Positions 1 through 64,000 of a DNA stretch of 64,000 nt are shown one piece after another. Source of the stretch: Candidatus Colwellia aromaticivorans (GTDB lineage: Bacteria > Pseudomonadota > Gammaproteobacteria > Enterobacterales > Alteromonadaceae). Where the stretch lies: contig NZ_QOLD01000073.1 of assembly GCF_003333305.1 (NCBI RefSeq), positions 62,001 through 126,000 on the forward strand, written 5' to 3'. A program made the translations under genes and the position numbers. The notes under the pieces were generated by a model, which was not told the origin of the DNA, did no database searches, and saw only the letters and a program-made list of their open reading frames with translations. Positions within the stretch are counted from its first letter, which is position 1, and every line of letters begins with the position of its first letter.

Positions 1-98
1 AACTGTGCTGAAAGTTTATTGGTGATTGAATTAATATTAACCCATTTCTCAGTTAAGTCATCACACACATAGATTGATATAGGTAGTTGTTCTGTCAT
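1..98 (-). CDS. Partial hypothetical protein, N-terminus only
   Basis: A reading frame opens at an ATG at 98-96 on the minus strand and runs off the left edge without a stop. The first residues read MTEQLPISIYVCDDLTEKW. An A/G-rich stretch (AAGAAA) lies just upstream and could be a weak ribosome binding site. Only about 32 residues are visible and I do not recognise the family. The gene is divergent from the hupE-like gene, so the 335-bp gap probably holds both promoters. Confidence 0.5.
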   Translation of the reverse strand, partial: MTEQLPISIYVCDDLTEKWVNINSITNKLSAQ

Positions 99-433
99 GG
101 TATTTTCTTAAAGTTCATTAAAAAGCAAGCCGTAAATAGTAGTCAAAAGTGAAATACATTTATGCTGTATTGAATGCCTAGATTAGAAAGCTAATGTTTA
201 ATTAACAGAAAGTAATGATGCATTATTTCTGCATTAGAAGGAAGAGTAAGGTTGTTGCAATAAATACAAACTTGAATAACTTCTTTTGCCAAGTCTACGC
301 CAACCATAGTATTCTTCACCCTTAGGATGTGAGAAGATCAATTATCTATTCAGCAGGCTATTCCAAACATTTCCGTTTGTTCAAATGGTTATCCAAAATA
401 ACCTAATAAAAATATCATAATGAGGGGCAATAG
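99..433. promoter_or_regulatory. Divergent intergenic region with a dyad at 207-230
   Basis: This gap separates the partial minus-strand gene from the hupE-like gene. It holds an imperfect dyad at 207-230 whose centre is TAATG-ATG-CATTA, flanked by AGAAA and TTTCT. That size and base pattern is compatible with an operator of the Fur/Zur type, but the match to any consensus is weak. The hupE-like gene has a good Shine-Dalgarno sequence (GAGGGG, 422-427). No RNA gene was recognised. Confidence 0.25.
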
Positions 434-1132
434 ATGCCTAGTCGTCTTCAACAGTCTTGTTTACTTAGTCTTATTATTTTATTTGCCTTAGTGCTACCTA
501 ATGAAGCCTTTGCACACGGTGTTGATGATAGTACACGCGCATTTCTACAACAAAATACTGGTATACAAATTTTACCCTTTTTGTATATTGGTGCTAAACA
601 TATGGTCACTGGCTATGATCATCTACTGTTTTTAGTCGGCGTATTATTTTTTTTATACCGTGGCCGTGATGTCCTACTCTATGTCAGCATGTTTACACTA
701 GGACATAGTTTAACCTTACTTTTTGGCGTCATTAGCGACATTCAAGTTAATGCTTATTTGATTGATGCAATCATAGGGTTGTCAGTAGTCTACAAAGGCT
801 TTGATAACTTAGGCGGCTTTAAACAACTATTTGGTAAATCTCCCAATCCGAAATTGGCAGTGCTAATATTCGGACTTTTTCACGGCTTTGGTCTGGCAAC
901 AAAATTACAAGAGTTTCAATTACCTGAAGATGGCCTAATTCCGAATTTAATTGCTTTTAATATTGGTGTTGAATTAGGGCAGTTCACAGCACTCGCATTC
1001 ATTTTACTAGTGATTAACTTTTGGCGTAAACACAGTAGTTTCAACTATTTTGCTACGAGTACAAACTGCTTACTGATGAGTGCTGGCTTTATGTTAATGG
1101 GTTTCCAGTTAACGGGCTATTTTATTAATTAG
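434..1132 (+). CDS. HupE/UreJ family membrane protein
   Basis: The 232-residue product has a cleavable signal peptide ending in AFA before residue 28, so the mature protein starts with His-Gly. Five or six hydrophobic segments follow. The family signatures are visible: a GYDHLLFL motif near residue 61, FTLGHSLTL near 88 and GLFHGFGLA near 147. Histidines inside these segments suggest metal binding. HupE/UreJ proteins are thought to be nickel, cobalt or other metal permeases, but this subfamily has no proven substrate. No urease or hydrogenase genes are nearby, so nickel delivery to those enzymes is not supported. The next gene, 50 bp downstream, is probably co-transcribed. Confidence 0.75.
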   Translation: MPSRLQQSCLLSLIILFALVLPNEAFAHGVDDSTRAFLQQNTGIQILPFLYIGAKHMVTGYDHLLFLVGVLFFLYRGRDVLLYVSMFTLGHSLTLLFGVISDIQVNAYLIDAIIGLSVVYKGFDNLGGFKQLFGKSPNPKLAVLIFGLFHGFGLATKLQEFQLPEDGLIPNLIAFNIGVELGQFTALAFILLVINFWRKHSSFNYFATSTNCLLMSAGFMLMGFQLTGYFIN

Positions 1133-1182
1133 CTCAAAAATGAATAAACTACAATTATAAACAGGAATTTAGAGATAAATTT

Positions 1183-1725
1183 ATGCAACAACAAACCATT
1201 GCGCTAACCAAAGCAACACTATTTAAATACACCCTATTCAGCATTATTTTCGCTGTAATAACCTTAGTTACTATCATATTGCCTGCGGAATATAATATTG
1301 ATCCTACTGGTGTTGGGCATGCACTCGGGTTAACCGTATTCAATAGTGTAGAAGCAAAAAAAGCTCCCATTACTTCATCACAAAAAAAAGCAGAGAAAAA
1401 CAAAGGCGTTGCTGAAACCATTGATATAATGGTTCCTGCTCATAGTGGCGTCGAATACAAATTTACTATGCTGCAGCATAAAAAATTATCCTACCTGTGG
1501 TTAACAAACGGTACGGCTTTGTACTTTGATTTACATGGCGAGCCAGAAGGCGACACCACCGGTTATTTTGAAAGTTATGCCATAGCCACAGTAAATCGCA
1601 TGGAAGGTAGTTTCACTACACCATTTCCTGGCGTTCATGGTTGGTATTGGAAAAACACATCAGATACCCCCGTGACTGTGCAGTTAACCGTTAAAGGTGA
1701 TTATGCAACACACGGCTTAAAATAA
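1183..1725 (+). CDS. Transmembrane anchor protein, partner of the HupE-like permease
   Basis: This 180-residue protein has one N-terminal membrane segment (about residues 14-36) and a soluble domain predicted to face the periplasm. After a lysine-rich linker (about residues 58-75) comes a compact domain with many aromatic residues and a conserved-looking GVHGWYWKN segment near 147. I know of similar small anchor proteins next to HupE-like genes but of no established function. It follows the permease by 50 bp with a possible AGGAA ribosome site at about 1161. A metal-handling or assembly role is inference from this pairing only. Confidence 0.55.
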   Translation: MQQQTIALTKATLFKYTLFSIIFAVITLVTIILPAEYNIDPTGVGHALGLTVFNSVEAKKAPITSSQKKAEKNKGVAETIDIMVPAHSGVEYKFTMLQHKKLSYLWLTNGTALYFDLHGEPEGDTTGYFESYAIATVNRMEGSFTTPFPGVHGWYWKNTSDTPVTVQLTVKGDYATHGLK

Positions 1726-1791
1726 TTTATGGTCTAAAAATAGCGCTATCATAGCCAGACAATAAGCAATATATTTAACAAGAGTAGAAAA

Positions 1792-2331
1792 ATGAATTCA
1801 GCAATACAACTTAGTAAAGAAGATCTTAGAAAAAACAAACCTACTCGAGATGAATATCTAAACCAACCTAAACTTCCTCTGATACTAGTACTAGATAATG
1901 TCACGAATAGTTATAATGTTGGTGCATTTATTCGTTTAGCCGATGCTTTCGCTATCGAAAAAATCATCGTTTGTGGGGCGTTAACTATTTCAGACAAGAA
2001 GCTGAAAAAAGCCTCTAGAAATGAAGCTAAATGGGTTTGCATTGAATATAGCGACTCCACCACTACAAGTTTACAAACCTTATTAGACAAAGATTACACT
2101 GTTTTTAGTGTTGAATTATGCCATGGGTCTATTGATTATAAAGAAATAGTCTACCCTTCTCCGTGCGTATTGGTATTAGGAAATGAACGAAAAGGTGTGA
2201 GTGAAGCCGCATTAAAATTAAGTCATCATCAAATACATATTCCCATGTTTGGTATGGGTAATTCTTTAAATGTTTCAACTGCGGGTGCCATTGTGCTATC
2301 TGAGTGTGCTAGCCAGATTCGCAAACAATAA
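1792..2331 (+). CDS. SpoU/TrmH family RNA 2'-O-methyltransferase
   Basis: The 179-residue protein shows the three SpoU (SPOUT) motifs in order: NSYNVGAFIR near residue 39 (motif 1), VLGNERKGVS near 125 (motif 2) and a C-terminal MGNSLNVSTAGAIVL block near 155 (motif 3). The Arg of motif 1, the Glu of motif 2 and the Asn of motif 3 expected for S-adenosylmethionine binding and catalysis are present. It lacks the extra N-terminal substrate-binding domain of RlmB, so it is a short TrmH/TrmL-like member. The target tRNA or rRNA position cannot be read from sequence. Ribosome site AAGAG lies 8 bp before the ATG. Confidence 0.8.
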   Translation: MNSAIQLSKEDLRKNKPTRDEYLNQPKLPLILVLDNVTNSYNVGAFIRLADAFAIEKIIVCGALTISDKKLKKASRNEAKWVCIEYSDSTTTSLQTLLDKDYTVFSVELCHGSIDYKEIVYPSPCVLVLGNERKGVSEAALKLSHHQIHIPMFGMGNSLNVSTAGAIVLSECASQIRKQ

Positions 2332-2462
2332 TACATACTCATTAAACCATACTAATTTCAATAATTTTGACTAAAGAAGCGGCTTTACGACAAAGATAGC
2401 TTTTGCATAAAAAACCAGAAAAGCGTAATATTTACCTACTCTTCTGTTATTAATAATTTTTT

Positions 2463-3722
2463 ATGCCTGTCAATTTACCTGAAATAATTCCAGCTTTACT
2501 CGCGCCAATTCAAGGCATTCGCCTAGGCTGGGCCGAATCGAATATAAAACAACCAAATCGTAAAGATTTACTCGTTATTGAAATTTCCAAGGGCAGTGCC
2601 GTTTCAGGCGTTTTTACCCAAAATCGCTTTTGTGCTGCGCCCGTAACCTTATGTAAAAAGCATTTAGATGCCGTAAAAAATAAGGATGTCGCGGGTATTA
2701 AAGCATTGGTGATCAATACGGGCAATGCCAATGCCGGAACAGGTGAACAAGGCATGTTAGATGCACTAACTACTTGTCAAAATTTAGCTGAAATAATGGC
2801 TATTCCTGTTGAGTCTATATTGCCTTTTTCCACAGGGGTGATTTTAGAACATTTGCCGATGAATAAACTCTTAGCTGGCTTGCCACTTGCCGTTGCTAAT
2901 TTAACCACTGATAACTGGGCGGATGCTGCCTGGGCTATTATGACCACAGATGTTGCGCCAAAAGCTTATTCTACTTCGGTAAAAATTGGCAACGAACAGG
3001 TAAATATTACCGGTATATCCAAGGGTGCAGGTATGATTCATCCTAATATGGCGACCATGTTGGGTTATGTCGCGACCGATGCCAATATTACTCAATCATT
3101 ATTAGATGAAATAACTAAGGAGATTGCAGACTTATCTTTTAACTGTATTTCTGTTGACGGTGATACCTCAACTAATGACTCATTTATTGTTATTGCCACT
3201 GGCAAAAGCAATGCTGCCGTTATTAGAGAACGTAACGATAAAGGTTTTAACGAAGTGTACAATGCGTTGCTTGAAACAGCGCAGTATTTGGCTAAAGCCA
3301 TTGTGCGTGATGGTGAAGGCGCAACAAAATTTTTAACGATAACGGTTAAAGGAGCATTGAGCATTGATGAAGCAAAAACCATTGGTTTTTCTATCGGCAA
3401 AAGCCCATTAGTTAAAACGGCCATGTTTGCTTCTGATCCTAATTTAGGGCGTGTGCTTGCGGCTATTGGTTATGCCTCAAGAGAGTGTAAATCTTTGGCT
3501 GATCTAGATACCGAGCAACTAGAGTTATATTTTGGTGAAGTATTAGTAGCTGAAAAAGGTGGCCGCGCCGCAAGCTATCAAGAAGATGAAGGGCAAGCTG
3601 TCATGAATGAAGCAGAAATTGATATTACGGTACAACTTCATCGTGGTAATGAAGACGCTACTATTTGGACTTGTGATTTTAGCTATGATTACGTCAGAAT
3701 TAATGCTGAATATCGAACTTAA
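2463..3722 (+). CDS. argJ: Glutamate N-acetyltransferase / ornithine acetyltransferase ArgJ
   Basis: ArgJ moves the acetyl group from N-acetylornithine to glutamate, recycling it in arginine synthesis; bifunctional forms also use acetyl-CoA. The 419-residue length fits the family. The autoproteolysis site that splits the precursor into alpha and beta chains is clear: PNMATMLGY, with the nucleophile Thr198. The preceding ITGISKGAGMIHP block, the oxyanion-hole residues TGN near 85-87 and the C-terminal SYDYVRINAEY are also typical. The ATG at 2463 has no obvious Shine-Dalgarno sequence. It stands alone, not in an arg operon. Whether it is mono- or bifunctional cannot be told. Confidence 0.93.
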   Translation: MPVNLPEIIPALLAPIQGIRLGWAESNIKQPNRKDLLVIEISKGSAVSGVFTQNRFCAAPVTLCKKHLDAVKNKDVAGIKALVINTGNANAGTGEQGMLDALTTCQNLAEIMAIPVESILPFSTGVILEHLPMNKLLAGLPLAVANLTTDNWADAAWAIMTTDVAPKAYSTSVKIGNEQVNITGISKGAGMIHPNMATMLGYVATDANITQSLLDEITKEIADLSFNCISVDGDTSTNDSFIVIATGKSNAAVIRERNDKGFNEVYNALLETAQYLAKAIVRDGEGATKFLTITVKGALSIDEAKTIGFSIGKSPLVKTAMFASDPNLGRVLAAIGYASRECKSLADLDTEQLELYFGEVLVAEKGGRAASYQEDEGQAVMNEAEIDITVQLHRGNEDATIWTCDFSYDYVRINAEYRT

Positions 3723-3874
3723 CTAACGCAATATTTCGTCAGCACCAAAAGTTAGCAAAGATTAACTGGTGTAGTCCAATAGTCATGGTTAATATGCTCA
3801 AGCTGAGTATTCCTTTCATTGTATTCTTATGTCTAACAAAGGCCTTTGCTCCAATCACTAGCATCAGAACAGGT

Positions 3875-4062
3875 GTATACCCATGATACTTCAAGATGTG
3901 CGTTTCAGAGCTGCTGAACGATTCATGATCAAGGCGCATCTTTTTATTAAGGGTCGTTCAGGAGAATGTGCTTCTGAACGACCATTATCTTCAATCAAAG
4001 CCTTGCCTAAATACGTTTCTAACTCCAGCTGAATCCGACATATTGAAGTAACATGGGTATAT
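3875..4062. repeat. Palindromic interspersed repeat, family 1, copy A
   Basis: The ends form an inverted repeat of about 24 bp: GTATACCCATGATACTTC at the left and, on the other strand, ATATACCCATGTTACTTC at the right. The interior carries AAGGCGCA followed by the core CAATCAAAGCCTTG. There is no coding capacity of its own. It sits between argJ and the convergent GGDEF-EAL gene. Related copies are at 10477-10713, 38930-39000 (partial) and 56457-56722. The structure suggests a non-autonomous mobile element, but no flanking target duplication was confirmed. Confidence 0.7.
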
Positions 4063-4099
4063 ACCGTATTTTTTATTGAGATCATACTCAAGCTATTTT

Positions 4100-7000
4100 C
4101 TAATGGTTAGTTCGAGATAATAACTGCATAAACTCATCTTCTGGTATAGGCCTTGAGAAGTAATACCCTTGACCATAATCACATCCAGTATCAAGGAGTA
4201 ACTTCATTTGTTCTTCTGTTTCGATACCTTCAGCAATAACTTTCAATCCTAACTTCTGAGCCATTGTGATAATGGCTTCTGACAAAATCATATCCTCTGA
4301 GTCCACCGCTAAATTTTTTGTAAATGATCGATCTATTTTTAGGTAATCAAGCTCAAACTTTTTCAAATACGATAGTGATGAATACCCGGTTCCAAAATCA
4401 TCCATAGATAGCTCAATATCAGCAGCTCTGAACTGAGAAAGCCGCTCTATTGTGTTTATATTATTATTCATTAACAAACCTTCAGTTATTTCAATAACAA
4501 TGTTTTTCCCTGGTAATTGATTTTCAGTAAGGTAGGTTAGCCAATCTAACTGATTTTTTGTTTCTCTGAATTGTACCGGTGATTTATTGACACTGATTTG
4601 TATATCTACACCAAGCTGTTCTTTACATTTTTTAATGTATTGCACGGTTTGCTTAAATACCCAATCACCTATTTCGACGATTAATCCGGATTCTTCTGCG
4701 AGTGGAATAAATTTTGCTGGGCTCACCATGCCTCGGACGGGATGATTCCAGCGTAAAAGGGCTTCTGCTTTACGAATATTACCTGTTTGTAATTCAACAA
4801 TGGGTTGATAAAACACAGCAAGTTGATTCAAGCTAATCGCTTTACGCAAGTCATTCATTAATTCTAAGTGATTTAAAGCTTGCTCTTGCATTGAGGCAGT
4901 AAAGTAACAAAATTGATTACGGCCGAGATCCTTAGCAAGATACATTGCTTGGTCAGCATTTTTTAGCAGTTCCACAGTGGTGCTTGCATCATTTGGATAT
5001 AGTGTAATCCCTAAGCTAGCGGATATATACGTATACATTTTTGAAATATAAAATGGCTGACTTAAGGCGAGTAACACTTTCTGACAAATAGATTCGACAT
5101 TATGTATGTCAGATAAATCAGATAAAATAATGGTAAATTCATCACCACCTAATCGAGCAACAGTGTCTACTTCTCGAACACAATGAGTAATTCGTTTTCC
5201 AGCCTCAATAAGTAGTGCATCACCATAGGCATGCCCCCTACTGTCATTAATGGTTTTAAAGTTATCTAAATCCAGAAAAACCAAAGCAAATTTTTGCTTC
5301 TTACGCTGAGACACCTTAATTTCTTGTTCCAACCTATCAATAAACATTCTTCGGTTAGGTAGCTTAGTCAGGCTGTCATAATTAGCTTGCCTTAATATCA
5401 GTTCATTCGCTTCTTTCTCTTCTGTTATATCTGAAAACAATGCTATATGTCTGAATACTTTGCCATAGTCATCATAAATAGTATTAATTGAAAGCCATTC
5501 TGGATAATCCTCTCCATTTTTTCTGGTATTCCAAATTTCACCCTGCCATTTTCCGGTTAGCTCTATTTCTTCCCACATTAATTGATAAAACTGTGGGCTT
5601 TGTTTATTAGAGCTAAATATTTTAGGATCTTTTCCGATTAATTCGCTTCTGCTATAGCCGGTAATATCAGATAAAGCAGGATTAATCGCAATAATCTCAT
5701 TCTTAATATCGGTAATCATCATTGCTTCAGCGCTATTTTGATACACTATGTCGGCAAGTTTTAAATCATCTTCTTGTTGACGTTGATCTGTAATATCTTT
5801 GCTGATACCGATCAAACCAACAAGCTCTCCTTGCGTATTTTTCAATTTAACTTTTGTGACTTCAAGAATGTATGGTTTTTCATTTAAACGAGGGATTATT
5901 TCATAAGAAACATGGGGAAGATCTTGCTCTAAAGCAGCTCTGTCTGAATCTAAGCAATTATGTGCCATTTCACTTCCTAATACGTCAGCTAAATTAGCTG
6001 AAGGAGTATTAAGCATTTCTGCTTCCTCTATTCCTACTAAGTCACAAAATGTCTTATTAACAAAATGATAACGCCCATCCGCTCCTGTAAACCAAATTCC
6101 TATAGGTGAATTATCAATAATAGCACGCAAGCTTGTGGTTATTTCTTCTTTCTCAATCAAAAGATTTTGAAAGGATGCCGCCATTTCATTAAACCCAATA
6201 GCAATATTATTTAGCTCATCATGTGTATCAAGTGTTACGCGAGCATCAAGATCACCATTGTAAAACTTACCCGTAACTTTAGTTAAATAATTGATACTGC
6301 GAACTGTTGAGAAATACATTCCTATTATGAAATACAATACAATAAGAAATAACACTGACGAAAAGCCTATACTCACAATTAAATGAGTGTTTGCTTGTGT
6401 AACTCGGCTGTGGAGCAAACCACTGAGTGTAAAAGAAAGTGAGTTATCTAAAAATTGATATCCTTTATCAATAACGGAAGTAGATAGAGTGTAAAACTCG
6501 AGAGAACTTATAGAAGTTGTATCAGATATAACCTCTTCTAAGGTTAATTTGATGTGTTGCTCAATTGTTTGAATTAGCGCCTGAGCAGTAATATTTTCTC
6601 CATCCGAAATCAATCCCCTTCTAACCTTTTGCATATTATTTTTAAATACACCAATCGGTATATTGGTATTTGCTAATAGTTTTATTATGTTTTTTTTATA
6701 TTTTGTCTCTTTATTAATTAGATATAAAACACCCTCAGAACGTGCTTGTCCGAGTAGCTCTAACGTGATGGGCATGGTGAATAAAACGCTATTTGTTAAA
6801 TAATATGAATCAAGATCATCCATTACAAGCAAGCGATAATAGTCAGCCACTTTTAGTTGAAAAGAATTTAGATTGTGAATTAGTTTTGTGTGTAAGCTAT
6901 GGCTATTCTCTTGTTCTAAAGTGGTTTTCTTTGTATTTAAATATTTCCACTGATCAGTAATAGTAGACCATTTTGCTGTTTTCTTTAACGCTAAAGGCAA

Positions 7001-7357
7001 TGCGTTGCTGACTTTCAAAAAATTATCATTGACTTTTTTATTAACTAATACCTGTTTATCAGTACTACCATTAATATTTGCAAGAACCGCTGTAGAAATT
7101 CCCCTATGCTGTTGTAGTAATTGGATTAATCTTGATGTTTTTTGTGTCTGATGTAAGCCTTCTAGCTGCTGATTAGCGGTACTGATCGACTCGGACAAAT
7201 AAGAGATTAAATAAATTGAAACAATCAATAATGCAAGAAGTGATAGCCCTCCAAGTACTATAAATTTGCGAAAATAACTCAGGCTTTTCATTAAATTTAT
7301 AGCGGGATTAAATAATTGTTTCACAAAATATTCCTGAAATATACAAGTAAATGACAC
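4100..7357 (-). CDS. Membrane sensor GGDEF-EAL protein with HAMP and two PAS domains
   Basis: This 1085-residue inner-membrane protein should make or break cyclic di-GMP. In order it has a membrane segment (about 31-53), a helical periplasmic sensor resembling NIT or four-helix domains (QQHRGIS near 62), a second membrane segment (about 325-348), HAMP, two PAS domains (about 405-655), GGDEF (motif at 737-741) and EAL (motif at 865-867). The GGDEF site is intact and is preceded by REVD, a product-inhibition site. The EAL side also looks intact (EALLRW, ITEG, DDFGTGYSSL, LKID, EGIE). Translation could instead start at the Met at residue 23 (MKSLSYF). It faces the chemoreceptor upstream in the same direction with a 216-bp gap. 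Confidence 0.88.
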   Translation of the reverse strand: MSFTCIFQEYFVKQLFNPAINLMKSLSYFRKFIVLGGLSLLALLIVSIYLISYLSESISTANQQLEGLHQTQKTSRLIQLLQQHRGISTAVLANINGSTDKQVLVNKKVNDNFLKVSNALPLALKKTAKWSTITDQWKYLNTKKTTLEQENSHSLHTKLIHNLNSFQLKVADYYRLLVMDDLDSYYLTNSVLFTMPITLELLGQARSEGVLYLINKETKYKKNIIKLLANTNIPIGVFKNNMQKVRRGLISDGENITAQALIQTIEQHIKLTLEEVISDTTSISSLEFYTLSTSVIDKGYQFLDNSLSFTLSGLLHSRVTQANTHLIVSIGFSSVLFLIVLYFIIGMYFSTVRSINYLTKVTGKFYNGDLDARVTLDTHDELNNIAIGFNEMAASFQNLLIEKEEITTSLRAIIDNSPIGIWFTGADGRYHFVNKTFCDLVGIEEAEMLNTPSANLADVLGSEMAHNCLDSDRAALEQDLPHVSYEIIPRLNEKPYILEVTKVKLKNTQGELVGLIGISKDITDQRQQEDDLKLADIVYQNSAEAMMITDIKNEIIAINPALSDITGYSRSELIGKDPKIFSSNKQSPQFYQLMWEEIELTGKWQGEIWNTRKNGEDYPEWLSINTIYDDYGKVFRHIALFSDITEEKEANELILRQANYDSLTKLPNRRMFIDRLEQEIKVSQRKKQKFALVFLDLDNFKTINDSRGHAYGDALLIEAGKRITHCVREVDTVARLGGDEFTIILSDLSDIHNVESICQKVLLALSQPFYISKMYTYISASLGITLYPNDASTTVELLKNADQAMYLAKDLGRNQFCYFTASMQEQALNHLELMNDLRKAISLNQLAVFYQPIVELQTGNIRKAEALLRWNHPVRGMVSPAKFIPLAEESGLIVEIGDWVFKQTVQYIKKCKEQLGVDIQISVNKSPVQFRETKNQLDWLTYLTENQLPGKNIVIEITEGLLMNNNINTIERLSQFRAADIELSMDDFGTGYSSLSYLKKFELDYLKIDRSFTKNLAVDSEDMILSEAIITMAQKLGLKVIAEGIETEEQMKLLLDTGCDYGQGYYFSRPIPEDEFMQLLSRTNH

Positions 7358-7573
7358 TGGGTATAAAACCTTAGTAACAGCTTAAAAAAACAAACGGTTA
7401 AAAAATTTCAAGCTGATACAAAAGCCAATTATTATAATGATATTTACCCCATAAAATCAATAAATTAGCGACAAGGTAAATTGTTTTATCGTTCGATTTT
7501 GAGGCTAAGCATATCAAAGCGTAAAGTTTCCTTCTGAGTAAAACAACTCACAAAGTTTGCTTAAATAACCTAA

Positions 7574-9559
7574 CTATACTAAAAACTTAGCAGCCAACCT
7601 TTCAAGGTTATTAGCAATATCTACTTGCTCGTTAGCCGCCTGTGATACATCCTGAGCTCCTGTCGTTACTTCAGCAGATTTTTTATCTATATCATTGACA
7701 TTTTTATTAATTTCTTCTGTCACACTAACTTGCTCTTCTGCCGCTGTAGCTATTTGCTCTATCATCAGATTTATATCAGATACCGCCGTTACGATACTTG
7801 TTAGTGATAATTCAATTTGATGAGCACCATCAATACTTTCATCCGCACGTTTTTGAGTGCCAATAACCATAGTATTTGCACTGTTGGCTTCATTTTGTAA
7901 TTGATTGATAATTCCTTCAATTTCAATGGTGGAATCTTGGGTGCGTTGAGCTAAAGTTCTGACCTCATCAGCGACTACAGCAAAACCTCGACCCTGCTCC
8001 CCTGCTCTAGCCGCTTCTATCGCTGCATTTAGGGCAAGTAAGTTAGTTTGGTCAGCGATACCTTTAATGACATCAATAACATTTGATATATTGGACGTAG
8101 TTGAGTGCAGTCCTGAGATGAGTGAACCTATTTCAGAAACTTCTGATGCTAAATTATTAATTGCTTCTAAAGAATTTCCAACTACAGTTTGGCTTTCAAT
8201 CGCTTTAGTATTCACTTGATGTGTCGATGACATAGCCTCATTAGTATTGCGAGATACTTCTTGAACCGTTGCCGACATTTCCTCTATTGCTGTGGCCACT
8301 TGAGCGGTTTCATCACGCTGCTGCAATAAGCTACCTACATTTTCATTCAAAATAACAGATGATTGTTGTGCAGATGTCGCAAGGGAAATGCTGCTATCTT
8401 TAATTTCAGTGATGGCATGAGAGAAAGTGCTTAGTGTTTTATTTAATCCTTTGGCAACACTACCTAATTCATCCGTGCTAAAGACCTTTGATTGTACCGT
8501 CAAATCATTATTTTCGGTCACTTTTTCCATCGTTACTGAAATTTCCTTTAACTGTTTAATTAAGTTTGTCAAAATAACGTAAACAATAAAAATAGTAATA
8601 ATAAAAGTTGAAATAATAACAAGCAAATTCACAATGAGATTGTTTTTTGCTTCACTAAGCAGCTTGTTAATATCAGAAATAAACTCATCGGCAATTAGGT
8701 TTTCAATATCTTTAAGTGAATTAATTCGTGCGGTAGCATTTTTAAACCATACAGCTGCATCAACATTAAAAGGGCCGTTTTGACCAACAGATAATGCCAC
8801 TTTTCTCATTCGCTTGACTTCAACTACAGCATCATTACTTAATATATTTTTATAAGCATTTACGGTTGTCGATGACGCTTTAAAGATAAACTGCTCGAAA
8901 TAATTATCCTGTAAAGCCATAAGGCTGATAAGTTTTTGAAAGCTTGCTTGTGTGAAGGTATCTTTTGTAAAACCAACACTAACAACAGCACGCTCTATAC
9001 CAGCTCGCTCTTTAGCTTCTAAAAGCACATAATATGCAATGGCATCACCGACTGTTTCTGTTGGACTTATAGCTGAAAAGAACCCTGTTAAGCTAAGCAT
9101 CTTGTGGTTTTGACCAGTGTAATAACCGATAGTCTCACTCATAGGGATTGAAAAATCACCTGAACGAGATCTAATACCATCTAATTTTAATAAGCCATTT
9201 TTAATCGTTGAAACAATCTCATTTACATTATCATTATCAGAAGAAAAACCTTTAAACATTGCATTTAAATCTGTGAGAGCATTATTGGTAAGATTGCGTT
9301 GCTCTTTTAACTCGTCAGAAAAACTGTTTCCTTTACTTCCAATATAAACAGCAGTCGCGCCACGCTCTTTTTGCAACTCATGAACAAGCGCGTTATTAGC
9401 AATAGTTAGGGTAATCAATTCTTGAATATCTTCAAGCTGCCCTTGCTTTGATGTTAAAGCATTTAAATTACTCAAACTGAAATAAAGTGTGGCAAGAAGT
9501 GGTATCAATACAAGTAATATTAACTTTTGTTTAAATACTAAGTTATTAATTAAATTCAT
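7574..9559 (-). CDS. Methyl-accepting chemotaxis protein with NIT sensor domain
   Basis: The 661-residue chemoreceptor has a membrane segment at about 10-30, a helical NIT domain (about 50-300, with [14 protein letters not shown] near 61 and [10 protein letters not shown] near 183), a second membrane segment (about 310-335), HAMP and a long signalling domain. The hairpin tip that binds CheA/CheW is present ([20 protein letters not shown] near 510). NIT domains were defined as nitrate/nitrite sensors, so an N-oxide ligand is possible and fits norCB elsewhere in the window, but the ligand is inference. No C-terminal pentapeptide for CheR tethering is seen; the end is AAKFLV. Confidence 0.9.
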
Positions 9560-9967
9560 AAGGTTTCCTAATAATTTTTCATGGCTATGCAGTTAACTCA
9601 GGATGTAACTGTAACCGTCATCTTCGAAGTATCTTATCGAAGATCTATTGCGCTTAATACACTAGATCCCCGATTAAAACACTACGGGGATGACGATCCT
9701 GAACCATCTACATAGGCACGTAATTTTTTGACATAAATCTAAACAGCAAAAACTATAAACTAGTAATTCCTACTCATTATTTTATATTAGAGACAGCTAT
9801 AATAGAAAGTGGCTTAATATTTTTCATTGGCCATTATCCATTACAGCGATTATATTTTTGGTTTGATTGGTTTGGTTTGATTTTATTGGTTTGATTTTAT
9901 TGGTTTGATTTTACTTCAGTAACCGCTCAACTTTTATGATATAAATCAAGCGATCACTAGAATTGGT
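9560..9967. other. Intergenic region with a two-hairpin repeat and a 14-bp tandem repeat
   Basis: This 400-bp gap lies between the chemoreceptor start and the 3' end of rnpB. It holds an 80-bp element at 9616-9695 bounded by CGTCATC and GATGACG, with two internal hairpins (TCTTCGA/TCGAAGA and ATCCCCG/CGGGGAT). It also holds three exact tandem copies of TTGGTTTGATTTTA at 9872-9913, preceded by a partial copy from 9858. No coding frame is supported. The chemoreceptor promoter should lie near 9560-9610. Confidence 0.6.
9872..9913. repeat. Short tandem repeat, 14 bp x 3
   Basis: The unit TTGGTTTGATTTTA is repeated three times without change at 9872-9885, 9886-9899 and 9900-9913. A degenerate partial copy starts at 9858. 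It is just downstream of the 3' end of RNase P RNA on that gene's strand. Copy number may vary between strains through slippage. Confidence 0.8.
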
Positions 9968-10371
9968 GAGATGACACATAAGCCGGGTTTTGTATCTCCC
10001 GAAGGAGTGACAATCATTCGTCTAGGCCTTAAATCGCTCTAAGGCTCAAGCAACCTACCCGGTTTCCACGCGAGCCACGCTTATACTATATAAACTTGCG
10101 TTCAATAGTCATGAAACCCTATTTGGTCTTGCTCCGGGTGGAGTTTACCCTGCAATTACTGTTACCAGCAATCCGGTGCGCTCTTACCGCACCCTTTCAG
10201 CCTTACCTGTGAAGTTTCCTAAGAAACAACCATCGGCGGTCTTCTCTCTGCTGCACTTGTCGTCGGCTTGCGCCGCCCAGGCGTTACCTGGCACCCTGCT
10301 CATTGGAGCCCGGACTTTCCTCCCCCTAAAAATACTTACGTAAATTAGGCAGCGATTGTCTAGTCAACTCG
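9967..10371 (-). ncRNA. rnpB: RNase P RNA component (bacterial type A)
   Basis: The minus strand carries the catalytic RNA that trims 5' leaders from tRNA precursors. Conserved segments are clear on that strand: GGAGGAAAGTCCGGGCTCC near 10305-10323, GGGTGCCAGGTAACGCC, AGAGAAGACCGCCGATGG, GGTGCGGTAAGAGCGCACC, GGTAAACTCCACCCGGAGC and the terminal AACCCGGCTTAT near 9979-9990. Helix P1 can be closed by GAGTTGAC at the 5' end (10370-10363) with GTCATCTC at the 3' end (9975-9968), one mismatch. About 405 nt is a normal length. End points come from P1 pairing and the upstream promoter, so they may be off by a few bases. Confidence 0.95.
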
Positions 10372-10377
10372 ATGAGC

Positions 10378-10406
10378 ATTCTACCTGTTAGCTAGACAGT
10401 GAGCAA
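10378..10406 (-). promoter_or_regulatory. Predicted sigma-70 promoter of rnpB
   Basis: On the minus strand a TTGCTC -35 box (10406-10401) is followed after exactly 17 bp by a TAGAAT -10 box (10383-10378). Transcription would start about 7 bases on, near 10371, which matches the 5' end deduced from helix P1. The GC-containing discriminator (GCTCATC) is typical of stringently controlled stable-RNA promoters; that control is inferred. Confidence 0.7.
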
Positions 10407-10476
10407 GTTATTCTGCTACCGCAACAATAGCGTTGAAAAAGCGAGTTTTCGCATTGTTAAGGTTATTTAATGCCGT

Positions 10477-10713
10477 GTATACCCAAGCCACTTGAAGATA
10501 CGAGTTTCAGGAAGTCTGAGCAAGTTATAATTAAGGCGCATTTTTTTATTAATGGTTACTCAGGAGAATATGATCCTGAACAACCATTACCTTCAATCAA
10601 TGCCTTGCGTACATGGATGTAGGTACTTAGGTTCAGTCTGGAACTATGAACCTGTACCTAAAGACGCTTCTAATTCCAGCTGAATTCTGCATCTTCAAGT
10701 GGTTTGGGTATAC
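10477..10713. repeat. Palindromic interspersed repeat, family 1, copy B, with nested hairpin
   Basis: Terminal inverted repeats read GTATACCCAAGCCACTTGAA at the left and the near-perfect complement at the right (TTCAAGTGGTTTGGGTATAC). The interior carries TTAAGGCGCA and the core CAATCAATGCCTTG, as in copy A. It also has an extra segment at about 10610-10665 absent from copy A. That segment holds a hairpin on the minus strand with stem GGTTCA/TGAACC and loop TAGTTCCAGAC. It lies between rnpB and rsmI. Confidence 0.75.
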
Positions 10714-10728
10714 TCAATGCATGAACAG

Positions 10729-11580
10729 TTATGCTTTAAAGCTTAGTGCAATATCATATAACGCATTTTTTTTAACACCATGAATTTCTGCTGCAATAGC
10801 GCAAGCTTTTTTAGGCTTCATTTCGCTAAGCAACAACTTTAATGTTTTGATTACATCAGGTGATATAGCATTTACATCAACTTTATGACCTTCAATGATC
10901 AGCACCATTTCACCTTTAAGCTGATTGGGATCTTGTTCTAACCAAGCGAGTAAGTTATCAGCCGTATCTGAATGAATGGTTTCAAAAGTTTTAGTCAACT
11001 CACGTGCAATAACAACATAACGATCACCACCTAACGTACTAACCACATCTTTTATGGTATCAATTGCCCGCCTTGGTGCATCATAAAAAACCATCGTTCT
11101 GGGTTCATTCGCTAAAGCTAAGAGCGTACTTTGTCTAGCGCCTGATTTTGACGGTAAAAAGCCTTCAAAAGAAAATCGATCAGTAGGCAAGCCAGCAACG
11201 CTTAACGCAGCAATGGCGGCACATGCTCCAGGAATAGGAGAAACAGGTAAATTAAGACTACGACAGTGGCGCACTAGATGAAAGCCAGGATCACTAATTA
11301 GCGGCGTGCCTGCATCGGAAACAAGTGCAATGCTTTTACCTTCTTGCAATAGTTGCGCAATGTAATCTTGTCTTTGTCGTTCATTATGATCGTGCATAGA
11401 CAAAGTTTTATTTTTAATCGCAGAAGCTGACAATAACCTTTGCGTATGACGCGTATCTTCACAAGCAATAATATCAACCTGTGTTAATACGGCTAAAGCT
11501 CTTGCGCTGATGTCACCTAAATTCCCAATGGGAGTGGCAACAATATATAAGGTACCGGGGTTTATGTTAAAATCGCTCAT
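10729..11580 (-). CDS. rsmI: 16S rRNA 2'-O-ribose C1402 methyltransferase RsmI
   Basis: RsmI methylates the ribose of C1402 in the ribosomal decoding centre using S-adenosylmethionine. The 283-residue protein has the tetrapyrrole-methylase-type fold: VATPIGNLGDIS near residue 14, EDTRHTQRLL near 40, VSDAGTPLISDPG near 92 and PGACAAIAAL near 117. A C-terminal segment (KPKKACAIAAEIHGVKK) matches the family's tail. It is divergent from lpoA, the usual arrangement in gammaproteobacteria, with a 300-bp gap that contains a repeat. Confidence 0.95.
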   Translation of the reverse strand: MSDFNINPGTLYIVATPIGNLGDISARALAVLTQVDIIACEDTRHTQRLLSASAIKNKTLSMHDHNERQRQDYIAQLLQEGKSIALVSDAGTPLISDPGFHLVRHCRSLNLPVSPIPGACAAIAALSVAGLPTDRFSFEGFLPSKSGARQSTLLALANEPRTMVFYDAPRRAIDTIKDVVSTLGGDRYVVIARELTKTFETIHSDTADNLLAWLEQDPNQLKGEMVLIIEGHKVDVNAISPDVIKTLKLLLSEMKPKKACAIAAEIHGVKKNALYDIALSFKA

Positions 11581-11633
11581 GTAAACTGACTTCTCTCATT
11601 TGAATTTAGTTGAGACTCATTGCAATGGCGTTT

Positions 11634-11799
11634 ATTATACCAATCAGACTAACTAAGTAATCATTTTAAATGGCTTAAATACTCAATAACATCGTTGCTT
11701 TCAATCCCAATAGCTAGCTATTGCTCAATCAAGCGCCTTGTTCTTGAAAATTTACACTCATTAAAATTTGAACCATTAATTAATCTGATTGGTATTATA
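11634..11799. repeat. Palindromic interspersed repeat, family 2, copy 1
   Basis: The element is bounded by TTATACCAATCAGACTAA and the inverted ATTAATCTGATTGGTATTAT. A second copy, nearly identical inside (CAATAACATCGTTGCTTTCA; CAATCAAGCGCCTTGTTC) and in the opposite orientation, is at 45842-46008. It occupies the gap between the divergent rsmI and lpoA genes, so it probably displaces or carries part of a promoter. Confidence 0.75.
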
Positions 11800-11881
11800 A
11801 CCTCACAGCGAGATAAAGGCGCACGGATTTTTACGATTTGAGCCAAACTAAATTTTAGTCTTTCATTTACAAGGAACTGCT

Positions 11882-13787
11882 TTGACTAGGTCATTTAAGT
11901 ACAAACAAACCCACATTCTATTTGGAATAATATTACTTATTACCTTTTTCTTGAGCGGTTGTAGTACGCAAACTCCGGTGGCAAAATTACCGACAAAAAC
12001 AATGAGTAAAAAAGCAGATAAAGTGATTATTGACCAAACTGTTGAAGAAAAACTAACATTGGCTAAATCACTTAACAACTTAGCGCCAACGCCTCTATTA
12101 ACAGCGCAAATCAATGAACTATTAGTTGAGTCCAGTGAGTTATTCCTGCAACAACAAGATTTTTCAAAAGCCCTTTGGTTAGCAAATAAGATCTCCGATA
12201 TGGTTAAACAAAATCACTCATATACTTATCGATTGTTGCTCGTTAAGGCAAAAAGTTTACAAGCCTTAAACTATCATCAATCCGCGTATAAACAACTGCA
12301 ACTTACCCGTGAATTAGTGACTTATGTTAATGCTGAAAATCCTACCACACCTTTGAAACTATCGTTCGAATATTACCTATATTTACAAGAGGCATTAGAA
12401 GTAAAACAACAACCGGTAAAAGCGCTTGCTGCCGAATTAATGGCTTTTTCACTCAATGATGATTCCTCAACGCAAGATGTTTTTTCATTGTGGCATAAAC
12501 TTGAATCACTTAATCAGTGGCAACTGGCACAATTAGTTAAAACTGATCCTCCATTTATTAAAGGTTGGCAGCAGTTACTTAACTATAGCCACAAGTATGG
12601 TGCTAATAACGAACAGTTTCCTCGCTATTTACGTTTGTGGGAAGAACGCTACCCAACACATCCCGCCACGCTTATTGCTGAACAGTTACTAACATCAACA
12701 TTATCTGTGAGTGAAATTGAAAATATTGCGGTGTTATTGCCTTTGAGTGGCAGTCAAAAAAGTGCTGGGTTAGCTGCCCAACAAGGTATTTTATCCGCTT
12801 ATAAAAATGATACGGCTAATAAAATTCATTTCATTGACACTAACAAAATAGATTGGACAACCCTTGCCACTCAATTTACTGAATCGAGCATAGACCATGT
12901 TATTGGACCACTATTAAAATCTAATGTAGAAAGCTATTTAAACCTGAGCGAGCAGCAAATAGCGCTGCAAATTCCGAGTCTATTTCTTAACTTGCCGATC
13001 AATAATAAACTCGCTAGCTATCAAACAGCTTTATCTATGCGCCCAGAAGATGAAGCAATACAGGCAGCTGCAACTCTCAGCCAGAAAAACTATAAAAACC
13101 CGATTGTTTTGAGCCACCAAGATAGCGTGTCAAAACGCCTAGCCGTTGCTTTTAGTCAACAATGGCAAATTCTAACTGGCGATAATGTTGATATTGTTTA
13201 CTTCAATCAAGGTAAACAAATGCAAGCAAGTTTAAAAGAAGCCCTTGATGTAAACGCGAGTCAAAAACGTATAAAGCAATTGAAAAATCGACTTAAAAAT
13301 AACATTAAGTCTCAGTCAAGAAATCGCCGTGATATCGATATGATTTATCTAATAGGCTCCGCATCACAAACTCGATTAGTTAAGCCATATATCGATGTCA
13401 ATACTAGCCCTTTTGCTAGTATAATCCCTGTTTTTGCTAGCTCTCGAAGCCATAGTAATTTTGATTACAACAATAACAGCAATGGCAGTACCAATGATTT
13501 GCAAGGTTTAACTTTCACGCAAATGCCTTGGCTACTAACATCCAAGCAACAAAATAAAAATTTAGCTCGGTTAAGTCATAAGCTATGGCCTAGGCGTACC
13601 GACAGTTTATCGCGAATATTCGCTATGGGATATGATAGCTATAACCTACTTGATAAAGCAGAATTAATGCAACAAGCCCCCTATATTCGCCACTTCGGTC
13701 AAACGGGTGTATTAAAATTGAATCACAATAATGTATTAACTCGTAGCCTAATTTGGGGTAGGTATCAAAATAATAAGGTGATGCAAA

Positions 13788-13801
<14 letters not shown>
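11882..13801 (+). CDS. lpoA: Penicillin-binding protein activator lipoprotein LpoA
   Basis: LpoA is an outer-membrane lipoprotein that reaches through peptidoglycan to activate PBP1a. The 639-residue product has a lipoprotein signal with lipobox LSGC (Cys27). An N-terminal helical TPR-like domain (about 40-250) precedes a periplasmic-binding-protein-like C-terminal domain that starts near IAVLLPLSGSQKSAGLAAQQG-type residues (about 282). The start is TTG at 11882, chosen because AAGGA lies 6 bases upstream and the signal peptide begins there. The gene leads the lpoA-yraN-diaA-dolP operon; its last codons overlap yraN by 14 bp. Confidence 0.92.
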
Positions 13802-14782
<981 letters not shown>

Positions 14783-14788
14783 TTTCAC

Positions 14789-15385
14789 ATGTTTACTATT
14801 TCCAAATCTATTAAAAATAAGTCCTTTAAACTCGGTGCTGCTTTACTCATTGTTTCCGTACTGCAAGGTTGTGCTGCTGTTGCCGTAGTTGCTATCACTA
14901 CTAGCGCTTCTATGGCGACAGATAGACGTAGCATTGGTAATCAAATTGATGATCAAAGTATTGAAATTGAAGCTTATAATGAAATAACAAAAAATAAGTC
15001 ATTAAACGACAACACTAATTTGCATATTATTAGTGTTAATGGCTCTGTACTACTTATTGGTCAAGCACCGAATACGTACCTTAGAGATCAAGCAATAAAA
15101 ATAATCAATAATATCGATGGGGTGGTACGTATTCACAATCAAATCCGTATTGGTAATCTTACCTCAATTACCACACAAACAAATGATGTTTGGTTAACAT
15201 CCAAAGTTAAAAGCGCGCTTTTTTCTAGTGACGAAGTAAATGGTAATACCATTAAAGTCATTACTGAAAATGCTGAGGTGTTTTTAATGGGATTAGTTAC
15301 GAAAAAAGAAGCGGATATTGCGATTAATATCACCCGTAATATTAGCGGTGTTAGTCGCGTGTTTAAGGCGTTTGAATATTTGTAA
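14789..15385 (+). CDS. dolP: Division-site BON-domain lipoprotein DolP
   Basis: DolP (formerly YraP) is an outer-membrane lipoprotein that supports envelope integrity and binds anionic phospholipid at the division site. The 198-residue protein has lipobox LQGC (Cys28) followed by an alanine-rich stretch, then two BON domains (about 48-117 and 126-195) with the glycines typical of VNGSVLLIGQ and NAEVFLMGLV. It closes the four-gene operon 6 bp after diaA. A long palindromic repeat array begins 10 bp after its stop. Confidence 0.92.
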   Translation: MFTISKSIKNKSFKLGAALLIVSVLQGCAAVAVVAITTSASMATDRRSIGNQIDDQSIEIEAYNEITKNKSLNDNTNLHIISVNGSVLLIGQAPNTYLRDQAIKIINNIDGVVRIHNQIRIGNLTSITTQTNDVWLTSKVKSALFSSDEVNGNTIKVITENAEVFLMGLVTKKEADIAINITRNISGVSRVFKAFEYL

Positions 15386-15394
15386 GCAAATATC

Positions 15395-15814
15395 CTTCCT
15401 TCGACAGGCTCAGGACAAACGGAACTTCCCTGCTCGTACTAAGCGCGAGGAACAAATAATCACCCGTTCATACTGAGCACGAGGAACAAATAATCACCCG
15501 TTCATACTGAGCGCGAGGAACGAGTAGTCGAAGTACGACAAGCTTCCTTCGACAAGCTCAGGACAAACGGATAAAACAGAATTTACCCGTTAGGACTAAG
15601 CGCGAGGAACAAATAATCACCCGTTCATACTGAGCGCGAGGAACAAATAATCACCCGTTCATACTGAGCACGAGGAACGAGTAGTCGAAGTACGACAAGC
15701 TTCCTTCGACAAGCTCAGGACAAACGGATAAAACAGAATTTACCCGTTCGGACTAAGCGCGAGGAACAAATAATCACCCGTTCATACTGAGCGCGAGGAA
15801 CGAGTAGTCGAAGT
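15395..15814. repeat. Array of nested direct and inverted repeats between dolP and sspB
   Basis: Three long units (15395-15543, 15544-15700, 15701-15814) each start with TTCCTTCGACAAGCTCAGG (one base differs in the first) and end with GAGGAACGAGTAGTCGAAG. The two ends are mutual inverted repeats, so each unit can fold into a long hairpin. Inside, a shorter unit of about 36 bp containing AATAATCACCCGTTCATACT is present in two, two and one copies. The array fills the whole gap between the convergent dolP and sspB genes and touches the sspB stop codon. It may act as transcription barrier or mRNA-stabilising element, as REP-like repeats do; that is inference. Confidence 0.9.
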
Positions 15815-15815
15815 A

Positions 15816-16295
15816 TTATTTAATAACTTTTAAACTCGCTTTACTTTTTGTTGCTTTTTTCGGTTCAGCCGCTTGAGCTGTAGATGAAACACTGCTTAAA
15901 CTTGCTTTAGGCTTAACGTTGCTCTCTGCATCGTCTTGAACATTGATTTCTTCTTCCGTTGGGTGCTCTATCGGTAGCGAAGTACCAGCACCATTTTCTT
16001 TTGCATAAATAGCTGCTATCGCACCATAGGGTACGGTAATATGCTCAAGTTTACCGCCAAACCTCGCGCTAAATTCAATACCTTCAACGCCTAAAGCAAT
16101 AGTCCCTACTGCCGATGCTGCGACATTCAACACTATTTGACCATCATTCACGTATGACATGGGCACTAAAACACCATAAACACTTACGTCAACAACAATA
16201 TAAGGTGTTAAATCATTATCTGAAATCCAGTCATAAAAGGCCCTAACTAAATAAGGCTTATTAGAGCTCATTTTCACCTGAGTAGAATCAACCAT
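15816..16295 (-). CDS. sspB: ClpXP protease specificity-enhancing factor SspB
   Basis: SspB tethers ssrA-tagged proteins to ClpXP for degradation. The 159-residue protein has the SspB core (about 10-115: KPYLVRAFYDWISDND, then PYIVVDV and VLNVAASAVGTIALG) and a long variable linker. The very C-terminus, KASLKVIK, fits the short ClpX-binding tail seen in SspB proteins. Its start overlaps the sspA stop in a TAATG arrangement, so the two are translationally coupled. Confidence 0.93.
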   Translation of the reverse strand: MVDSTQVKMSSNKPYLVRAFYDWISDNDLTPYIVVDVSVYGVLVPMSYVNDGQIVLNVAASAVGTIALGVEGIEFSARFGGKLEHITVPYGAIAAIYAKENGAGTSLPIEHPTEEEINVQDDAESNVKPKASLSSVSSTAQAAEPKKATKSKASLKVIK

Positions 16296-16936
16296 TAAGC
16301 AGGGTGACCAAAACGTAATTCACGTTCTTCTTCAGTTAATGATGCTTGGAATGACTCACGTTCAAATAAACGCAGCATGTATGTTTTAAGTTCTTTTGAA
16401 CCTTGTCCATCAAGTTCAATACCAAAAACAGGTAAACGCCATAGTAATGGAGCGATATAACAATCAACTAAGCTATATTCTTCACTCATAAAGTAGGGTG
16501 CTTCATTTAAAATAGGCGCGATACTTAGCAGGCTTTCTTTTAATTCTAAACGTGCTTTTTGTGCTTTATCAGCAGGGCCAGATAGTATGATTTTAGCTAG
16601 GCTATACCAATCATTTTCAACGCGATGCATCATTAAGCGACTACGACCACGTGATACCGGATAAACAGGCATCAATGGTGGATGAGGAAAACGCTCATCT
16701 AAATATTCAATAATGATTTTAGCTTCATATAAAGCTAATTCACGATCGATTAAAGTAGGCACTGTGCCGTAAGGATTTAAGTCAAGTAAATCTTCTGGCA
16801 AATTTGCTAAATCAACAAAATTGATATCAACACCAACGCCCTTTTCTGCTAATACTATACGTGTTTGATGACTATACATATCATCAGCATGCGAGAATAA
16901 CGTCATGACTGAACGCTTATTTGCTGCTACGGCCAT
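16295..16936 (-). CDS. sspA: Stringent starvation protein A
   Basis: SspA is a glutathione-S-transferase-fold protein that binds RNA polymerase and modulates promoter choice under starvation and acid stress. The 213-residue sequence has the thioredoxin-like half (FSHADDMYSHQTRIVL near 14, TVPTLIDRELALYEA near 58) and the conserved surface PHP motif in DERFPHPPLMP near 80. The ATG at 16936-16934 is preceded by GGAGG on the minus strand (16940-16944), a strong ribosome site. It forms an operon with sspB; a family 3 repeat separates it from the bc1 operon upstream. Confidence 0.95.
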   Translation of the reverse strand: MAVAANKRSVMTLFSHADDMYSHQTRIVLAEKGVGVDINFVDLANLPEDLLDLNPYGTVPTLIDRELALYEAKIIIEYLDERFPHPPLMPVYPVSRGRSRLMMHRVENDWYSLAKIILSGPADKAQKARLELKESLLSIAPILNEAPYFMSEEYSLVDCYIAPLLWRLPVFGIELDGQGSKELKTYMLRLFERESFQASLTEEERELRFGHPA

Positions 16937-16960
16937 AGGGCCTCCTAATGTTAAAACTAC

Positions 16961-17227
16961 TTATACCAATTGTAATAATGAATTGATCACTTAGCGAGAA
17001 TTAAAAGGTTTATAGGCAAGGCATTGATTGCAGGTAATGGTTATTCCCTTATCAAAATCAATAACGCCGAATACAAGCCTTTTAAACTCGCCCTTGGGAG
17101 CTTATTAGGAAACTGATAACAGCGCCAAATAAATAAACCATAGCACGACTATGCTTGACTTATTTCGCTTGTTCTAAATTCCCTAATGTAGCTCTAAGTT
17201 GACTAATTCATTATTTCAATTGGTATG
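16961..17227. repeat. Palindromic interspersed repeat, family 3
   Basis: The ends are TTATACCAATTGTAATAATG and the inverted CATTATTTCAATTGGTATG. The interior differs from families 1 and 2, but contains GGCAAGGCATTGATTGCAGG, the complement of the core found in family 1. A second internal inverted repeat involves AAGCCTTTTAAACTCGC and the complementary GCGAGAATTAAAAGG near the left end. It occupies the gap between petC and sspA. No coding frame. Confidence 0.65.
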
Positions 17228-17242
17228 ATTCAATAAAACGGA

Positions 17243-17266
17243 CAATGGGGGCACAAAGCCCCCAAT
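17243..17266 (-). terminator. Probable terminator after petC
   Basis: A GC-rich hairpin, TGGGGGC/GCCCCCA with a 5-base loop (stem 17246-17252 and 17258-17264), lies 45 bp after the petC stop on the minus strand. The T-run after it is short (GTTTTATT beginning 6 bases on), so termination may be partial. Confidence 0.5.
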
Positions 17267-17311
17267 CAATTATCTTGTCGTACCGAAGTACGACCTACAA
17301 CTTGTAACTCT

Positions 17312-18022
17312 CTAGTGTATATCTTTCCAATATTCTTTCTTAAGGAAATAAGCAACAATAAAGAAAATAAACAAAAAGATTAAGACATTTACACCCATAC
17401 TTTTTCGTTCAAGTTTACTTGGCTCACCAACATACTCTAAGAAGTTAGTTAGATCACGTACGACAACATCGTACTCTTCAGTAGTTAAACTGCCGCCCAT
17501 TGCTGGTGATACAGTACCATGTTCGTCAATTGAGCTAACACCTTGCAAGTCTTGCAATACATGTGGCATACCAACATCTTTAAATACTTTATTGTTCACA
17601 CCAAATGGACGCTCACTATCCATATAGAAAGAACGTAAGTAAGTATAGATCCAGTCTGGGCTACGTAAGCGAGCTTCAAGTGTTAAATCTGGTGGCGCAG
17701 TACCAAACCATTTTGCCGCTTCTTTTGTCGGCATGGTATTTGTTATGTGATCACCTGGTTTTTCACCAGTAAACATGTAGTTTTCAACACCATCTGCGTC
17801 TTCAATGCCTAAATCTTTAAAGGTACGGTTATAACGTTGATACTGTAACTGATGACAACCTAAACAATAGTTGATGTAGGTTTTAAAGCCATTTTTTAAT
17901 GACTCTTTATCGGTTAAATCATTATTTGCGTGATCTAAATTAGCACCACCTGATGAGGCCAATGCAGACATAGACACAATAGTAGCTAAACCGAAGGCTA
18001 ACGCTTTAATTAAATTTTTCAT
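17312..18022 (-). CDS. petC: Ubiquinol-cytochrome c reductase, cytochrome c1
   Basis: This 236-residue subunit of the bc1 complex passes electrons from the Rieske protein to soluble cytochrome c or a cupredoxin. It has a signal peptide (cut near ALASSG), a haem c attachment site CLGCH at residues 53-57, a likely axial Met in DVGMPHVL, and a C-terminal membrane anchor ending in KKEYWKDIH. It is the last gene of petABC; its ATG overlaps the petB stop in a TAATG junction. The length is normal for a proteobacterial cytochrome c1. Confidence 0.95.
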   Translation of the reverse strand: MKNLIKALAFGLATIVSMSALASSGGANLDHANNDLTDKESLKNGFKTYINYCLGCHQLQYQRYNRTFKDLGIEDADGVENYMFTGEKPGDHITNTMPTKEAAKWFGTAPPDLTLEARLRSPDWIYTYLRSFYMDSERPFGVNNKVFKDVGMPHVLQDLQGVSSIDEHGTVSPAMGGSLTTEEYDVVVRDLTNFLEYVGEPSKLERKSMGVNVLIFLFIFFIVAYFLKKEYWKDIH

Positions 18023-19287
18023 TAGTGTGAAACCCTCTCTGGAACTGGCTTACATTTTTCATTCTTAGAATAGAACCAAAGTGCTACGAAGAAACCAAAG
18101 TAACCGAAGCTGGCAATGGTACCCATCATATTGTAAACCGGTGTTGCTGGTAAAGTACCTAAAGCACCTAATACAACAAAACAAATTGAGAACTGAATTA
18201 AGTTGAATAAATGTAACTTAGAACGATACTTAACAGATTTCACCACACCGCGATCAAACCATGGTACAAGAAATAACACAATAATGGCTGAGAACATGCC
18301 AATAGCGCCTAATAACTTGTCAGGAATAACACGTAAAATAGTGTAGAAAGGACCAAAGTACCATACTGGTGCAATATGTTCAGGTGTTTTCAAACCATTC
18401 GCTGGTTCAAAGTTTGGCGCTTCCATAAAGTAACCACCACCCTCAGGTGCGAAGAACATAACCCAACAGAATAGGATTAAGAAACCAGCAACACCCATAA
18501 TATCTTTTACTGAATAGTAAGGGTGGAACGGGATAGCATCTACAATATCGTATTTATCTGTATATTGTTTATGGAAAGTAAACTTACTTTGTTCTTCAAC
18601 AGGAATACTGCCTTTTTTCTTCTTAACTTCAATACCTTCAGGGTTATTTGAACCCACTTCATGTAAAGCTAAAATGTGCAAGAACACTAAAATAACCAAC
18701 ACTAATGGCATCGCAATAACGTGCAGAGCAAAGAAACGGTTTAACGTAGCGCCAGAGATAACATAATCACCACGAATCCACAGTGTTAAATCATCACCAA
18801 TAACTGGAATTGCGCCAAATAAGGAAATAATTACCTGTGCTCCCCAGTAAGACATGTTACCCCAAGGTAATAAATAGCCCATAAATGCTTCAGCCATTAA
18901 TACCAAAAAGATCAACATACCGAAGATCCACAATAACTCACGTGGTTTTTGATACGAACCATACATAAGGCCGCGCATCATGTGTAAATAAACGACAACA
19001 AAAAATGCTGAGGCACCCGTTGAATGCATATAACGCAGCAACCAACCGTAATCAACATCACGCATAATATATTCAACAGAGGCAAATGCACCATCACCTG
19101 ATGGCTCATAGCTCATGGTTAACCATACGCCAGTTAAAATTTGGTTTACTAGTACTAACATGGCTAATGAGCCAAAAAAGTACCAAAAGTTAAAGTTTTT
19201 TGGTGCCGGATATTGTGCCAAATGCTTATTCCAAGCATCGGTTAAAGGCAACCGCTTGTCCATCCAAGCCATAAAATTAGCTAACAT
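18022..19287 (-). CDS. petB: Ubiquinol-cytochrome c reductase, cytochrome b
   Basis: Cytochrome b holds both b haems and the quinol and quinone sites of the bc1 complex. The 421-residue protein has eight or more membrane segments, including the haem-ligand histidine segments (LRYMHSTGASAFFVVVYLHM near 84 and FFALHVIAMPLVLVILVFLH near 185). The quinol-site PEWY-like motif appears as PVWYFG near 311. A GYLLPWGNMSYWGAQV block near 138 is also characteristic. It overlaps petA and petC by TAATG junctions, so the three subunits are coupled. Confidence 0.96.
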   Translation of the reverse strand: MLANFMAWMDKRLPLTDAWNKHLAQYPAPKNFNFWYFFGSLAMLVLVNQILTGVWLTMSYEPSGDGAFASVEYIMRDVDYGWLLRYMHSTGASAFFVVVYLHMMRGLMYGSYQKPRELLWIFGMLIFLVLMAEAFMGYLLPWGNMSYWGAQVIISLFGAIPVIGDDLTLWIRGDYVISGATLNRFFALHVIAMPLVLVILVFLHILALHEVGSNNPEGIEVKKKKGSIPVEEQSKFTFHKQYTDKYDIVDAIPFHPYYSVKDIMGVAGFLILFCWVMFFAPEGGGYFMEAPNFEPANGLKTPEHIAPVWYFGPFYTILRVIPDKLLGAIGMFSAIIVLFLVPWFDRGVVKSVKYRSKLHLFNLIQFSICFVVLGALGTLPATPVYNMMGTIASFGYFGFFVALWFYSKNEKCKPVPERVSH

Positions 19288-19889
19288 TATGCATCTCCCT
19301 TGCTTACATCAGAGCCAACACCAATTAATAATGTGTCTGCACTAGTGAATGAATGCTCAGGAACCATTAAATTCAATGGCGCAGGAACCCCTTGAAAAAC
19401 ACGACCTGCCATATCAAATTTACTACCATGACATGGGCAAAAGAAGCCTTGGCTTACACCTTCAACGAATTGATCAAAATCACCACCGTGATGAGTCGGT
19501 GCACAACCTAGATGTGTACAAACACCTAGAGCGACCAAAAATTCAGGTTTAATTGAGCGATAAGCATTGGTTGCATAGGCTGGTTGTTGTGCTTTCTCTG
19601 AACTAGGATCGCGCAATTGATCATCATGCTTAGCTAAATCGTTAACGGTTTTTTCCGTTCGACGAACGACATAAACAGGTTTACCGCGCCATTCTGCACG
19701 GATTAATTGACCAGGCTCTATCTTACTTACATTAACTTCAACTGGAGCACCCGCAGCTTTCGCGCGAGCACTAGGATTCCAGGAACCAATGAAAGGCACA
19801 GCAACACCGGCTACACCAACACCACCAACAACGACAGTAGCCGCAGTTAGGAAGCGACGGCGGCCGTTATTTACAGGCACATTGCTCAT
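19287..19889 (-). CDS. petA: Ubiquinol-cytochrome c reductase, Rieske iron-sulfur subunit
   Basis: The Rieske protein takes an electron from ubiquinol through its 2Fe-2S cluster. The 200-residue protein starts with a twin-arginine-type signal anchor (NNGRRRFLTAATVVVGG). The cluster-binding motifs CTHLGC (near 123) and CPCHGS (near 151) supply two Cys and two His. It heads petABC. The promoter should lie in the 480-bp gap up to rpsI. Confidence 0.96.
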   Translation of the reverse strand: MSNVPVNNGRRRFLTAATVVVGGVGVAGVAVPFIGSWNPSARAKAAGAPVEVNVSKIEPGQLIRAEWRGKPVYVVRRTEKTVNDLAKHDDQLRDPSSEKAQQPAYATNAYRSIKPEFLVALGVCTHLGCAPTHHGGDFDQFVEGVSQGFFCPCHGSKFDMAGRVFQGVPAPLNLMVPEHSFTSADTLLIGVGSDVSKGDA

Positions 19890-20190
19890 TCACACTCTCC
19901 AATTCATATTGATTACCAAACAATTATTTTTCACTACAATATTCACTAACAAAACGTACAAAAAGAACATTCCTAAACTAGCGTAGCTATTGTTTTTGTT
20001 TGATCAGATTTATACCAAAAGGCATATCGACAAAAAATTTTTACGATCATAAAGAAATAGCGGGTTTTTTACAAGGTAAAAAGGGGCTTAAGTACTGTAA
20101 AAATAGAAAAAAACTGAAATGGATAACAATGATAGCGGAATAATAGCAATCAAATTTTTGTAATAAATAGTAACTATAAATTTAAGACAT

Positions 20191-20214
20191 AAAAAAACCG
20201 ACATAAAGTCGGCT
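20191..20214 (-). terminator. Rho-independent terminator of rplM-rpsI
   Basis: On the minus strand the stem GCCGAC/GTCGG with loop TTTAT is followed by seven T residues (20197-20191). It is about 155 bp after the rpsI stop, beyond a large palindrome, so the mRNA has a long structured 3' end. Confidence 0.8.
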
Positions 20215-20257
20215 TTTTAAAATCGTAGAATGTACGAATACTCAAGTTGAATTCTAA

Positions 20258-20362
20258 ATATTCTGGATTTAGACAAAGCCGTCAAGTTGTGAGCCCCTGA
20301 GCTTAGATATACTAAGTGACTGGGGCGAACAACACAGACAATGCCGTATAAATTCTGAATAT
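20258..20362. repeat. 105-bp near-perfect palindromic element after rpsI
   Basis: The two arms of about 50 bases are mutual complements with few mismatches: one reads ATATTCTGGATTTAGACAAA, the other strand from the far end ATATTCAGAATTTATACGGC, and the centre pairs GCCCCTGAGCTTAG with CTAAGTGACTGGGGC. It begins 9 bp after the rpsI stop and is upstream of the terminator, so it is transcribed with rplM-rpsI. Its origin is likely a mobile palindromic repeat. Confidence 0.75.
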
Positions 20363-20370
20363 GACGAATT

Positions 20371-20763
20371 TTAACGTTTTGAGAACTGTGGTTTCTTACG
20401 CGCTTTATGTAAACCAACTTTCTTACGTTCAACTTTACGAGCATCACGAGTTACGAAACCAGCCGCGCGTAAACCGCCACGTAAAGTTTCATCAAACTCC
20501 ATTAATGCACGAGTAATACCGTGACGAATTGCGCCAGCTTGACCAGAAATACCACCGCCTACTACAGAGATGTTGAAGTCAAACTTTTCTAACATTTCAA
20601 CTAATTCTAATGGTTGACGAACAACCATACGAGCAGTCTCACGACCGAAGTACTCAGAAATGTCACGTTTGTTAATTGTGATTGCACCGTTACCAGCTTT
20701 CATAAACACACGAGCAGTTGAGCTCTTGCGACGACCAGTACCGTAATATTGATTATCAGCCAT
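20371..20763 (-). CDS. rpsI: 30S ribosomal protein S9
   Basis: S9 sits in the 30S head, and its basic tail touches P-site tRNA. The 130-residue sequence is complete: [15 protein letters not shown] at the start, [19 protein letters not shown] near 66, and the expected C-terminal KKPQFSKR with its terminal Arg. It follows rplM by 3 bp in the standard L13-S9 operon. Confidence 0.98.
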
Positions 20764-20766
20764 TGC

Positions 20767-21195
20767 TTAAAGCTCCAAAAGTTGTGGTTGTTGTGCAGTA
20801 TGCGCGTGCTCAGCACCTGCATACACTTTTAATTTGCGGAACATTTCGCGACCTAAAGGACCTTTAGGTAACATGCCCTTAACAGCAAATTCAAGTACAC
20901 GTGTTGGCGCTTTTTCAATTAGCTTTTCAAAGCTAATTTGCTTAAGACCACCAGGGAATTCAGTATGCGAATAGTAAATTTTACCTTTCGCTTTATTACC
21001 AGTTACACGTACTTTCTCAGCATTGATAACAACGATATAATCGCCAGTATCTACATGAGGAGTATATTCTGCTTTATGCTTACCGCGTAAACGGCTTGCA
21101 ATTTCAGTAGCGATACGACCTAAAGTTTTATCTTCGGCGTCCACTAAGAACCATTCGCGTTGTACGCTTGCTGGTTTAGCTACAAAAGTTTTCAT
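20767..21195 (-). CDS. rplM: 50S ribosomal protein L13
   Basis: L13 is an early-assembly 23S rRNA-binding protein. The 142-residue form starting at 21195 ([15 protein letters not shown]) matches the usual length and N-terminus; an upstream in-frame start would add four residues (MGFL) and is less likely. [20 protein letters not shown] and [20 protein letters not shown] are family hallmarks. In E. coli L13 represses its own operon through the leader; the leader here is about 170 nt. Confidence 0.97.
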
Positions 21196-21207
21196 TAAAA
21201 AACCCAA

Positions 21208-21697
21208 TTTAAAATATGTTACTTAAATAGTAAGTCAAACATGATGTTTGTCCTACCGGTTAATAATAGACTACGCAATTACCCCTTCGAGTATCGAGCC
21301 TAACGCCCATCACTACTTATAAGCTACCTTAAAAGTAATAAAAAGACAGTTTGTAACGTAGGGAGCGCGATTATACAGAACATTACTGAGAAGATCACCC
21401 CCATTTACTAATATTTTAAATAATATTAGTAAAAAAGGCTTACGCCTGAATACTACACTCTTGCTCTTGTGAGATGACAAACAGCTTTTGAGCAGAAATA
21501 ACCTTTGAACGATTCAAAATATGCAACTTTTAAGTAAGTGGGTTGGTTGTGTATAGAGTTACATAGATAGTTAAATACAACATGACAATAAATGGTTTGA
21601 AAACAAATTTTATCCACAAAAAAAGCGCCAATAGGCGCTTTTTTTTTCGTATGATGCCTTGATACTAGTTAGTAGCAAATAACATAAAAAGTAAAAC
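21208..21697. promoter_or_regulatory. rplM leader and promoter, followed by the rpmE terminator
   Basis: On the minus strand a perfect TATAAT -10 box (21375-21370) lies about 175 bp before rplM; the matching -35 is poor. The resulting leader would be long enough to hold an autoregulatory structure, as known for the L13 operon in E. coli. The far part of the gap holds the terminator of rpmE (21617-21648). No gene was found. Confidence 0.5.
21617..21648. terminator. Rho-independent terminator of rpmE
   Basis: A hairpin AGCGCC/GGCGCT (21624-21629 and 21634-21639) with a 4-base loop is flanked by runs of A on the left and nine T on the right, so it can work on both strands. It is 50 bp after the rpmE stop on the minus strand. 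Confidence 0.85.
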
Positions 21698-21910
21698 TTA
21701 CTTCTTACTAAGTGCACCAAAACGTTTGTTGAATTTATCAACACGACCACCAGTCTCAGCAGCTTTTTGCTTGCCAGTGTAAAATGGGTGACATGCAGAA
21801 CATACGTCTAAATGAATGTCTTTTTTAGCTGTTGAGCGAGTTGTAATAACATTGCCACAAGAACAAGTTGCTGTAAACGCAACATAATTAGGATGAATGC
21901 CTTCTTTCAT
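21698..21910 (-). CDS. rpmE: 50S ribosomal protein L31, zinc-binding type
   Basis: The 70-residue product starting at 21910 ([18 protein letters not shown]) matches full-length L31; the longer frame upstream adds 28 residues not found in the family. The cysteines CSC and CSAC that bind zinc are present, so this is the C+ (RpmE) paralogue rather than the zinc-free YkgM type. It is divergent from priA, as in E. coli. The C-terminus [10 protein letters not shown] is normal. Confidence 0.96.
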
Positions 21911-22150
21911 GGGAACCTCTATCTCTTTCGAGAAATTGGGCGTATCGCCACTCAGCCGTTTATAACTAATTGAATAGAAAACGCCAAGCACCATACGGTT
22001 GTAAAATTAATGGGGGCGAATAATAAATGATCACAACAACTACTGCAAGCAAAAGCAATACAAAATTGATTAAAAAAGACTTATTAATAAAAGAATGGAT
22101 TTGCGATAAGATAGTCAGCACTAAAAACATTAATCACTCATATTTATCAC

Positions 22151-24406
22151 GTGTCTGAAAAAATAACTTCCTCTCAAGCAACATCACCCCAGCTAATGCC
22201 TAAAAGTTATGTACAAGTTGCCGTTCCTGTACCTATGAGGCAACTATTTACCTATCTAATCCCTAATGATATGCAACAACCACCAATACATATTGGAGAA
22301 CGAGTTGCCGTATCATTTGGTGCAAGACAAGTTATTGCGATTGTTGTATCCGTAAATAATGAATGTGATATTGATGCAAAAAAAATAAAGCCTATTGCGA
22401 AGCGCCTTAACGATGTATTTCATTTAAGTGATTCCTTAGTAAGCTTTCTGAAATTATGTGCCAATTATTACCATCATCCAATCGGCGATGTATTTCAGCA
22501 AGCGTTACCTAAATTATTGCGCCAAGTTAAAAAACTAGAGTTACAACCACCAATGGTTTGGCATAGTGAAAACATCACTGATGAAACGCGCGAAAAAATC
22601 ACTAAAATAGCAACAAAGGCTCCGAAGCAGCACGCGCTTTATCAATTAATAGATAAACATCAGGGCATAAGTTGGGCTGAATTACGTACTTTAGGCTATA
22701 GCAAAGCACAACTTAATGCACTAACAGCTAAAACGTTAATAACCGAAGTTAAGCAGCAACCTTGTCAATTTATTTGGCAAGAGAGCGCATTAGCGCAAGA
22801 AAACAAACAAGTACTCTCAACCGAGCAAGCAATTATTGTTGCGGCCATTAATCAATCGATTGAACAGTTTGCTTGTCACTTAATTGATGGAATTACCGGC
22901 TCAGGAAAAACCGAAGTTTACTTACAGGCAATGGAAAATGTACTCGCTAATAATCAGCAAGTGTTGGTCATAGTGCCTGAAATAGGCCTAACGCCACAAA
23001 CTTTGTTGCGTTTTGAGCAACGATTTAATGTTCCCATTTGTTTACATCACTCCAACTTAAATGATACTGAACGTTTAGATACTTGGCTTAATGCTCAACA
23101 AAATAGTGTCGCTATTGTCATTGGCACGCGTTCTGCTGTTTTTTCTCCACTACATAAATTAGGTATGATTATTGTTGATGAAGAACACGATAGTTCATTA
23201 AAACAACAAGACAGCTTTCGTTATCACGGACGAGACGTTGCTATTTTACGTGCCAGACAATTAAATATCCCTATAGTACTAGGTAGCGCCACCCCTAGTT
23301 TTGAATCGCTACAAAATGCCCTTTCTGGGAAATATCAATACCATCAATTACATAAACGTGCGGGGCAAAGTAATAAAGCAAAAATATCACTGATTGATGT
23401 AGCCAAACAACAAATGGAATTTGGTCTTTCGGGTAGTTTAAAACATGAAATTAAACAAACATTAGCACGCGGTGAACAAGTACTAGTGTTTTTAAATCGT
23501 CGTGGATATGCGCCAGCCATCAATTGCCAGGAATGTCATTGGCTTTGCGATTGTCAACGCTGCGACAAACCTTATACTTTTCATCAAAAACAGCAATTAT
23601 TAATATGCCATCACTGTGGTAGCCAAAAACGCGTACCAAGACAATGTCCTAGCTGTGGTAGCGTTCGTATTGCACCTGTTGGGCAAGGAACCGAACAACT
23701 AGAGCAACGTATCAGCGAAATATTCCCTGATGTTAGCGTAGTACGGATTGATAGAGACAGTACCCGCAAAAAAGGTGAGTTAACGAAGTTATTACAAGAA
23801 ATCACCGAGAAAAAACATCAACTATTGATTGGTACACAAATGCTTGCCAAAGGTCATCATTTTCCTGATGTAACGTTAGTCGCTGTACTTGATGGCGATG
23901 GCGCGCTATTTAGTTTTGATTTTCGTGCAAGCGAAAACATGGCTCAATTACTTATCCAAGTAGCAGGTCGTGCTGGTCGTGCGAGTAAGCCCGGCAAAGT
24001 ACTTGTGCAAACCAGTTATCCTGAACATCCTTTATTACAAGACCTAGTGCATAACGGCTATCAACATTTTGCCAAACAAGCATTAATTGAACGTAAGCAA
24101 GCACGATTACCCCCGTTTAGTTTTCAAGCATTGATCCGCGCCGAAGCAAACTACCCTAGTTACCCTGAAAAATTTTTACGGACACTAACTGAACAAACAT
24201 TAATAAACTGTGAATTTGCCGGGCCTGTACCTGCCGCGATGGAAAAAAAAGCGGGGAAATTCCGTTACCATTTGATTCTGCAATCAAAATCTAGAAAAGA
24301 ATTACATATCGCTATTTTACAGTTATTGAATGTAATACCAAATAACGAATTTCATCATAAAGTACGGTGGAGTTTAGATATTGATCCTATTGATTTAAAC
24401 TGGTGA
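22151..24406 (+). CDS. priA: Primosomal protein N', replication restart helicase PriA
   Basis: PriA recognises stalled forks and reloads the replisome. The 751-residue protein has the N-terminal 3'-DNA-binding domain (VQVAVPVPMRQLFTYLIP), a Walker A GITGSGKTEVY (about 246-256), DEEH box (near 343) and the zinc-binding insert with eight cysteines (CQECHWLCDC, CHHCGS, CPSCGS, about 460-500). The start taken is GTG at 22151; an in-frame ATG at 22196 (MPKSYVQVAV) resembles the E. coli N-terminus more and is a real alternative. Neither has a strong ribosome site. Confidence 0.95.
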   Translation: MSEKITSSQATSPQLMPKSYVQVAVPVPMRQLFTYLIPNDMQQPPIHIGERVAVSFGARQVIAIVVSVNNECDIDAKKIKPIAKRLNDVFHLSDSLVSFLKLCANYYHHPIGDVFQQALPKLLRQVKKLELQPPMVWHSENITDETREKITKIATKAPKQHALYQLIDKHQGISWAELRTLGYSKAQLNALTAKTLITEVKQQPCQFIWQESALAQENKQVLSTEQAIIVAAINQSIEQFACHLIDGITGSGKTEVYLQAMENVLANNQQVLVIVPEIGLTPQTLLRFEQRFNVPICLHHSNLNDTERLDTWLNAQQNSVAIVIGTRSAVFSPLHKLGMIIVDEEHDSSLKQQDSFRYHGRDVAILRARQLNIPIVLGSATPSFESLQNALSGKYQYHQLHKRAGQSNKAKISLIDVAKQQMEFGLSGSLKHEIKQTLARGEQVLVFLNRRGYAPAINCQECHWLCDCQRCDKPYTFHQKQQLLICHHCGSQKRVPRQCPSCGSVRIAPVGQGTEQLEQRISEIFPDVSVVRIDRDSTRKKGELTKLLQEITEKKHQLLIGTQMLAKGHHFPDVTLVAVLDGDGALFSFDFRASENMAQLLIQVAGRAGRASKPGKVLVQTSYPEHPLLQDLVHNGYQHFAKQALIERKQARLPPFSFQALIRAEANYPSYPEKFLRTLTEQTLINCEFAGPVPAAMEKKAGKFRYHLILQSKSRKELHIAILQLLNVIPNNEFHHKVRWSLDIDPIDLNW

Positions 24407-24448
24407 ACCGTTAGAATAGCAACACTTTTCCGCATTCTTCTGTTATTC

Positions 24449-25009
24449 ATGTCAAATCAAGATTATATTGCTCGCACACCTGCAAAAAAGAAAAAAAACA
24501 ACCCTTACAAAAAGAACACTCCCCCACCTACCCATAAATCAACAGTTAAAGCCAAACTTGTCGGCTTTATAGTAATCATATTAATTGCCGCCTTTGCCTA
24601 CAGTTTATGGTTTTTAAAAACAAGTCCAAAAACTAAAGCGCCGATTCAAAATATAACGACAGCGCCTGCAACAAAAGAAGCGAATTTACCTAAGCCACCG
24701 AAAGAAAAATGGACCTACGTTGAAAACTTAAAAACCAAAGAAATTGAAGTAGGTCAATACGAAGTAACACAAAAAGGTCCTTATAGATTACAGTGCGGCT
24801 CATTCAAAACAACAGGACGCGCTGAAACATTAAAAGCGACTATTGCTTTTGTAGGCCTTGAAGCCTTTATAAAAAAATCTATTGGTAGTAACGGTACATG
24901 GTATAAAGTGATATTAGGTCCCTACTCTCGCAAACGATTAGCAGAACAAGATAAGCATAAATTACGAAACAATCGTGTCAATCGCTGCCAAGTTCTATTA
25001 TGGAAATAA
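24449..25009 (+). CDS. ftsN: Cell division protein FtsN
   Basis: FtsN triggers septal peptidoglycan synthesis. The 186-residue protein has a short cytoplasmic tail (SNQDYIARTPAKKKK) that resembles the FtsA-contacting segment, one membrane segment (about 36-55), a proline-rich linker and a C-terminal SPOR domain (about 110-186). The SPOR cysteines in LQCGSF and NRCQVLL match the disulfide pair of E. coli FtsN. It is shorter than E. coli FtsN (319 residues) because the linker is short. The priA-ftsN-hslVU order supports the call. Confidence 0.85.
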   Translation: MSNQDYIARTPAKKKKNNPYKKNTPPPTHKSTVKAKLVGFIVIILIAAFAYSLWFLKTSPKTKAPIQNITTAPATKEANLPKPPKEKWTYVENLKTKEIEVGQYEVTQKGPYRLQCGSFKTTGRAETLKATIAFVGLEAFIKKSIGSNGTWYKVILGPYSRKRLAEQDKHKLRNNRVNRCQVLLWK

Positions 25010-25021
25010 TTTAACTCCCTC

Positions 25022-25049
25022 CTTGAAAAGTCAGCAATGATCCCAATTT
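25022..25049 (+). promoter_or_regulatory. Predicted heat-shock (sigma-32) promoter of hslVU
   Basis: CTTGAAA at 25022-25028 and CCCAATTT at 25042-25049 are separated by 13 bp. This matches the RpoH consensus (CTTGAAA, 11-16 bp, CCCCATNT) closely. It is 41 bp upstream of hslV, whose E. coli homologue is a classical heat-shock operon, and lies just after the ftsN stop. Confidence 0.8.
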
Positions 25050-25089
25050 CAATTACATTAAAAATATAATTTTTCGGATTGGAAGTAAT

Positions 25090-25608
25090 ATGACGACTAT
25101 CGTTTCAGTTAGACGCAATGGCAAAGTAGCCATTGGTGGTGATGGACAAGTATCACTTGGTAATACCGTAATGAAAGGTAATGCTAAAAAAGTACGCCGT
25201 TTATACAATAACAAGGTGCTTGCTGGTTTTGCCGGTGGTACTGCCGATGCTTTTACTTTATTCGAACGCTTTGAAAGTAAGCTTGAACAACATCAAGGCC
25301 ATTTAACCAAAGCCGCTGTTGAATTAGCCAAAGATTGGCGCAGTGATCGCGCCTTGAGAAAACTTGAAGCATTACTTGCTGTGGCCGATGAAACTGCCTC
25401 ATTAATCATTACCGGTAATGGTGATGTTGTTCAACCTGAGAACGATTTAATTGCCATTGGTAGCGGTGGAAACTTTGCTCAATCTGCAGCAACCGCCTTA
25501 TTAGAAAATACCGAGTTAAGTGCTAAAGAAATTGTGGAAAAATCACTAACTATTGCCGGTAATATCTGTGTATTTACCAACCAAGAACAAACCATAGACG
25601 AATTATAG
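25090..25608 (+). CDS. hslV: ATP-dependent protease peptidase subunit HslV
   Basis: HslV is the proteasome-like double-ring peptidase that works with HslU. The 172-residue sequence starts [20 protein letters not shown]; removal of Met exposes the catalytic Thr. [17 protein letters not shown] near 45 and [20 protein letters not shown] near 117 are typical. The ribosome site GGAAG lies 6 bases before the ATG. hslU follows after 78 bp. Confidence 0.97.
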
Positions 25609-25686
25609 TTCTCGCTATAGTTACGGATTTGGGATTACGAAAGTTATTGCCTTGGTGCTAAACCAAGACGAAATGAGGATTAAAAC

Positions 25687-27018
25687 ATGTCAGATATGAC
25701 ACCACGTGAAATTGTTCATGAATTAGACAGCCATATTATTGGTCAAAGTAATGCAAAACGCGCTGTTGCTATCGCTTTAAGAAACCGCTGGCGCCGTATG
25801 CAGTTAAATGAAGCCTTACGCAACGAAGTAACCCCAAAAAATATTTTGATGATCGGCCCAACGGGTGTTGGTAAAACTGAAATTGCTCGCCGTTTAGCTA
25901 AATTAGCGCGTGCGCCTTTTATCAAAGTTGAAGCAACAAAATTTACTGAAGTGGGTTATGTAGGTAAAGAAGTTGAGACCATTATTCGAGATCTTGCCGA
26001 TATGGCAATTAAGATGGTTAAAGAAGATGAAATGAGTCGCGTGCAACATCTAGCCGAAGAAGCCGCAGAAGAGCGTATTTTAGATATTTTACTACCCCCT
26101 GCTCGTGATGGTTTTGGTAATGATGAACAAAGTGAAGAGACTAATACTCGTCAAATCTTTCGTAAAAAATTACGCGAAGGAAAGTTAGACGATAAAGAAG
26201 TCGAACTGGATTTAGCCGCACCACAAGTCGGTGTTGAAATTATGGCTCCTCCTGGTATGGAAGACATGACTTCACAATTACAAAGCATGTTCCAAAACAT
26301 GTCGAGTGAAAAAACAAATAAACGTAAACTGAAAATTAAAGACGCATTGAAGGCGCTACAAGAAGAAGAAGCATCTAAAATAGTGAATAACGATGACATT
26401 AAACAAAAAGCCATTTACGCAGTAGAGCAAAATGGTATTGTGTTTATTGATGAAATTGACAAAATTTGTCGACGCGCTGACAGTAATAGCGGTGGCGATG
26501 TTTCACGTGAAGGTGTACAACGTGATTTACTCCCGTTAGTAGAGGGTTCAACGGTTAGCACTAAGCATGGCATGATCAAAACCGATCATATTTTGTTCAT
26601 CGCTTCAGGTGCATTCCAAATGGCTAAGCCATCAGATTTAATTCCTGAGTTACAAGGTCGCTTACCTATTCGTGTTGAATTAAAAGCGCTAACGTCGGAT
26701 GATTTTGTTAGAATTTTAACCGAACCTTTTGCTTCACTCACTGAACAATATATTGCACTATTAGCGACTGAAGGCGTGAAAATTGCTTTTAGCGACGATG
26801 GCGTTCAAGCAATCGCTAATGCGGCTTGGCAAGTCAACGAAAGCACTGAAAACATTGGCGCACGTAGATTACACACCATGATGGAACGATTGACTGAAGA
26901 GTTATCTTTTCATGCCGATCAACGCTCAGGTGAAACGATACTTATCGACAAAACTTATGTCGATGACATCTTGAGTGAAGTGGTTAAAGACGAAGATTTG
27001 AGTCGCTTTATACTGTGA
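25687..27018 (+). CDS. hslU: ATP-dependent protease ATPase subunit HslU
   Basis: HslU is the AAA+ unfoldase that feeds HslV. The 443-residue protein has Walker [10 protein letters not shown] (57-65), the pore motif GYVGKEVE near 89, an inserted I domain (about 110-245), Walker [12 protein letters not shown] near 251, sensor residues in [12 protein letters not shown] near 320, and the C-terminal DEDLSRFIL tail that inserts into HslV. All motifs look intact. Confidence 0.98.
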
Positions 27019-27043
27019 TCTATTTGAGTTAAAAATAAACACT

Positions 27044-27397
27044 ATGAATATTACAGGTTTTACTATTAATAATGCGGAACATAACCTTACTCTCAAGTTT
27101 GTTAATAGTAAGGTTGCTCAATTAAGCTTTGAGTATTTACGCGTATTTTCACCAACAACAGGTAATAAACAACCAGCACTGGTTAGCCATAAAAAATCAA
27201 TAATGTTAACGACATTAGAAAATGTTGGCAAACACGGTTATCGACTTACTTTTGATGATCAACACAGTGCTATTTATTCTTCAGATTATCTCGAACAACT
27301 CATAAAAGAACATGATCAACGCTGGCAGCATTACTTAAGTGAACTTAAAGCTTCAGGTCACTCACGTGAAGCGATGATCAATATTACACAATTATAA
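27044..27397 (+). CDS. DUF971 / gamma-butyrobetaine hydroxylase-like N-terminal domain protein
   Basis: The 117-residue protein contains the DUF971 fold (about 5-88): LTLKFVNSKVAQLSFEYLRV, then a NVGKHGYRLTFDDQHSAIYS core. DUF971 occurs alone in many gammaproteobacteria right behind hslU, as here, 25 bp downstream. In eukaryotic proteins the related domain binds zinc, but here the usual zinc cysteines are not visible. Function unknown; co-transcription with hslVU is likely. Confidence 0.75.
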   Translation: MNITGFTINNAEHNLTLKFVNSKVAQLSFEYLRVFSPTTGNKQPALVSHKKSIMLTTLENVGKHGYRLTFDDQHSAIYSSDYLEQLIKEHDQRWQHYLSELKASGHSREAMINITQL

Positions 27398-27521
27398 ATT
27401 GCGCTACAATCCCCCCGCTTAATATCAATTTTATTTCATTTGCTATTAGGCAGCAGCGCGACTGATTTCGTTATATAACACTGGCGCTTGTGGTGCTATG
27501 GCTAAATTAAGAGAAGTGTAT

Positions 27522-27559
27522 TTTGAAGTGGAATGGGCATATACCCATTTCACTTCAAA
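27522..27559. repeat. Compact hairpin made from two family 1 repeat ends
   Basis: Arms TTTGAAGTG and CACTTCAAA pair perfectly, extended across one G-T mismatch by AATGGG/CCCATT around a six-base loop CATATA. The halves match the ends of family 1 (TATACCCA...CACTTGAA) placed end to end. It is between DUF971 and the next gene and could also act as a transcript end, though no T-run follows. Confidence 0.6.
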
Positions 27560-27584
27560 GTGTTAAGCTTTACTTGGAAAATTA

Positions 27585-28502
27585 ATGATAAAAAGATCAT
27601 TTTACGCGATAGCGCTCATTAGTACATTACTCGTGTTAGCACTTACCCTGATCGCAATTAATCAGCTTTATAGCAGAAAACTAGTTACTTTAGATAGTAA
27701 GCTTAAAGAGATTTCTGGTATTGAGGTCGACAAGGCCGGTAAATTTTGGGGCATTAATGATGGGGGTAATTTAGCACAAATACATCGAATACAAAGCGAT
27801 GGAAAAGTGAACAAAACAATCACTATTACCAATGCAAAAAATTTAGACTGGGAGGATATGACCCAAGATGATTTTGGCCACTTTTTCATTGGTGATTTTG
27901 GTAACAATGAGAATAAACGTAAGTGGTTAACCATTTATAAAATTGAAAATCCTATAGATATTAAGGGCACAGAAACTCAAGCTGAAATAATTAAATTCAC
28001 CTTTCCTGAACAGCTAAACTTCCCACCCAAAGCCTCAGAAAAAAACTTTGATTTAGAAGCCTTTGTTTTTTATAAAAAACACTTATACCTTTTTTCAAAA
28101 AATCGTACTGAGCCTTTTGATGGTTATACCAATTTATATAAAATTGGCGATCATGCCGATAATTATCAAGCCAATTTTGTTAGCAATTTTAATACCTGTA
28201 CCACTCATGAAAAACTCTGTTGGATAACTTCTGCCGCGTTAAGCCCAGATAAAACTAAATTAGTGCTATTAGACTCAGAACGATTATGGTTATTTGAAAA
28301 TTGGCAAGGCGATAATTTTTTCTCAGGTGATACCTATAAAATTGATTTAGGTATAGTCACCCAAAAAGAAGCCGTAACTTTTTTTGACGATAATACCATC
28401 ATTTTTACCGATGAAGAGTTTAATGGCATAGGACGAAACTCCTATATGATTAAACTCGACCAAGTAACTAAAGAGCGGATTGAAATTAGCGAAAATAGCT
28501 AG
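27585..28502 (+). CDS. Membrane-anchored or secreted propeller-like protein of unknown function
   Basis: The 305-residue protein has an N-terminal hydrophobic segment (about 6-27), probably an uncleaved anchor or signal. The rest is rich in short beta-type blocks ending in aromatic residues: GKFWGINDGGNLAQIHRI near 48, LDWEDMTQDDFGHFFIGDFG near 87, LEAFVFYKKHLYLFSKN near 149 and KLVLLDSERLWLFENW near 227. Similar patterns occur in SdiA-like esterase or phytase-type propellers, but no catalytic site is identified. It stands alone between two repeats. Confidence 0.55.
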   Translation: MIKRSFYAIALISTLLVLALTLIAINQLYSRKLVTLDSKLKEISGIEVDKAGKFWGINDGGNLAQIHRIQSDGKVNKTITITNAKNLDWEDMTQDDFGHFFIGDFGNNENKRKWLTIYKIENPIDIKGTETQAEIIKFTFPEQLNFPPKASEKNFDLEAFVFYKKHLYLFSKNRTEPFDGYTNLYKIGDHADNYQANFVSNFNTCTTHEKLCWITSAALSPDKTKLVLLDSERLWLFENWQGDNFFSGDTYKIDLGIVTQKEAVTFFDDNTIIFTDEEFNGIGRNSYMIKLDQVTKERIEISENS

Positions 28503-28520
28503 GGTTTGTTGATCTTTCGA
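28499..28520. repeat. Possible insertion-sequence end remnant
   Basis: The stretch beginning at the last bases of the preceding gene includes TGTTGATCTTTCGA preceded by CTAGGG. The same 22-bp pattern with two mismatches occurs at 45792-45813. Both copies are next to gene ends. This fits a shared terminal repeat of an insertion sequence now lost; no transposase is visible here. Confidence 0.3.
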
Positions 28521-28675
28521 AGTTAAATTTCTAAACATTAGATAGAAGTCTTTTTTTGTGAAAAGTACTATTCCTGTTAAATAGAATTTTATCATAAAAT
28601 ACAGGTAGCTATTTAAATTTAATATTAACAAGTTATACTGAGGTTAGTTTTATTATCTAATAAAAGAGCTTTGTC

Positions 28676-29161
28676 ATGGAATATAATACCTCGCAACTGT
28701 GTGATACCTATGCAGACTTAATTGATGTCATTGATCCTATTTTCAGTAATTATGGCGGTCGACATTCTTTTGGTGGCAAAGTTGTCACTATAAAATGCTT
28801 TGAGGGTACAGGATTAATAGAGCAAGTAGTCGCCACCGATGGTATTGGTAAAGTATTAGTTATTGATGGTGGTGGTTCTACAAGACGCGCATTAATAGAC
28901 ATCAACATTGCCGAAACGGCAGCTAACAATGGCTGGGAAGGTATTATTTGTTACGGTAGTGTTCGTGATGTAGACACCATAGAAGAGATAGAACTAGGTA
29001 TTCAAGGTTTGGTGTCAATTCCCGTTGGCGCTAACGACAATGAATTTGGCGAAAGTGATGTAGCAATAAACTTCGGTGGAGTGACGATATTACCTGACGA
29101 TCATATTTATGCAGACAATACCGGCATTATACTATCTGCTGATCCATTAGATATAGAATAG
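28676..29161 (+). CDS. rraA: Regulator of ribonuclease E activity A
   Basis: RraA binds the C-terminal scaffold of RNase E and inhibits mRNA decay. The 161-residue length equals E. coli RraA and the sequence aligns throughout: [20 protein letters not shown] at the start, [32 protein letters not shown] near 58, [15 protein letters not shown] and the ending [17 protein letters not shown]. The ring-forming fold is shared with aldolase-like proteins, but length and tail favour true RraA. AAGAG precedes the ATG. Confidence 0.95.
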
Positions 29162-29180
29162 GATATTAAAGACTTTAGCC

Positions 29181-29450
29181 CGCGAATTTGTACTGATTAG
29201 GGATATAAAAAAAATTGTAACTATTCACCTATCGTCACTCCAGAGGTCTTTAAATCTGGAGTCTAGAATTTTAAACACTGAGATTCCAGCTTCAGCTTTG
29301 TAGTTCCAGACCAAAGCTAAGTACCGACGTCCTGTAGGCAAAGACACAACTGGAATGACGAGAATACTAGGTATGGTGAATAGATACAAAAAATTAAGTT
29401 TTTATTTTTATACCTTCTCCCTAATCAGTGAAAATCTGTGTAAATTCGCG
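29181..29450. repeat. Nested palindromic repeat complex after rraA
   Basis: Three inverted repeats lie inside each other. Outer: CGCGAATTTGTACTGATTAG against the complement of CTAATCAGTG...AAATTCGCG. Middle: TTGTAACTATTCACC against GGTGAATAGATACAA. Inner (29233-29360): CGTCACTCCAG against CTGGAATGACG, with a small TCCAGA/TCTGGA hairpin. The innermost part contains a hairpin with stem AGCTTTG/CAAAGCT and loop TAGTTCCAGAC (29294-29318). This looks like successive insertion of palindromic elements into one another. It fills the gap between rraA and the DyP gene. Confidence 0.75.
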
Positions 29451-29493
29451 GACAACAGTTTCTTTAGTTACTTTTCATTTTATGATCAAACGA

Positions 29494-30441
29494 CTATATT
29501 GATTCAGCATCATCAGTAATCGCTTCAAGTTCCGACAAAAAAGTTAAGCTAGGGGCAAAGAAAGCCGCCCCAGTTTCAGCTTGGGTATATTTAAGCAGGT
29601 GATCAACATTGCCATGTTCATCACCATGAATCATACTTTTTAACATCACGGCAAACGGTTTAGGTGAATGGCAATAAGACACAAAAAATAAACCTTGGCA
29701 CTTCATATCACCATAAGGCATACTTTGCCTTAATATTTCAATAGAATTACCCTGCTCATCTTTTAAACTTGTACGCTTGGTATGCGCAGTTAAGGGTTTA
29801 TCTTCATTTTTATACTCGATATTATCTAATTTGGTACGACCATAAGTATCTTCTTGCTCTTTATTTTTCAATGAATTCCAAAGCGTTAAATTATGTTGAT
29901 AGCGTTGTGTATGTAGATAACTACCCCCTGAAAAAATGGTATCATCGCAATCTTTCACTAAAGCAACATCTCTGCGGTGCATTCCTTTTGGGTTTTCAGT
30001 ACCATCAACAAAACCAGTTAAATCTCGACCATCTAAAAAACGAAATGCTTGTATTTGCTCAATCAATTCGACACTGTCGGCAAGTAGCTGACAAACTTTA
30101 GAACAAACAATATGGTTAACATCCCCACGATCACTACGAATTTCAATATAAATATCAACATTACTACTCGGTGCTACTCGATCATCACTATTCATTGACG
30201 GAAAAGGTTCTAATAATGCCGGGCGCGCCTGCGGATAAAATTCATCCCAATAATTAGCACCAATAGCAACCACTCCCGTTAAATTAGCTTCTGAATACTG
30301 ATCAGCATAATCTTCAAACAGTGCCGGCAAACGAGACAATGCCGTTCGAATAAATGCATTTTTATCATCTAAGGCATTAAAAAGTAGGTAACTGCCGTGT
30401 AAATTAGGCTCAGCGCAAATACCAAATTGTTCTCTAGCCAT
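29494..30441 (-). CDS. Dyp-type haem peroxidase
   Basis: DyP peroxidases use peroxide to oxidise dyes, lignin-like phenols or metals; some bacterial ones are encapsulin cargo. The 315-residue protein has the signature GFVDGTENP (distal Asp, near residue 143) and the conserved Arg-rich segment RTSLKDEQG near 224. There is no signal peptide and the length fits class B (YfeX-like, cytoplasmic). No encapsulin gene is nearby. It is transcribed against rraA with a nested repeat between them. Confidence 0.9.
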   Translation of the reverse strand: MAREQFGICAEPNLHGSYLLFNALDDKNAFIRTALSRLPALFEDYADQYSEANLTGVVAIGANYWDEFYPQARPALLEPFPSMNSDDRVAPSSNVDIYIEIRSDRGDVNHIVCSKVCQLLADSVELIEQIQAFRFLDGRDLTGFVDGTENPKGMHRRDVALVKDCDDTIFSGGSYLHTQRYQHNLTLWNSLKNKEQEDTYGRTKLDNIEYKNEDKPLTAHTKRTSLKDEQGNSIEILRQSMPYGDMKCQGLFFVSYCHSPKPFAVMLKSMIHGDEHGNVDHLLKYTQAETGAAFFAPSLTFLSELEAITDDAESI

Positions 30442-30513
30442 TTGAAATTCCTATCATTACATTAAGTGGATTTAAATATATATTTCTTTATTGTACACAA
30501 AAAAGTATTCTGG

Positions 30514-31413
30514 TTACATCACTTGCCATAAATCATATTTATCTTGGCACATTAACTCGTCTAACGTTTCCTGCTGATCTTTAAAGTGATTTACAAAAGT
30601 TAATTTATGACAAGAAAGTCCATTTTTTTTAAACTTGGGGGTTTTACTTATTTTACCCCTGTTACCGCTATCATTATTATGCCAAAAAACCTGTTTTTTG
30701 TTGTTATTTGCTAACAATAACAACACTTGCTCTTGCATTATAGTTACATCTTTTGCAGTTAAATTTTTTGCCGATAGAGATTGGGCATCGACAATCCCCG
30801 TTAAACCAGAAACAACATCAAGTGGCAGAGAAATTACGCCTTGTATAAAGCCTGAAACTAAACCACTACTTGCTTCTTGCCCTATCGTTTTAGCTTCAAT
30901 TATCATTACTTCTGCTCGCGTTAAATATTGAGGGATATCTTGCCGTGAGTGCTTAATCTCGGTTAAATACTGCGTTGAGTGTGCACGCCACAGAGACACT
31001 TCTGCCGTGGTAGCGTTAGTTGTCTTTATCACTGCGTCAACACGCTGTAAAACACTAGGTAAAGAATGTTGCAATAGTTGAATTTGTCTTTCTATTTCTT
31101 CTAAATGTATCCACAACTGCGGTAGCTGTTTCGAATATTGTTCACTTTGCGCTAAACCTTGCTCCACTATAGGTAGAGTCGTATCAACTTGCCTTAAAAT
31201 AGCGGGGACTTGTTTATCGACTAAAGTCCTAACTTTGCCAATTTCAATCCTCACTAACTCGACTTCATTTACTATAGCTGAAATATGAGGAGTGGTTCTA
31301 TCAACGGCATGAATGAACTCTGGGATTTCTTTCGTAAAACTAAGCAACGCATAAGCTAAATAACCTATGGCAACGCTAAGCAATACTTGTGAATAAGAGA
31401 ACTGTGTTTTCAT
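30514..31413 (-). CDS. Single-pass membrane protein with coiled coil and a surface-antigen-like C-terminal domain
   Basis: This 299-residue protein has an N-terminal membrane segment (about 8-27), a long helical, coiled-coil-like region (about 35-175: many QLPQL, SLPSVLQRVD heptads), a glycine-rich patch (ASSGLVSGFIQGVISLPLDV near 186) and a C-terminal domain with the pattern W..NDSGN.G, FKKNGLSCHKLTF, MCQDKYDLWQ. That C-terminal pattern resembles the small surface-antigen domain of outer-membrane lipoproteins. I do not recognise the full architecture. It lies 72 bp upstream of the DyP gene on the same strand and may share its transcript. Confidence 0.5.
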   Translation of the reverse strand: MKTQFSYSQVLLSVAIGYLAYALLSFTKEIPEFIHAVDRTTPHISAIVNEVELVRIEIGKVRTLVDKQVPAILRQVDTTLPIVEQGLAQSEQYSKQLPQLWIHLEEIERQIQLLQHSLPSVLQRVDAVIKTTNATTAEVSLWRAHSTQYLTEIKHSRQDIPQYLTRAEVMIIEAKTIGQEASSGLVSGFIQGVISLPLDVVSGLTGIVDAQSLSAKNLTAKDVTIMQEQVLLLLANNNKKQVFWHNNDSGNRGKISKTPKFKKNGLSCHKLTFVNHFKDQQETLDELMCQDKYDLWQVM

Positions 31414-31710
31414 AAGTCACTATTAATTTGTCAGTTTGTTGAGCTAAGTTAATTTCATCAAGTAAACAACGGGCTAGCTCCTCAAGTAGGTCAATAAACC
31501 CCAAGCTACTTTCAACTTGCAATGATGATAAGTATATAACCGTCGTCCGGTTATCGCCAATGAAATAACTTCTGTGAATAGGATAATGAATAAGATGCTG
31601 TAATTTTTTTTATGATCACTTTGCTTACAGTAATCTTTCCTCATAAAAAAGAAATACGCAGTAGTTTTATAGTGAAGAAAATATTAAAGCTTTGCTCCGA
31701 AACGCTATAA
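31414..31710. other. Gap without a gene
   Basis: About 300 bp between two minus-strand genes. It holds a small hairpin ATAACCG/CGGTTAT at 31536-31554 with no T-run, and the likely promoter of the coiled-coil protein. No coding frame or known RNA was recognised. Confidence 0.4.
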
Positions 31711-32838
31711 TTACTCTGGAATAAGCCTTTTTATCCCCACCCCATCGATACCGACATAAATATAACCGTCTTTCCCTTGCAGTAAACTTCGTGTACGACC
31801 AATATCTTCAAAAACTTTTTCTTGGCTCAGAACCTGCTCGCCTTCAATGGTTAATAACACTAAATGGTCAAACTTCATTGAGCCTACTAAAAACTTTCCT
31901 TGCAATAATGGGTATTTATCGCTTGAAACATAAATCATGCCTGATGGTGCTATTGAAGGTGTCCAATAAAGAACTGGTTGTGCCATTTTGCTATCTTCAG
32001 TTTTATCGGTAAATTTTGTGCCATTGTAATTAATGCCGTAACTGATTTCTGGCCAGCCATAATTGATAGCTTTTTTAATAATATTTACTTCGTCACCACC
32101 GCGAGGCCCATGTTCATGTGACCAAATATTTTTGGTACGGGGATCAATACTTATTCCTTGTGGGTTACGATGACCATAAGAAAATATAGCAGATTTAAAA
32201 CCATCCTGATCTGAAAATGGATTATCTGAAGGAACTTTTCCATCATCATGTAATCGGTATATTTTCCCGCCATCTTTACTAAGATCCTGAGGGTTTACAT
32301 TACGTTGGCCTCTATCACCTATGGAGAAGAAGATAAAACCTTTATCGTCAAATACAATGCGACCACCATAGTGTTGCCCCTTCTTTGAATTAGGTTGAGC
32401 CTTATATAATAATTTTTGATCAGTTAATGATAAGTTTGAAATATTTAGAGTGGCTCGCATTAATGCCGTATTGCTGCCTGAGCTTTTGCCGTCTTTACTG
32501 GCATAAGTAAAATAGATCCATTGATTCTTCAAAAAGTCTGGATGAAGTTTTAGGTCAAGTAACCCCCCTTGACCATTACTATGAATCAGGGGTAGCCCGG
32601 TGATGCGTTTAGACAACAAGCGACCATTTTTGATCACCCGTAATTCTCCCTTTCGTTCGCTGATCAGGATTTCGTCGCTAGGCAGCTGTACCATAGCCCA
32701 AGGAATTGATATTCCGTCAGCAACCAATGATATTGAAATGTTCTTATCAAGGCCATTGGTTTGCATAATGAGGCTATCGTATGCGTTACAGCAAGTGCTG
32801 ATCACAAGCGCTAAGAGTATTGTTATATATACTTTCAT
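31711..32838 (-). CDS. PQQ-dependent aldose (glucose/sorbosone-type) dehydrogenase
   Basis: The 375-residue secreted protein has a signal peptide (cleaved near CCNAYDS) and a six-bladed propeller of the soluble glucose dehydrogenase family. Typical features are SIPWAMVQLPSDEILISERK near 47, GQGGLLDLKLHPDF near 90, GDRGQR near 174 and EHGPRGGDEVNIIKKAINYG near 241. It would oxidise aldoses in the periplasm using PQQ and pass electrons to the chain. No pqq genes are in the window, so PQQ supply is unknown. It is divergent from the nitrilase-like gene. Confidence 0.85.
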   Translation of the reverse strand: MKVYITILLALVISTCCNAYDSLIMQTNGLDKNISISLVADGISIPWAMVQLPSDEILISERKGELRVIKNGRLLSKRITGLPLIHSNGQGGLLDLKLHPDFLKNQWIYFTYASKDGKSSGSNTALMRATLNISNLSLTDQKLLYKAQPNSKKGQHYGGRIVFDDKGFIFFSIGDRGQRNVNPQDLSKDGGKIYRLHDDGKVPSDNPFSDQDGFKSAIFSYGHRNPQGISIDPRTKNIWSHEHGPRGGDEVNIIKKAINYGWPEISYGINYNGTKFTDKTEDSKMAQPVLYWTPSIAPSGMIYVSSDKYPLLQGKFLVGSMKFDHLVLLTIEGEQVLSQEKVFEDIGRTRSLLQGKDGYIYVGIDGVGIKRLIPE

Positions 32839-32948
32839 TGCTTTATCTTTTGGCTAGTAATAATTCAGTGTCATAAATAAAGTGGTTGTAGTCAATGTTA
32901 AGTCCCCATAAAATTGTATCAATTATTAGTTACATGGAAAAATAAATA

Positions 32949-34766
32949 ATGCGAGTAGCCGTTTCTCAGTTTGCCTCCTCCATAAATACTCAAGAAAACT
33001 TAGCAACCTGTATTCGTATGATAAATGAGGCGGCAGTGTGTGAGCCATCACTAATCGTTCTTCCTGAGTTTTGTAATACCCTGTTTTGTCATGCTCAACC
33101 TGGGTACGTCGATCATAATCAGGCCTGGAATGAAGCCTTACCCGCTAATGGTACTTTTTTACAACGTATAGCACAGCAAGCGAAACAACATGACTGTTAC
33201 ATTGTGCTCAATGTTACTTTACGACGAGACCTTTTACGCGATCATCAAGATGGCACGATCCAATCAAATATTAGTGTCACTTCATGTTTATTTTCCCCAA
33301 GTGGAGATCTCATTCACCAAGCAGATAAACAAACATTGACGGGGTATGAAAATAATTTTTTTACTAGTGCTAAACAAGTGTCTGAGGTGATAACAACACC
33401 TTTTGGAAAATTAGGACTGTTGACTGGTAGCGATAGTATGACCTTTGAAGCATCACGCGGATTAGCTTTACATGGCGCGCAATTGTTGTGTCATTCAATA
33501 AATTCATTCGTCTTAGATCAAAGTAATTTACATGGACCTGCTCGAGCGTGCGAAAATAAAGTGTTTTTAGCATCGGCAAATAAGGTTGGTTCACTAGTAC
33601 CTCCAGTAAAAATACAAGAAGCACTAGAGGAACAACCACAAGAAAAAAGTGTCATTTATTCAGCGGAAGATTTGATCCCGAATGAAGTTCTTGTAGGCTC
33701 AGGTCAAAGCCAAATAGTTTCTCCAAATGGTAAGGTGCTAGCAAAGATAACGATCAATGAAGAAGGTTTTATTTTCGCTGATATTGACTTGGCAGAATGC
33801 AGCATCAACAATAAAAAACTCCGCCCAGATGGTACTGACCTGATCAAGCAGCGGCGACCTGAACTTTATCAAGGGCTAGCAGCATCGATAAATCAGCCAT
33901 TGCACTTGAAAAAAGTACCTCAGCATGAAGATGCACATATTCAGAAAAATAAAGTCCCTGTAACTGCCAATGTCGCCATATTTGCAACATACAAGTCTAA
34001 CGAGCAAGCCATTGAAGATGTTTGTCATTACATTGAAAATAACCTCAGTGATATTATTCAATTACCTGAGTTATTCTTTATCGCAGATAAAACAATCCTG
34101 AATAACGCGGAACAAATAGCTGCAGCAGCATGCCTGAGCCAGCAGCTAATTAATCAAGTTAGCCCAGTGTTGAGACCTTTTCAGTACGTGTGCACGAGTT
34201 TAGTGATTGAAGGAAAGCATCAGGCAGTGCTAATAAGTGAACATGGTGTATTCGCAGTACAACAGCAATTACATTTTTGTCAACGATATCAGTGGACCGC
34301 ACTAGGTAATGAGGTAAACATTATAGAATTGCCCTTAGAGCAAGGGAATATTAACGTTGCTATGCTAACAGCCGATGATGCTAACATACCTGAAATAGTC
34401 AACGTTGCGGCCTTAAATGACATCCACGTATTACTGGTACCCTTTGAGATTCAAGAGCCATGCGAGGTTGAATATAGTTTATTATCTCGCGCTACTGAAA
34501 ATAGAATTTGTATTGTTGCCGCAAGTCGTGAGAAAAGCTTTGTCAATGATTTACCTATTGATAAAGATATGAAGACAAAGAATAAAAACAAAATAAAGTC
34601 TCAGAAATCTACAGGATTAATTATTAATTTAACCACCGATTGCACCTTATTATCTCAGTTGAAATCAAATAAGTTTACTGGCTATATCAATCCACCTCTG
34701 GTCAAGCACCAACATGGTAAAATAACCAAAGCCGTGATTCATCCTATCGCAGCTTGCAAGAAATAG
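32949..34766 (+). CDS. Tandem nitrilase-fold protein lacking catalytic cysteines
   Basis: The 605-residue protein consists of two carbon-nitrogen hydrolase domains (about 1-290 and 335-600). Domain 1 keeps the catalytic Glu (VLPEF, near 37) and Lys (ADKQTLTGYE, near 121), but where active enzymes have ICYD it has TGSD: the nucleophile is Gly160. Domain 2 keeps Glu in LPELFF, has Gln in place of Lys (QQQLHF), and TADD where the Cys should be (Ala475). The surrounding fold signature LALHGAQLL and ATENRICIVAAS are intact. So it is a nitrilase-fold pseudoenzyme or one with a new chemistry. There is no frameshift; the frame is fully open, which argues that it is used. Confidence 0.7.
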   Translation: MRVAVSQFASSINTQENLATCIRMINEAAVCEPSLIVLPEFCNTLFCHAQPGYVDHNQAWNEALPANGTFLQRIAQQAKQHDCYIVLNVTLRRDLLRDHQDGTIQSNISVTSCLFSPSGDLIHQADKQTLTGYENNFFTSAKQVSEVITTPFGKLGLLTGSDSMTFEASRGLALHGAQLLCHSINSFVLDQSNLHGPARACENKVFLASANKVGSLVPPVKIQEALEEQPQEKSVIYSAEDLIPNEVLVGSGQSQIVSPNGKVLAKITINEEGFIFADIDLAECSINNKKLRPDGTDLIKQRRPELYQGLAASINQPLHLKKVPQHEDAHIQKNKVPVTANVAIFATYKSNEQAIEDVCHYIENNLSDIIQLPELFFIADKTILNNAEQIAAAACLSQQLINQVSPVLRPFQYVCTSLVIEGKHQAVLISEHGVFAVQQQLHFCQRYQWTALGNEVNIIELPLEQGNINVAMLTADDANIPEIVNVAALNDIHVLLVPFEIQEPCEVEYSLLSRATENRICIVAASREKSFVNDLPIDKDMKTKNKNKIKSQKSTGLIINLTTDCTLLSQLKSNKFTGYINPPLVKHQHGKITKAVIHPIAACKK

Positions 34767-34768
34767 GG

Positions 34769-35129
34769 TTAAAAATATTTAGACCATGCAAAAGTGAGTG
34801 AGTTAGAATCAACTCCAATTGATGAATTTGATTTCTGGTAAATATATACAAACTTTATTGATTGCGATCGACTAATAGGCATACCAAATGAAAGTGCCGA
34901 TAATAACGTATGCTTTTTGTCATTCTTACTCACACTTTCAATTTTTGATCCCCCACCAATGCCATAACCAATGCCAATCACTTGCATATCAAGAGGTACA
35001 GGAGTCCATCGACATGGTTCTAAATCTTGTGTCGAAACGTTCAAGCAACAAGGTAAACTTTGTAAAAGGAAGAAAATAATTACAAATCTAACAAATAGTG
35101 AAGCTATGCTTAACTGTTTTCTTAAACAT
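34769..35129 (-). pseudogene. Internally deleted outer-membrane protein of the Phenol_MetA_deg type
   Basis: On the minus strand an ATG at 35129-35127 opens MFKKTVKHSFTI, a signal peptide start, which hits a stop after 13 codons; one frame over, the hydrophobic core (FVIIFFLLQSLPCC) continues into QDLEPCRWTPVPLDMQVIGI, the usual N-terminus of the mature protein. After only about 20 more residues the sequence jumps to what is normally the C-terminal strand block (SALSFGMPISRSQSIKFVYI, ending SLTFAWSKYF). Full-length family members have about 300 residues, so roughly 180 are missing. Frameshift plus internal deletion make it a pseudogene. Family assignment is from memory of the conserved ends. 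Confidence 0.6.
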
Positions 35130-35411
35130 TTTCCGTTCGTTTAAATTAAAAAATTAAACAACTACGACCTATGTTGTGGCATCACTGGCATCATAATAAA
35201 AGCAGTCTGACTGCCTTTTTCATAAAAAATGATATGATTTTATTTCACTAATAGCCGCTATGTAGGAAGAATTTAAAACGAGAACTTAGGTGTGAATAAT
35301 TTGAGAGAGGTTTACAATACCATTGTTTTTATCTAACTATCTTATAAAGCTTTATAATCACAAATAAAGTATAAATTTCGGCAGTAACCTCAAAATTAAT
35401 AAGAGCTTAAT
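35130..35411. other. Gap before the radical SAM gene, with a small plus-strand terminator
   Basis: A hairpin GCAG/CTGC (35202-35214) followed by CTTTTT lies at 35202-35220 and could end plus-strand transcripts, possibly from the nitrilase-fold gene. The rest is AT-rich and should contain the radical SAM promoter. No gene seen. Confidence 0.4.
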
Positions 35412-36314
35412 ATGTACCCTCTAAAGTATACAGAACCCGTTTTTCGCCCTCCTAGTGAATGGAAAAGTCTAATATTGCAAGTAACCAATGGTTGCTCATG
35501 GAATCGCTGTTCTTTTTGCGAAATGTATTCAGATAAAAATAAAAAATTTAAACCTAAAAAAGTAGATTTGATTGAGAAAGAAATTATTTCAATAGCGCAA
35601 TCAGGCTTGCCCGTTGGTCGAGTTTTCCTCGCTGATGGTGATGCTATGATGTTGCCATTTAAGCGATTAAAAGAAATATTACTGTTAATCAAACAGTACT
35701 TACCTCAAGTCACCCGGGTTTCTAGCTATTGTTTACCGAGAAATTTAACAAATAAAACTGTTGAACAACTATCTGAACTGCAAGACTTAGGGTTAAAGCT
35801 CATGTATGTTGGCTGTGAAAGTGGAGATGATGAAGTACTTGAATTAATTGACAAAGGTGAAACATACAATAGTTCATTAATTGCCCTAAATAAAATAAAA
35901 CAGTCAGGAATGAAAAGTTCAGTAATGATATTAAATGGCTTAGGTGGGCCTGAATTATCAAAACAGCACGCAATTAATTCTGCACGGTTAATGAATGAAG
36001 CCCAACCTGACTACTTATCAACATTAGTCGTTAGTTTTCCTCAAGGTGAAGAGCGCTTTGCTAAACCCTTCACAGATCGTCAATATCAACCATTTCGTCT
36101 TTTAACTCAATTAGAATTATTTAATGAAATGAAGTTATTATTATCAAAACTTGAATTAGAAAAAACAGTTTTTAGATCTGATCACGCTTCAAATTATTTA
36201 GTATTGAAGGGAGTTTTAGGTAAAGATAAAGAAAAGCTAGTGAATACGGTTCAAATGGCATTAGACCAATCAGGAAGCATTCCTATTAGGCAAGAGTGGG
36301 AAAGAGGATTATAG
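35412..36314 (+). CDS. Radical SAM enzyme, CX4CX2C type
   Basis: The 300-residue protein has a cluster motif GCSWNRCSFCEMY (Cys 29, 34 and 37), so the spacing is CX4CX2C rather than the usual CX3CX2C. The barrel continues with VFLADGDAMMLP near 70 (the GGE-like strand) and MYVGCESGDDEVL near 131. It resembles a group of stand-alone radical SAM proteins without known substrate that are annotated near Elp3/oxygen-independent coproporphyrinogen oxidase families. There is no B12 domain and no extra cluster. No partner gene is adjacent, so the reaction cannot be assigned. Confidence 0.8.
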   Translation: MYPLKYTEPVFRPPSEWKSLILQVTNGCSWNRCSFCEMYSDKNKKFKPKKVDLIEKEIISIAQSGLPVGRVFLADGDAMMLPFKRLKEILLLIKQYLPQVTRVSSYCLPRNLTNKTVEQLSELQDLGLKLMYVGCESGDDEVLELIDKGETYNSSLIALNKIKQSGMKSSVMILNGLGGPELSKQHAINSARLMNEAQPDYLSTLVVSFPQGEERFAKPFTDRQYQPFRLLTQLELFNEMKLLLSKLELEKTVFRSDHASNYLVLKGVLGKDKEKLVNTVQMALDQSGSIPIRQEWERGL

Positions 36315-36365
36315 ATGAATAATTGCTGTAACGACGCATAATAATTAAGACAAACTAACCTAATC

Positions 36366-36402
36366 ACCTGACAATTATCTAATTTCAGAAATATTGTCAG
36401 GT
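36366..36402. terminator. Perfect 10-bp hairpin between convergent genes
   Basis: ACCTGACAAT and ATTGTCAGGT are exact complements separated by 17 bases. It lies between the 3' ends of the radical SAM gene and plsB, the right place for a bidirectional transcript end, but no T-run follows on either strand. Confidence 0.4.
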
Positions 36403-36431
36403 TCTCATTGAGCGACTATAGAAAGTAAAAT

Positions 36432-38876
36432 TTATGAACGGGCAATACTTTGTAATACTTCAATTGCAACTAGGTTGGTTACTGACATTTTAAGTTGTTT
36501 CATCGTTTCAGTCGTTACGAGCAAACCGTCTTCATTAAGCGCGATATAATTTTGTTCTCGCAGAGTGTTAATTAAGGTAGCTTGCGCTTTTTTGTCAATA
36601 AACTCAGGTGCGGTTATATTATTTAATACTGCTAATCGCTTGGCTATAGCAACAACTTTTTGCTCTAAATCTCTTCTAGTAAGAGGCTCTAATCGCGTTA
36701 TTAATGAAGTTATAATAGCAAGCCTTTGTAAGCTTTCATCCATACATTCAGCCATATGGTGGGTGTAGCTTAGTTGCTCAGTATCATCCGTTAATGACCA
36801 GAACTCCGCTTTACTGTGTTTAGCAATACCTGCTTTTTCTAAAAAGACTAAAACCTGTTCAACTTGATTAGCCATTTGCTCCGGTGTTTGCCACAAAAAC
36901 AAGTCATCTTTTAAAGTAGCTAGTATGTTTACAGTTTGTTCTGTTAGCTGTTTTTGAGCTATTTTAGTATTGTTAGTTAATAACTTACACACTAACGAGA
37001 TTAAACCGTAGGTGTGTAAAATATTATTTCGATAGTAGCGCATCTCTAGGCTAGCAGAGTCATTTAGTGAAATGATAGTACCAAAGCTATCTGTGGATAT
37101 TGTTACTTTATTAAGTGAAATAACATGGGTTAATAATTCACTACCAGTTTCTTGCGGTATCGTTAATTGGTCACTAAAAGGTGCATGTCGTTGAATATTT
37201 AGTGCAAAATCTAGTTGTTTTTCTAAATCAGCTTTAGCAAGGGCTTTGTTTTCGCAGGCATGTAAAATAAGCGCAACTAATGCTACGCCGTTTAAAGCCG
37301 CACATTGATTGATACCTGTCATTAATTGATTTGCCATACCGTTAACCGTTGGCGTTAGCCAGTTAGGCTTTTGTGGGTTGATAGGATCAATCGCCGCTTT
37401 CCAATCGGGCACTTGTTTATTTAAATATTCATTAATATTGATAGGTTCACCAAAATTAACATAACCATTGCCATAATTACGTAAGTTTTTAATGGCTTTA
37501 AGTACACCAAACATAGATTCTTTTTTCTTTTCACTACCACTAAGCTCTTTGTGATAAGTGCCAACTTCCATAACATGTTCGTAACCTAAATACACAGGTA
37601 CTAGGGTTAATGGGCGGTCAATACCACGAAGTAAACTTTGAATAGTCATGGATATCATGCCAGTTTTAGGATTTAATAATCGACCTGTACGGCTACGGCC
37701 ACCTTCGGTGTAATATTTTACTGAATAGCCTCGTTCAAACAACAAACCTAAATATTCACGGAAAATGGTTGAATATAAACGATTACCAGCAAAACTACGG
37801 CGAATGAAAAAAGCCCCGCCTTTCCTAAATATTGGCCCCGCAGGCCAAAAGTTTAAGTTAATGCCAGCGGCAATACGCGGCATAACTAAACCTTCTTGCA
37901 AAATGACGTAGGAAAGCAATAAATAATCCATATGGCTTCGATGGCACGGTACATAAATAATTTCGTGTCCGTCTTGAGCTAGTTCTCGTAATACTTGAGA
38001 GTTATTCACTTTGATGTCGCTATACAAACGGCCCCACAGCCAGCGTAAAATACGTTCACCCAAGCGCACTAATGAAACGCTGTAATCACCAGCTATTTCT
38101 TCCATCATGGTTTGTGCTTGTTTTTTTACTTGCTCAGTACTGAGGTTTTTACTTTTAGCTTCGTCTTTGATAATGCGCATCACTGCAGGATTAGCAAATA
38201 AAGCGGTGAACATTTGCTGGCGATGAATAAGACGCGGCCCTTTTGCTGCAATGTTTTGTCGGTGAAAATGAAAACGAGCAACACGGAGTAATTTATGTGC
38301 CGTGGCTTCATCGTTACCGTGATTGTCAGACATATCTCTTAACGAGAGTGCTTCGCTGTATCGTACTAAGTTATCGCGACCGAGAAAAAGTACAATGAAA
38401 ATTTTCCGAAGCCAAGTAGGAGAAGCTTGCTCCGCTAGTAGTGAAGAAACATTGGCATTGTTTTTTTCTTGGGTTGGTACTCTACCCCAAATAAGGTTCA
38501 CGGGTATTAATTGCGCATCAAGCTCTTTATTAATATCGTGTTGATTAAGAATATCTAGACCTTGATGTAATGCGGTAGTTTGTTTTGTTTTAAACAATGA
38601 AAGCACTGATTTAGGTTTTTCTAAACATAAAGTGCGGTCAAAAAGTTTGCCATTTATTTTAATTTTGCTTAACGGGTCAGGCAATTTTTGTTTTTTACAG
38701 GCTGCTTGAAGTGTTAATAAGTCACTGGCTGATTGGTGACTTACTACGTAAAAAATAGGGCGCGTTTGAGTTTCTACAGATGCTTGGGCATCTTGCACTA
38801 TTTTACTACGAACCAATAAACGTAAAGGGAGTTTTAATAATAAATAAAAGAAAGAACGCAATATAGACATCATCAT
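36432..38876 (-). CDS. plsB: Glycerol-3-phosphate 1-O-acyltransferase PlsB
   Basis: PlsB puts the first acyl chain on glycerol-3-phosphate at the inner membrane in phospholipid synthesis. The 814-residue length fits the family. The acyltransferase motifs are visible: HRSHMD (HX4D, 312-317), AGINLNFWPAGPIFRKGGAFFIRRSF near 339, YYTEGGRSRTG (near 389) and LVPVYLGYEHVMEVG (near 424). The start is at a run of three Met codons. A partial family 1 repeat and a GGDEF gene follow upstream. Confidence 0.95.
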   Translation of the reverse strand: MMMSILRSFFYLLLKLPLRLLVRSKIVQDAQASVETQTRPIFYVVSHQSASDLLTLQAACKKQKLPDPLSKIKINGKLFDRTLCLEKPKSVLSLFKTKQTTALHQGLDILNQHDINKELDAQLIPVNLIWGRVPTQEKNNANVSSLLAEQASPTWLRKIFIVLFLGRDNLVRYSEALSLRDMSDNHGNDEATAHKLLRVARFHFHRQNIAAKGPRLIHRQQMFTALFANPAVMRIIKDEAKSKNLSTEQVKKQAQTMMEEIAGDYSVSLVRLGERILRWLWGRLYSDIKVNNSQVLRELAQDGHEIIYVPCHRSHMDYLLLSYVILQEGLVMPRIAAGINLNFWPAGPIFRKGGAFFIRRSFAGNRLYSTIFREYLGLLFERGYSVKYYTEGGRSRTGRLLNPKTGMISMTIQSLLRGIDRPLTLVPVYLGYEHVMEVGTYHKELSGSEKKKESMFGVLKAIKNLRNYGNGYVNFGEPININEYLNKQVPDWKAAIDPINPQKPNWLTPTVNGMANQLMTGINQCAALNGVALVALILHACENKALAKADLEKQLDFALNIQRHAPFSDQLTIPQETGSELLTHVISLNKVTISTDSFGTIISLNDSASLEMRYYRNNILHTYGLISLVCKLLTNNTKIAQKQLTEQTVNILATLKDDLFLWQTPEQMANQVEQVLVFLEKAGIAKHSKAEFWSLTDDTEQLSYTHHMAECMDESLQRLAIITSLITRLEPLTRRDLEQKVVAIAKRLAVLNNITAPEFIDKKAQATLINTLREQNYIALNEDGLLVTTETMKQLKMSVTNLVAIEVLQSIARS

Positions 38877-38929
38877 CGCTAAAGTTAATTGTTGGTCAGA
38901 TAAAAGAAGGAGTTTAACATTTATTTATA

Positions 38930-39000
38930 GCCAAACCACTTCAAGATACGAGTTTCAGGACGCCTAAGTAAACCATGGTGAACTATGAACAAGGCGCACT
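38930..39000. repeat. Partial family 1 repeat
   Basis: CCAAACCACTTCAAGATACG followed by AGTTTCAGGACGCCTAAGTA matches the left end of copy B (10477-10560), and AACAAGGCGCA marks the same inner module. The right half is missing. It carries GAACTATGAAC, also seen in the nested hairpin of copy B. It is between plsB and the end of the diguanylate cyclase gene. Confidence 0.6.
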
Positions 39001-39005
39001 TTTCA

Positions 39006-40007
39006 CTAGGCACAAATACATTGATTGCGTCCAGAATTTTTAGCTTGATACAGTGCCTTATCTGCTTGTTCAAATAAGGTAGTCCACTCTGAAATGTTAT
39101 CGTTTTGAGCAATACCGATAGAAACCGAAATTGGTGGTAAATAAGTATTGGTGTCTTTTTGTTTTAACTTCATTATAGATATAGATATACGGATTTTTTC
39201 AGCGATGATTTTTGCCTCAGCAATAGCCGTGTTAGCCATTACGACCACAAACTCTTCACCGCCAAAGCGTACGGCAAGATCTTGCTCACCAATATTGTTT
39301 TGAATTGTTTTGGCTATACGCTGAATAACTTTGTCACCAATAAAATGGCCAAAGGTGTCATTAACCTTCTTAAAATGATCAATATCAATGGCTAATGAGG
39401 TATGAGTATCAGCGAGATCTAAATTTTGTAATTTTTCATCACAACCACGACGATTTAGCAAACCTGTTAATGAATCAACTAAGGCTTCTTGTCTTGAAGA
39501 AGAAAGTTTGTCTTTTAGTTGATTAATCTCTTGTTGTGTCGCAGTTAACTTTTGAGACAGTTCTTCATGTTGGGCTTTGGTGTTGTTTATCGTGTTAAAA
39601 AGATAACTAACAATATTGTCCATAGAGCTATTATTTTTTGACTTAGTTAAAATTTTATCTAACTTTTGTAAATTATTTACCGCTTTATCTTCGTTACTCA
39701 CTTGTTTACTGATTTGTTCTAGCGTTTTACTTAACGTTTCTTCAAAAGGAGCTAATACAGTATTTTCTACTTGTTGAGTAAGGGATACATAGCGTTTGAA
39801 TAAATCAGCCATAAAATCTGCGGTAATTAATTGTCCCTGTTGCAGCTTTTTATCTATAGCGGCCGATAACATTTCATTTTCATTGCTAATATAAAGATAT
39901 ATTACTGAATAATTTACGGGTGTTGGGGCAATTAAATGACTAGAGAGAAAGTCATGGGTATGCTCACTGAATTTAGAAGTTACTTGATAGTCATCTTCAA
40001 AAGACAT
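39006..40007 (-). CDS. Soluble diguanylate cyclase (GGEEF)
   Basis: The 333-residue protein has a helical N-terminal region (about 1-165, coiled coil 95-165) and a C-terminal GGDEF domain (about 170-333) with motif ARFGGEEFVVVM, the DFKKVND-type DHFKKVND segment and the turn DKALYQAK. The catalytic site is intact, so it should make cyclic di-GMP. The RXXD inhibition site is absent (GEQD at that place). No membrane segment is present. The N-terminal region is like that in other stand-alone marine gammaproteobacterial cyclases; its signal is unknown. Confidence 0.88.
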   Translation of the reverse strand: MSFEDDYQVTSKFSEHTHDFLSSHLIAPTPVNYSVIYLYISNENEMLSAAIDKKLQQGQLITADFMADLFKRYVSLTQQVENTVLAPFEETLSKTLEQISKQVSNEDKAVNNLQKLDKILTKSKNNSSMDNIVSYLFNTINNTKAQHEELSQKLTATQQEINQLKDKLSSSRQEALVDSLTGLLNRRGCDEKLQNLDLADTHTSLAIDIDHFKKVNDTFGHFIGDKVIQRIAKTIQNNIGEQDLAVRFGGEEFVVVMANTAIAEAKIIAEKIRISISIMKLKQKDTNTYLPPISVSIGIAQNDNISEWTTLFEQADKALYQAKNSGRNQCICA

Positions 40008-40169
40008 ATTTTATTCCTATACTCTTGATTTATTATTATAATGTCAGCTAACTACTTTAACTTCATCATTTGTGAGTGACAAGAGTAAAAGCAATAATAA
40101 TGTTACTTTATTAGACAAAAGTCTGGTGAAGCCTAGATAAATAACGTAAATCAGGCTAAGGAAGTTGTT

Positions 40170-40652
40170 TTGTTACAAAAAATCGCCATTTTTGTTGATG
40201 TACAAAATATTTATTACACCACGCGAGATGCCTATCATCGTCAATTTAATTATCGTTTATTGTGGCAAGAGTTGCTTGCTAAGGGCGATATAGTGCAGGC
40301 GACTGCTTATGCCATTGCGCGCAGTGATAATCAACAACATAAATTTCAAAAAGCGCTAAAACATATTGGTTTTGAGGTGAAACTAAAACCTTTTATCCAG
40401 CGCAGTGATGGTTCAGCCAAAGGTGACTGGGATGTTGGCATTACCATTGATATTATGACTGCGGCTGCGACGCAAGATATTGACACCATAGTACTGCTTT
40501 CTGGCGATGGCGATTTTGATATGCTGCTCCGTCATATTAAATCCGAATATAATGTGAATACGATTGTTTATGGTGTACCAAAATTAACAGCAAATTCACT
40601 GATTAATGCCACAGATGAGTATTATAAAATTGAGCAAAACTTATTGCTGTAA
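40170..40652 (+). CDS. NYN-domain (LabA/DUF88) predicted RNase
   Basis: The 160-residue protein is a single NYN domain, a PIN-like nuclease fold. Acidic residues expected for metal binding are in IFVDVQNIYY (Asp near 8), KGDWDVGITID (near 92) and LLSGDGDFDMLL (near 110). Start is TTG at 40170, chosen for the strong AAGGAAG ribosome site 6 bases upstream. It is divergent from the cyclase gene. LabA-like proteins act in RNA metabolism; substrate here is unknown. Confidence 0.8.
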   Translation: MLQKIAIFVDVQNIYYTTRDAYHRQFNYRLLWQELLAKGDIVQATAYAIARSDNQQHKFQKALKHIGFEVKLKPFIQRSDGSAKGDWDVGITIDIMTAAATQDIDTIVLLSGDGDFDMLLRHIKSEYNVNTIVYGVPKLTANSLINATDEYYKIEQNLLL

Positions 40653-40810
40653 CTATTACCTTTGTTGGAATTAAGGTATTAAATCAATTTTATTTTTTAT
40701 AAGATAAGCTAAACGATGTAACGACATAATAATAAACAGTAAATAATTCGAATAAGTACTTACATTTATTCACTTAAATAGTGAAGATAAAATGTTTAAA
40801 GGAGCTAACT

Positions 40811-42619
40811 TTGAAGAAAACTGATACCGGTAATTACCAACACTTTCTCAAGGTGGTTGACTGCCAACAAGCTTGTCCTGCTCATACCCCCGTCCCTGAA
40901 TATATCCGTTTAATTGCAGAAAAACGCTATACCGATGCTTATCTCCTTAATTGGGAGTCAAATGTATTTCCCGGAATTTTAGGGCGAGTATGTGACCGAC
41001 CTTGTGAGCCAGCTTGTCGTCGAGGTAGAGTTGAAGAAACGCCCGTGGCTATTTGTCGGTTAAAGCGTGTTGCCGCCGACAATAAAGAAGATATCTCCGC
41101 ATTTTTACCTAAAGCTCCTCGTAAAAAAAATGGCAAGCGTATTGCGCTTATTGGTGCTGGACCTGCCTCAATGACTGTCGCTAGAGATTTGTTACCCTTA
41201 GGTTATGATGTGGTCATGTTTGAGCGTGATGCTAAAGCAGGTGGCATGATGCGTAGCCAAATACCCGCCTTTCGTTTACCCGAAGCAGTCCTTGATGAAG
41301 AGTTAAATTATATAATAAATATGGGACTTGAATGTCATTTTGGGGAAGAAATTTCCTCGCTAGACAAATTATTACAAGCCAACTTTGATGCTATATTTGT
41401 TGGCACAGGTGCACCCAATGGTCGATGGTTGAAAATCCCTGGCCATGATCAGCTTGATGAAAAATCTGAGTACGCCCAAATTGACACGGGCATAAATTGG
41501 TTAGCAAAGGTTTCTTTTGAACATCTACAGTATGATGAAAATACTCCCGCGCCTAAAAAAGTAGTTGTGCTTGGTGGAGGTAATACCGCAATGGATTGCT
41601 GTCGTACTGCGAAAAGATTGGGCGCAGAAGAAGTAACCGTATTAGTGCGTTCAAGTTTTGAGACGATGAAAGCTTCTCCTTGGGAAAAAGAAGATGCCGC
41701 AGCCGAAGGCATTACCATTTTGCCTAATTACAATCCGTTAGAATATAAACTTGAACAGGGAAGATTAGTTGCGGTGCTGTTTGAACAAGTTGAATCTGTC
41801 TATGACAAAGTGGGTAATCGCACCTTGCAAGCAACAGGTGAAACCTTACTGGTTGAATGTGATCAAGTGTTAGTTGCGGTAGGTCAAGATACAGCCTTTG
41901 AATGGATTGAGCGCGATATTGGTATTTCCTTTAATCAATGGGGTAGGCCGAAAGTTAATAGTCACTCTCTGCAATCGACATTACCTACGGTATTTTTTGG
42001 TGGTGATGCGGCTTTTGGTCCTAAAAACATCATATCGGCAGTGGCTAATGGTCATCAAGTGGCTATTTCAATTGATTTGTTTTGTCAAAATGCCGATCCC
42101 ATTGAGGACAGATCTGATACCAGTTTTAATCTCATCAGTCAAAAAATGGGCATTCATGAATGGAGTTACCAAAGTGGTATTGATCACCAAGAACGCAATC
42201 TAGTTCCGCATATAGCGTGGGATGAAGCAGTTAAAACATTAACCACTGAAGTTGAGTTGGGTTTTGATGAACAGCTTGCTTTAGCCGAAGCTAGTCGTTG
42301 TTTGAATTGCGATGTACATACGGTATTTACCGAAAGCACCTGCATTGAATGTTCTGCTTGTGAAGATGTTTGCCCAATGGATTGTATTAATTTTGTTGAA
42401 GAAGAAAGTGAAGATGCGCAAATGGTAAAACAGTTTAGGGTATCAGAATTAAATACCGAACAAAGTCTATTGGTGTCGGCACCATTAAAAACGGGCCATA
42501 TTATGGTGAAAGACGAAGATGTTTGTTTACATTGTGGTTTGTGTGCAGAGCGCTGCCCAACAGGTGCTTGGGATATGAAAAAGCTATTAATCAATAATAT
42601 AAATGCCACGATAAAGTAG
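40811..42619 (+). CDS. GltD-like NAD(P)H/ferredoxin flavoprotein with two extra 4Fe-4S clusters
   Basis: The 602-residue protein resembles the small subunit of glutamate synthase. N-terminal cysteines (CQQACPAHTP near 19; CDRPCEPACRRG near 61) bind a 4Fe-4S cluster; a FAD site IALIGAGPASMTVARDLLP follows (near 112), then a NAD(P)H site VVVLGGGNTAMDCCRTAKRL (near 255). The C-terminus carries a two-cluster ferredoxin domain (CIECSACEDVCP from 511; CLHCGLCAERCP from 572). Start is TTG at 40811 because AAAGGAG lies just upstream; a GTG at 40781 is less likely. It heads the korAB-like operon and is the likely electron exit to NAD(P). Confidence 0.8.
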   Translation: MKKTDTGNYQHFLKVVDCQQACPAHTPVPEYIRLIAEKRYTDAYLLNWESNVFPGILGRVCDRPCEPACRRGRVEETPVAICRLKRVAADNKEDISAFLPKAPRKKNGKRIALIGAGPASMTVARDLLPLGYDVVMFERDAKAGGMMRSQIPAFRLPEAVLDEELNYIINMGLECHFGEEISSLDKLLQANFDAIFVGTGAPNGRWLKIPGHDQLDEKSEYAQIDTGINWLAKVSFEHLQYDENTPAPKKVVVLGGGNTAMDCCRTAKRLGAEEVTVLVRSSFETMKASPWEKEDAAAEGITILPNYNPLEYKLEQGRLVAVLFEQVESVYDKVGNRTLQATGETLLVECDQVLVAVGQDTAFEWIERDIGISFNQWGRPKVNSHSLQSTLPTVFFGGDAAFGPKNIISAVANGHQVAISIDLFCQNADPIEDRSDTSFNLISQKMGIHEWSYQSGIDHQERNLVPHIAWDEAVKTLTTEVELGFDEQLALAEASRCLNCDVHTVFTESTCIECSACEDVCPMDCINFVEEESEDAQMVKQFRVSELNTEQSLLVSAPLKTGHIMVKDEDVCLHCGLCAERCPTGAWDMKKLLINNINATIK

Positions 42620-42645
42620 CGTTAACATTAAGTAAGGTAGAACGT

Positions 42646-44523
42646 ATGACTGATAACCTAGCTATTAGCGATGATAAAACATCATCACAGCAGATAATAA
42701 ATGAGTTTGTAGTGCGCTTTGCTAATACCAACGGAACCGGCTCTGCCAGTGCTAACAATATGTTTGCAAAGGCTATTTCACGAATGGGTATTCCGGTAAG
42801 TGCCAAGAATATTTTTCCGTCAAATATTCAAGGTATGCCAACGTGGTACGAAGTTAGAATTTCACAAAAAAATTATTTGGGACGACGTGGCGGTAAAGCT
42901 GAAATGATCGTTGCCATGAATGCTCAAAGTCTCAATGATGATATTAATACAGTAAAAACGGGCGGCTACATACTTTATGATTCAAGCCGAGCTTTATCAG
43001 ATAATCAAATCCGTTCGGATATTAATTATTTAGGCATGCCAATATCAAATATTTGCCTTAAAGAGTATCGTGATCCAAGGCAAAGGCAATTATTCAAAAA
43101 TGTTATTTATGTGGGTGCACTAGCGGCATTATTATGTATGGATTTTGCTTTACTAAAGGCATTGGTTCGCGACCAGTTCAAAGGTAAAGAAAAGCTTATA
43201 ACGCCTAATATATATGCCTTAGAACTCGGTTATCAATATGCGAATGAACACTTTATATGCCCATTAGCAATTAAAGTTGAAAGTCGTGACTTAATTGATA
43301 ATCGGATATTGGTTGATGGTAACACTGCGGTTGGTCTTGGTGCTGTGTATGGTGGTGCTACGGTGGTTGGTTGGTATCCAATTACGCCTTCTACCTCGGT
43401 TATTGAAAAATTTTCCAGCTATTGTCATCGTTTACGAATTGACCCCGCGAGTGGCAAAAAAAATTATGCCATCATACAAGTCGAAGATGAATTAGCCGCA
43501 ATAGGTGTTGCAATAGGTGCCGGTTGGAATGGTGCTAGAGCGTTTACTGCGACGTCTGGTCCCGGTGTGTCATTAATGACCGAATTTTTAGGGCTCGCTT
43601 ACTTTACAGAAGTTCCCATGGTATTGGTGAATGTTCAACGTTCTGGTCCCTCAACTGGTATGCCAACACGTACACAGCAATCTGATATTTTGGCCTGTGC
43701 TTATGCTTCACATGGTGATACTAAGCAAATATTGTTATTTCCACACAGTCCCACTGAATGTTTTGATTTTAGTGCGCAAGCATTTGATATAGCTGAGCAA
43801 CTACAAACACCGGTTATCATAATGAGTGATTTAGATTTGGGCATGAATGAGCACTTGTCAGAAGCGTTTTCTTGGCAAGATGATAAACGCTACGACCAGG
43901 GTAAGGTCTTAACGGCTGAACAACTTGATGAAGTTGAAGTTTTTGGTCGCTATTTAGATGTAGATGATGACGGTATTTGTTATCGCACTTTACCAGGAAC
44001 TCACCCAGAGAAAGGCGCTTTCTTTAATCGTGGTACCTCACGTAATCGCTTTGCTGGCTATACAGAAAAATCTGCCGACTATGTCGATAACATGGAGCGT
44101 TTAACGAAGAAGTTTAATTCAGCTATTAAATTTTTACCTGAGCCAGAAATACAACAAGGCAAGAAAACAGCACCATTGGCACTAATATATTTTGGCACTA
44201 GCAGCCATCCAATTGCTGAGGCAATTGATCAATTACAAGAGCAAGGATTAGCCACTGATACTCTACGAATTAAAGCTTTTCCTTTTCATCAACAAATAGA
44301 GCAGTTTATTGATGAACACTGCCTTAAGAACAAGCAAGTGTTTGTGATAGAGCAAAATCGCGATGCTCAAATGAAAAGTTTACTGGTGAATGAATTACAG
44401 ATAGATCCAAATAAACTGACCAGTATTTTAAATTTTGATGGTTTACCAATCACCAGTGACTTTATTGTGCAAACAGTGTTGGCACAGTTAGCATCACCTC
44501 AATTAAACAAAAAAGTGGGTTAA
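42646..44523 (+). CDS. korA: 2-Oxoacid:acceptor oxidoreductase, fused gamma-alpha subunit
   Basis: The 625-residue protein fuses a gamma domain (about 14-200; NTNGTGSASANNMFAKA) to an alpha domain (about 220-610; VVGWYPITPSTSVIEKF and VQRSGPSTGMPTRTQQSD), the layout of 2-oxoglutarate:ferredoxin oxidoreductase KorA. With KorB it would decarboxylate a 2-oxoacid to the acyl-CoA and pass electrons to iron-sulfur centres. 2-Oxoglutarate is the most likely substrate from the fusion type, but pyruvate or branched acids are not excluded. It follows the flavoprotein by 26 bp. Confidence 0.8.
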   Translation: MTDNLAISDDKTSSQQIINEFVVRFANTNGTGSASANNMFAKAISRMGIPVSAKNIFPSNIQGMPTWYEVRISQKNYLGRRGGKAEMIVAMNAQSLNDDINTVKTGGYILYDSSRALSDNQIRSDINYLGMPISNICLKEYRDPRQRQLFKNVIYVGALAALLCMDFALLKALVRDQFKGKEKLITPNIYALELGYQYANEHFICPLAIKVESRDLIDNRILVDGNTAVGLGAVYGGATVVGWYPITPSTSVIEKFSSYCHRLRIDPASGKKNYAIIQVEDELAAIGVAIGAGWNGARAFTATSGPGVSLMTEFLGLAYFTEVPMVLVNVQRSGPSTGMPTRTQQSDILACAYASHGDTKQILLFPHSPTECFDFSAQAFDIAEQLQTPVIIMSDLDLGMNEHLSEAFSWQDDKRYDQGKVLTAEQLDEVEVFGRYLDVDDDGICYRTLPGTHPEKGAFFNRGTSRNRFAGYTEKSADYVDNMERLTKKFNSAIKFLPEPEIQQGKKTAPLALIYFGTSSHPIAEAIDQLQEQGLATDTLRIKAFPFHQQIEQFIDEHCLKNKQVFVIEQNRDAQMKSLLVNELQIDPNKLTSILNFDGLPITSDFIVQTVLAQLASPQLNKKVG

Positions 44524-44531
44524 TCAGTCAT

Positions 44532-44565
44532 AACCCTCCTCGTGGGCAATTATTTGCCTAGGGTT
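44532..44565 (+). promoter_or_regulatory. Intercistronic hairpin between korA and korB
   Basis: A two-tier stem (AACCCT/AGGGTT outside, GGCAA/TTGCC inside) stands in the 81-bp gap between the two subunit genes. There is no T-run, so it is more likely an mRNA processing or stability element than a full terminator. Confidence 0.4.
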
Positions 44566-44604
44566 TAGAATTTTATATAGTAAAAATAGTTTAAAGGAAT
44601 AGGT

Positions 44605-45657
44605 ATGAGTTTTATTAAATCAACTTTTCGCCATCCGCGTCTTCCTGTTAATGATTTAGGGTTAACATATAGAGATTACGAGGGCGCACTCTCAACCCTT
44701 TGTGCAGGTTGTGGTCATGACTCTTTAACTGCGGCGATCATACAGGCCTGTCATGAATTATCAATTGAGCCTCACAAAGTTGCTAAAATGTCAGGAATAG
44801 GCTGTTCTTCGAAAGCACCTAATTACTTTCTCAATAAAGCGCATGGTTTTAACTCCGTACATGGCCGTATGCCGTCAGTGACTACGGGGGCTAATTTAGC
44901 CAATCAAGAATTACTCTATTTAGCCATGTCAGGTGATGGTGACAGTGCTTCTATTGGTTTTGGGCAATTTGCTCATGTAGTGCGCAGACAATTAAATATG
45001 GTATACATGGTCGCTAATAATGGGGTTTATGGACTAACTAAAGGTCAATTAGCAGCCACTGCCGATAAAGGCGTTAGAAACAAAGGCGGGGATTTAAGTT
45101 TATTTAACGATATTGATTTATGTGTCACGGCACTGCAGTTAGGGGCAAGCTTTGTTGCTCGAAGTTTTTCTGGAGATAAACAACAGCTTGTACCGCTAAT
45201 AAAAGCAGCCATAAGTCATAAAGGTTTTGCTTTCATTGATATTATTTCGCCATGTGTAACCTTTAACAACCATGCTGGCTCTACTCGTTCATATGACTAT
45301 GTGCATGATCATGTTACTACAGGTGCTATTGCTGATTTTGTGCCCGTGAAAACAGAAATCACTAGTAGCGGTGATAGTGCAGAATGTGAAGACGTTTGTT
45401 TGCATGATGGCTCTATTATGCGTATTCAAAAAGTTGATGAAGGTTACGACAGCACTAATGCTAGTCAAGCTATTATGGATATTGAACGACATAAGCAAGA
45501 CGGAAAAATATTAACAGGGCTTTTTTATTTAGAGCCTACTGCCAGTGATTATCATGAAATCAACGATACCAATGACACGCCATTGAATCAGTTAGATCAA
45601 GATGCTCTTTGTCCTGGCAGCCGTGTGTTAAACGGAATTAATGAAAGTTTTCGATGA
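44605..45657 (+). CDS. korB: 2-Oxoacid:acceptor oxidoreductase, beta subunit
   Basis: The 350-residue beta subunit binds thiamine diphosphate and one 4Fe-4S cluster. LCAGCGHDSL near 31, GIGCSSKAPNYF near 67 and the Cys in SPCVTFNNH near 217 supply cluster ligands. The thiamine site is MSGDGDSASIGF (near 112) with VANNGVYGLTKGQ (near 138). An AAAGGA ribosome site lies 7 bases before the ATG. It closes the three-gene operon. Confidence 0.82.
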   Translation: MSFIKSTFRHPRLPVNDLGLTYRDYEGALSTLCAGCGHDSLTAAIIQACHELSIEPHKVAKMSGIGCSSKAPNYFLNKAHGFNSVHGRMPSVTTGANLANQELLYLAMSGDGDSASIGFGQFAHVVRRQLNMVYMVANNGVYGLTKGQLAATADKGVRNKGGDLSLFNDIDLCVTALQLGASFVARSFSGDKQQLVPLIKAAISHKGFAFIDIISPCVTFNNHAGSTRSYDYVHDHVTTGAIADFVPVKTEITSSGDSAECEDVCLHDGSIMRIQKVDEGYDSTNASQAIMDIERHKQDGKILTGLFYLEPTASDYHEINDTNDTPLNQLDQDALCPGSRVLNGINESFR

Positions 45658-46008
45658 TAAGGTAGCTCATTAATAAGTTAATCACCTAGTGTTATAAGAG
45701 AAAAGATAGTATCCCGACGTATTAATAGCATTAAAAAGTAGTGAGGTTACTTGATCTTTCCCTCTATTTCTTAATAATAAAAACAGGTTTACTAGGGGCT
45801 GTTGATCTTTCGAGATTGTTTTTACAGCAATTTGTTGGGTATTTATACCATTTACATTAATTAAGGTTACAAAATTCAATGATAATAAATGCTCAAGAAC
45901 AAGGCGCTTGATTGAGTAATAGCTGGCTATTGGGATTGAAAGCAACGATGTTATTGGATATTTAAGCCATTTGAAAATGATCACTTAGTTAGTGTAATTG
46001 GTATTATA
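45658..46008. other. Gap with an insertion-sequence-like end and a repeat
   Basis: After korB about 130 bp show no recognisable gene. At 45792-45813 is the second copy of the TGTTGATCTTTCGA motif. From 45842 a family 2 repeat runs up to the truncated Bax-like gene. A minus-strand open frame at 45682-45984 covers the repeat and gives no recognisable protein. Confidence 0.5.
45842..46008. repeat. Palindromic interspersed repeat, family 2, copy 2
   Basis: It matches 11634-11799 in reverse orientation: on the minus strand CACTAACTAAGTGATCATTT, CAATAACATCGTTGCTTTCA and CAATCAAGCGCCTTGTTC are nearly identical. Its right end (ATTGGTATTAT) abuts the surviving part of the Bax-like gene. Confidence 0.75.
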
Positions 46009-46426
46009 CAAGGCAGAGCCTTTGTCATGTGGTTGGGCAACTTCTAGGTTTACAGAAGAAGGTAATGCTTTTTTTGGGCAATGGGATTTTTCAGGTAACG
46101 GCATGGTACCGAAGCAACAACGAAAAGAACTGGGCAATTATGGATTAGCACGTTTTGACAGTCCGTTAGCCTCTGTTGAAGGTTATATGCTAAATATTAA
46201 CATTACTTCTGCCTATCAAAAGTTACGAAATTTACGTGCAAAATTACGACAAGAAAATAAACCAATATCAGGTTTAGTGTTAGCTGGTACATTAGATAAA
46301 TATTCAGAACGTGGTCAAGTCTACATTGATAGTATCCGCTCAATGATTCGCTACAATAAATTACAAGATGTTGATAATGCTTATCTTAGTAATAATACTT
46401 TAATTGAGCTGACAGCACCTAAATAA
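46009..46426 (+). pseudogene. 5'-truncated Bax-like glucosaminidase
   Basis: From the end of the repeat an open frame of about 139 codons reads CGWATSRFTEEGNAFFGQWD, then MVPKQQR, ASVEGYMLNINITSAYQKLR and KYSERGQVYIDSIRSMIRYN. This is the C-terminal half of a Bax-type peptidoglycan glucosaminidase (full length about 270). The catalytic Glu, normally in LESGW, is lost: the junction reads LSCGW. No start codon with a ribosome site is present. The remaining frame has no stop, so the break is recent or the fragment is still translated. The 3' end is followed by a terminator shared with amtB. Confidence 0.7.
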
Positions 46427-46465
46427 ACTTAAAATATCATTAAGATGCTAAGCGTTTTAATGAAA

Positions 46466-46496
46466 ATAAAAAAGCAGCTAAATCGCTGCTTTTTTT
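46466..46496. terminator. Bidirectional rho-independent terminator
   Basis: Stem AGCAGC/GCTGCT (46473-46478 and 46485-46490), 6-base loop, with A-run on the left and seven T on the right. It lies between the Bax-like remnant and the convergent amtB gene and can serve both. Confidence 0.85.
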
Positions 46497-46531
46497 AGTT
46501 AATAAAGGGATATTATTTATCTCCTTTATTG

Positions 46532-47812
46532 TTAACCTCGAGTAAACTCTGGGTAGGCTTCCATACCACAATCACTAATATCAACACCTTCGTATTCTTC
46601 TTCTGCACTTACACGGATACCAATAACCTTTTTCAAAGCATACCATACAACAAAACTAGTACAGAATACCCAAACAAAGATAGTTGCCGCGCCAATTAAC
46701 TGACCACTAAAGCTAGCACCTGAATTAGTAATTGGCACAATAAGTAAACCAAAGAAACCAACCACACCATGTACTGAGATAGCCCCTACTGGATCATCAA
46801 TTTTAATTTTATCAAGTGCAATAATCGATATAACAACAATAACACCTGCAATAGCACCGAAAATAGTCGCTTGTAATGGCGAAGGCGTTGAAGGCTCAGC
46901 AGTTATCGCAACCAAACCAGCTAACGCGCCATTTAATGTCATGGTTAAGTCAGCTTTCTTATATAAAATTTTAGCAAAAACTAGCGCAGCAATTGCACCA
47001 GCAGCAGCAGCAGCATTAGTGTTTAAAAATACCATTGCAACTGAGTTAGCACTATTGATGTCTGCAAGTTTTAATACTGAACCACCGTTAAAACCAAACC
47101 AACCCATCCATAAAATGAATGTACCTAACGTAGCCATAGGCAAGTTAGCACCAGGAATAGCATTTACTTTACCGTCTTTAGAATATTTACCTTTACGAGC
47201 GCCAAGTAGTAAAACGCCAGCTAATGCCGCTGAAGCACCTGCCATATGAACAATACCAGAACCTGCAAAATCAGAGAAACCAAGGTCACCTAATGTATAC
47301 ATACCAAAAACAGCATCACCATTCCAAGTCCAAGAACCTTCCATTGGGTATATAAAACCTGTTAAAACTACGGTAAAAGCTAAGAAAGCCCAAAGTTTCA
47401 TACGCTCTGCAACTGCGCCAGATACAATTGACATAGCTGTTGCAACAAATACTACTTGGAAGAAGAAGTCTGAAGCATTTGAGTATACTGCACCGCCATC
47501 AAAACCAGCTTCAGCAGACTCAGCTAATACTGCGCCAACTAACGCTTCAGCATCACTTGCACCATCAAGTGCAATACCATTTAAAAATACACCGCCGCCG
47601 TACATGATGTCGTAACCAACAACTAAATACATAATACAAGCGATAGCATACAAGGCTACGTTCTTTGTTAAAATTTCAGTGGTATTTTTAGCTCTTACTA
47701 AACCGGCTTCTAGCATAGAAAAGCCAGCAGCCATCCACATGACTAACGCACCACAGATAAGAAAATAAAAAGTATCCATGGCATATTGAAGTTGAAAAAT
47801 ATTCTGTTCCAT
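46532..47812 (-). CDS. amtB: Ammonium transporter AmtB
   Basis: AmtB is a trimeric channel for ammonium uptake. The 426-residue protein has eleven membrane segments and motifs such as AAGFSMLEAGLVRAKN near 28, AGSGIVHMAGASAALAG near 183 (pore His) and GTFILWMGWFGFNGGS near 230. The C-terminal tail (EEEYEGVDISDCGMEAYPEF) is the part that binds GlnK. The start is a typical one for forms without a long signal peptide. It follows glnK by 11 bp. Confidence 0.95.
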   Translation of the reverse strand: MEQNIFQLQYAMDTFYFLICGALVMWMAAGFSMLEAGLVRAKNTTEILTKNVALYAIACIMYLVVGYDIMYGGGVFLNGIALDGASDAEALVGAVLAESAEAGFDGGAVYSNASDFFFQVVFVATAMSIVSGAVAERMKLWAFLAFTVVLTGFIYPMEGSWTWNGDAVFGMYTLGDLGFSDFAGSGIVHMAGASAALAGVLLLGARKGKYSKDGKVNAIPGANLPMATLGTFILWMGWFGFNGGSVLKLADINSANSVAMVFLNTNAAAAAGAIAALVFAKILYKKADLTMTLNGALAGLVAITAEPSTPSPLQATIFGAIAGVIVVISIIALDKIKIDDPVGAISVHGVVGFFGLLIVPITNSGASFSGQLIGAATIFVWVFCTSFVVWYALKKVIGIRVSAEEEYEGVDISDCGMEAYPEFTRG

Positions 47813-47823
47813 TATGTTTATCC

Positions 47824-48171
<348 letters not shown>

Positions 48172-48209
48172 CTATTTATTGTATTCATTAAATGCTTTGA
48201 ACATTACAA

Positions 48210-48226
48210 TACAATTCATATGCCAA
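48210..48226 (-). promoter_or_regulatory. Sigma-54-like promoter of glnK-amtB
   Basis: On the minus strand TTGGCATATGAATTGTA has TGGCA at -24 and TTGT at -12 with the required spacing; the usual final GC is GT. An inverted pair TGCACC (48287-48292) and GGTGCA (48330-48335) upstream could be NtrC half-sites, although they are farther apart than in a standard site. Nitrogen control of glnK-amtB by NtrC is well known in relatives. Confidence 0.55.
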
Positions 48227-48375
48227 AAATAATAAACATTTTAAATCAATAAGTTAGCCTAATTAGTTTAATAATAAAAATGTAAGTGCACCAAAATAGC
48301 ACTGTAATATTTACCTAGCGTTTTGATTTGGTGCATCCTTTGATAAGTTCATGATATTCGAAAAGAAGGAGTTGT

Positions 48376-48408
48376 CAGTCGAAGGAGAAGCAGGATATCC
48401 TTCGACTG
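48376..48408. repeat. 11-bp perfect hairpin after ovoA
   Basis: CAGTCGAAGGA and TCCTTCGACTG pair perfectly around an 11-base loop. The right arm continues into CAGGGGAACGG, resembling the unit at 15395-15814 (CTTCGAC...CAGGACAAACGG). It lies 50 bp after the ovoA stop and may end or protect that transcript. Confidence 0.5.
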
Positions 48409-48460
48409 ATTTACGTTCAGGGGAACGGAATTATAGTAGGGAGTTTGAGTATAGAGATCG

Positions 48461-50617
48461 TTACTTTAATTGCCACACGCTTAAATGAGGAAAGCTTAGC
48501 GTGAAATTTCGCCTATTTATTTTGACAGGGCGCGTTAACTGTTGCTGTTCTATTAAGTTAAAATGCGACGCTAGCTCTAGTGATAAACCCTCAAAACCAG
48601 TAACATTTTCACCATTAATTTTTAGCCCCCCTAACCAGTTCTCTTTACTTGTTTGTTGCTCATCAAAATCATAACTTGAAACAACGATAAGCAAACCCTT
48701 AGCATTTAATCGCGAATGTACTTGTTGCAAAAAAGCGCGAGGATCATAGCTTTGTTCAAGTACGTGCTGAGCAAGGATTACGTCATACCCCTTAAAAACG
48801 CCCTTGAGGTTACTCACATCACCTTGGCTAAAAAATATATTATCGCTACAAGGTAAATCAACATCCATTAAATTGAATTCATGAAAATCAACAATATCTC
48901 CTTCATTTGCTAAGGTATAACGAACAGACTTCCCTTGTTGTAAGTTCACTCCATAACGAATATAACGAGCAGAAAAATCAAGCGCGTCTATTTGATTAAA
49001 GTATTGCGCTAACATAAAGCTTGTTCGACCAACACTACAGCCTAAATCAAGGCAGGTATTAGTCGCTACCCGATATTTTTCAACACACTTTATTATTTCA
49101 TCGGTAATTTGTTGGCTATAATTTTTTACTGCTAGTGGCATAGCAGATTTGGCTTGTCCGTATTGAGCATGTAATTGCTGACAAATTGCAGCATCGTTTT
49201 CATAATGATTAGTTGCAAGGTTAGGTAATTTCTTAGTTTGACTTTGCACATAACGAAAGCCCGCATGTTGAAAGAAGTGACGTCGAAAGGCATAACGCGA
49301 GTATTTCATTGCTTCATTACCAGAAGAAATCCATGACCCCCCTTTAATTAAGTTATGCTTACCGTCAAAGGTCGGGGTAGAAAAATCATCATAGAGCGGA
49401 TGCACGTCAAAGCCATGAAAACTATCAATGGTTGATTCGGTCCATTGCCAAACATTACCGATAATATCAAAAAGTCCATTGTGTTCAAATTGATCAACGG
49501 GGCAAGAAGACGCATAACCTTCGTTATTAAGATTACCAGGCGTTGTTTGCCAGGTAGTTAAGTCACCTGCTACGTTGTCACGTAAGCAAAGCCATTCAGC
49601 TTCAGTAGGTAGGCGGATAAGTTGCCTTTCATTACCGGTACTCTCGCCGTTTTTCCATTGACAAAAAGCTTTAGCTTCAAGGTAATTAACTTCAACAGGC
49701 CAGTTTAACGGTAAAGGGATTTCATTTAATAAGTTACGTTGCCAATAAACTTCCTCATTATTGTCATTCTCTTTTTTAAACCAAAAGTGAGGCATAGTCG
49801 CTTTCGTAAAAGCGAGCCACTGCTGCCCTTCTTCAGTCCAAAACTCACATTGCTGATATCCTTTAGCCTCTATAAAGGCTAAATATTCTTGGTTAGAAAC
49901 GACATACTTTGATGTGCGAAAATCATTTACGCTTAACTGGTCATCACCATATTCATTATCCCAACCAAACGTATCGTCAATCGCAGGTTTACCAAATTCG
50001 ATTAGCCGTCCTTTTATTGGCACCAACTCATTAGTAGGCGCGTTACCTACATGACGGCAAGTAGACCAAGGCTCAACCGCACTAAGATAGTGCAAAGGCA
50101 ACATGCGCATGATCACTGACGAGGTTTCAAGATGAATTCGTTCATGTTCACAACCCATCAGAATAATCCACGCCAATGATTCTTGAGTAATGGGTAATGA
50201 AAGTGGCATGTTATCAATTAAGTTTTCAATTAACTCAGACACTTGCTGCCTATAGATTCTAACCTCATTAACACTGGGCCAATCATAATGCTCACTATTT
50301 AGATCATCCCAGCTCATTTCATCAACACCAACCGCACAAATAGCTTCTAATTTGCTATTGACTCGCTCAGAAATAAATTTACCTAATATAAGTTTATTGA
50401 TATAAAAAGTAGCGGTGTGGCCAAAATAAAAAATCAACGGATGACGTAAACGCTCAGGTCTTAAATAATAAGCACTGTCATCATTAATAAGTGAAAAAAG
50501 AGACTCGTATTTAGCCCATGTTAGCTTGAAGTAGTCTTTTAATTCATCTCTTTTAGCGCTTACACTTGCGCTATTTAGCTGCGGAGGTTTGGCTCGCTGA
50601 TTTTTAGTGATATTCAT
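48461..50617 (-). CDS. ovoA: 5-Histidylcysteine sulfoxide synthase / methyltransferase OvoA
   Basis: OvoA joins cysteine to C5 of histidine with oxygen at a mononuclear iron, then methylates the ring after C-S cleavage, giving ovothiol A. The 718-residue protein has an N-terminal DinB-like domain with the iron motif HX3HXE (His158, His162, Glu164), a formylglycine-enzyme-like sulfatase-modifying domain (about 205-475: RLPTEAEWLCLRD, NVWQWTES, LIKGGSWIS, GFRYV), and a C-terminal methyltransferase (CLDLGCSVGRTSFMLA near 545). All three domains look intact. The PLP lyase for the middle step is not next to it. Confidence 0.92.
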   Translation of the reverse strand: MNITKNQRAKPPQLNSASVSAKRDELKDYFKLTWAKYESLFSLINDDSAYYLRPERLRHPLIFYFGHTATFYINKLILGKFISERVNSKLEAICAVGVDEMSWDDLNSEHYDWPSVNEVRIYRQQVSELIENLIDNMPLSLPITQESLAWIILMGCEHERIHLETSSVIMRMLPLHYLSAVEPWSTCRHVGNAPTNELVPIKGRLIEFGKPAIDDTFGWDNEYGDDQLSVNDFRTSKYVVSNQEYLAFIEAKGYQQCEFWTEEGQQWLAFTKATMPHFWFKKENDNNEEVYWQRNLLNEIPLPLNWPVEVNYLEAKAFCQWKNGESTGNERQLIRLPTEAEWLCLRDNVAGDLTTWQTTPGNLNNEGYASSCPVDQFEHNGLFDIIGNVWQWTESTIDSFHGFDVHPLYDDFSTPTFDGKHNLIKGGSWISSGNEAMKYSRYAFRRHFFQHAGFRYVQSQTKKLPNLATNHYENDAAICQQLHAQYGQAKSAMPLAVKNYSQQITDEIIKCVEKYRVATNTCLDLGCSVGRTSFMLAQYFNQIDALDFSARYIRYGVNLQQGKSVRYTLANEGDIVDFHEFNLMDVDLPCSDNIFFSQGDVSNLKGVFKGYDVILAQHVLEQSYDPRAFLQQVHSRLNAKGLLIVVSSYDFDEQQTSKENWLGGLKINGENVTGFEGLSLELASHFNLIEQQQLTRPVKINRRNFTLSFPHLSVWQLK

Positions 50618-50654
50618 AAATTCATTACTTATTTTATTTAGTTAATGAGAGCCA

Positions 50655-51821
50655 CTAGTTAAAAATACTTTTCTGATATTGTGCGAGGATTGCTTGCTGT
50701 ATTTTATCGCCTAACTTCACAGGACAGTCAAATACATTTTTTACTTTCACACTAGCCGTTTTTTCTTCTATAAAATTAATACTATCACTAAACCAAGTAC
50801 TGGCTTTGAATAAATCCAAAGCACCTAAAGTAGCAGTATTTTTTTTATCAGTAAAAAGAGACGATGGTAAAGCTATAGGGGTGAAGCTATCGGTTAATAA
50901 ACACGTTTTTTTCTCATAAGCTTGCACCGTATCTAACACATTTATTAAGCCATAAAGTACATTAATATAAGGGTTGTAATGAATGCTCGCAGCGCCTAAC
51001 CTGTGTTCTATTCGAGCTGTTTTTTGCCAGTTTTGTTGTACCGATAACACATTATTATGACTATCGTATAATAAAGGCTCTTCACCCATATTTTGATTAT
51101 GCTTGCCAAGCTTTTTATACAAGGCAATACTTCCTTGGTGACCACCCGATATATCTACAGGCGAACAGAGCTCTTGCGCTAAACCGTACTGTGTTTTCAA
51201 CGCCAAACGTTCAAAAGCAGCTTCTTCAGGTAAATACAATAAACAACACTCTAAACTAGTGCGCAAAAAACAATTTTGTAAATATTCTCCGAAGCCTTCT
51301 TCAACAATAAGGTTATTGCCGCGACTATCAAGTACGCTAACATTTAATTGCACCGCATTAGGAATATGAACAGCACGCGTATCATTGGTAAAAATTTGAC
51401 TAGAACCCGAAATAAGCTTCCCTTGATCGCCAGACCAAACGACCGGTTGAATCAAGGTCTCTATTACTGCATTTTTGCCATAAAGTTGTTGAAAAAGTTG
51501 CGGTAACCTGGTGATTACTCGGTGTAAATTATGGGCTTCTTTTAATGGCGTTTGACCGTTAAAAAGTGACACGTATTCCCATTGATTTCGCCAATATTCA
51601 CCGACAATTTCACCCTCAATATCTAACTCGCGTAAACACTGGTTAATCTGGCTAAAGTCTAATTTTTGATCCACGTTGTTATCAAAACGATAACATCCCT
51701 CTAACTCAAAATGAATTTGCGCTTTATATCCAAGTCGCTCTAAATAATTCTGCACAAGGTTGATTGCATCTATTGTTAAATGCTGTAGCTCTAATGATTG
51801 TTGAATCAAATGGTTAGTCAT
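50655..51821 (-). CDS. Glutamine-synthetase-like carboxylate-amine ligase, neighbour of ovoA
   Basis: The start MTNHLIQQSL at 51821 gives 388 residues; a longer frame would overlap the upstream gene. I do not know this family by name, but the order of blocks follows glutamine synthetase: AQIHFELEGCYRF (catalytic Glu-x-Glu strand, near 34), NQWEYVSLFNGQTPLKEAHN (second Glu strand), AVQLNVSVLDSRGNNLIVEE (like the H-hQSL-d-G-N block) and RIEHRLGAASIHYNPYINVL (like the R-E-R...NPY block). This suggests ATP-dependent ligation of an amine to a carboxylate. It is 37 bp upstream of ovoA on the same strand, so a role in thiol or amino-acid conjugate synthesis is an inference. Confidence 0.5.
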   Translation of the reverse strand: MTNHLIQQSLELQHLTIDAINLVQNYLERLGYKAQIHFELEGCYRFDNNVDQKLDFSQINQCLRELDIEGEIVGEYWRNQWEYVSLFNGQTPLKEAHNLHRVITRLPQLFQQLYGKNAVIETLIQPVVWSGDQGKLISGSSQIFTNDTRAVHIPNAVQLNVSVLDSRGNNLIVEEGFGEYLQNCFLRTSLECCLLYLPEEAAFERLALKTQYGLAQELCSPVDISGGHQGSIALYKKLGKHNQNMGEEPLLYDSHNNVLSVQQNWQKTARIEHRLGAASIHYNPYINVLYGLINVLDTVQAYEKKTCLLTDSFTPIALPSSLFTDKKNTATLGALDLFKASTWFSDSINFIEEKTASVKVKNVFDCPVKLGDKIQQAILAQYQKSIFN

Positions 51822-51882
51822 GGTGTAGTAAGAGTTACTTTCAAAGTTAATGTTGTTTTGTACACGAATGTTATATTGTGTC

Positions 51883-53760
51883 TCAATATTGCAAAGCTCG
51901 ATTTTTACCACTCGTTTTTGCATTATGTAGCGCTTTATCGGCTTGCAAATATAAGTCTGAACTGTTTATAGTGTCAACCGATGTTGTCGATATTCCAATA
52001 CTAACAGTAAGCTTTACTAGCTGTTTATGACTTCCTTTACCAACATAAAACTCATAACCATGTACTTTTTTTACTAAACGTTGAGCTATATTTAAACATT
52101 GAATACTATCTATTCTTGGCAATACACATAAAAACTGTTCACCACCAACACGACCAATAACATCTTCACTTCTGATGGTATCTTTACCTATTGACGCTAC
52201 CTTACTAATCACTTGATCACCAAAAGCGTGTTTATAAAGATCATTAATCGGCTTAAAATCATCAATATCTATTAGCATTATAGAAACTTGGTTTTTTTCT
52301 AAATTGGTCTCGTTAACAAGCGTATTAAGAAACTCAAGTATATAACGACGATTATATAAATTTGTTAGGGGATCACGAATAGATAGCGTCAATAGTATTT
52401 GATTATTTCGCCATTGAAAATACATAAAAATCAAGCTGAATAAGATAAGTATCACAATACAACTTATAATGTAATTCTGAATGGTATTATCTTGTTTTTG
52501 CTGTGCTAATTGTAATTCATGTACTTTAGCTCTTTGTTGTAACAAAGAGTTTTCTACGTTTTGTCGTTCAGCTTCTAATACACCTCTAACACGTAATAAC
52601 CGATCAGAAGTATTCTTCTTTAATAGTGCAACTTTACGTTGATTAAACTGCTTTAATAATTGATAAGCTTGTTCATTATTACCTTTAGCTTGCTGTAACT
52701 GTGCCCGTATTTCAATAACTTCTATTTGCCATCGAGTACCTATTAACTCAGGCATATTTGCAAAAATAGTCGCAGCATTATCCAAAGCAATGGTAGCAAG
52801 GTGTAACTTGTTTTTGTCTATAAAACACAAAGCCTGACGTTTATAAAGTTCGGCTTTATAGTCAATTAACCCCTTTATACTTAAAGTTTGCTCTATATAA
52901 TCCAACGCTTGAGTGCAATCACCTTTTCCGGCCAAGCTCATTGATATCCCATATAGGCCATAAAAATTACCCTCGATATTATTAAGACTATATTCAATTA
53001 CTTTTTGATAACGATGATAATAATTCAATGCTAAATCATATTTCTGCCAATAACGATAAGTCACCGCTAACCCATATAGCGCTTCAGCCACATGAACCGG
53101 ATAAGCAAGCTGCTGATAGCTTGTTAGTGCTTTTTGATAATACTCAATTGATTGGCCATATTCATTTAAATACCCGTAAATATCACCATAAACTTCATTG
53201 ATTCTAGCAACCAAAAAATCATTATCTAATGCGTAAGCTTCAACGTATGCTTGCTGCAAACCAGTTAGTGAGTATTCATAGTGCTCCGTTAAGCTACGTG
53301 TAAAAGCGAGTTCTAACTTTGCATGAACTGCCAAATCAGTATATTTATGGGTAATTGCAGCTTGTTGCGTTTGCTTTAGTAAGCTTCGAGCTTTTTGGTA
53401 TTTTCCTTGTCGTTGCAGAATAATACCGTAAAAAATATTAAAGTGAATGGCGATACGATCGGGGGTTTTTTCATTTACAAGTGCTTGAGCAGTGGTAACT
53501 GTTTGTTGAAATTCGTCAAAAAGGTCTAATAAATTTTCAGCTTGAGCTTTGCGTAGCAACCACCATAATTTATAATCTGGTGTCGCATCAGCTAATTTAT
53601 CAGCTTGAGACTGAATTTTTTGATAAGTCTGCCATGGCTGTTGATTTAGCTCATGATCCATATTTTGTAATACTAAACTATCATTTAATGGCATTGCACC
53701 AACAGTAAAGTTACTACAAATAAAAAGTACCGCGACTATGGATTTATAAACAAACGGCAA
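51883..53760 (-). CDS. Periplasmic TPR sensor with GGDEF domain, atypical GGEQF motif
   Basis: The 625-residue protein has a signal peptide (cleaved near VGAMPLN), about eight tetratricopeptide repeats in the periplasm (about 40-385), a coiled coil (390-430), one membrane segment (about 432-452) and a cytoplasmic GGDEF domain (about 460-625). The active-site motif is GRVGGEQFLCVLP, with Gln where the second acidic residue normally is, while RSED upstream keeps the inhibition site. DDFKPINDLYKHAFGDQ is normal. Activity is therefore uncertain; it may be a receptor. It lies 61 bp upstream of the glutamine-synthetase-like gene. Confidence 0.82.
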   Translation of the reverse strand: MPFVYKSIVAVLFICSNFTVGAMPLNDSLVLQNMDHELNQQPWQTYQKIQSQADKLADATPDYKLWWLLRKAQAENLLDLFDEFQQTVTTAQALVNEKTPDRIAIHFNIFYGIILQRQGKYQKARSLLKQTQQAAITHKYTDLAVHAKLELAFTRSLTEHYEYSLTGLQQAYVEAYALDNDFLVARINEVYGDIYGYLNEYGQSIEYYQKALTSYQQLAYPVHVAEALYGLAVTYRYWQKYDLALNYYHRYQKVIEYSLNNIEGNFYGLYGISMSLAGKGDCTQALDYIEQTLSIKGLIDYKAELYKRQALCFIDKNKLHLATIALDNAATIFANMPELIGTRWQIEVIEIRAQLQQAKGNNEQAYQLLKQFNQRKVALLKKNTSDRLLRVRGVLEAERQNVENSLLQQRAKVHELQLAQQKQDNTIQNYIISCIVILILFSLIFMYFQWRNNQILLTLSIRDPLTNLYNRRYILEFLNTLVNETNLEKNQVSIMLIDIDDFKPINDLYKHAFGDQVISKVASIGKDTIRSEDVIGRVGGEQFLCVLPRIDSIQCLNIAQRLVKKVHGYEFYVGKGSHKQLVKLTVSIGISTTSVDTINSSDLYLQADKALHNAKTSGKNRALQY

Positions 53761-53905
53761 AGCATGATATCCCTATAAAAACCTAAAAACAATTTAACCC
53801 GTATGTGAGAATATACTTAACTACACTAACATATATACCCAAAATTATTCAAAGTACATATTTCTGAGAGCAACTCTCTTAGTTAAATAGTAAATTTAGC
53901 ACCTC

Positions 53906-54130
53906 TCATTTAAACAGTTTATTAAACTCTGTAACCGAAAAACCTTTTAATAATTGATCACCTACCTTCAGTACTGGTACACCACGTAGCCCTGTGGCTG
54001 CAAACTCCTTTTGTCCTTTCGCCGTTTTTATATTACACAACCGATAAGGTATTTTCTGCTTTTCTAAATAGTTTTTAGCACTTTGGCAATGAGGGCACTT
54101 ATCCATACTGTAGAGCACTACTCGTTTCAT
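53906..54130 (-). CDS. Glutaredoxin-like protein
   Basis: The 74-residue protein is a complete small glutaredoxin: active site CPHC (Cys12, Cys15), the TGLRGVPVLKVGDQLLKGF block with the cis-proline (near 52) and a short C-terminal helix. It would reduce disulfides or glutathione adducts. It stands between a terminator and the TPR-GGDEF gene. Confidence 0.88.
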   Translation of the reverse strand: MKRVVLYSMDKCPHCQSAKNYLEKQKIPYRLCNIKTAKGQKEFAATGLRGVPVLKVGDQLLKGFSVTEFNKLFK

Positions 54131-54192
54131 AAGCTTTCCTTAAATGTTACTGCAATAATAACGATTGAAGTATTAGATTATACCAAGCTATA

Positions 54193-54225
54193 AGCAAAAA
54201 AAACCGCGAAACTAATTTCGCGGTT
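54193..54225 (-). terminator. Rho-independent terminator of norCB
   Basis: A perfect 10-bp stem AACCGCGAAA/TTTCGCGGTT with loop of four is followed on the minus strand by eight T-equivalent bases ending in GC. It is 43 bp after the norB stop. Confidence 0.9.
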
Positions 54226-54267
54226 TTATTATTTTCGCAACAATTAACTTGTTACTGGTAACTTATA

Positions 54268-56101
<1,834 letters not shown>

Positions 56102-56114
56102 GGTGTATCCCTTA

Positions 56115-56133
56115 ATGAATGATTAAAATTCAT
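56115..56133 (-). promoter_or_regulatory. Candidate NO-responsive operator upstream of norC
   Basis: ATGAATGATTAAAATTCAT is a 19-bp dyad centred 23 bp upstream of the norC start. Size and the ATG(A)ATT half-sites resemble NsrR operators (AAGATGCATTTN-type), with mismatches. An FNR/Dnr-type TTGAT-ATCAA box was not seen. The repressor gene is not in the window. Confidence 0.3.
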
Positions 56134-56344
56134 GCGTTAGTTATGTGTATTAACTTATAATAAGTTATTTACATTTTCGTACAAAAAATTACTTGGTTGA
56201 GTAAAGCTCGTGAATAATAGCGAGAAGTACACACAGATAGCTTGATAGAAATCAAAGTTTACGGATAGTTGTAAAAATATGTGTCGAAAAGTTAACTATT
56301 ATTGCGCCATATCAAAAAACAATGAGGTTGTTTAGGTAAAAAAT

Positions 56345-56391
56345 CTAATAATAATAAAACCTTGCCTTTTTTAAGGGTATATTATTATTAG
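56345..56391. terminator. Strong hairpin with plus-strand T-rich tail
   Basis: Arms CTAATAATAATA and TATTATTATTAG enclose a second pairing CCTT/AAGG; GTTTTCTTT follows on the plus strand. It looks like a terminator but no plus-strand gene precedes it, so its role is unclear. Confidence 0.45.
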
Positions 56392-56456
56392 GTTTTCTTT
56401 CGTCTATTTAACTTTAGTTTATGCCCTAGCTATGTACTTTTTTATTGAAACTGAAA

Positions 56457-56722
56457 TATATACCCGTAATCATTCAAAATGCTCGATTCAGAGTGCTTGA
56501 GCAAATCTAGTTTGAGGCGCGTCAATTAAATCATGGTCATTCCCTATTTCTTTGACGCAACAATGAAATAGGTTTGCTCATGCGCTTCTACGATGGGGCT
56601 AAAAACGATTTATACGTCGTTATTGATTTAGTGAATGGAACAACCATTCTCTGCAATCAAAGCCTTGTCTAAATCGTTTTTTTCTCCCACTGAAACATGC
56701 ATTTTGAATGGTCACGGGTATA
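56457..56722. repeat. Palindromic interspersed repeat, family 1, copy D
   Basis: Ends ATATACCCGTAATCATTC and GAATGGTCACGGGTATA are inverted. Inside, TTGAGGCGCG and the core CAATCAAAGCCTTG match copies A and B, while the middle (about 56535-56660) is different and holds an inverted pair GAATGACCATGATTTAAT-type versus GTGAATGGAACAACC. It lies between norC and the cupredoxin gene. Confidence 0.65.
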
Positions 56723-56805
56723 AAGATCCACTAAAGGCTATGGAATTAATTTTCAGCATCACGCTTATTTAAACGTGATGATGGAAGTGCATATAAATTT
56801 TCACT

Positions 56806-57120
56806 CTATTTTTTAATAACAGTCACCCGTCCTTTCATGCGCGGATGTGGCCCACATTCATAAGGAAAATCACCTGCTTCATCAAAGCTTCGTTGATAAC
56901 TTTCATCAGGAAAAAAATAATCCGGCTCTTCCTTATCAAACTGTTTAAACCAAACATTATGATATTGACGTTTTTCAATGTTTTTCCAAGTAATGCTATC
57001 ACCCTGTTTAATAGTAATCTCGGCTGGGATATATTTTTTTTTGAAAATTTCAACAACATGCTCTGTTGCAAACACACTACTCGATATAAGTAGTAAACTT
57101 ATTATCATCCAAACTCGCAT
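56806..57120 (-). CDS. Small periplasmic cupredoxin (plastocyanin-like)
   Basis: The 104-residue protein has a signal peptide (cleaved near VFATEH) and one blue-copper domain. The type 1 copper ligands are His54, Cys89, His92 and Met95 (QYHNVWF; YECGPHPRMKG). It could donate electrons to NorCB or another reductase; the nor genes lie 700 bp away on the same strand. A separate promoter is likely because of the long repeat between them. Confidence 0.85.
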   Translation of the reverse strand: MRVWMIISLLLISSSVFATEHVVEIFKKKYIPAEITIKQGDSITWKNIEKRQYHNVWFKQFDKEEPDYFFPDESYQRSFDEAGDFPYECGPHPRMKGRVTVIKK

Positions 57121-57343
57121 AGTTAGCTCCTAATGTATTTCAAATAGCTCTTATTTTGTCAGGCTATAATAAGGTGTTCCAAGTTTATAACACAAGTACT
57201 TGAGTTCATCAATTTAGCACCATGAGGCTGCAAATTGTTGTTATTTAATTTCTTTAATGACTATTTCATCAACGTTATATTTACTTGTTGGGCGATATAT
57301 TGTCACTTACATAGACCATTAAAAATAACTTTTAAGAGCAAGA

Positions 57344-58387
57344 TTAATCTTGAAAATAGTCGGTTAAAGAAAATCCAATACCAATGGTTTGTTGTGAGTG
57401 ATTGTAATCGATTAGGCTTTCGCCATAACCATTGGTATATTGAATATAACCTTTTAACCGATCAAAAATAGGAAAGGTTACACCTAACTCCACGTACCCG
57501 TTGTGCTCTTTAAAATTTTCTCGGCCTTTAAAAAGCAAATTATATCCCTGCCACTTGTAAACCATCGAAAGTTCAAATCGCCCCATATAATCAGTGATGT
57601 CGGGGTTATCATTTCCCGGTTCAGTAGGTGTAGTTACTTTATTTCCTTGAGGAATTCGCCACCAAGGTCTAAAGGAAATAGCGTAGTTCTTTTTAGCAAA
57701 AACGATATTTGCATAGAGTCTATTCCAACTGCGTGATAAAGATAATGAATGACCATTTGATTGGTGTTCAAAACCAAGAAGTAATGCGGTGTTACCTCCT
57801 AACGGTTGCCAGCTCAAAGGAGCATAATAAAAAAATTCTGGTTGATAATTTGTTTCCCTAAAAGGACGAGAAATTTTCTGTGCATAAATTTGCCACCATG
57901 ACTGTAACGTAAAACCAAAAGCGATACCGTCACCTTCAGTAAATATACTTTCTGTAAGCAAAGGAACTCTAAAGCTAAGCTGATATTTAATCTCTATATC
58001 TTCAAGATTATTAGCCCAGTTTTCTACTTCATCGTAGGCTTCTTTATTGACATTGTTACTATAACTGACAGGTAAAATATAATTCATTCTATGAGGTGTC
58101 ATAACATAAGGAGTCATCACATAAGGCTCTATAGCCAAATTATTTGTTTTTAGGTCTTGCTCAAAAAAATCAGTTACTTTATTCGGCTTAGTATTGATTA
58201 GATCGAATAGTGACTCTGAGCATTCTTGCTTCAATTGTCTAACCGTTTTATCTAAATTTTCTGAATTAAGTTTATCTATCAAACACGCTTGCATTTCTTC
58301 TTCTGATGCGAGCACTTTCAAAGATACAAAAATAAAACTCGTCATTAACAGGCTAAGATATAAATAGAATATTACTGATCTTTTCAT
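57344..58387 (-). CDS. pldA: Outer-membrane phospholipase A
   Basis: PldA (OMPLA) is a 12-strand barrel that hydrolyses misplaced phospholipid in the outer leaflet. The 347-residue protein has a signal peptide and an N-terminal extension to about residue 100. The catalytic triad fits E. coli spacing: His208, Ser210 (EHQSNGHS) and Asn222 (SRSWNRLYAN). The barrel ends with a C-terminal aromatic residue region (SLTDYFQD). A five-residue direct duplication YVMTP-YVMTP occurs at 89-98. Confidence 0.92.
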   Translation of the reverse strand: MKRSVIFYLYLSLLMTSFIFVSLKVLASEEEMQACLIDKLNSENLDKTVRQLKQECSESLFDLINTKPNKVTDFFEQDLKTNNLAIEPYVMTPYVMTPHRMNYILPVSYSNNVNKEAYDEVENWANNLEDIEIKYQLSFRVPLLTESIFTEGDGIAFGFTLQSWWQIYAQKISRPFRETNYQPEFFYYAPLSWQPLGGNTALLLGFEHQSNGHSLSLSRSWNRLYANIVFAKKNYAISFRPWWRIPQGNKVTTPTEPGNDNPDITDYMGRFELSMVYKWQGYNLLFKGRENFKEHNGYVELGVTFPIFDRLKGYIQYTNGYGESLIDYNHSQQTIGIGFSLTDYFQD

Positions 58388-58454
58388 AAATTTATCTCAC
58401 CTGAATACAGCTAGTAACATGCGATGTTTCCCCTTCACTGATTTACTTTATGCA

Positions 58455-58803
58455 CTACTGCCCACATAGCCGCTTACATCCGGCTTTTAAAGCCTCGTTT
58501 TTAAATAAATTTGTAGTGCACTTTAATCGTAGCCTCTGTAATGCATCAGCTTCACTGTCTATTAGTAAACACCCATCAGCATTAAATATCAACGCTTGTA
58601 TAATATCAGTTTAATTTTCAGAAACACTGAAGACAATTACTTTCGACCTTATATTTGCGCTAAATTCAGTGATTGTGCCTAATAGTGCTTTTTTATCTGT
58701 AAAGTCTCCCCTTCCCTGTCAGTCTTTCCAGTTATCGCTGTATACCTTACTATTGAGCCTTGTAAAACCTTAATTAACAAATTAAGCTTACAAACTGCTT
58801 TTA
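58455..58803 (-). pseudogene. Decayed NarL/FixJ-type response regulator fragment
   Basis: On the minus strand one frame reads ALLGTITEFSANIRSKVIVF, SVSEN, a stop (TAA at 58611-58609), then TDIIQALIFNADGCLLIDSE, ADALQRLR. This matches the second half of NarL/NarP receiver domains (IVVFSVSN...[23 protein letters not shown]), where the usual Lys of YLLKD is replaced by Ile. Upstream coding-like sequence (YTAITGKTDREGETL) is in another frame. The DNA-binding half is absent. The 5' side ends at a small repeat with TATACCAA/TTGGTAT ends. So it is a remnant, not a gene. Confidence 0.45.
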
Positions 58804-58858
58804 TACCAAACGGAGCAATTCCCGCTAAGTAATTAATAAATGAGTTCTATTGGTATTA
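58804..58858. repeat. Short element with TATACCAA/TTGGTATTA ends
   Basis: A 55-bp segment bounded by TATACCAA and the inverted TTGGTAT, the same ends as families 2 and 3, but with a short interior. It adjoins the response-regulator remnant and is about 120 bp before the AsmA-like gene. Confidence 0.5.
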
Positions 58859-58979
58859 CTATCGATTACTTATCGGTTTAAGTTATTAAATTCCCATAAA
58901 TTACCACTTTGCAGCTGGAACGTTAAGAACAAGCACTAAAACTATCGCTCAAGAAGCGCTCAATTGGAGAAAACATATT

Positions 58980-59735
58980 ATGAAAAAATTAATTATATTT
59001 GTCGCTTTAGTATTAGCAATTGCTGGGGGGGCATTTTGGTTTCTTACCAGTGATAAGCTAAATGCTCTTATTGCAGAGCAAATAGAAGTACAAGGTAAAA
59101 AATTTACTGAGCAGCTAGTTACAGTAGAAAAAGTAGATATGCAACTTTTAAGCGGTGCAGGCACCATCAATGGTTTAATATTAAATAACCCTAGCGGCTA
59201 TACAACAACTCCTTTGTTTGCTTTAGAGGAAATCACCTTAGATATTAATATTGAGAGCTTAGCTGGAGTACGTGAAGGTAAACCTGTCGTGATAGATGCT
59301 ATTGTCATCAATAAACCAGAAGCACTCGTTGAGTTTAATGAAGCTGGCGGCTCTAACATTCAGGTAATCCTTGATGCCATCAATAAAAACATGCCTCAAT
59401 CCTCAGCAGGTGGCGAAACTAGTCCTAGTCAAACTAATTCGCCTAAAATACGTGTGAAAAAATTTGTATTAGCTGGAGTCGCTCTACGCGTTGATTTAAC
59501 CAAGCTAGGTAATACTACCCATAAAAAAATACTACCTGATATTAATTTAGCCAACATTGGCGGTGAAGACGGTGTGCCTGCTAATGAACTAGGCGGTGTA
59601 ATGATCAAAAAAGCATTGTCGGCTATCTGGAAAGAAGCGAAAAATTCACAAAAAGACGTGTTAAAAGATCAAGCCAAAGACAAGGCTATAGAAAAAGCGA
59701 ACGAGCTATTTGATAAGTGGAACAAAGGCAATTAA
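58980..59735 (+). CDS. AsmA-like envelope protein of unknown function
   Basis: The 251-residue protein has an N-terminal membrane segment (about 4-22, with GGAFWFLTS after it) and a periplasmic region with beta-strand blocks typical of the AsmA/DUF748 type: LLSGAGTINGLILNNPSGYT near 57, ITLDINIESLAGVREGKPVV near 84, IDAIVINKPEALVEF near 105. The tail (about 205-251) is a charged helix rich in Lys and Asp. These proteins are thought to act in outer-membrane lipid transport. A GGAGA ribosome site lies 8 bp upstream. Confidence 0.65.
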   Translation: MKKLIIFVALVLAIAGGAFWFLTSDKLNALIAEQIEVQGKKFTEQLVTVEKVDMQLLSGAGTINGLILNNPSGYTTTPLFALEEITLDINIESLAGVREGKPVVIDAIVINKPEALVEFNEAGGSNIQVILDAINKNMPQSSAGGETSPSQTNSPKIRVKKFVLAGVALRVDLTKLGNTTHKKILPDINLANIGGEDGVPANELGGVMIKKALSAIWKEAKNSQKDVLKDQAKDKAIEKANELFDKWNKGN

Positions 59736-59778
59736 GCTTTTAAGCTTTTAAGCAATAACCGTAAAGTCTTTGCTTGTT

Positions 59779-60387
59779 TCATGGAACAATCGTTCTAAAG
59801 GTTAAGTTAATTCGTATATCCTGCACCTTTTTAGTCGGTGGAAGGCGATGAAGCCAATGTTGTTGAGTTTCGCCTTTCATCACTAATAAACTACCTGCTT
59901 TTAGATCAAGCGACACCACCTCTTTAGTGTGTTTCTGTTTAAAAGAAAATTTACGTATTGCGCCAAAACTTAATGAGGCGATAGCACCATTCTTTTTAAG
60001 ATCTTTCTCACCATCACTATGCCAAGCTATACTCTCGCTGCCATTATGATATAAATTGAGTAAGCATGAATTATAAGTTTCATCTGTTTTTTGCTCTACT
60101 ATGGCCTTCAAAACTTGCAAGTTTTGTGTCCAAGGTAGAGCACATTTAGTGATATTAGAATAGGTGTAAGAAAAAGGTTGTTCAGCATACCAAGCAACCT
60201 TTCTTTTGGTTTTAATGTGTTTTCCAAAGATAACCGCTTGATCACATCGCCAGTCAACTTCAGTTAACAATGCATTCAAGTAAAAATCTGATTCCGCTAA
60301 AGACATTATTTCGCCATGATAATGTACTTCACCATCTTGAGGTAAAATATTAATCGGTTCAACTAAGGCTTGGTCAAGTAAATTCAT
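59779..60387 (-). CDS. AlkB-type 2-oxoglutarate/iron DNA demethylase
   Basis: The 202-residue protein repairs alkylated DNA bases oxidatively. Iron ligands His123 and Asp125 (IAWHSDGEKD) and His180 (HWLHRLP), and the 2-oxoglutarate Arg (DIRINLTFR, near 192-198), are in place. The sequence is closer to the ALKBH2/3-like subgroup common in marine bacteria than to E. coli AlkB. It is a single gene, convergent with the AsmA-like gene. Confidence 0.85.
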   Translation of the reverse strand: MNLLDQALVEPINILPQDGEVHYHGEIMSLAESDFYLNALLTEVDWRCDQAVIFGKHIKTKRKVAWYAEQPFSYTYSNITKCALPWTQNLQVLKAIVEQKTDETYNSCLLNLYHNGSESIAWHSDGEKDLKKNGAIASLSFGAIRKFSFKQKHTKEVVSLDLKAGSLLVMKGETQQHWLHRLPPTKKVQDIRINLTFRTIVP

Positions 60388-60558
60388 TACAACTTCCCAT
60401 ACTCATCAAAATATGCCACAAGCATTACTACCCAAAAAGTACAAAATGAGTTTACTGTCTTAGTTTACAGCATTCCCTTGACCAAAAAGAGCTAAGATTT
60501 AATCCTAGCTCTTTTTTTCAGCTATAAACTCTTTATAATAGATTGTATAAAATAGGCA

Positions 60559-61242
60559 ATGAATAAACGGCATAATCCAATGGCAATTGAATATAAAACT
60601 AGAACCCAGTTAGTTGTTGAAATACTAAGAGAAAAAATACTTAGTGGGGAAATCGTCGCTGGTCAGCCATTGCGTCAAGCAGCATTAGCAAACGAATTAA
60701 ATGTTAGTCGTATTCCAGTTAGAGAAGCATTACTGCAACTTGAAGCGGAAGGTTTGGTCATTTTTGAACCTCACAAAGGTGCTAGCGCTACTGAGCTAAG
60801 TGCTGCTCAAGTCGATGAACTATTTGAACTTAGAGCGATGATAGAAGGTGATTTACTAGCTGCTTCATTAGTACACATTACTGACGATGCTTTAGTACAA
60901 GCTACTGATATCTTAGTGAATCTTGATAGTGCTTTAGGCAAAGAAAATGCTGCAAACACTTGGAGTGAATTAAACTCTGATTTTCATAACTGCTTGTACT
61001 CTGGTGCAAATAGACCACAAACGGCAGATTTAGTTAATATTTTAAATAAAAATGCTGATCGTTATATTCGTATGCATTTATTATGGGCGGGCGGTATTTC
61101 AAAAGCAGGTCCTGAGCATGCCGAGCTTTTAGCTTTTTGTCAGGCGCGAGATATCGACAATGCTGTAGCCAAATTAAAACAGCATATTCTTAACTCTCGT
61201 GATGAAATAAAAGCATTTTTATTACAACGCGAAGCGAATTAA
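60559..61242 (+). CDS. GntR-family (FCD-type) transcriptional regulator
   Basis: The 227-residue protein has a winged helix-turn-helix domain (about 14-80: LREKILSGEIVAGQPLRQAA, then ELNVSRIPVREALLQLEAEG) and an FCD ligand domain (about 88-220) with metal-binding Asp/His residues in SDFHNCLY (near 139) and a PEHAELLAF block (near 188). An ATG at residue 8 (MAIEYKTRTQ) is an alternative start. Ligand and target genes are not evident because neither neighbour is a catabolic gene. Confidence 0.85.
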   Translation: MNKRHNPMAIEYKTRTQLVVEILREKILSGEIVAGQPLRQAALANELNVSRIPVREALLQLEAEGLVIFEPHKGASATELSAAQVDELFELRAMIEGDLLAASLVHITDDALVQATDILVNLDSALGKENAANTWSELNSDFHNCLYSGANRPQTADLVNILNKNADRYIRMHLLWAGGISKAGPEHAELLAFCQARDIDNAVAKLKQHILNSRDEIKAFLLQREAN

Positions 61243-61281
61243 CATTTATTTTCGCTCCACTTGAAGATGCAAAATTATTAA

Positions 61282-62859
61282 TTATTTAGATGGCTTAGCT
61301 TCAGGGTGCTGAGTAAACCATTTTTTAAGCCATAATTCCATTTCGTCAAGTACAAATCCATCGTGAATAATACTCCCTTGTACTAGACTACCGCCCATTG
61401 CTATATAACTATTAACGGTTTCATGTCTATCAATATTAGTACCAATTAACGATAATTTCATACTACGAGCTAAAGTAATTAACGCATTAATGATCGCTTT
61501 GTCAGCGCGATTATCTTCGTTAGTGACTAGCTGTTGACAGTCGATTTTTACTTGATGAACCGTCATTTTTCGTAAATATCGTAACGATTCATAACTGCCT
61601 GAAAAATCATCAATGGCAATAGTAACGTCTAAAGATTTTAATTGATCTATGGTTTTTTTCGCTCGTTGACATGCAGATAACATCACTTGCTCACTGAGCT
61701 CAATCATTAAGTATTTGCCAGCAACATTATAATTTTCCATTTGCTGTCCAATAAAATCGACTAGATCAGGTTCAAGTAAATTTTTGCTCGATAAACTAAC
61801 TGAGACTCGTTGTTGAACGCCAAGTTTATTTAACGTAGATAATGTCTCAAAAGCCTGGATTATCATCTGTTTCGTTAATAGATATACTTCACCACTATGC
61901 TCAGCAAGTTCGATGAAATCGGATAACTCTAAAGGCTTTTCTTCTCCATAATACCAATGAACTTTTAATTCAAAACCAACAATACTTTGATCATTAACAT
62001 TAATTTGCGGTTGTAAGTACCAATGTAGGTTTTCAGCAAGAATGTCTTGTCGCAAACGCTCCATTAACAATAATTGCTGCTCTGTGTATAAAACAGCACT
62101 ATTATCAAAATATTGAATCCTTTGCTCATCCTCTTCGCCTTTTAACAAAGCATCCGTTGCATGAGCAACTATCTCATTAACACTATTGCCGTGTTCACCA
62201 CTTATAGCGATACCAAAAGCTAATTCAAAGTTTAATGAAAAGCTTTTAAAACTCATTGCTTCAGGAACCGCTTTAGCGAGTTGCTGGCATAAGTTATCAA
62301 GCACGCTCTTAGCATCATGCTTGCTCGAAGATAGATCAAATACCACTAAAAAGTCTAAACCGTGTAATCGAGCTAATCTTACCGCCTCAGGGGTTTGATC
62401 AAAACTAAGTAAGCTTTGATTATTAGCGACACTTTTCTTTAAGCAAAAAGCTAATTGCAACAATAATATGTCTGAATTATGGTGACCTAAAACAGTATTC
62501 ACTTGCTGAAAATTAATCGGTTTAAAAACAACCGCGGCCATACTTGCCTTTTTCGTCGTTTTCAGAGCCTGTTCAAACTGTTTCAGTGCATGTTGAGCTG
62601 TCGGTAGGTTGGTCGCTAAATCGTGAGTATAATTAAATAGTTCTTCTTTGGTTATCTGATGTTCTGCAGTTAACGGTAACGTTTCACGAGTAAAACGGCG
62701 AAATAATTGCCAACAAAAAAACAGTATTATCGGTAGACTTACGCCCAATAAAAAAGTGGTGATAGTATCAGAAGAATACAGAGATTCTTGGTCTGCATAA
62801 GCAGTACATGAAAGCAGTAGTGATAACATAAACAAAGAAAATGAACGCACACTTACCAT
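61282..62859 (-). CDS. Degenerate GGDEF-EAL membrane protein
   Basis: The 525-residue protein has a signal-like N-terminus, a membrane segment near 30-50 and two degenerate domains. The GGDEF motif is replaced by HGLDF (near 168). In the EAL domain, the first Glu is kept as ELK, the Asn of the N-S motif is Ser (VSLSSKNL), DDF is kept (IDDFSGSYES) but the AEGVE motif is GTNID. It is therefore probably inactive as cyclase and phosphodiesterase. Pattern and architecture recall CsrD, which guides small-RNA decay, but this identity is not proven. Confidence 0.75.
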   Translation of the reverse strand: MVSVRSFSLFMLSLLLSCTAYADQESLYSSDTITTFLLGVSLPIILFFCWQLFRRFTRETLPLTAEHQITKEELFNYTHDLATNLPTAQHALKQFEQALKTTKKASMAAVVFKPINFQQVNTVLGHHNSDILLLQLAFCLKKSVANNQSLLSFDQTPEAVRLARLHGLDFLVVFDLSSSKHDAKSVLDNLCQQLAKAVPEAMSFKSFSLNFELAFGIAISGEHGNSVNEIVAHATDALLKGEEDEQRIQYFDNSAVLYTEQQLLLMERLRQDILAENLHWYLQPQINVNDQSIVGFELKVHWYYGEEKPLELSDFIELAEHSGEVYLLTKQMIIQAFETLSTLNKLGVQQRVSVSLSSKNLLEPDLVDFIGQQMENYNVAGKYLMIELSEQVMLSACQRAKKTIDQLKSLDVTIAIDDFSGSYESLRYLRKMTVHQVKIDCQQLVTNEDNRADKAIINALITLARSMKLSLIGTNIDRHETVNSYIAMGGSLVQGSIIHDGFVLDEMELWLKKWFTQHPEAKPSK

Positions 62860-63077
62860 CCTAATTTTAACTATGAAAGCCGCAAACCTAAAAATTACAG
62901 CTGAAAAAAGCCTTGATATTATTCCATACTAAACCAATATAATTATTTGCGGAGCTAAAACATTATAGAAATGACAAATATAGGTGCAGATGAGTAAGTA
63001 CCTACTTCCTACTTATACTTATAATGGAAATTTGGGCATGCTAGCTCTGACTTAATAATCATATTACCCACCATATC

Positions 63078-64000
63078 CTATAACTTAAATCTTGCCAATT
63101 GGTTATTTAAATCTTTTGATAGCGTTAATAAATGTTCACTTATTTCTTTACCACGAATAGCATCTTCACTCGACTTTTCAGCCACATTACTAATATTAAC
63201 CACATTAACATTAATCTCGTCTGCAGCTAAATTTTGCTGTCTAGCCGCATCTGAAATTTGACAGTTTAGCTCATCAAGTTCTTTTATTTCCTGAGAAATA
63301 TTAACTAAAAGGTTTGCAACATTAGTAACATCTTCCGCTTTTTCGTTCGCTTGCTGGCTAACATCATTCATTGAATTAACCGCGCCTTTCGCATCTTTTT
63401 GTAAAGCGCCAATAGTTGACTGTATTTGATCGATAGATTCTCGCGTTCTAGTGGCGAGTGAACGCACTTCATCGGCAACAACAGCAAAGCCTCTGCCTTG
63501 TTCCCCCGCCCGAGCAGCTTCTATAGCCGCATTTAATGCTAATAAATTAGTTTGCTCCGCAATCGCTGTTATCACTTCTAAAACACTACTGACTTCATTA
63601 GTTTTATTACTCAACTCAGTAATCATATTAGTATTATCAATGACTTTATCTCGCAATTCATCGATGCCATCTCGGGCTTGTTCAACTAAGGTTAAGCCCT
63701 TTGATGCTCTTTCATTAGCGGATACAGATTTATCTGCCGCACTTTGGGTATTTTGTTGTACTTCATTCGCAGAAGCATCAAGTTCATTGATAGCGGCAGC
63801 AACTGAATCAGTGCCATTTTTTTGTTCTAACACCGCAGATCGGGTTAATGATGATATTTCATCAACACTTTGAGCTGATAGAGTCAATTTATTCGTTACT
63901 TCAGAGATTGATAAAAAACTTTCTCTAAAGGTTGCCATCATGCCATTTAAGGCTGAACTTACAGCGCCAAGTTCATCATCATATTTAACTTTGATTTTGG
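63078..64000 (-). CDS. Methyl-accepting chemotaxis protein, C-terminal part (cut by window edge)
   Basis: The frame continues past the right edge: upstream of the internal Met at 63941 it reads [17 protein letters not shown], the second helix of a HAMP domain. The rest is the signalling domain, with the tip [20 protein letters not shown] near 63500-63560, flanked by methylation helices. The C-terminal end is [10 protein letters not shown], without a CheR-tethering pentapeptide. Sensor domain and membrane segments lie outside the window. Confidence 0.9.

Follow-up and report, generated by a model that had tools for sequence, protein, structure and literature searches.

A gene for a predicted glutamine-synthetase-fold ligase (GSL) is located directly upstream of ovoA in the stretch of DNA analyzed here (the window), which comprises 64,000 nucleotides of a contig of Candidatus Colwellia aromaticivorans. 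The minus strand carries three consecutive genes, given in the order in which they are read:

51883..53760, minus strand: TPR-GGDEF protein, directly upstream of GSL
50655..51821, minus strand: GSL, predicted glutamine-synthetase-fold ligase (388 aa; coordinates include the stop codon)
48461..50617, minus strand: ovoA, 5-histidylcysteine sulfoxide synthase with a C-terminal methyltransferase (718 aa)

The GSL reading frame runs from 51821 to 50655 and consists of 388 codons and a stop codon. An alternative in-frame ATG at 51923 would give a protein of 422 aa; the region conserved among GSL relatives starts within the first 12–30 residues of the 388-aa form. The stop codon of GSL and the start codon of ovoA are separated by 37 bases. 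A preliminary description of this DNA had named the neighbor as ovoA, and the identification is borne out by matches above cut-off to both TIGR04344 (646 bits; cut-off 400) and TIGR04345 (247.5 bits; cut-off 170). Comparison with three close relatives gives dN values of 0.067–0.084 against dS values of 0.42–0.60 (dN/dS about 0.15); GSL is under purifying selection. The genome to which the window belongs is assembled as 3.75 Mb in 101 contigs, and its nearest relatives at the GSL locus are members of Colwellia.

Family Assignment

The GSL protein has no Pfam match at a meaningful score (none to PF00120 at E ≤ 1) and no NCBIfam match, and a sequence search of the PDB returned nothing significant. 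No match to PF03951, the N-terminal domain of glutamine synthetase, was listed for GSL or for 20 members of its family, one of which touches Gln-synt_C (E 0.19). The genome encodes two proteins matching PF00120, GSL not among them, and its own glutamine synthetase scores 459.9 bits. Nor does GSL match PF04107 (GCS2), for which the whole genome holds no match at E ≤ 0.001, or PF04262 (GshA), whose sole match in the genome sits on another contig (C78).

Several weak similarities were considered and rejected. A match to MAAL_C (E 0.018; 14.7 bits against a cut-off of 27), found in 6 of 20 family members with a best E of 0.00086, spans only residues 20–89 and receives no support from the predicted fold; about the same residues match methylaspartate ammonia-lyase in the PDB at E 1. 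The Pfam search also gave a DUF3014 match (E 0.13). Two loci that first emerged as relatives (L015 and L016; 13.7 and 13.4 bits) were set aside, their translations appearing RelA/SpoT-like by eye.

The predicted structure has the glutamine synthetase fold, as the preliminary description had proposed. With a first AlphaFold2 model (pLDDT 79.3, pTM 0.85), the best 50 of 655 Foldseek matches all belong to the glutamine synthetase family (top E 1.4e-10), and structure comparison superposes 282 residues on entry 8s59, the M. mazei glutamine synthetase (Z 24.1, 3.8 Å). A second model, built from 13 sequences that all come from the window or related loci (pLDDT 76.9), gives a Foldseek E of 5.9e-10 and a Z of 24.1 over 275 residues against 8tfk (3.2 Å). 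Among the best 50 structure matches of either model there is no glutamate-cysteine ligase, an absence that excludes nothing. Two loops modeled with low confidence, 132–149 and 216–229, form part of the likely substrate pocket.

Profile comparison with hhalign agrees with the structural result. An earlier run against 17 close GlnA sequences (a set from which 13 of 30 loci were missing) was not significant (P 0.1). Significance was reached only when the profile of 66 GSL sequences was compared with 49 diverse glutamine synthetases (51 HMM matches, of which two were dropped for length), with P 5.1e-8 and a score of 66.8. Because significance depended on the set used, reversed and unrelated controls were added: five runs with the same GSL profile (reversed alignment, GCS2, PLP enzyme, GGDEF protein, and OvoA) gave P values of 0.14–0.25 and scores of 17.6–21.1. 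The comparison with GCS2, a set lacking 6 of 30 loci, was not significant (P 0.23). Given the controls and the fold matches, a chance origin of the resemblance to glutamine synthetase is very unlikely.

The N-terminal beta-grasp part of true glutamine synthetases (~90 residues) is absent from GSL: only 38 residues lie ahead of the first Glu of the E-x-E strand, compared with 128 in the genome's own GlnA (L001); the hhalign alignment starts at column 97 of 456 in the glutamine synthetase template. In glutamine synthetase, this part reaches into the active site of the neighboring subunit and holds ammonium. As two defining features, a PF00120 match and the N-terminal beta-grasp domain, are both lacking, GSL is not classed as a glutamine synthetase, in agreement with the preliminary description; it is instead a new, divergent branch of the glutamine-synthetase-fold carboxylate-amine ligases.

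That GSL is nevertheless an ordinary, ammonia-assimilating glutamine synthetase which happens to lie beside ovoA (and, in Colwellia, by glnK-amtB) is scarcely credible. It would account for the fold, and the window, like 8 of 12 named loci, does have glnK-amtB-like genes behind ovoA. However, the genome has a PF00120 enzyme of its own, GSL has neither the PF00120 match nor the N-terminal part, and four of the named loci (L010, L012, L013, and L014) keep GSL with glnK-amtB missing beside ovoA.

Active-Site Anatomy

The following segments were placed by alignment with glutamine synthetase or by conservation within the family:

51696..51713, minus strand: HFELEG, residues 37–42, the E-x-E metal strand (profile alignment)
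51576..51599, minus strand: EYWRNQWE, residues 75–82, second and third acidic positions (profile alignment)
51336..51368, minus strand: HIPNAVQLNVS, residues 152–162, with Q-x-N where glutamine synthetase has H-x-H
51207..51209, minus strand: R205, paired by the alignment with the YKRL Arg of glutamine synthetase
51129..51173, minus strand: ELCSPVDISGGHQGS, residues 217–231, family-specific loop, mostly of low model confidence
51093..51107, minus strand: GKHNQ, residues 239–243, with invariant K240 and H241
51000..51014, minus strand: RIEHR, residues 270–274, aligned with RIEVR of glutamine synthetase

The blocks whose order had first suggested a glutamine synthetase are all found, and profile–profile comparison aligns them in the right order: E39-x-E41, E75/Q80-W-E82, A156-V-Q158-L-N160-V-S162 followed by G-N-N-L, R205, and R270-I-E272-H-R274 followed by N-P-Y, with Q158-x-N160-x-S162 paired with H-x-H-x-S. 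In all 66 distinct sequences E41, E75, E82, Q158, N160, R205, E217, K240, H241, R270, and E272 are identical, and E39 and R274 are invariant save for one X each. In the model, E75 and E82 fall at strands 70–74 and 80–85, and Q158-x-N160 lies in strand 157–164. A long, well-conserved loop (E217-L-x-S-P...G-G-x-Q-G-S) precedes K240-H241-N-Q243.

We take the aligned residues to be those that form the metal, ATP, and glutamate sites in glutamine synthetase, with the positions of R205, R274, E41, and E75 presumably among the glutamate-binding sites. Q158 presumably replaces the His that binds the n2 metal; residues 217–231 would correspond roughly in position to the glutamate flap of glutamine synthetase, and K240 and H241, we assume, roughly to the site of its two phosphate-binding Arg residues.

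The features of the wider superfamily, as given in PMC2588565, are present in part. The Ex[EH] of core strand 1 corresponds to E39-x-E41, with H37 at the position of the G in GhExE, and the acids of core strands 2 and 3 to E75 and E82. In core strand 4, Q158-x-N160 fits the form [HQ]x[NH] described for PafA, not the [HD]x[NH] of the other members. Of the Ex[RK]x2D of core strand 6, E272-x-R274 is kept, but the D position is not D (EHRLGA). Where the superfamily has an Arg in strand 5 and another in the preceding loop, R205 lies farther ahead, and the basic invariants near strand 5 are K240 and H241, with no Arg (PMC2588565). The guanido kinase branch was rejected on the strength of E39-x-E41, since GhExE is described as confined to the ligases (PMC2588565), although its G is not kept in GSL.

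This anatomy bears on two other readings. In the first, GSL is a ligase, but 5-thiohistidine or ovothiol would itself be the acyl donor, through its carboxylate, and would be linked to some other amine (an amino acid, a polyamine, or ammonia), giving an ovothiol amide or peptide. The same fold and linkage evidence would serve it, and a flap loop (217–231) and phosphate-binding region unlike those of glutamine synthetase would suit a different donor, but R205, R274, E41, and E75, which we take to be the glutamate-binding positions, are invariant. Members of the superfamily, moreover, usually employ the gamma-carboxylate of glutamate (PMC2588565), and we regard ovothiol as donor as rather unlikely.

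In the second, GSL would not ligate at all, serving instead as a regulator, scaffold, or partner of OvoA derived from glutamine synthetase. Such a role would fit a protein that has lost the N-terminal part along with the phosphate-binding Arg residues, has Q in place of a metal-binding His, and often has a neighbor of signaling type upstream. On the other hand, the aligned metal-binding acids and R205, R270, E272, and R274 are invariant across the 66 sequences, which would be unusual for a pseudoenzyme, and Q-x-N matches the pattern given for a superfamily member, PafA (PMC2588565); a nonligating role seems decidedly unlikely.

Linkage to ovoA

Of 216 genomes sampled from the window's family, 56 carry GSL and 69 carry an ovoA that scores over cut-off. 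Each of the 56 GSL copies immediately precedes an ovoA of the same orientation, with gaps of 37–159 bp from match to match; the other 13 ovoA genomes have no GSL. A sample of 394 genomes of the order contains GSL in nine, each adjoining a same-strand ovoA, and ovoA over cut-off in 69. The two samples overlap in five GSL genomes, leaving 60 distinct genomes (56 of the family and four further ones of the order), in all of which GSL and ovoA are adjacent; GSL without ovoA was seen in neither sample. The 12 named loci (L003–L014) have the same gene order without exception, with ovoA split into two frames in L013; at least L012 and L014 are among the genomes already counted. Samples of the class (369 genomes) and phylum (289 genomes) contain GSL in the same two genomes, both of the window's family, and viral contigs gave three pattern matches and no GSL relative. 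Across the genome samples searched, GSL is confined to a single order.

Neighborhoods were counted at 58 loci, that is, the 60 GSL genomes minus G835 and the window's own; genome G759 is represented by L014, assumed to be the same contig. The distance between the GSL and ovoA reading frames ranges from −110 to 77 bp when the starts of the longest frames are used, an operon-like spacing. Fisher's test gives P 1.3e-39 for the linkage, a value that treats the genomes as independent, which they are not. The preliminary description had named two results that would tell against it, no significant match to the fold and homologs that never co-occur with ovoA; the match is significant, and the homologs track tightly with ovoA.

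A quick tree (LG+G4) of 96 OvoA proteins, 59 from GSL genomes and 37 from genomes without GSL, places this linkage in time; the order sample was limited here to its 30 best-scoring ovoA loci, six of which were dropped as duplicates. The GSL label changes twice on the tree, which we interpret as a single gain and a single loss (the latter in G776), so the 60 genomes represent one old partnership, not 60 independent events. On its side of the tree GSL is kept beside 59 of 60 ovoA genes, across OvoA amino-acid differences of up to about 50%. G776 is the only GSL-less genome within the clade; no remnant of GSL is recognizable at its locus (L184), in an assembly listed as 80% complete. GSL and OvoA distances are correlated across 57 genomes (r 0.82), and none of 999 permutations was as high. 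In four genomes from three other families of the order (L241–L244), OvoA falls inside or at the edge of the GSL clade, a placement that transfer of the GSL–ovoA pair as a unit would fit. The linkage of GSL to ovoA is strict and old.

A single gain and a single loss could also mean that GSL is a passenger, having entered beside ovoA once and been carried along with no functional link. Other genes near ovoA are less constant: a TPR-GGDEF ortholog immediately precedes GSL in 36 of the 58 loci, a PLP enzyme immediately follows ovoA in 37, and 33 loci have both. This relative inconstancy, the retention of GSL across divergent OvoA proteins, the low dN/dS, and the fact that GSL was never seen without ovoA leave a passenger very improbable.

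The PLP enzyme is no more than a candidate OvoB. Its best NCBIfam models (PRK07324, GntC, and VioD) all score below cut-off, with the PatB C–S lyase model lower, and its best PDB match is an entry titled only “Aminotransferase class I and II”. The window's genome holds only weak relatives of it, the best at 24% identity.

OvoA and the Probable Place of GSL in the Pathway

If GSL supplied OvoA with an altered substrate, the OvoA proteins of GSL genomes would be expected to stand apart. Separating positions were defined as those with a residue present in at least 90% of 59 OvoA from GSL genomes and in at most 10% of 36 from genomes without it (L184 was left out), a criterion that detects only residues conserved in the first group and rare in the second. 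Three positions qualify (residues 94, 148, and 395 in the numbering of the window's protein), and 132 are invariant in both groups (at least 97% of each). Every OvoA from a GSL genome has Cys at residue 94, where the other 36 have F, M, L, or V. At residue 156, beside the EHExxH metal motif, 39 of the 59 have Cys and 35 of the 36 have Ile, so a subtle change of OvoA in GSL genomes may have occurred. The motif itself is conserved in all 59 and in all 36.

These data bear on the possibility that GSL makes a precursor for OvoA, such as gamma-glutamyl-cysteine or gamma-glutamyl-histidine. There is a precedent in ergothioneine synthesis, where EgtA, a GCS2-type sequence, supplies the substrate of EgtB. 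The fixed position of GSL in front of ovoA would suit such a role, as would the Q-x-N also present in GCS2 sequences (VQVNLD) and the differences at OvoA residues 94 and, in part, 156; on account of the latter residue we grade the precursor reading slightly higher than we otherwise would. Glutamate-cysteine ligases also share the superfamily (PMC2588565), and the EgtA of the ergothioneine cluster is said to resemble one (PMC9103826). Against this stand the small number of separating positions compared with shared invariants, the metal motif common to both groups, and the lack of significance of the GSL profile against GCS2. In addition, each of the 28 genomes tested, of which 23 carry GSL, has gshA (PF04262), so that gamma-glutamyl-cysteine should already be available. 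We consider precursor supply unlikely.

At each of the 58 loci the OvoA reading frame has 701–755 aa, enough to accommodate the methyltransferase, and all four OvoA scanned contain the TIGR04345 domain. With OvoA little changed, gshA present, and OvoA of full length, a step on the product is favored over supply of a precursor; on balance, these comparisons suggest that GSL acts on a product of the ovothiol pathway. The preliminary description had allowed for either a gamma-glutamyl or other amide of histidine, cysteine, or ovothiol or the supply of a precursor: the second of these is weakened, and a gamma-glutamyl or other amide of the product is the best reading of the first.

Proposed Function

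The fold, the conserved site, purifying selection, and linkage to ovoA are computed results; from them we infer ligase activity and membership of the pathway. We put at about even odds the proposal that GSL is an ATP-dependent carboxylate-amine ligase and a tailoring enzyme of the ovothiol pathway, forming an amide of 5-thiohistidine or ovothiol. By analogy with related enzymes, our guess is that glutamate is the likeliest donor and 5-thiohistidine or ovothiol A the likeliest acceptor. In the predicted reaction, ATP would phosphorylate a carboxylate at the metal site (E39, E41, E75, E82, Q158, and E272), and the acyl phosphate would be passed to an amine, following the two-step chemistry of the superfamily. 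The donor would be the gamma-carboxylate of glutamate, as R205 and R274 align with glutamate-binding residues, and the acceptor the alpha-amine of 5-thiohistidine or ovothiol A; the product would be gamma-glutamyl-5-thiohistidine or gamma-glutamyl-ovothiol. Without the beta-grasp part, the acceptor side may have room for a bulkier amine.

Several observations qualify this proposal. GSL is dispensable to having ovoA, as the 13 of 69 family ovoA genomes that do without it illustrate, and its single gain means that the 60 genomes do not count as independent support. OvoA is not wholly unchanged, given residues 94 and 156. In GSL itself, Gln stands for the n2-metal His, nothing clearly corresponds to the pair of phosphate-binding Arg residues (K240 and H241 are there instead), and part of the likely substrate pocket is modeled with low confidence.

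More tentatively, GSL may found a ligase family that makes an undescribed, glutathione-like thiol, gamma-glutamyl-ovothiol or gamma-glutamyl-5-thiohistidine, used alongside glutathione by marine Colwellia, Thalassotalea, and their kin. If the product is an ovothiol amide, bacteria would build ovothiol into larger thiols, as they build cysteine into glutathione. GSL would also be a case of a glutamine synthetase core that functions although the N-terminal beta-grasp part is gone. Very few enzymes are known to modify or use ovothiol. As a single gene, GSL is open to expression, assay, and deletion. The titles and abstract openings of the best-matching open-licence papers mention no ligase or glutamine-synthetase-like gene linked to ovoA; in PMC9103826 and PMC10805701, the term “glutamine synthetase” occurs only inside the title of a cited reference.

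Comparison with Known Systems

GSL is closest to glutamine synthetase and its PF00120 relatives (GlnA, GmaS, and 1-naphthylamine glutamine synthetase), with which it shares the catalytic fold over its length (Z 21–24 among the matches listed), E-x-E, the second and third acids, the Ser of strand 4, the Arg of YKRL, RIExR, NPY, and a C-terminal LPxSL region. It differs from them in having no Pfam match, 38 instead of 128 residues before E-x-E, Q-x-N for H-x-H, and a longer flap loop. With PafA, the Pup ligase, compared here by description only, GSL shares the superfamily and the [HQ]x[NH] of core strand 4 (PMC2588565). Like PafA and GCS2, it would be expected to ligate an amino group larger than ammonia. 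Its C-terminal motif (RIEHR...NPY), however, is of glutamine synthetase type, unlike that of PafA or GCS2, and it differs further from GCS2 in having no PF04107 match and no significant profile similarity.

Two systems built around sulfoxide synthases offer functional parallels. EgtA is a ligase encoded in a sulfoxide-synthase pathway (PMC9103826), as is proposed for GSL, but GSL is not GCS2-like by profile. In Proteiniphilum, a neighbor of OvoA recognized from its gene neighborhood, the acetyltransferase 5THNAT, acetylates 5-thiohistidine (PMC12631010); apart from it, OvoA was described in 2025 as the only known enzyme with 5-thiohistidine as substrate, and the authors suggest that the chemistry of this compound is possibly more diverse than thought (PMC12631010). 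The PDB also holds a free-standing 5-thiohistidine methyltransferase, OvoM. GSL resembles 5THNAT in its position next to ovoA and, as proposed here, in modifying 5-thiohistidine. Whereas 5THNAT is of GNAT type and uses acetyl-CoA, GSL has the glutamine synthetase fold; and whereas some 5THNAT loci encode an OvoA without the methyltransferase (PMC12631010), the OvoA beside GSL is of full length in all 58 loci.

Variation in OvoA and GSL

Two residues of OvoA, the 5-histidylcysteine sulfoxide synthase encoded next to the putative glutamine-synthetase-fold ligase (GSL), differ, the second of them in part, according to whether the genome carries a GSL gene:

window 50336-50338, minus strand, OvoA residue 94
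window 50150-50152, minus strand, OvoA residue 156

Residue 94 is cysteine in all 59 of the 59 OvoA sequences from GSL genomes, as opposed to phenylalanine, methionine, leucine or valine in the 36 others; residue 156 is cysteine in 39 of the 59 and isoleucine in 35 of the 36. Cysteines at these two positions are possibly the mark of a changed OvoA.

Three loci (L226, L229, and L230) encode GSL frames of 457-458 aa, compared with 365-425 aa in most others; the additional residues lie close to the E-x-E strand, and GSL profile matches in these genomes are interrupted at positions 40-48. At a further locus (L239, genome G888) the GSL reading frame is broken into pieces of 147 and 253 aa, while the adjoining ovoA frame is intact; this is a frameshift, in either the genome or the assembly.

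Genes upstream of GSL

The following protein is encoded upstream of GSL:

window 51883-53760, minus strand, TPR-GGDEF protein

Its motif reads RVGGEQF, as against R[IV]GGEEF in 30 of the 38 frames that were counted as orthologues at GSL loci (of the other eight, six gave no match to the search string and two matched it elsewhere). The cyclase site of the window copy may be altered. A relative of the GGDEF protein (28.5% identity) is retained upstream of ovoA at L184 (genome G776), the sole OvoA within the GSL clade that lacks a GSL; the 366-base gap at this locus (7342-7707) contains no recognisable GSL remnant. Farther upstream of GSL in the window are two genes resembling, by eye, norB and norC of nitric oxide reductase (54268-56101, minus strand).

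Genes downstream of ovoA

Genes resembling glnK and amtB, by eye, directly follow ovoA in the window and in eight of the 12 named loci (all with GSL then ovoA), the exceptions being L010, L012, L013, and L014:

window 46532-48162, minus strand, glnK- and amtB-like genes

This pair is a local Colwellia arrangement, probably outside the GSL-ovoA unit. Two genes on the plus strand (window 42646-45657) look, by eye, like 2-oxoacid:ferredoxin oxidoreductase subunits.

A PLP enzyme is encoded behind ovoA in 37 of 58 GSL loci, a candidate for an OvoB lyase or for something else; two members were scanned:

L012, 11277-12431, PLP enzyme
L010, 11289-12491, PLP enzyme

Both are closer to GntC, VioD, and PRK07324 than to the PatB C-S lyases, with all scores below the cut-off.
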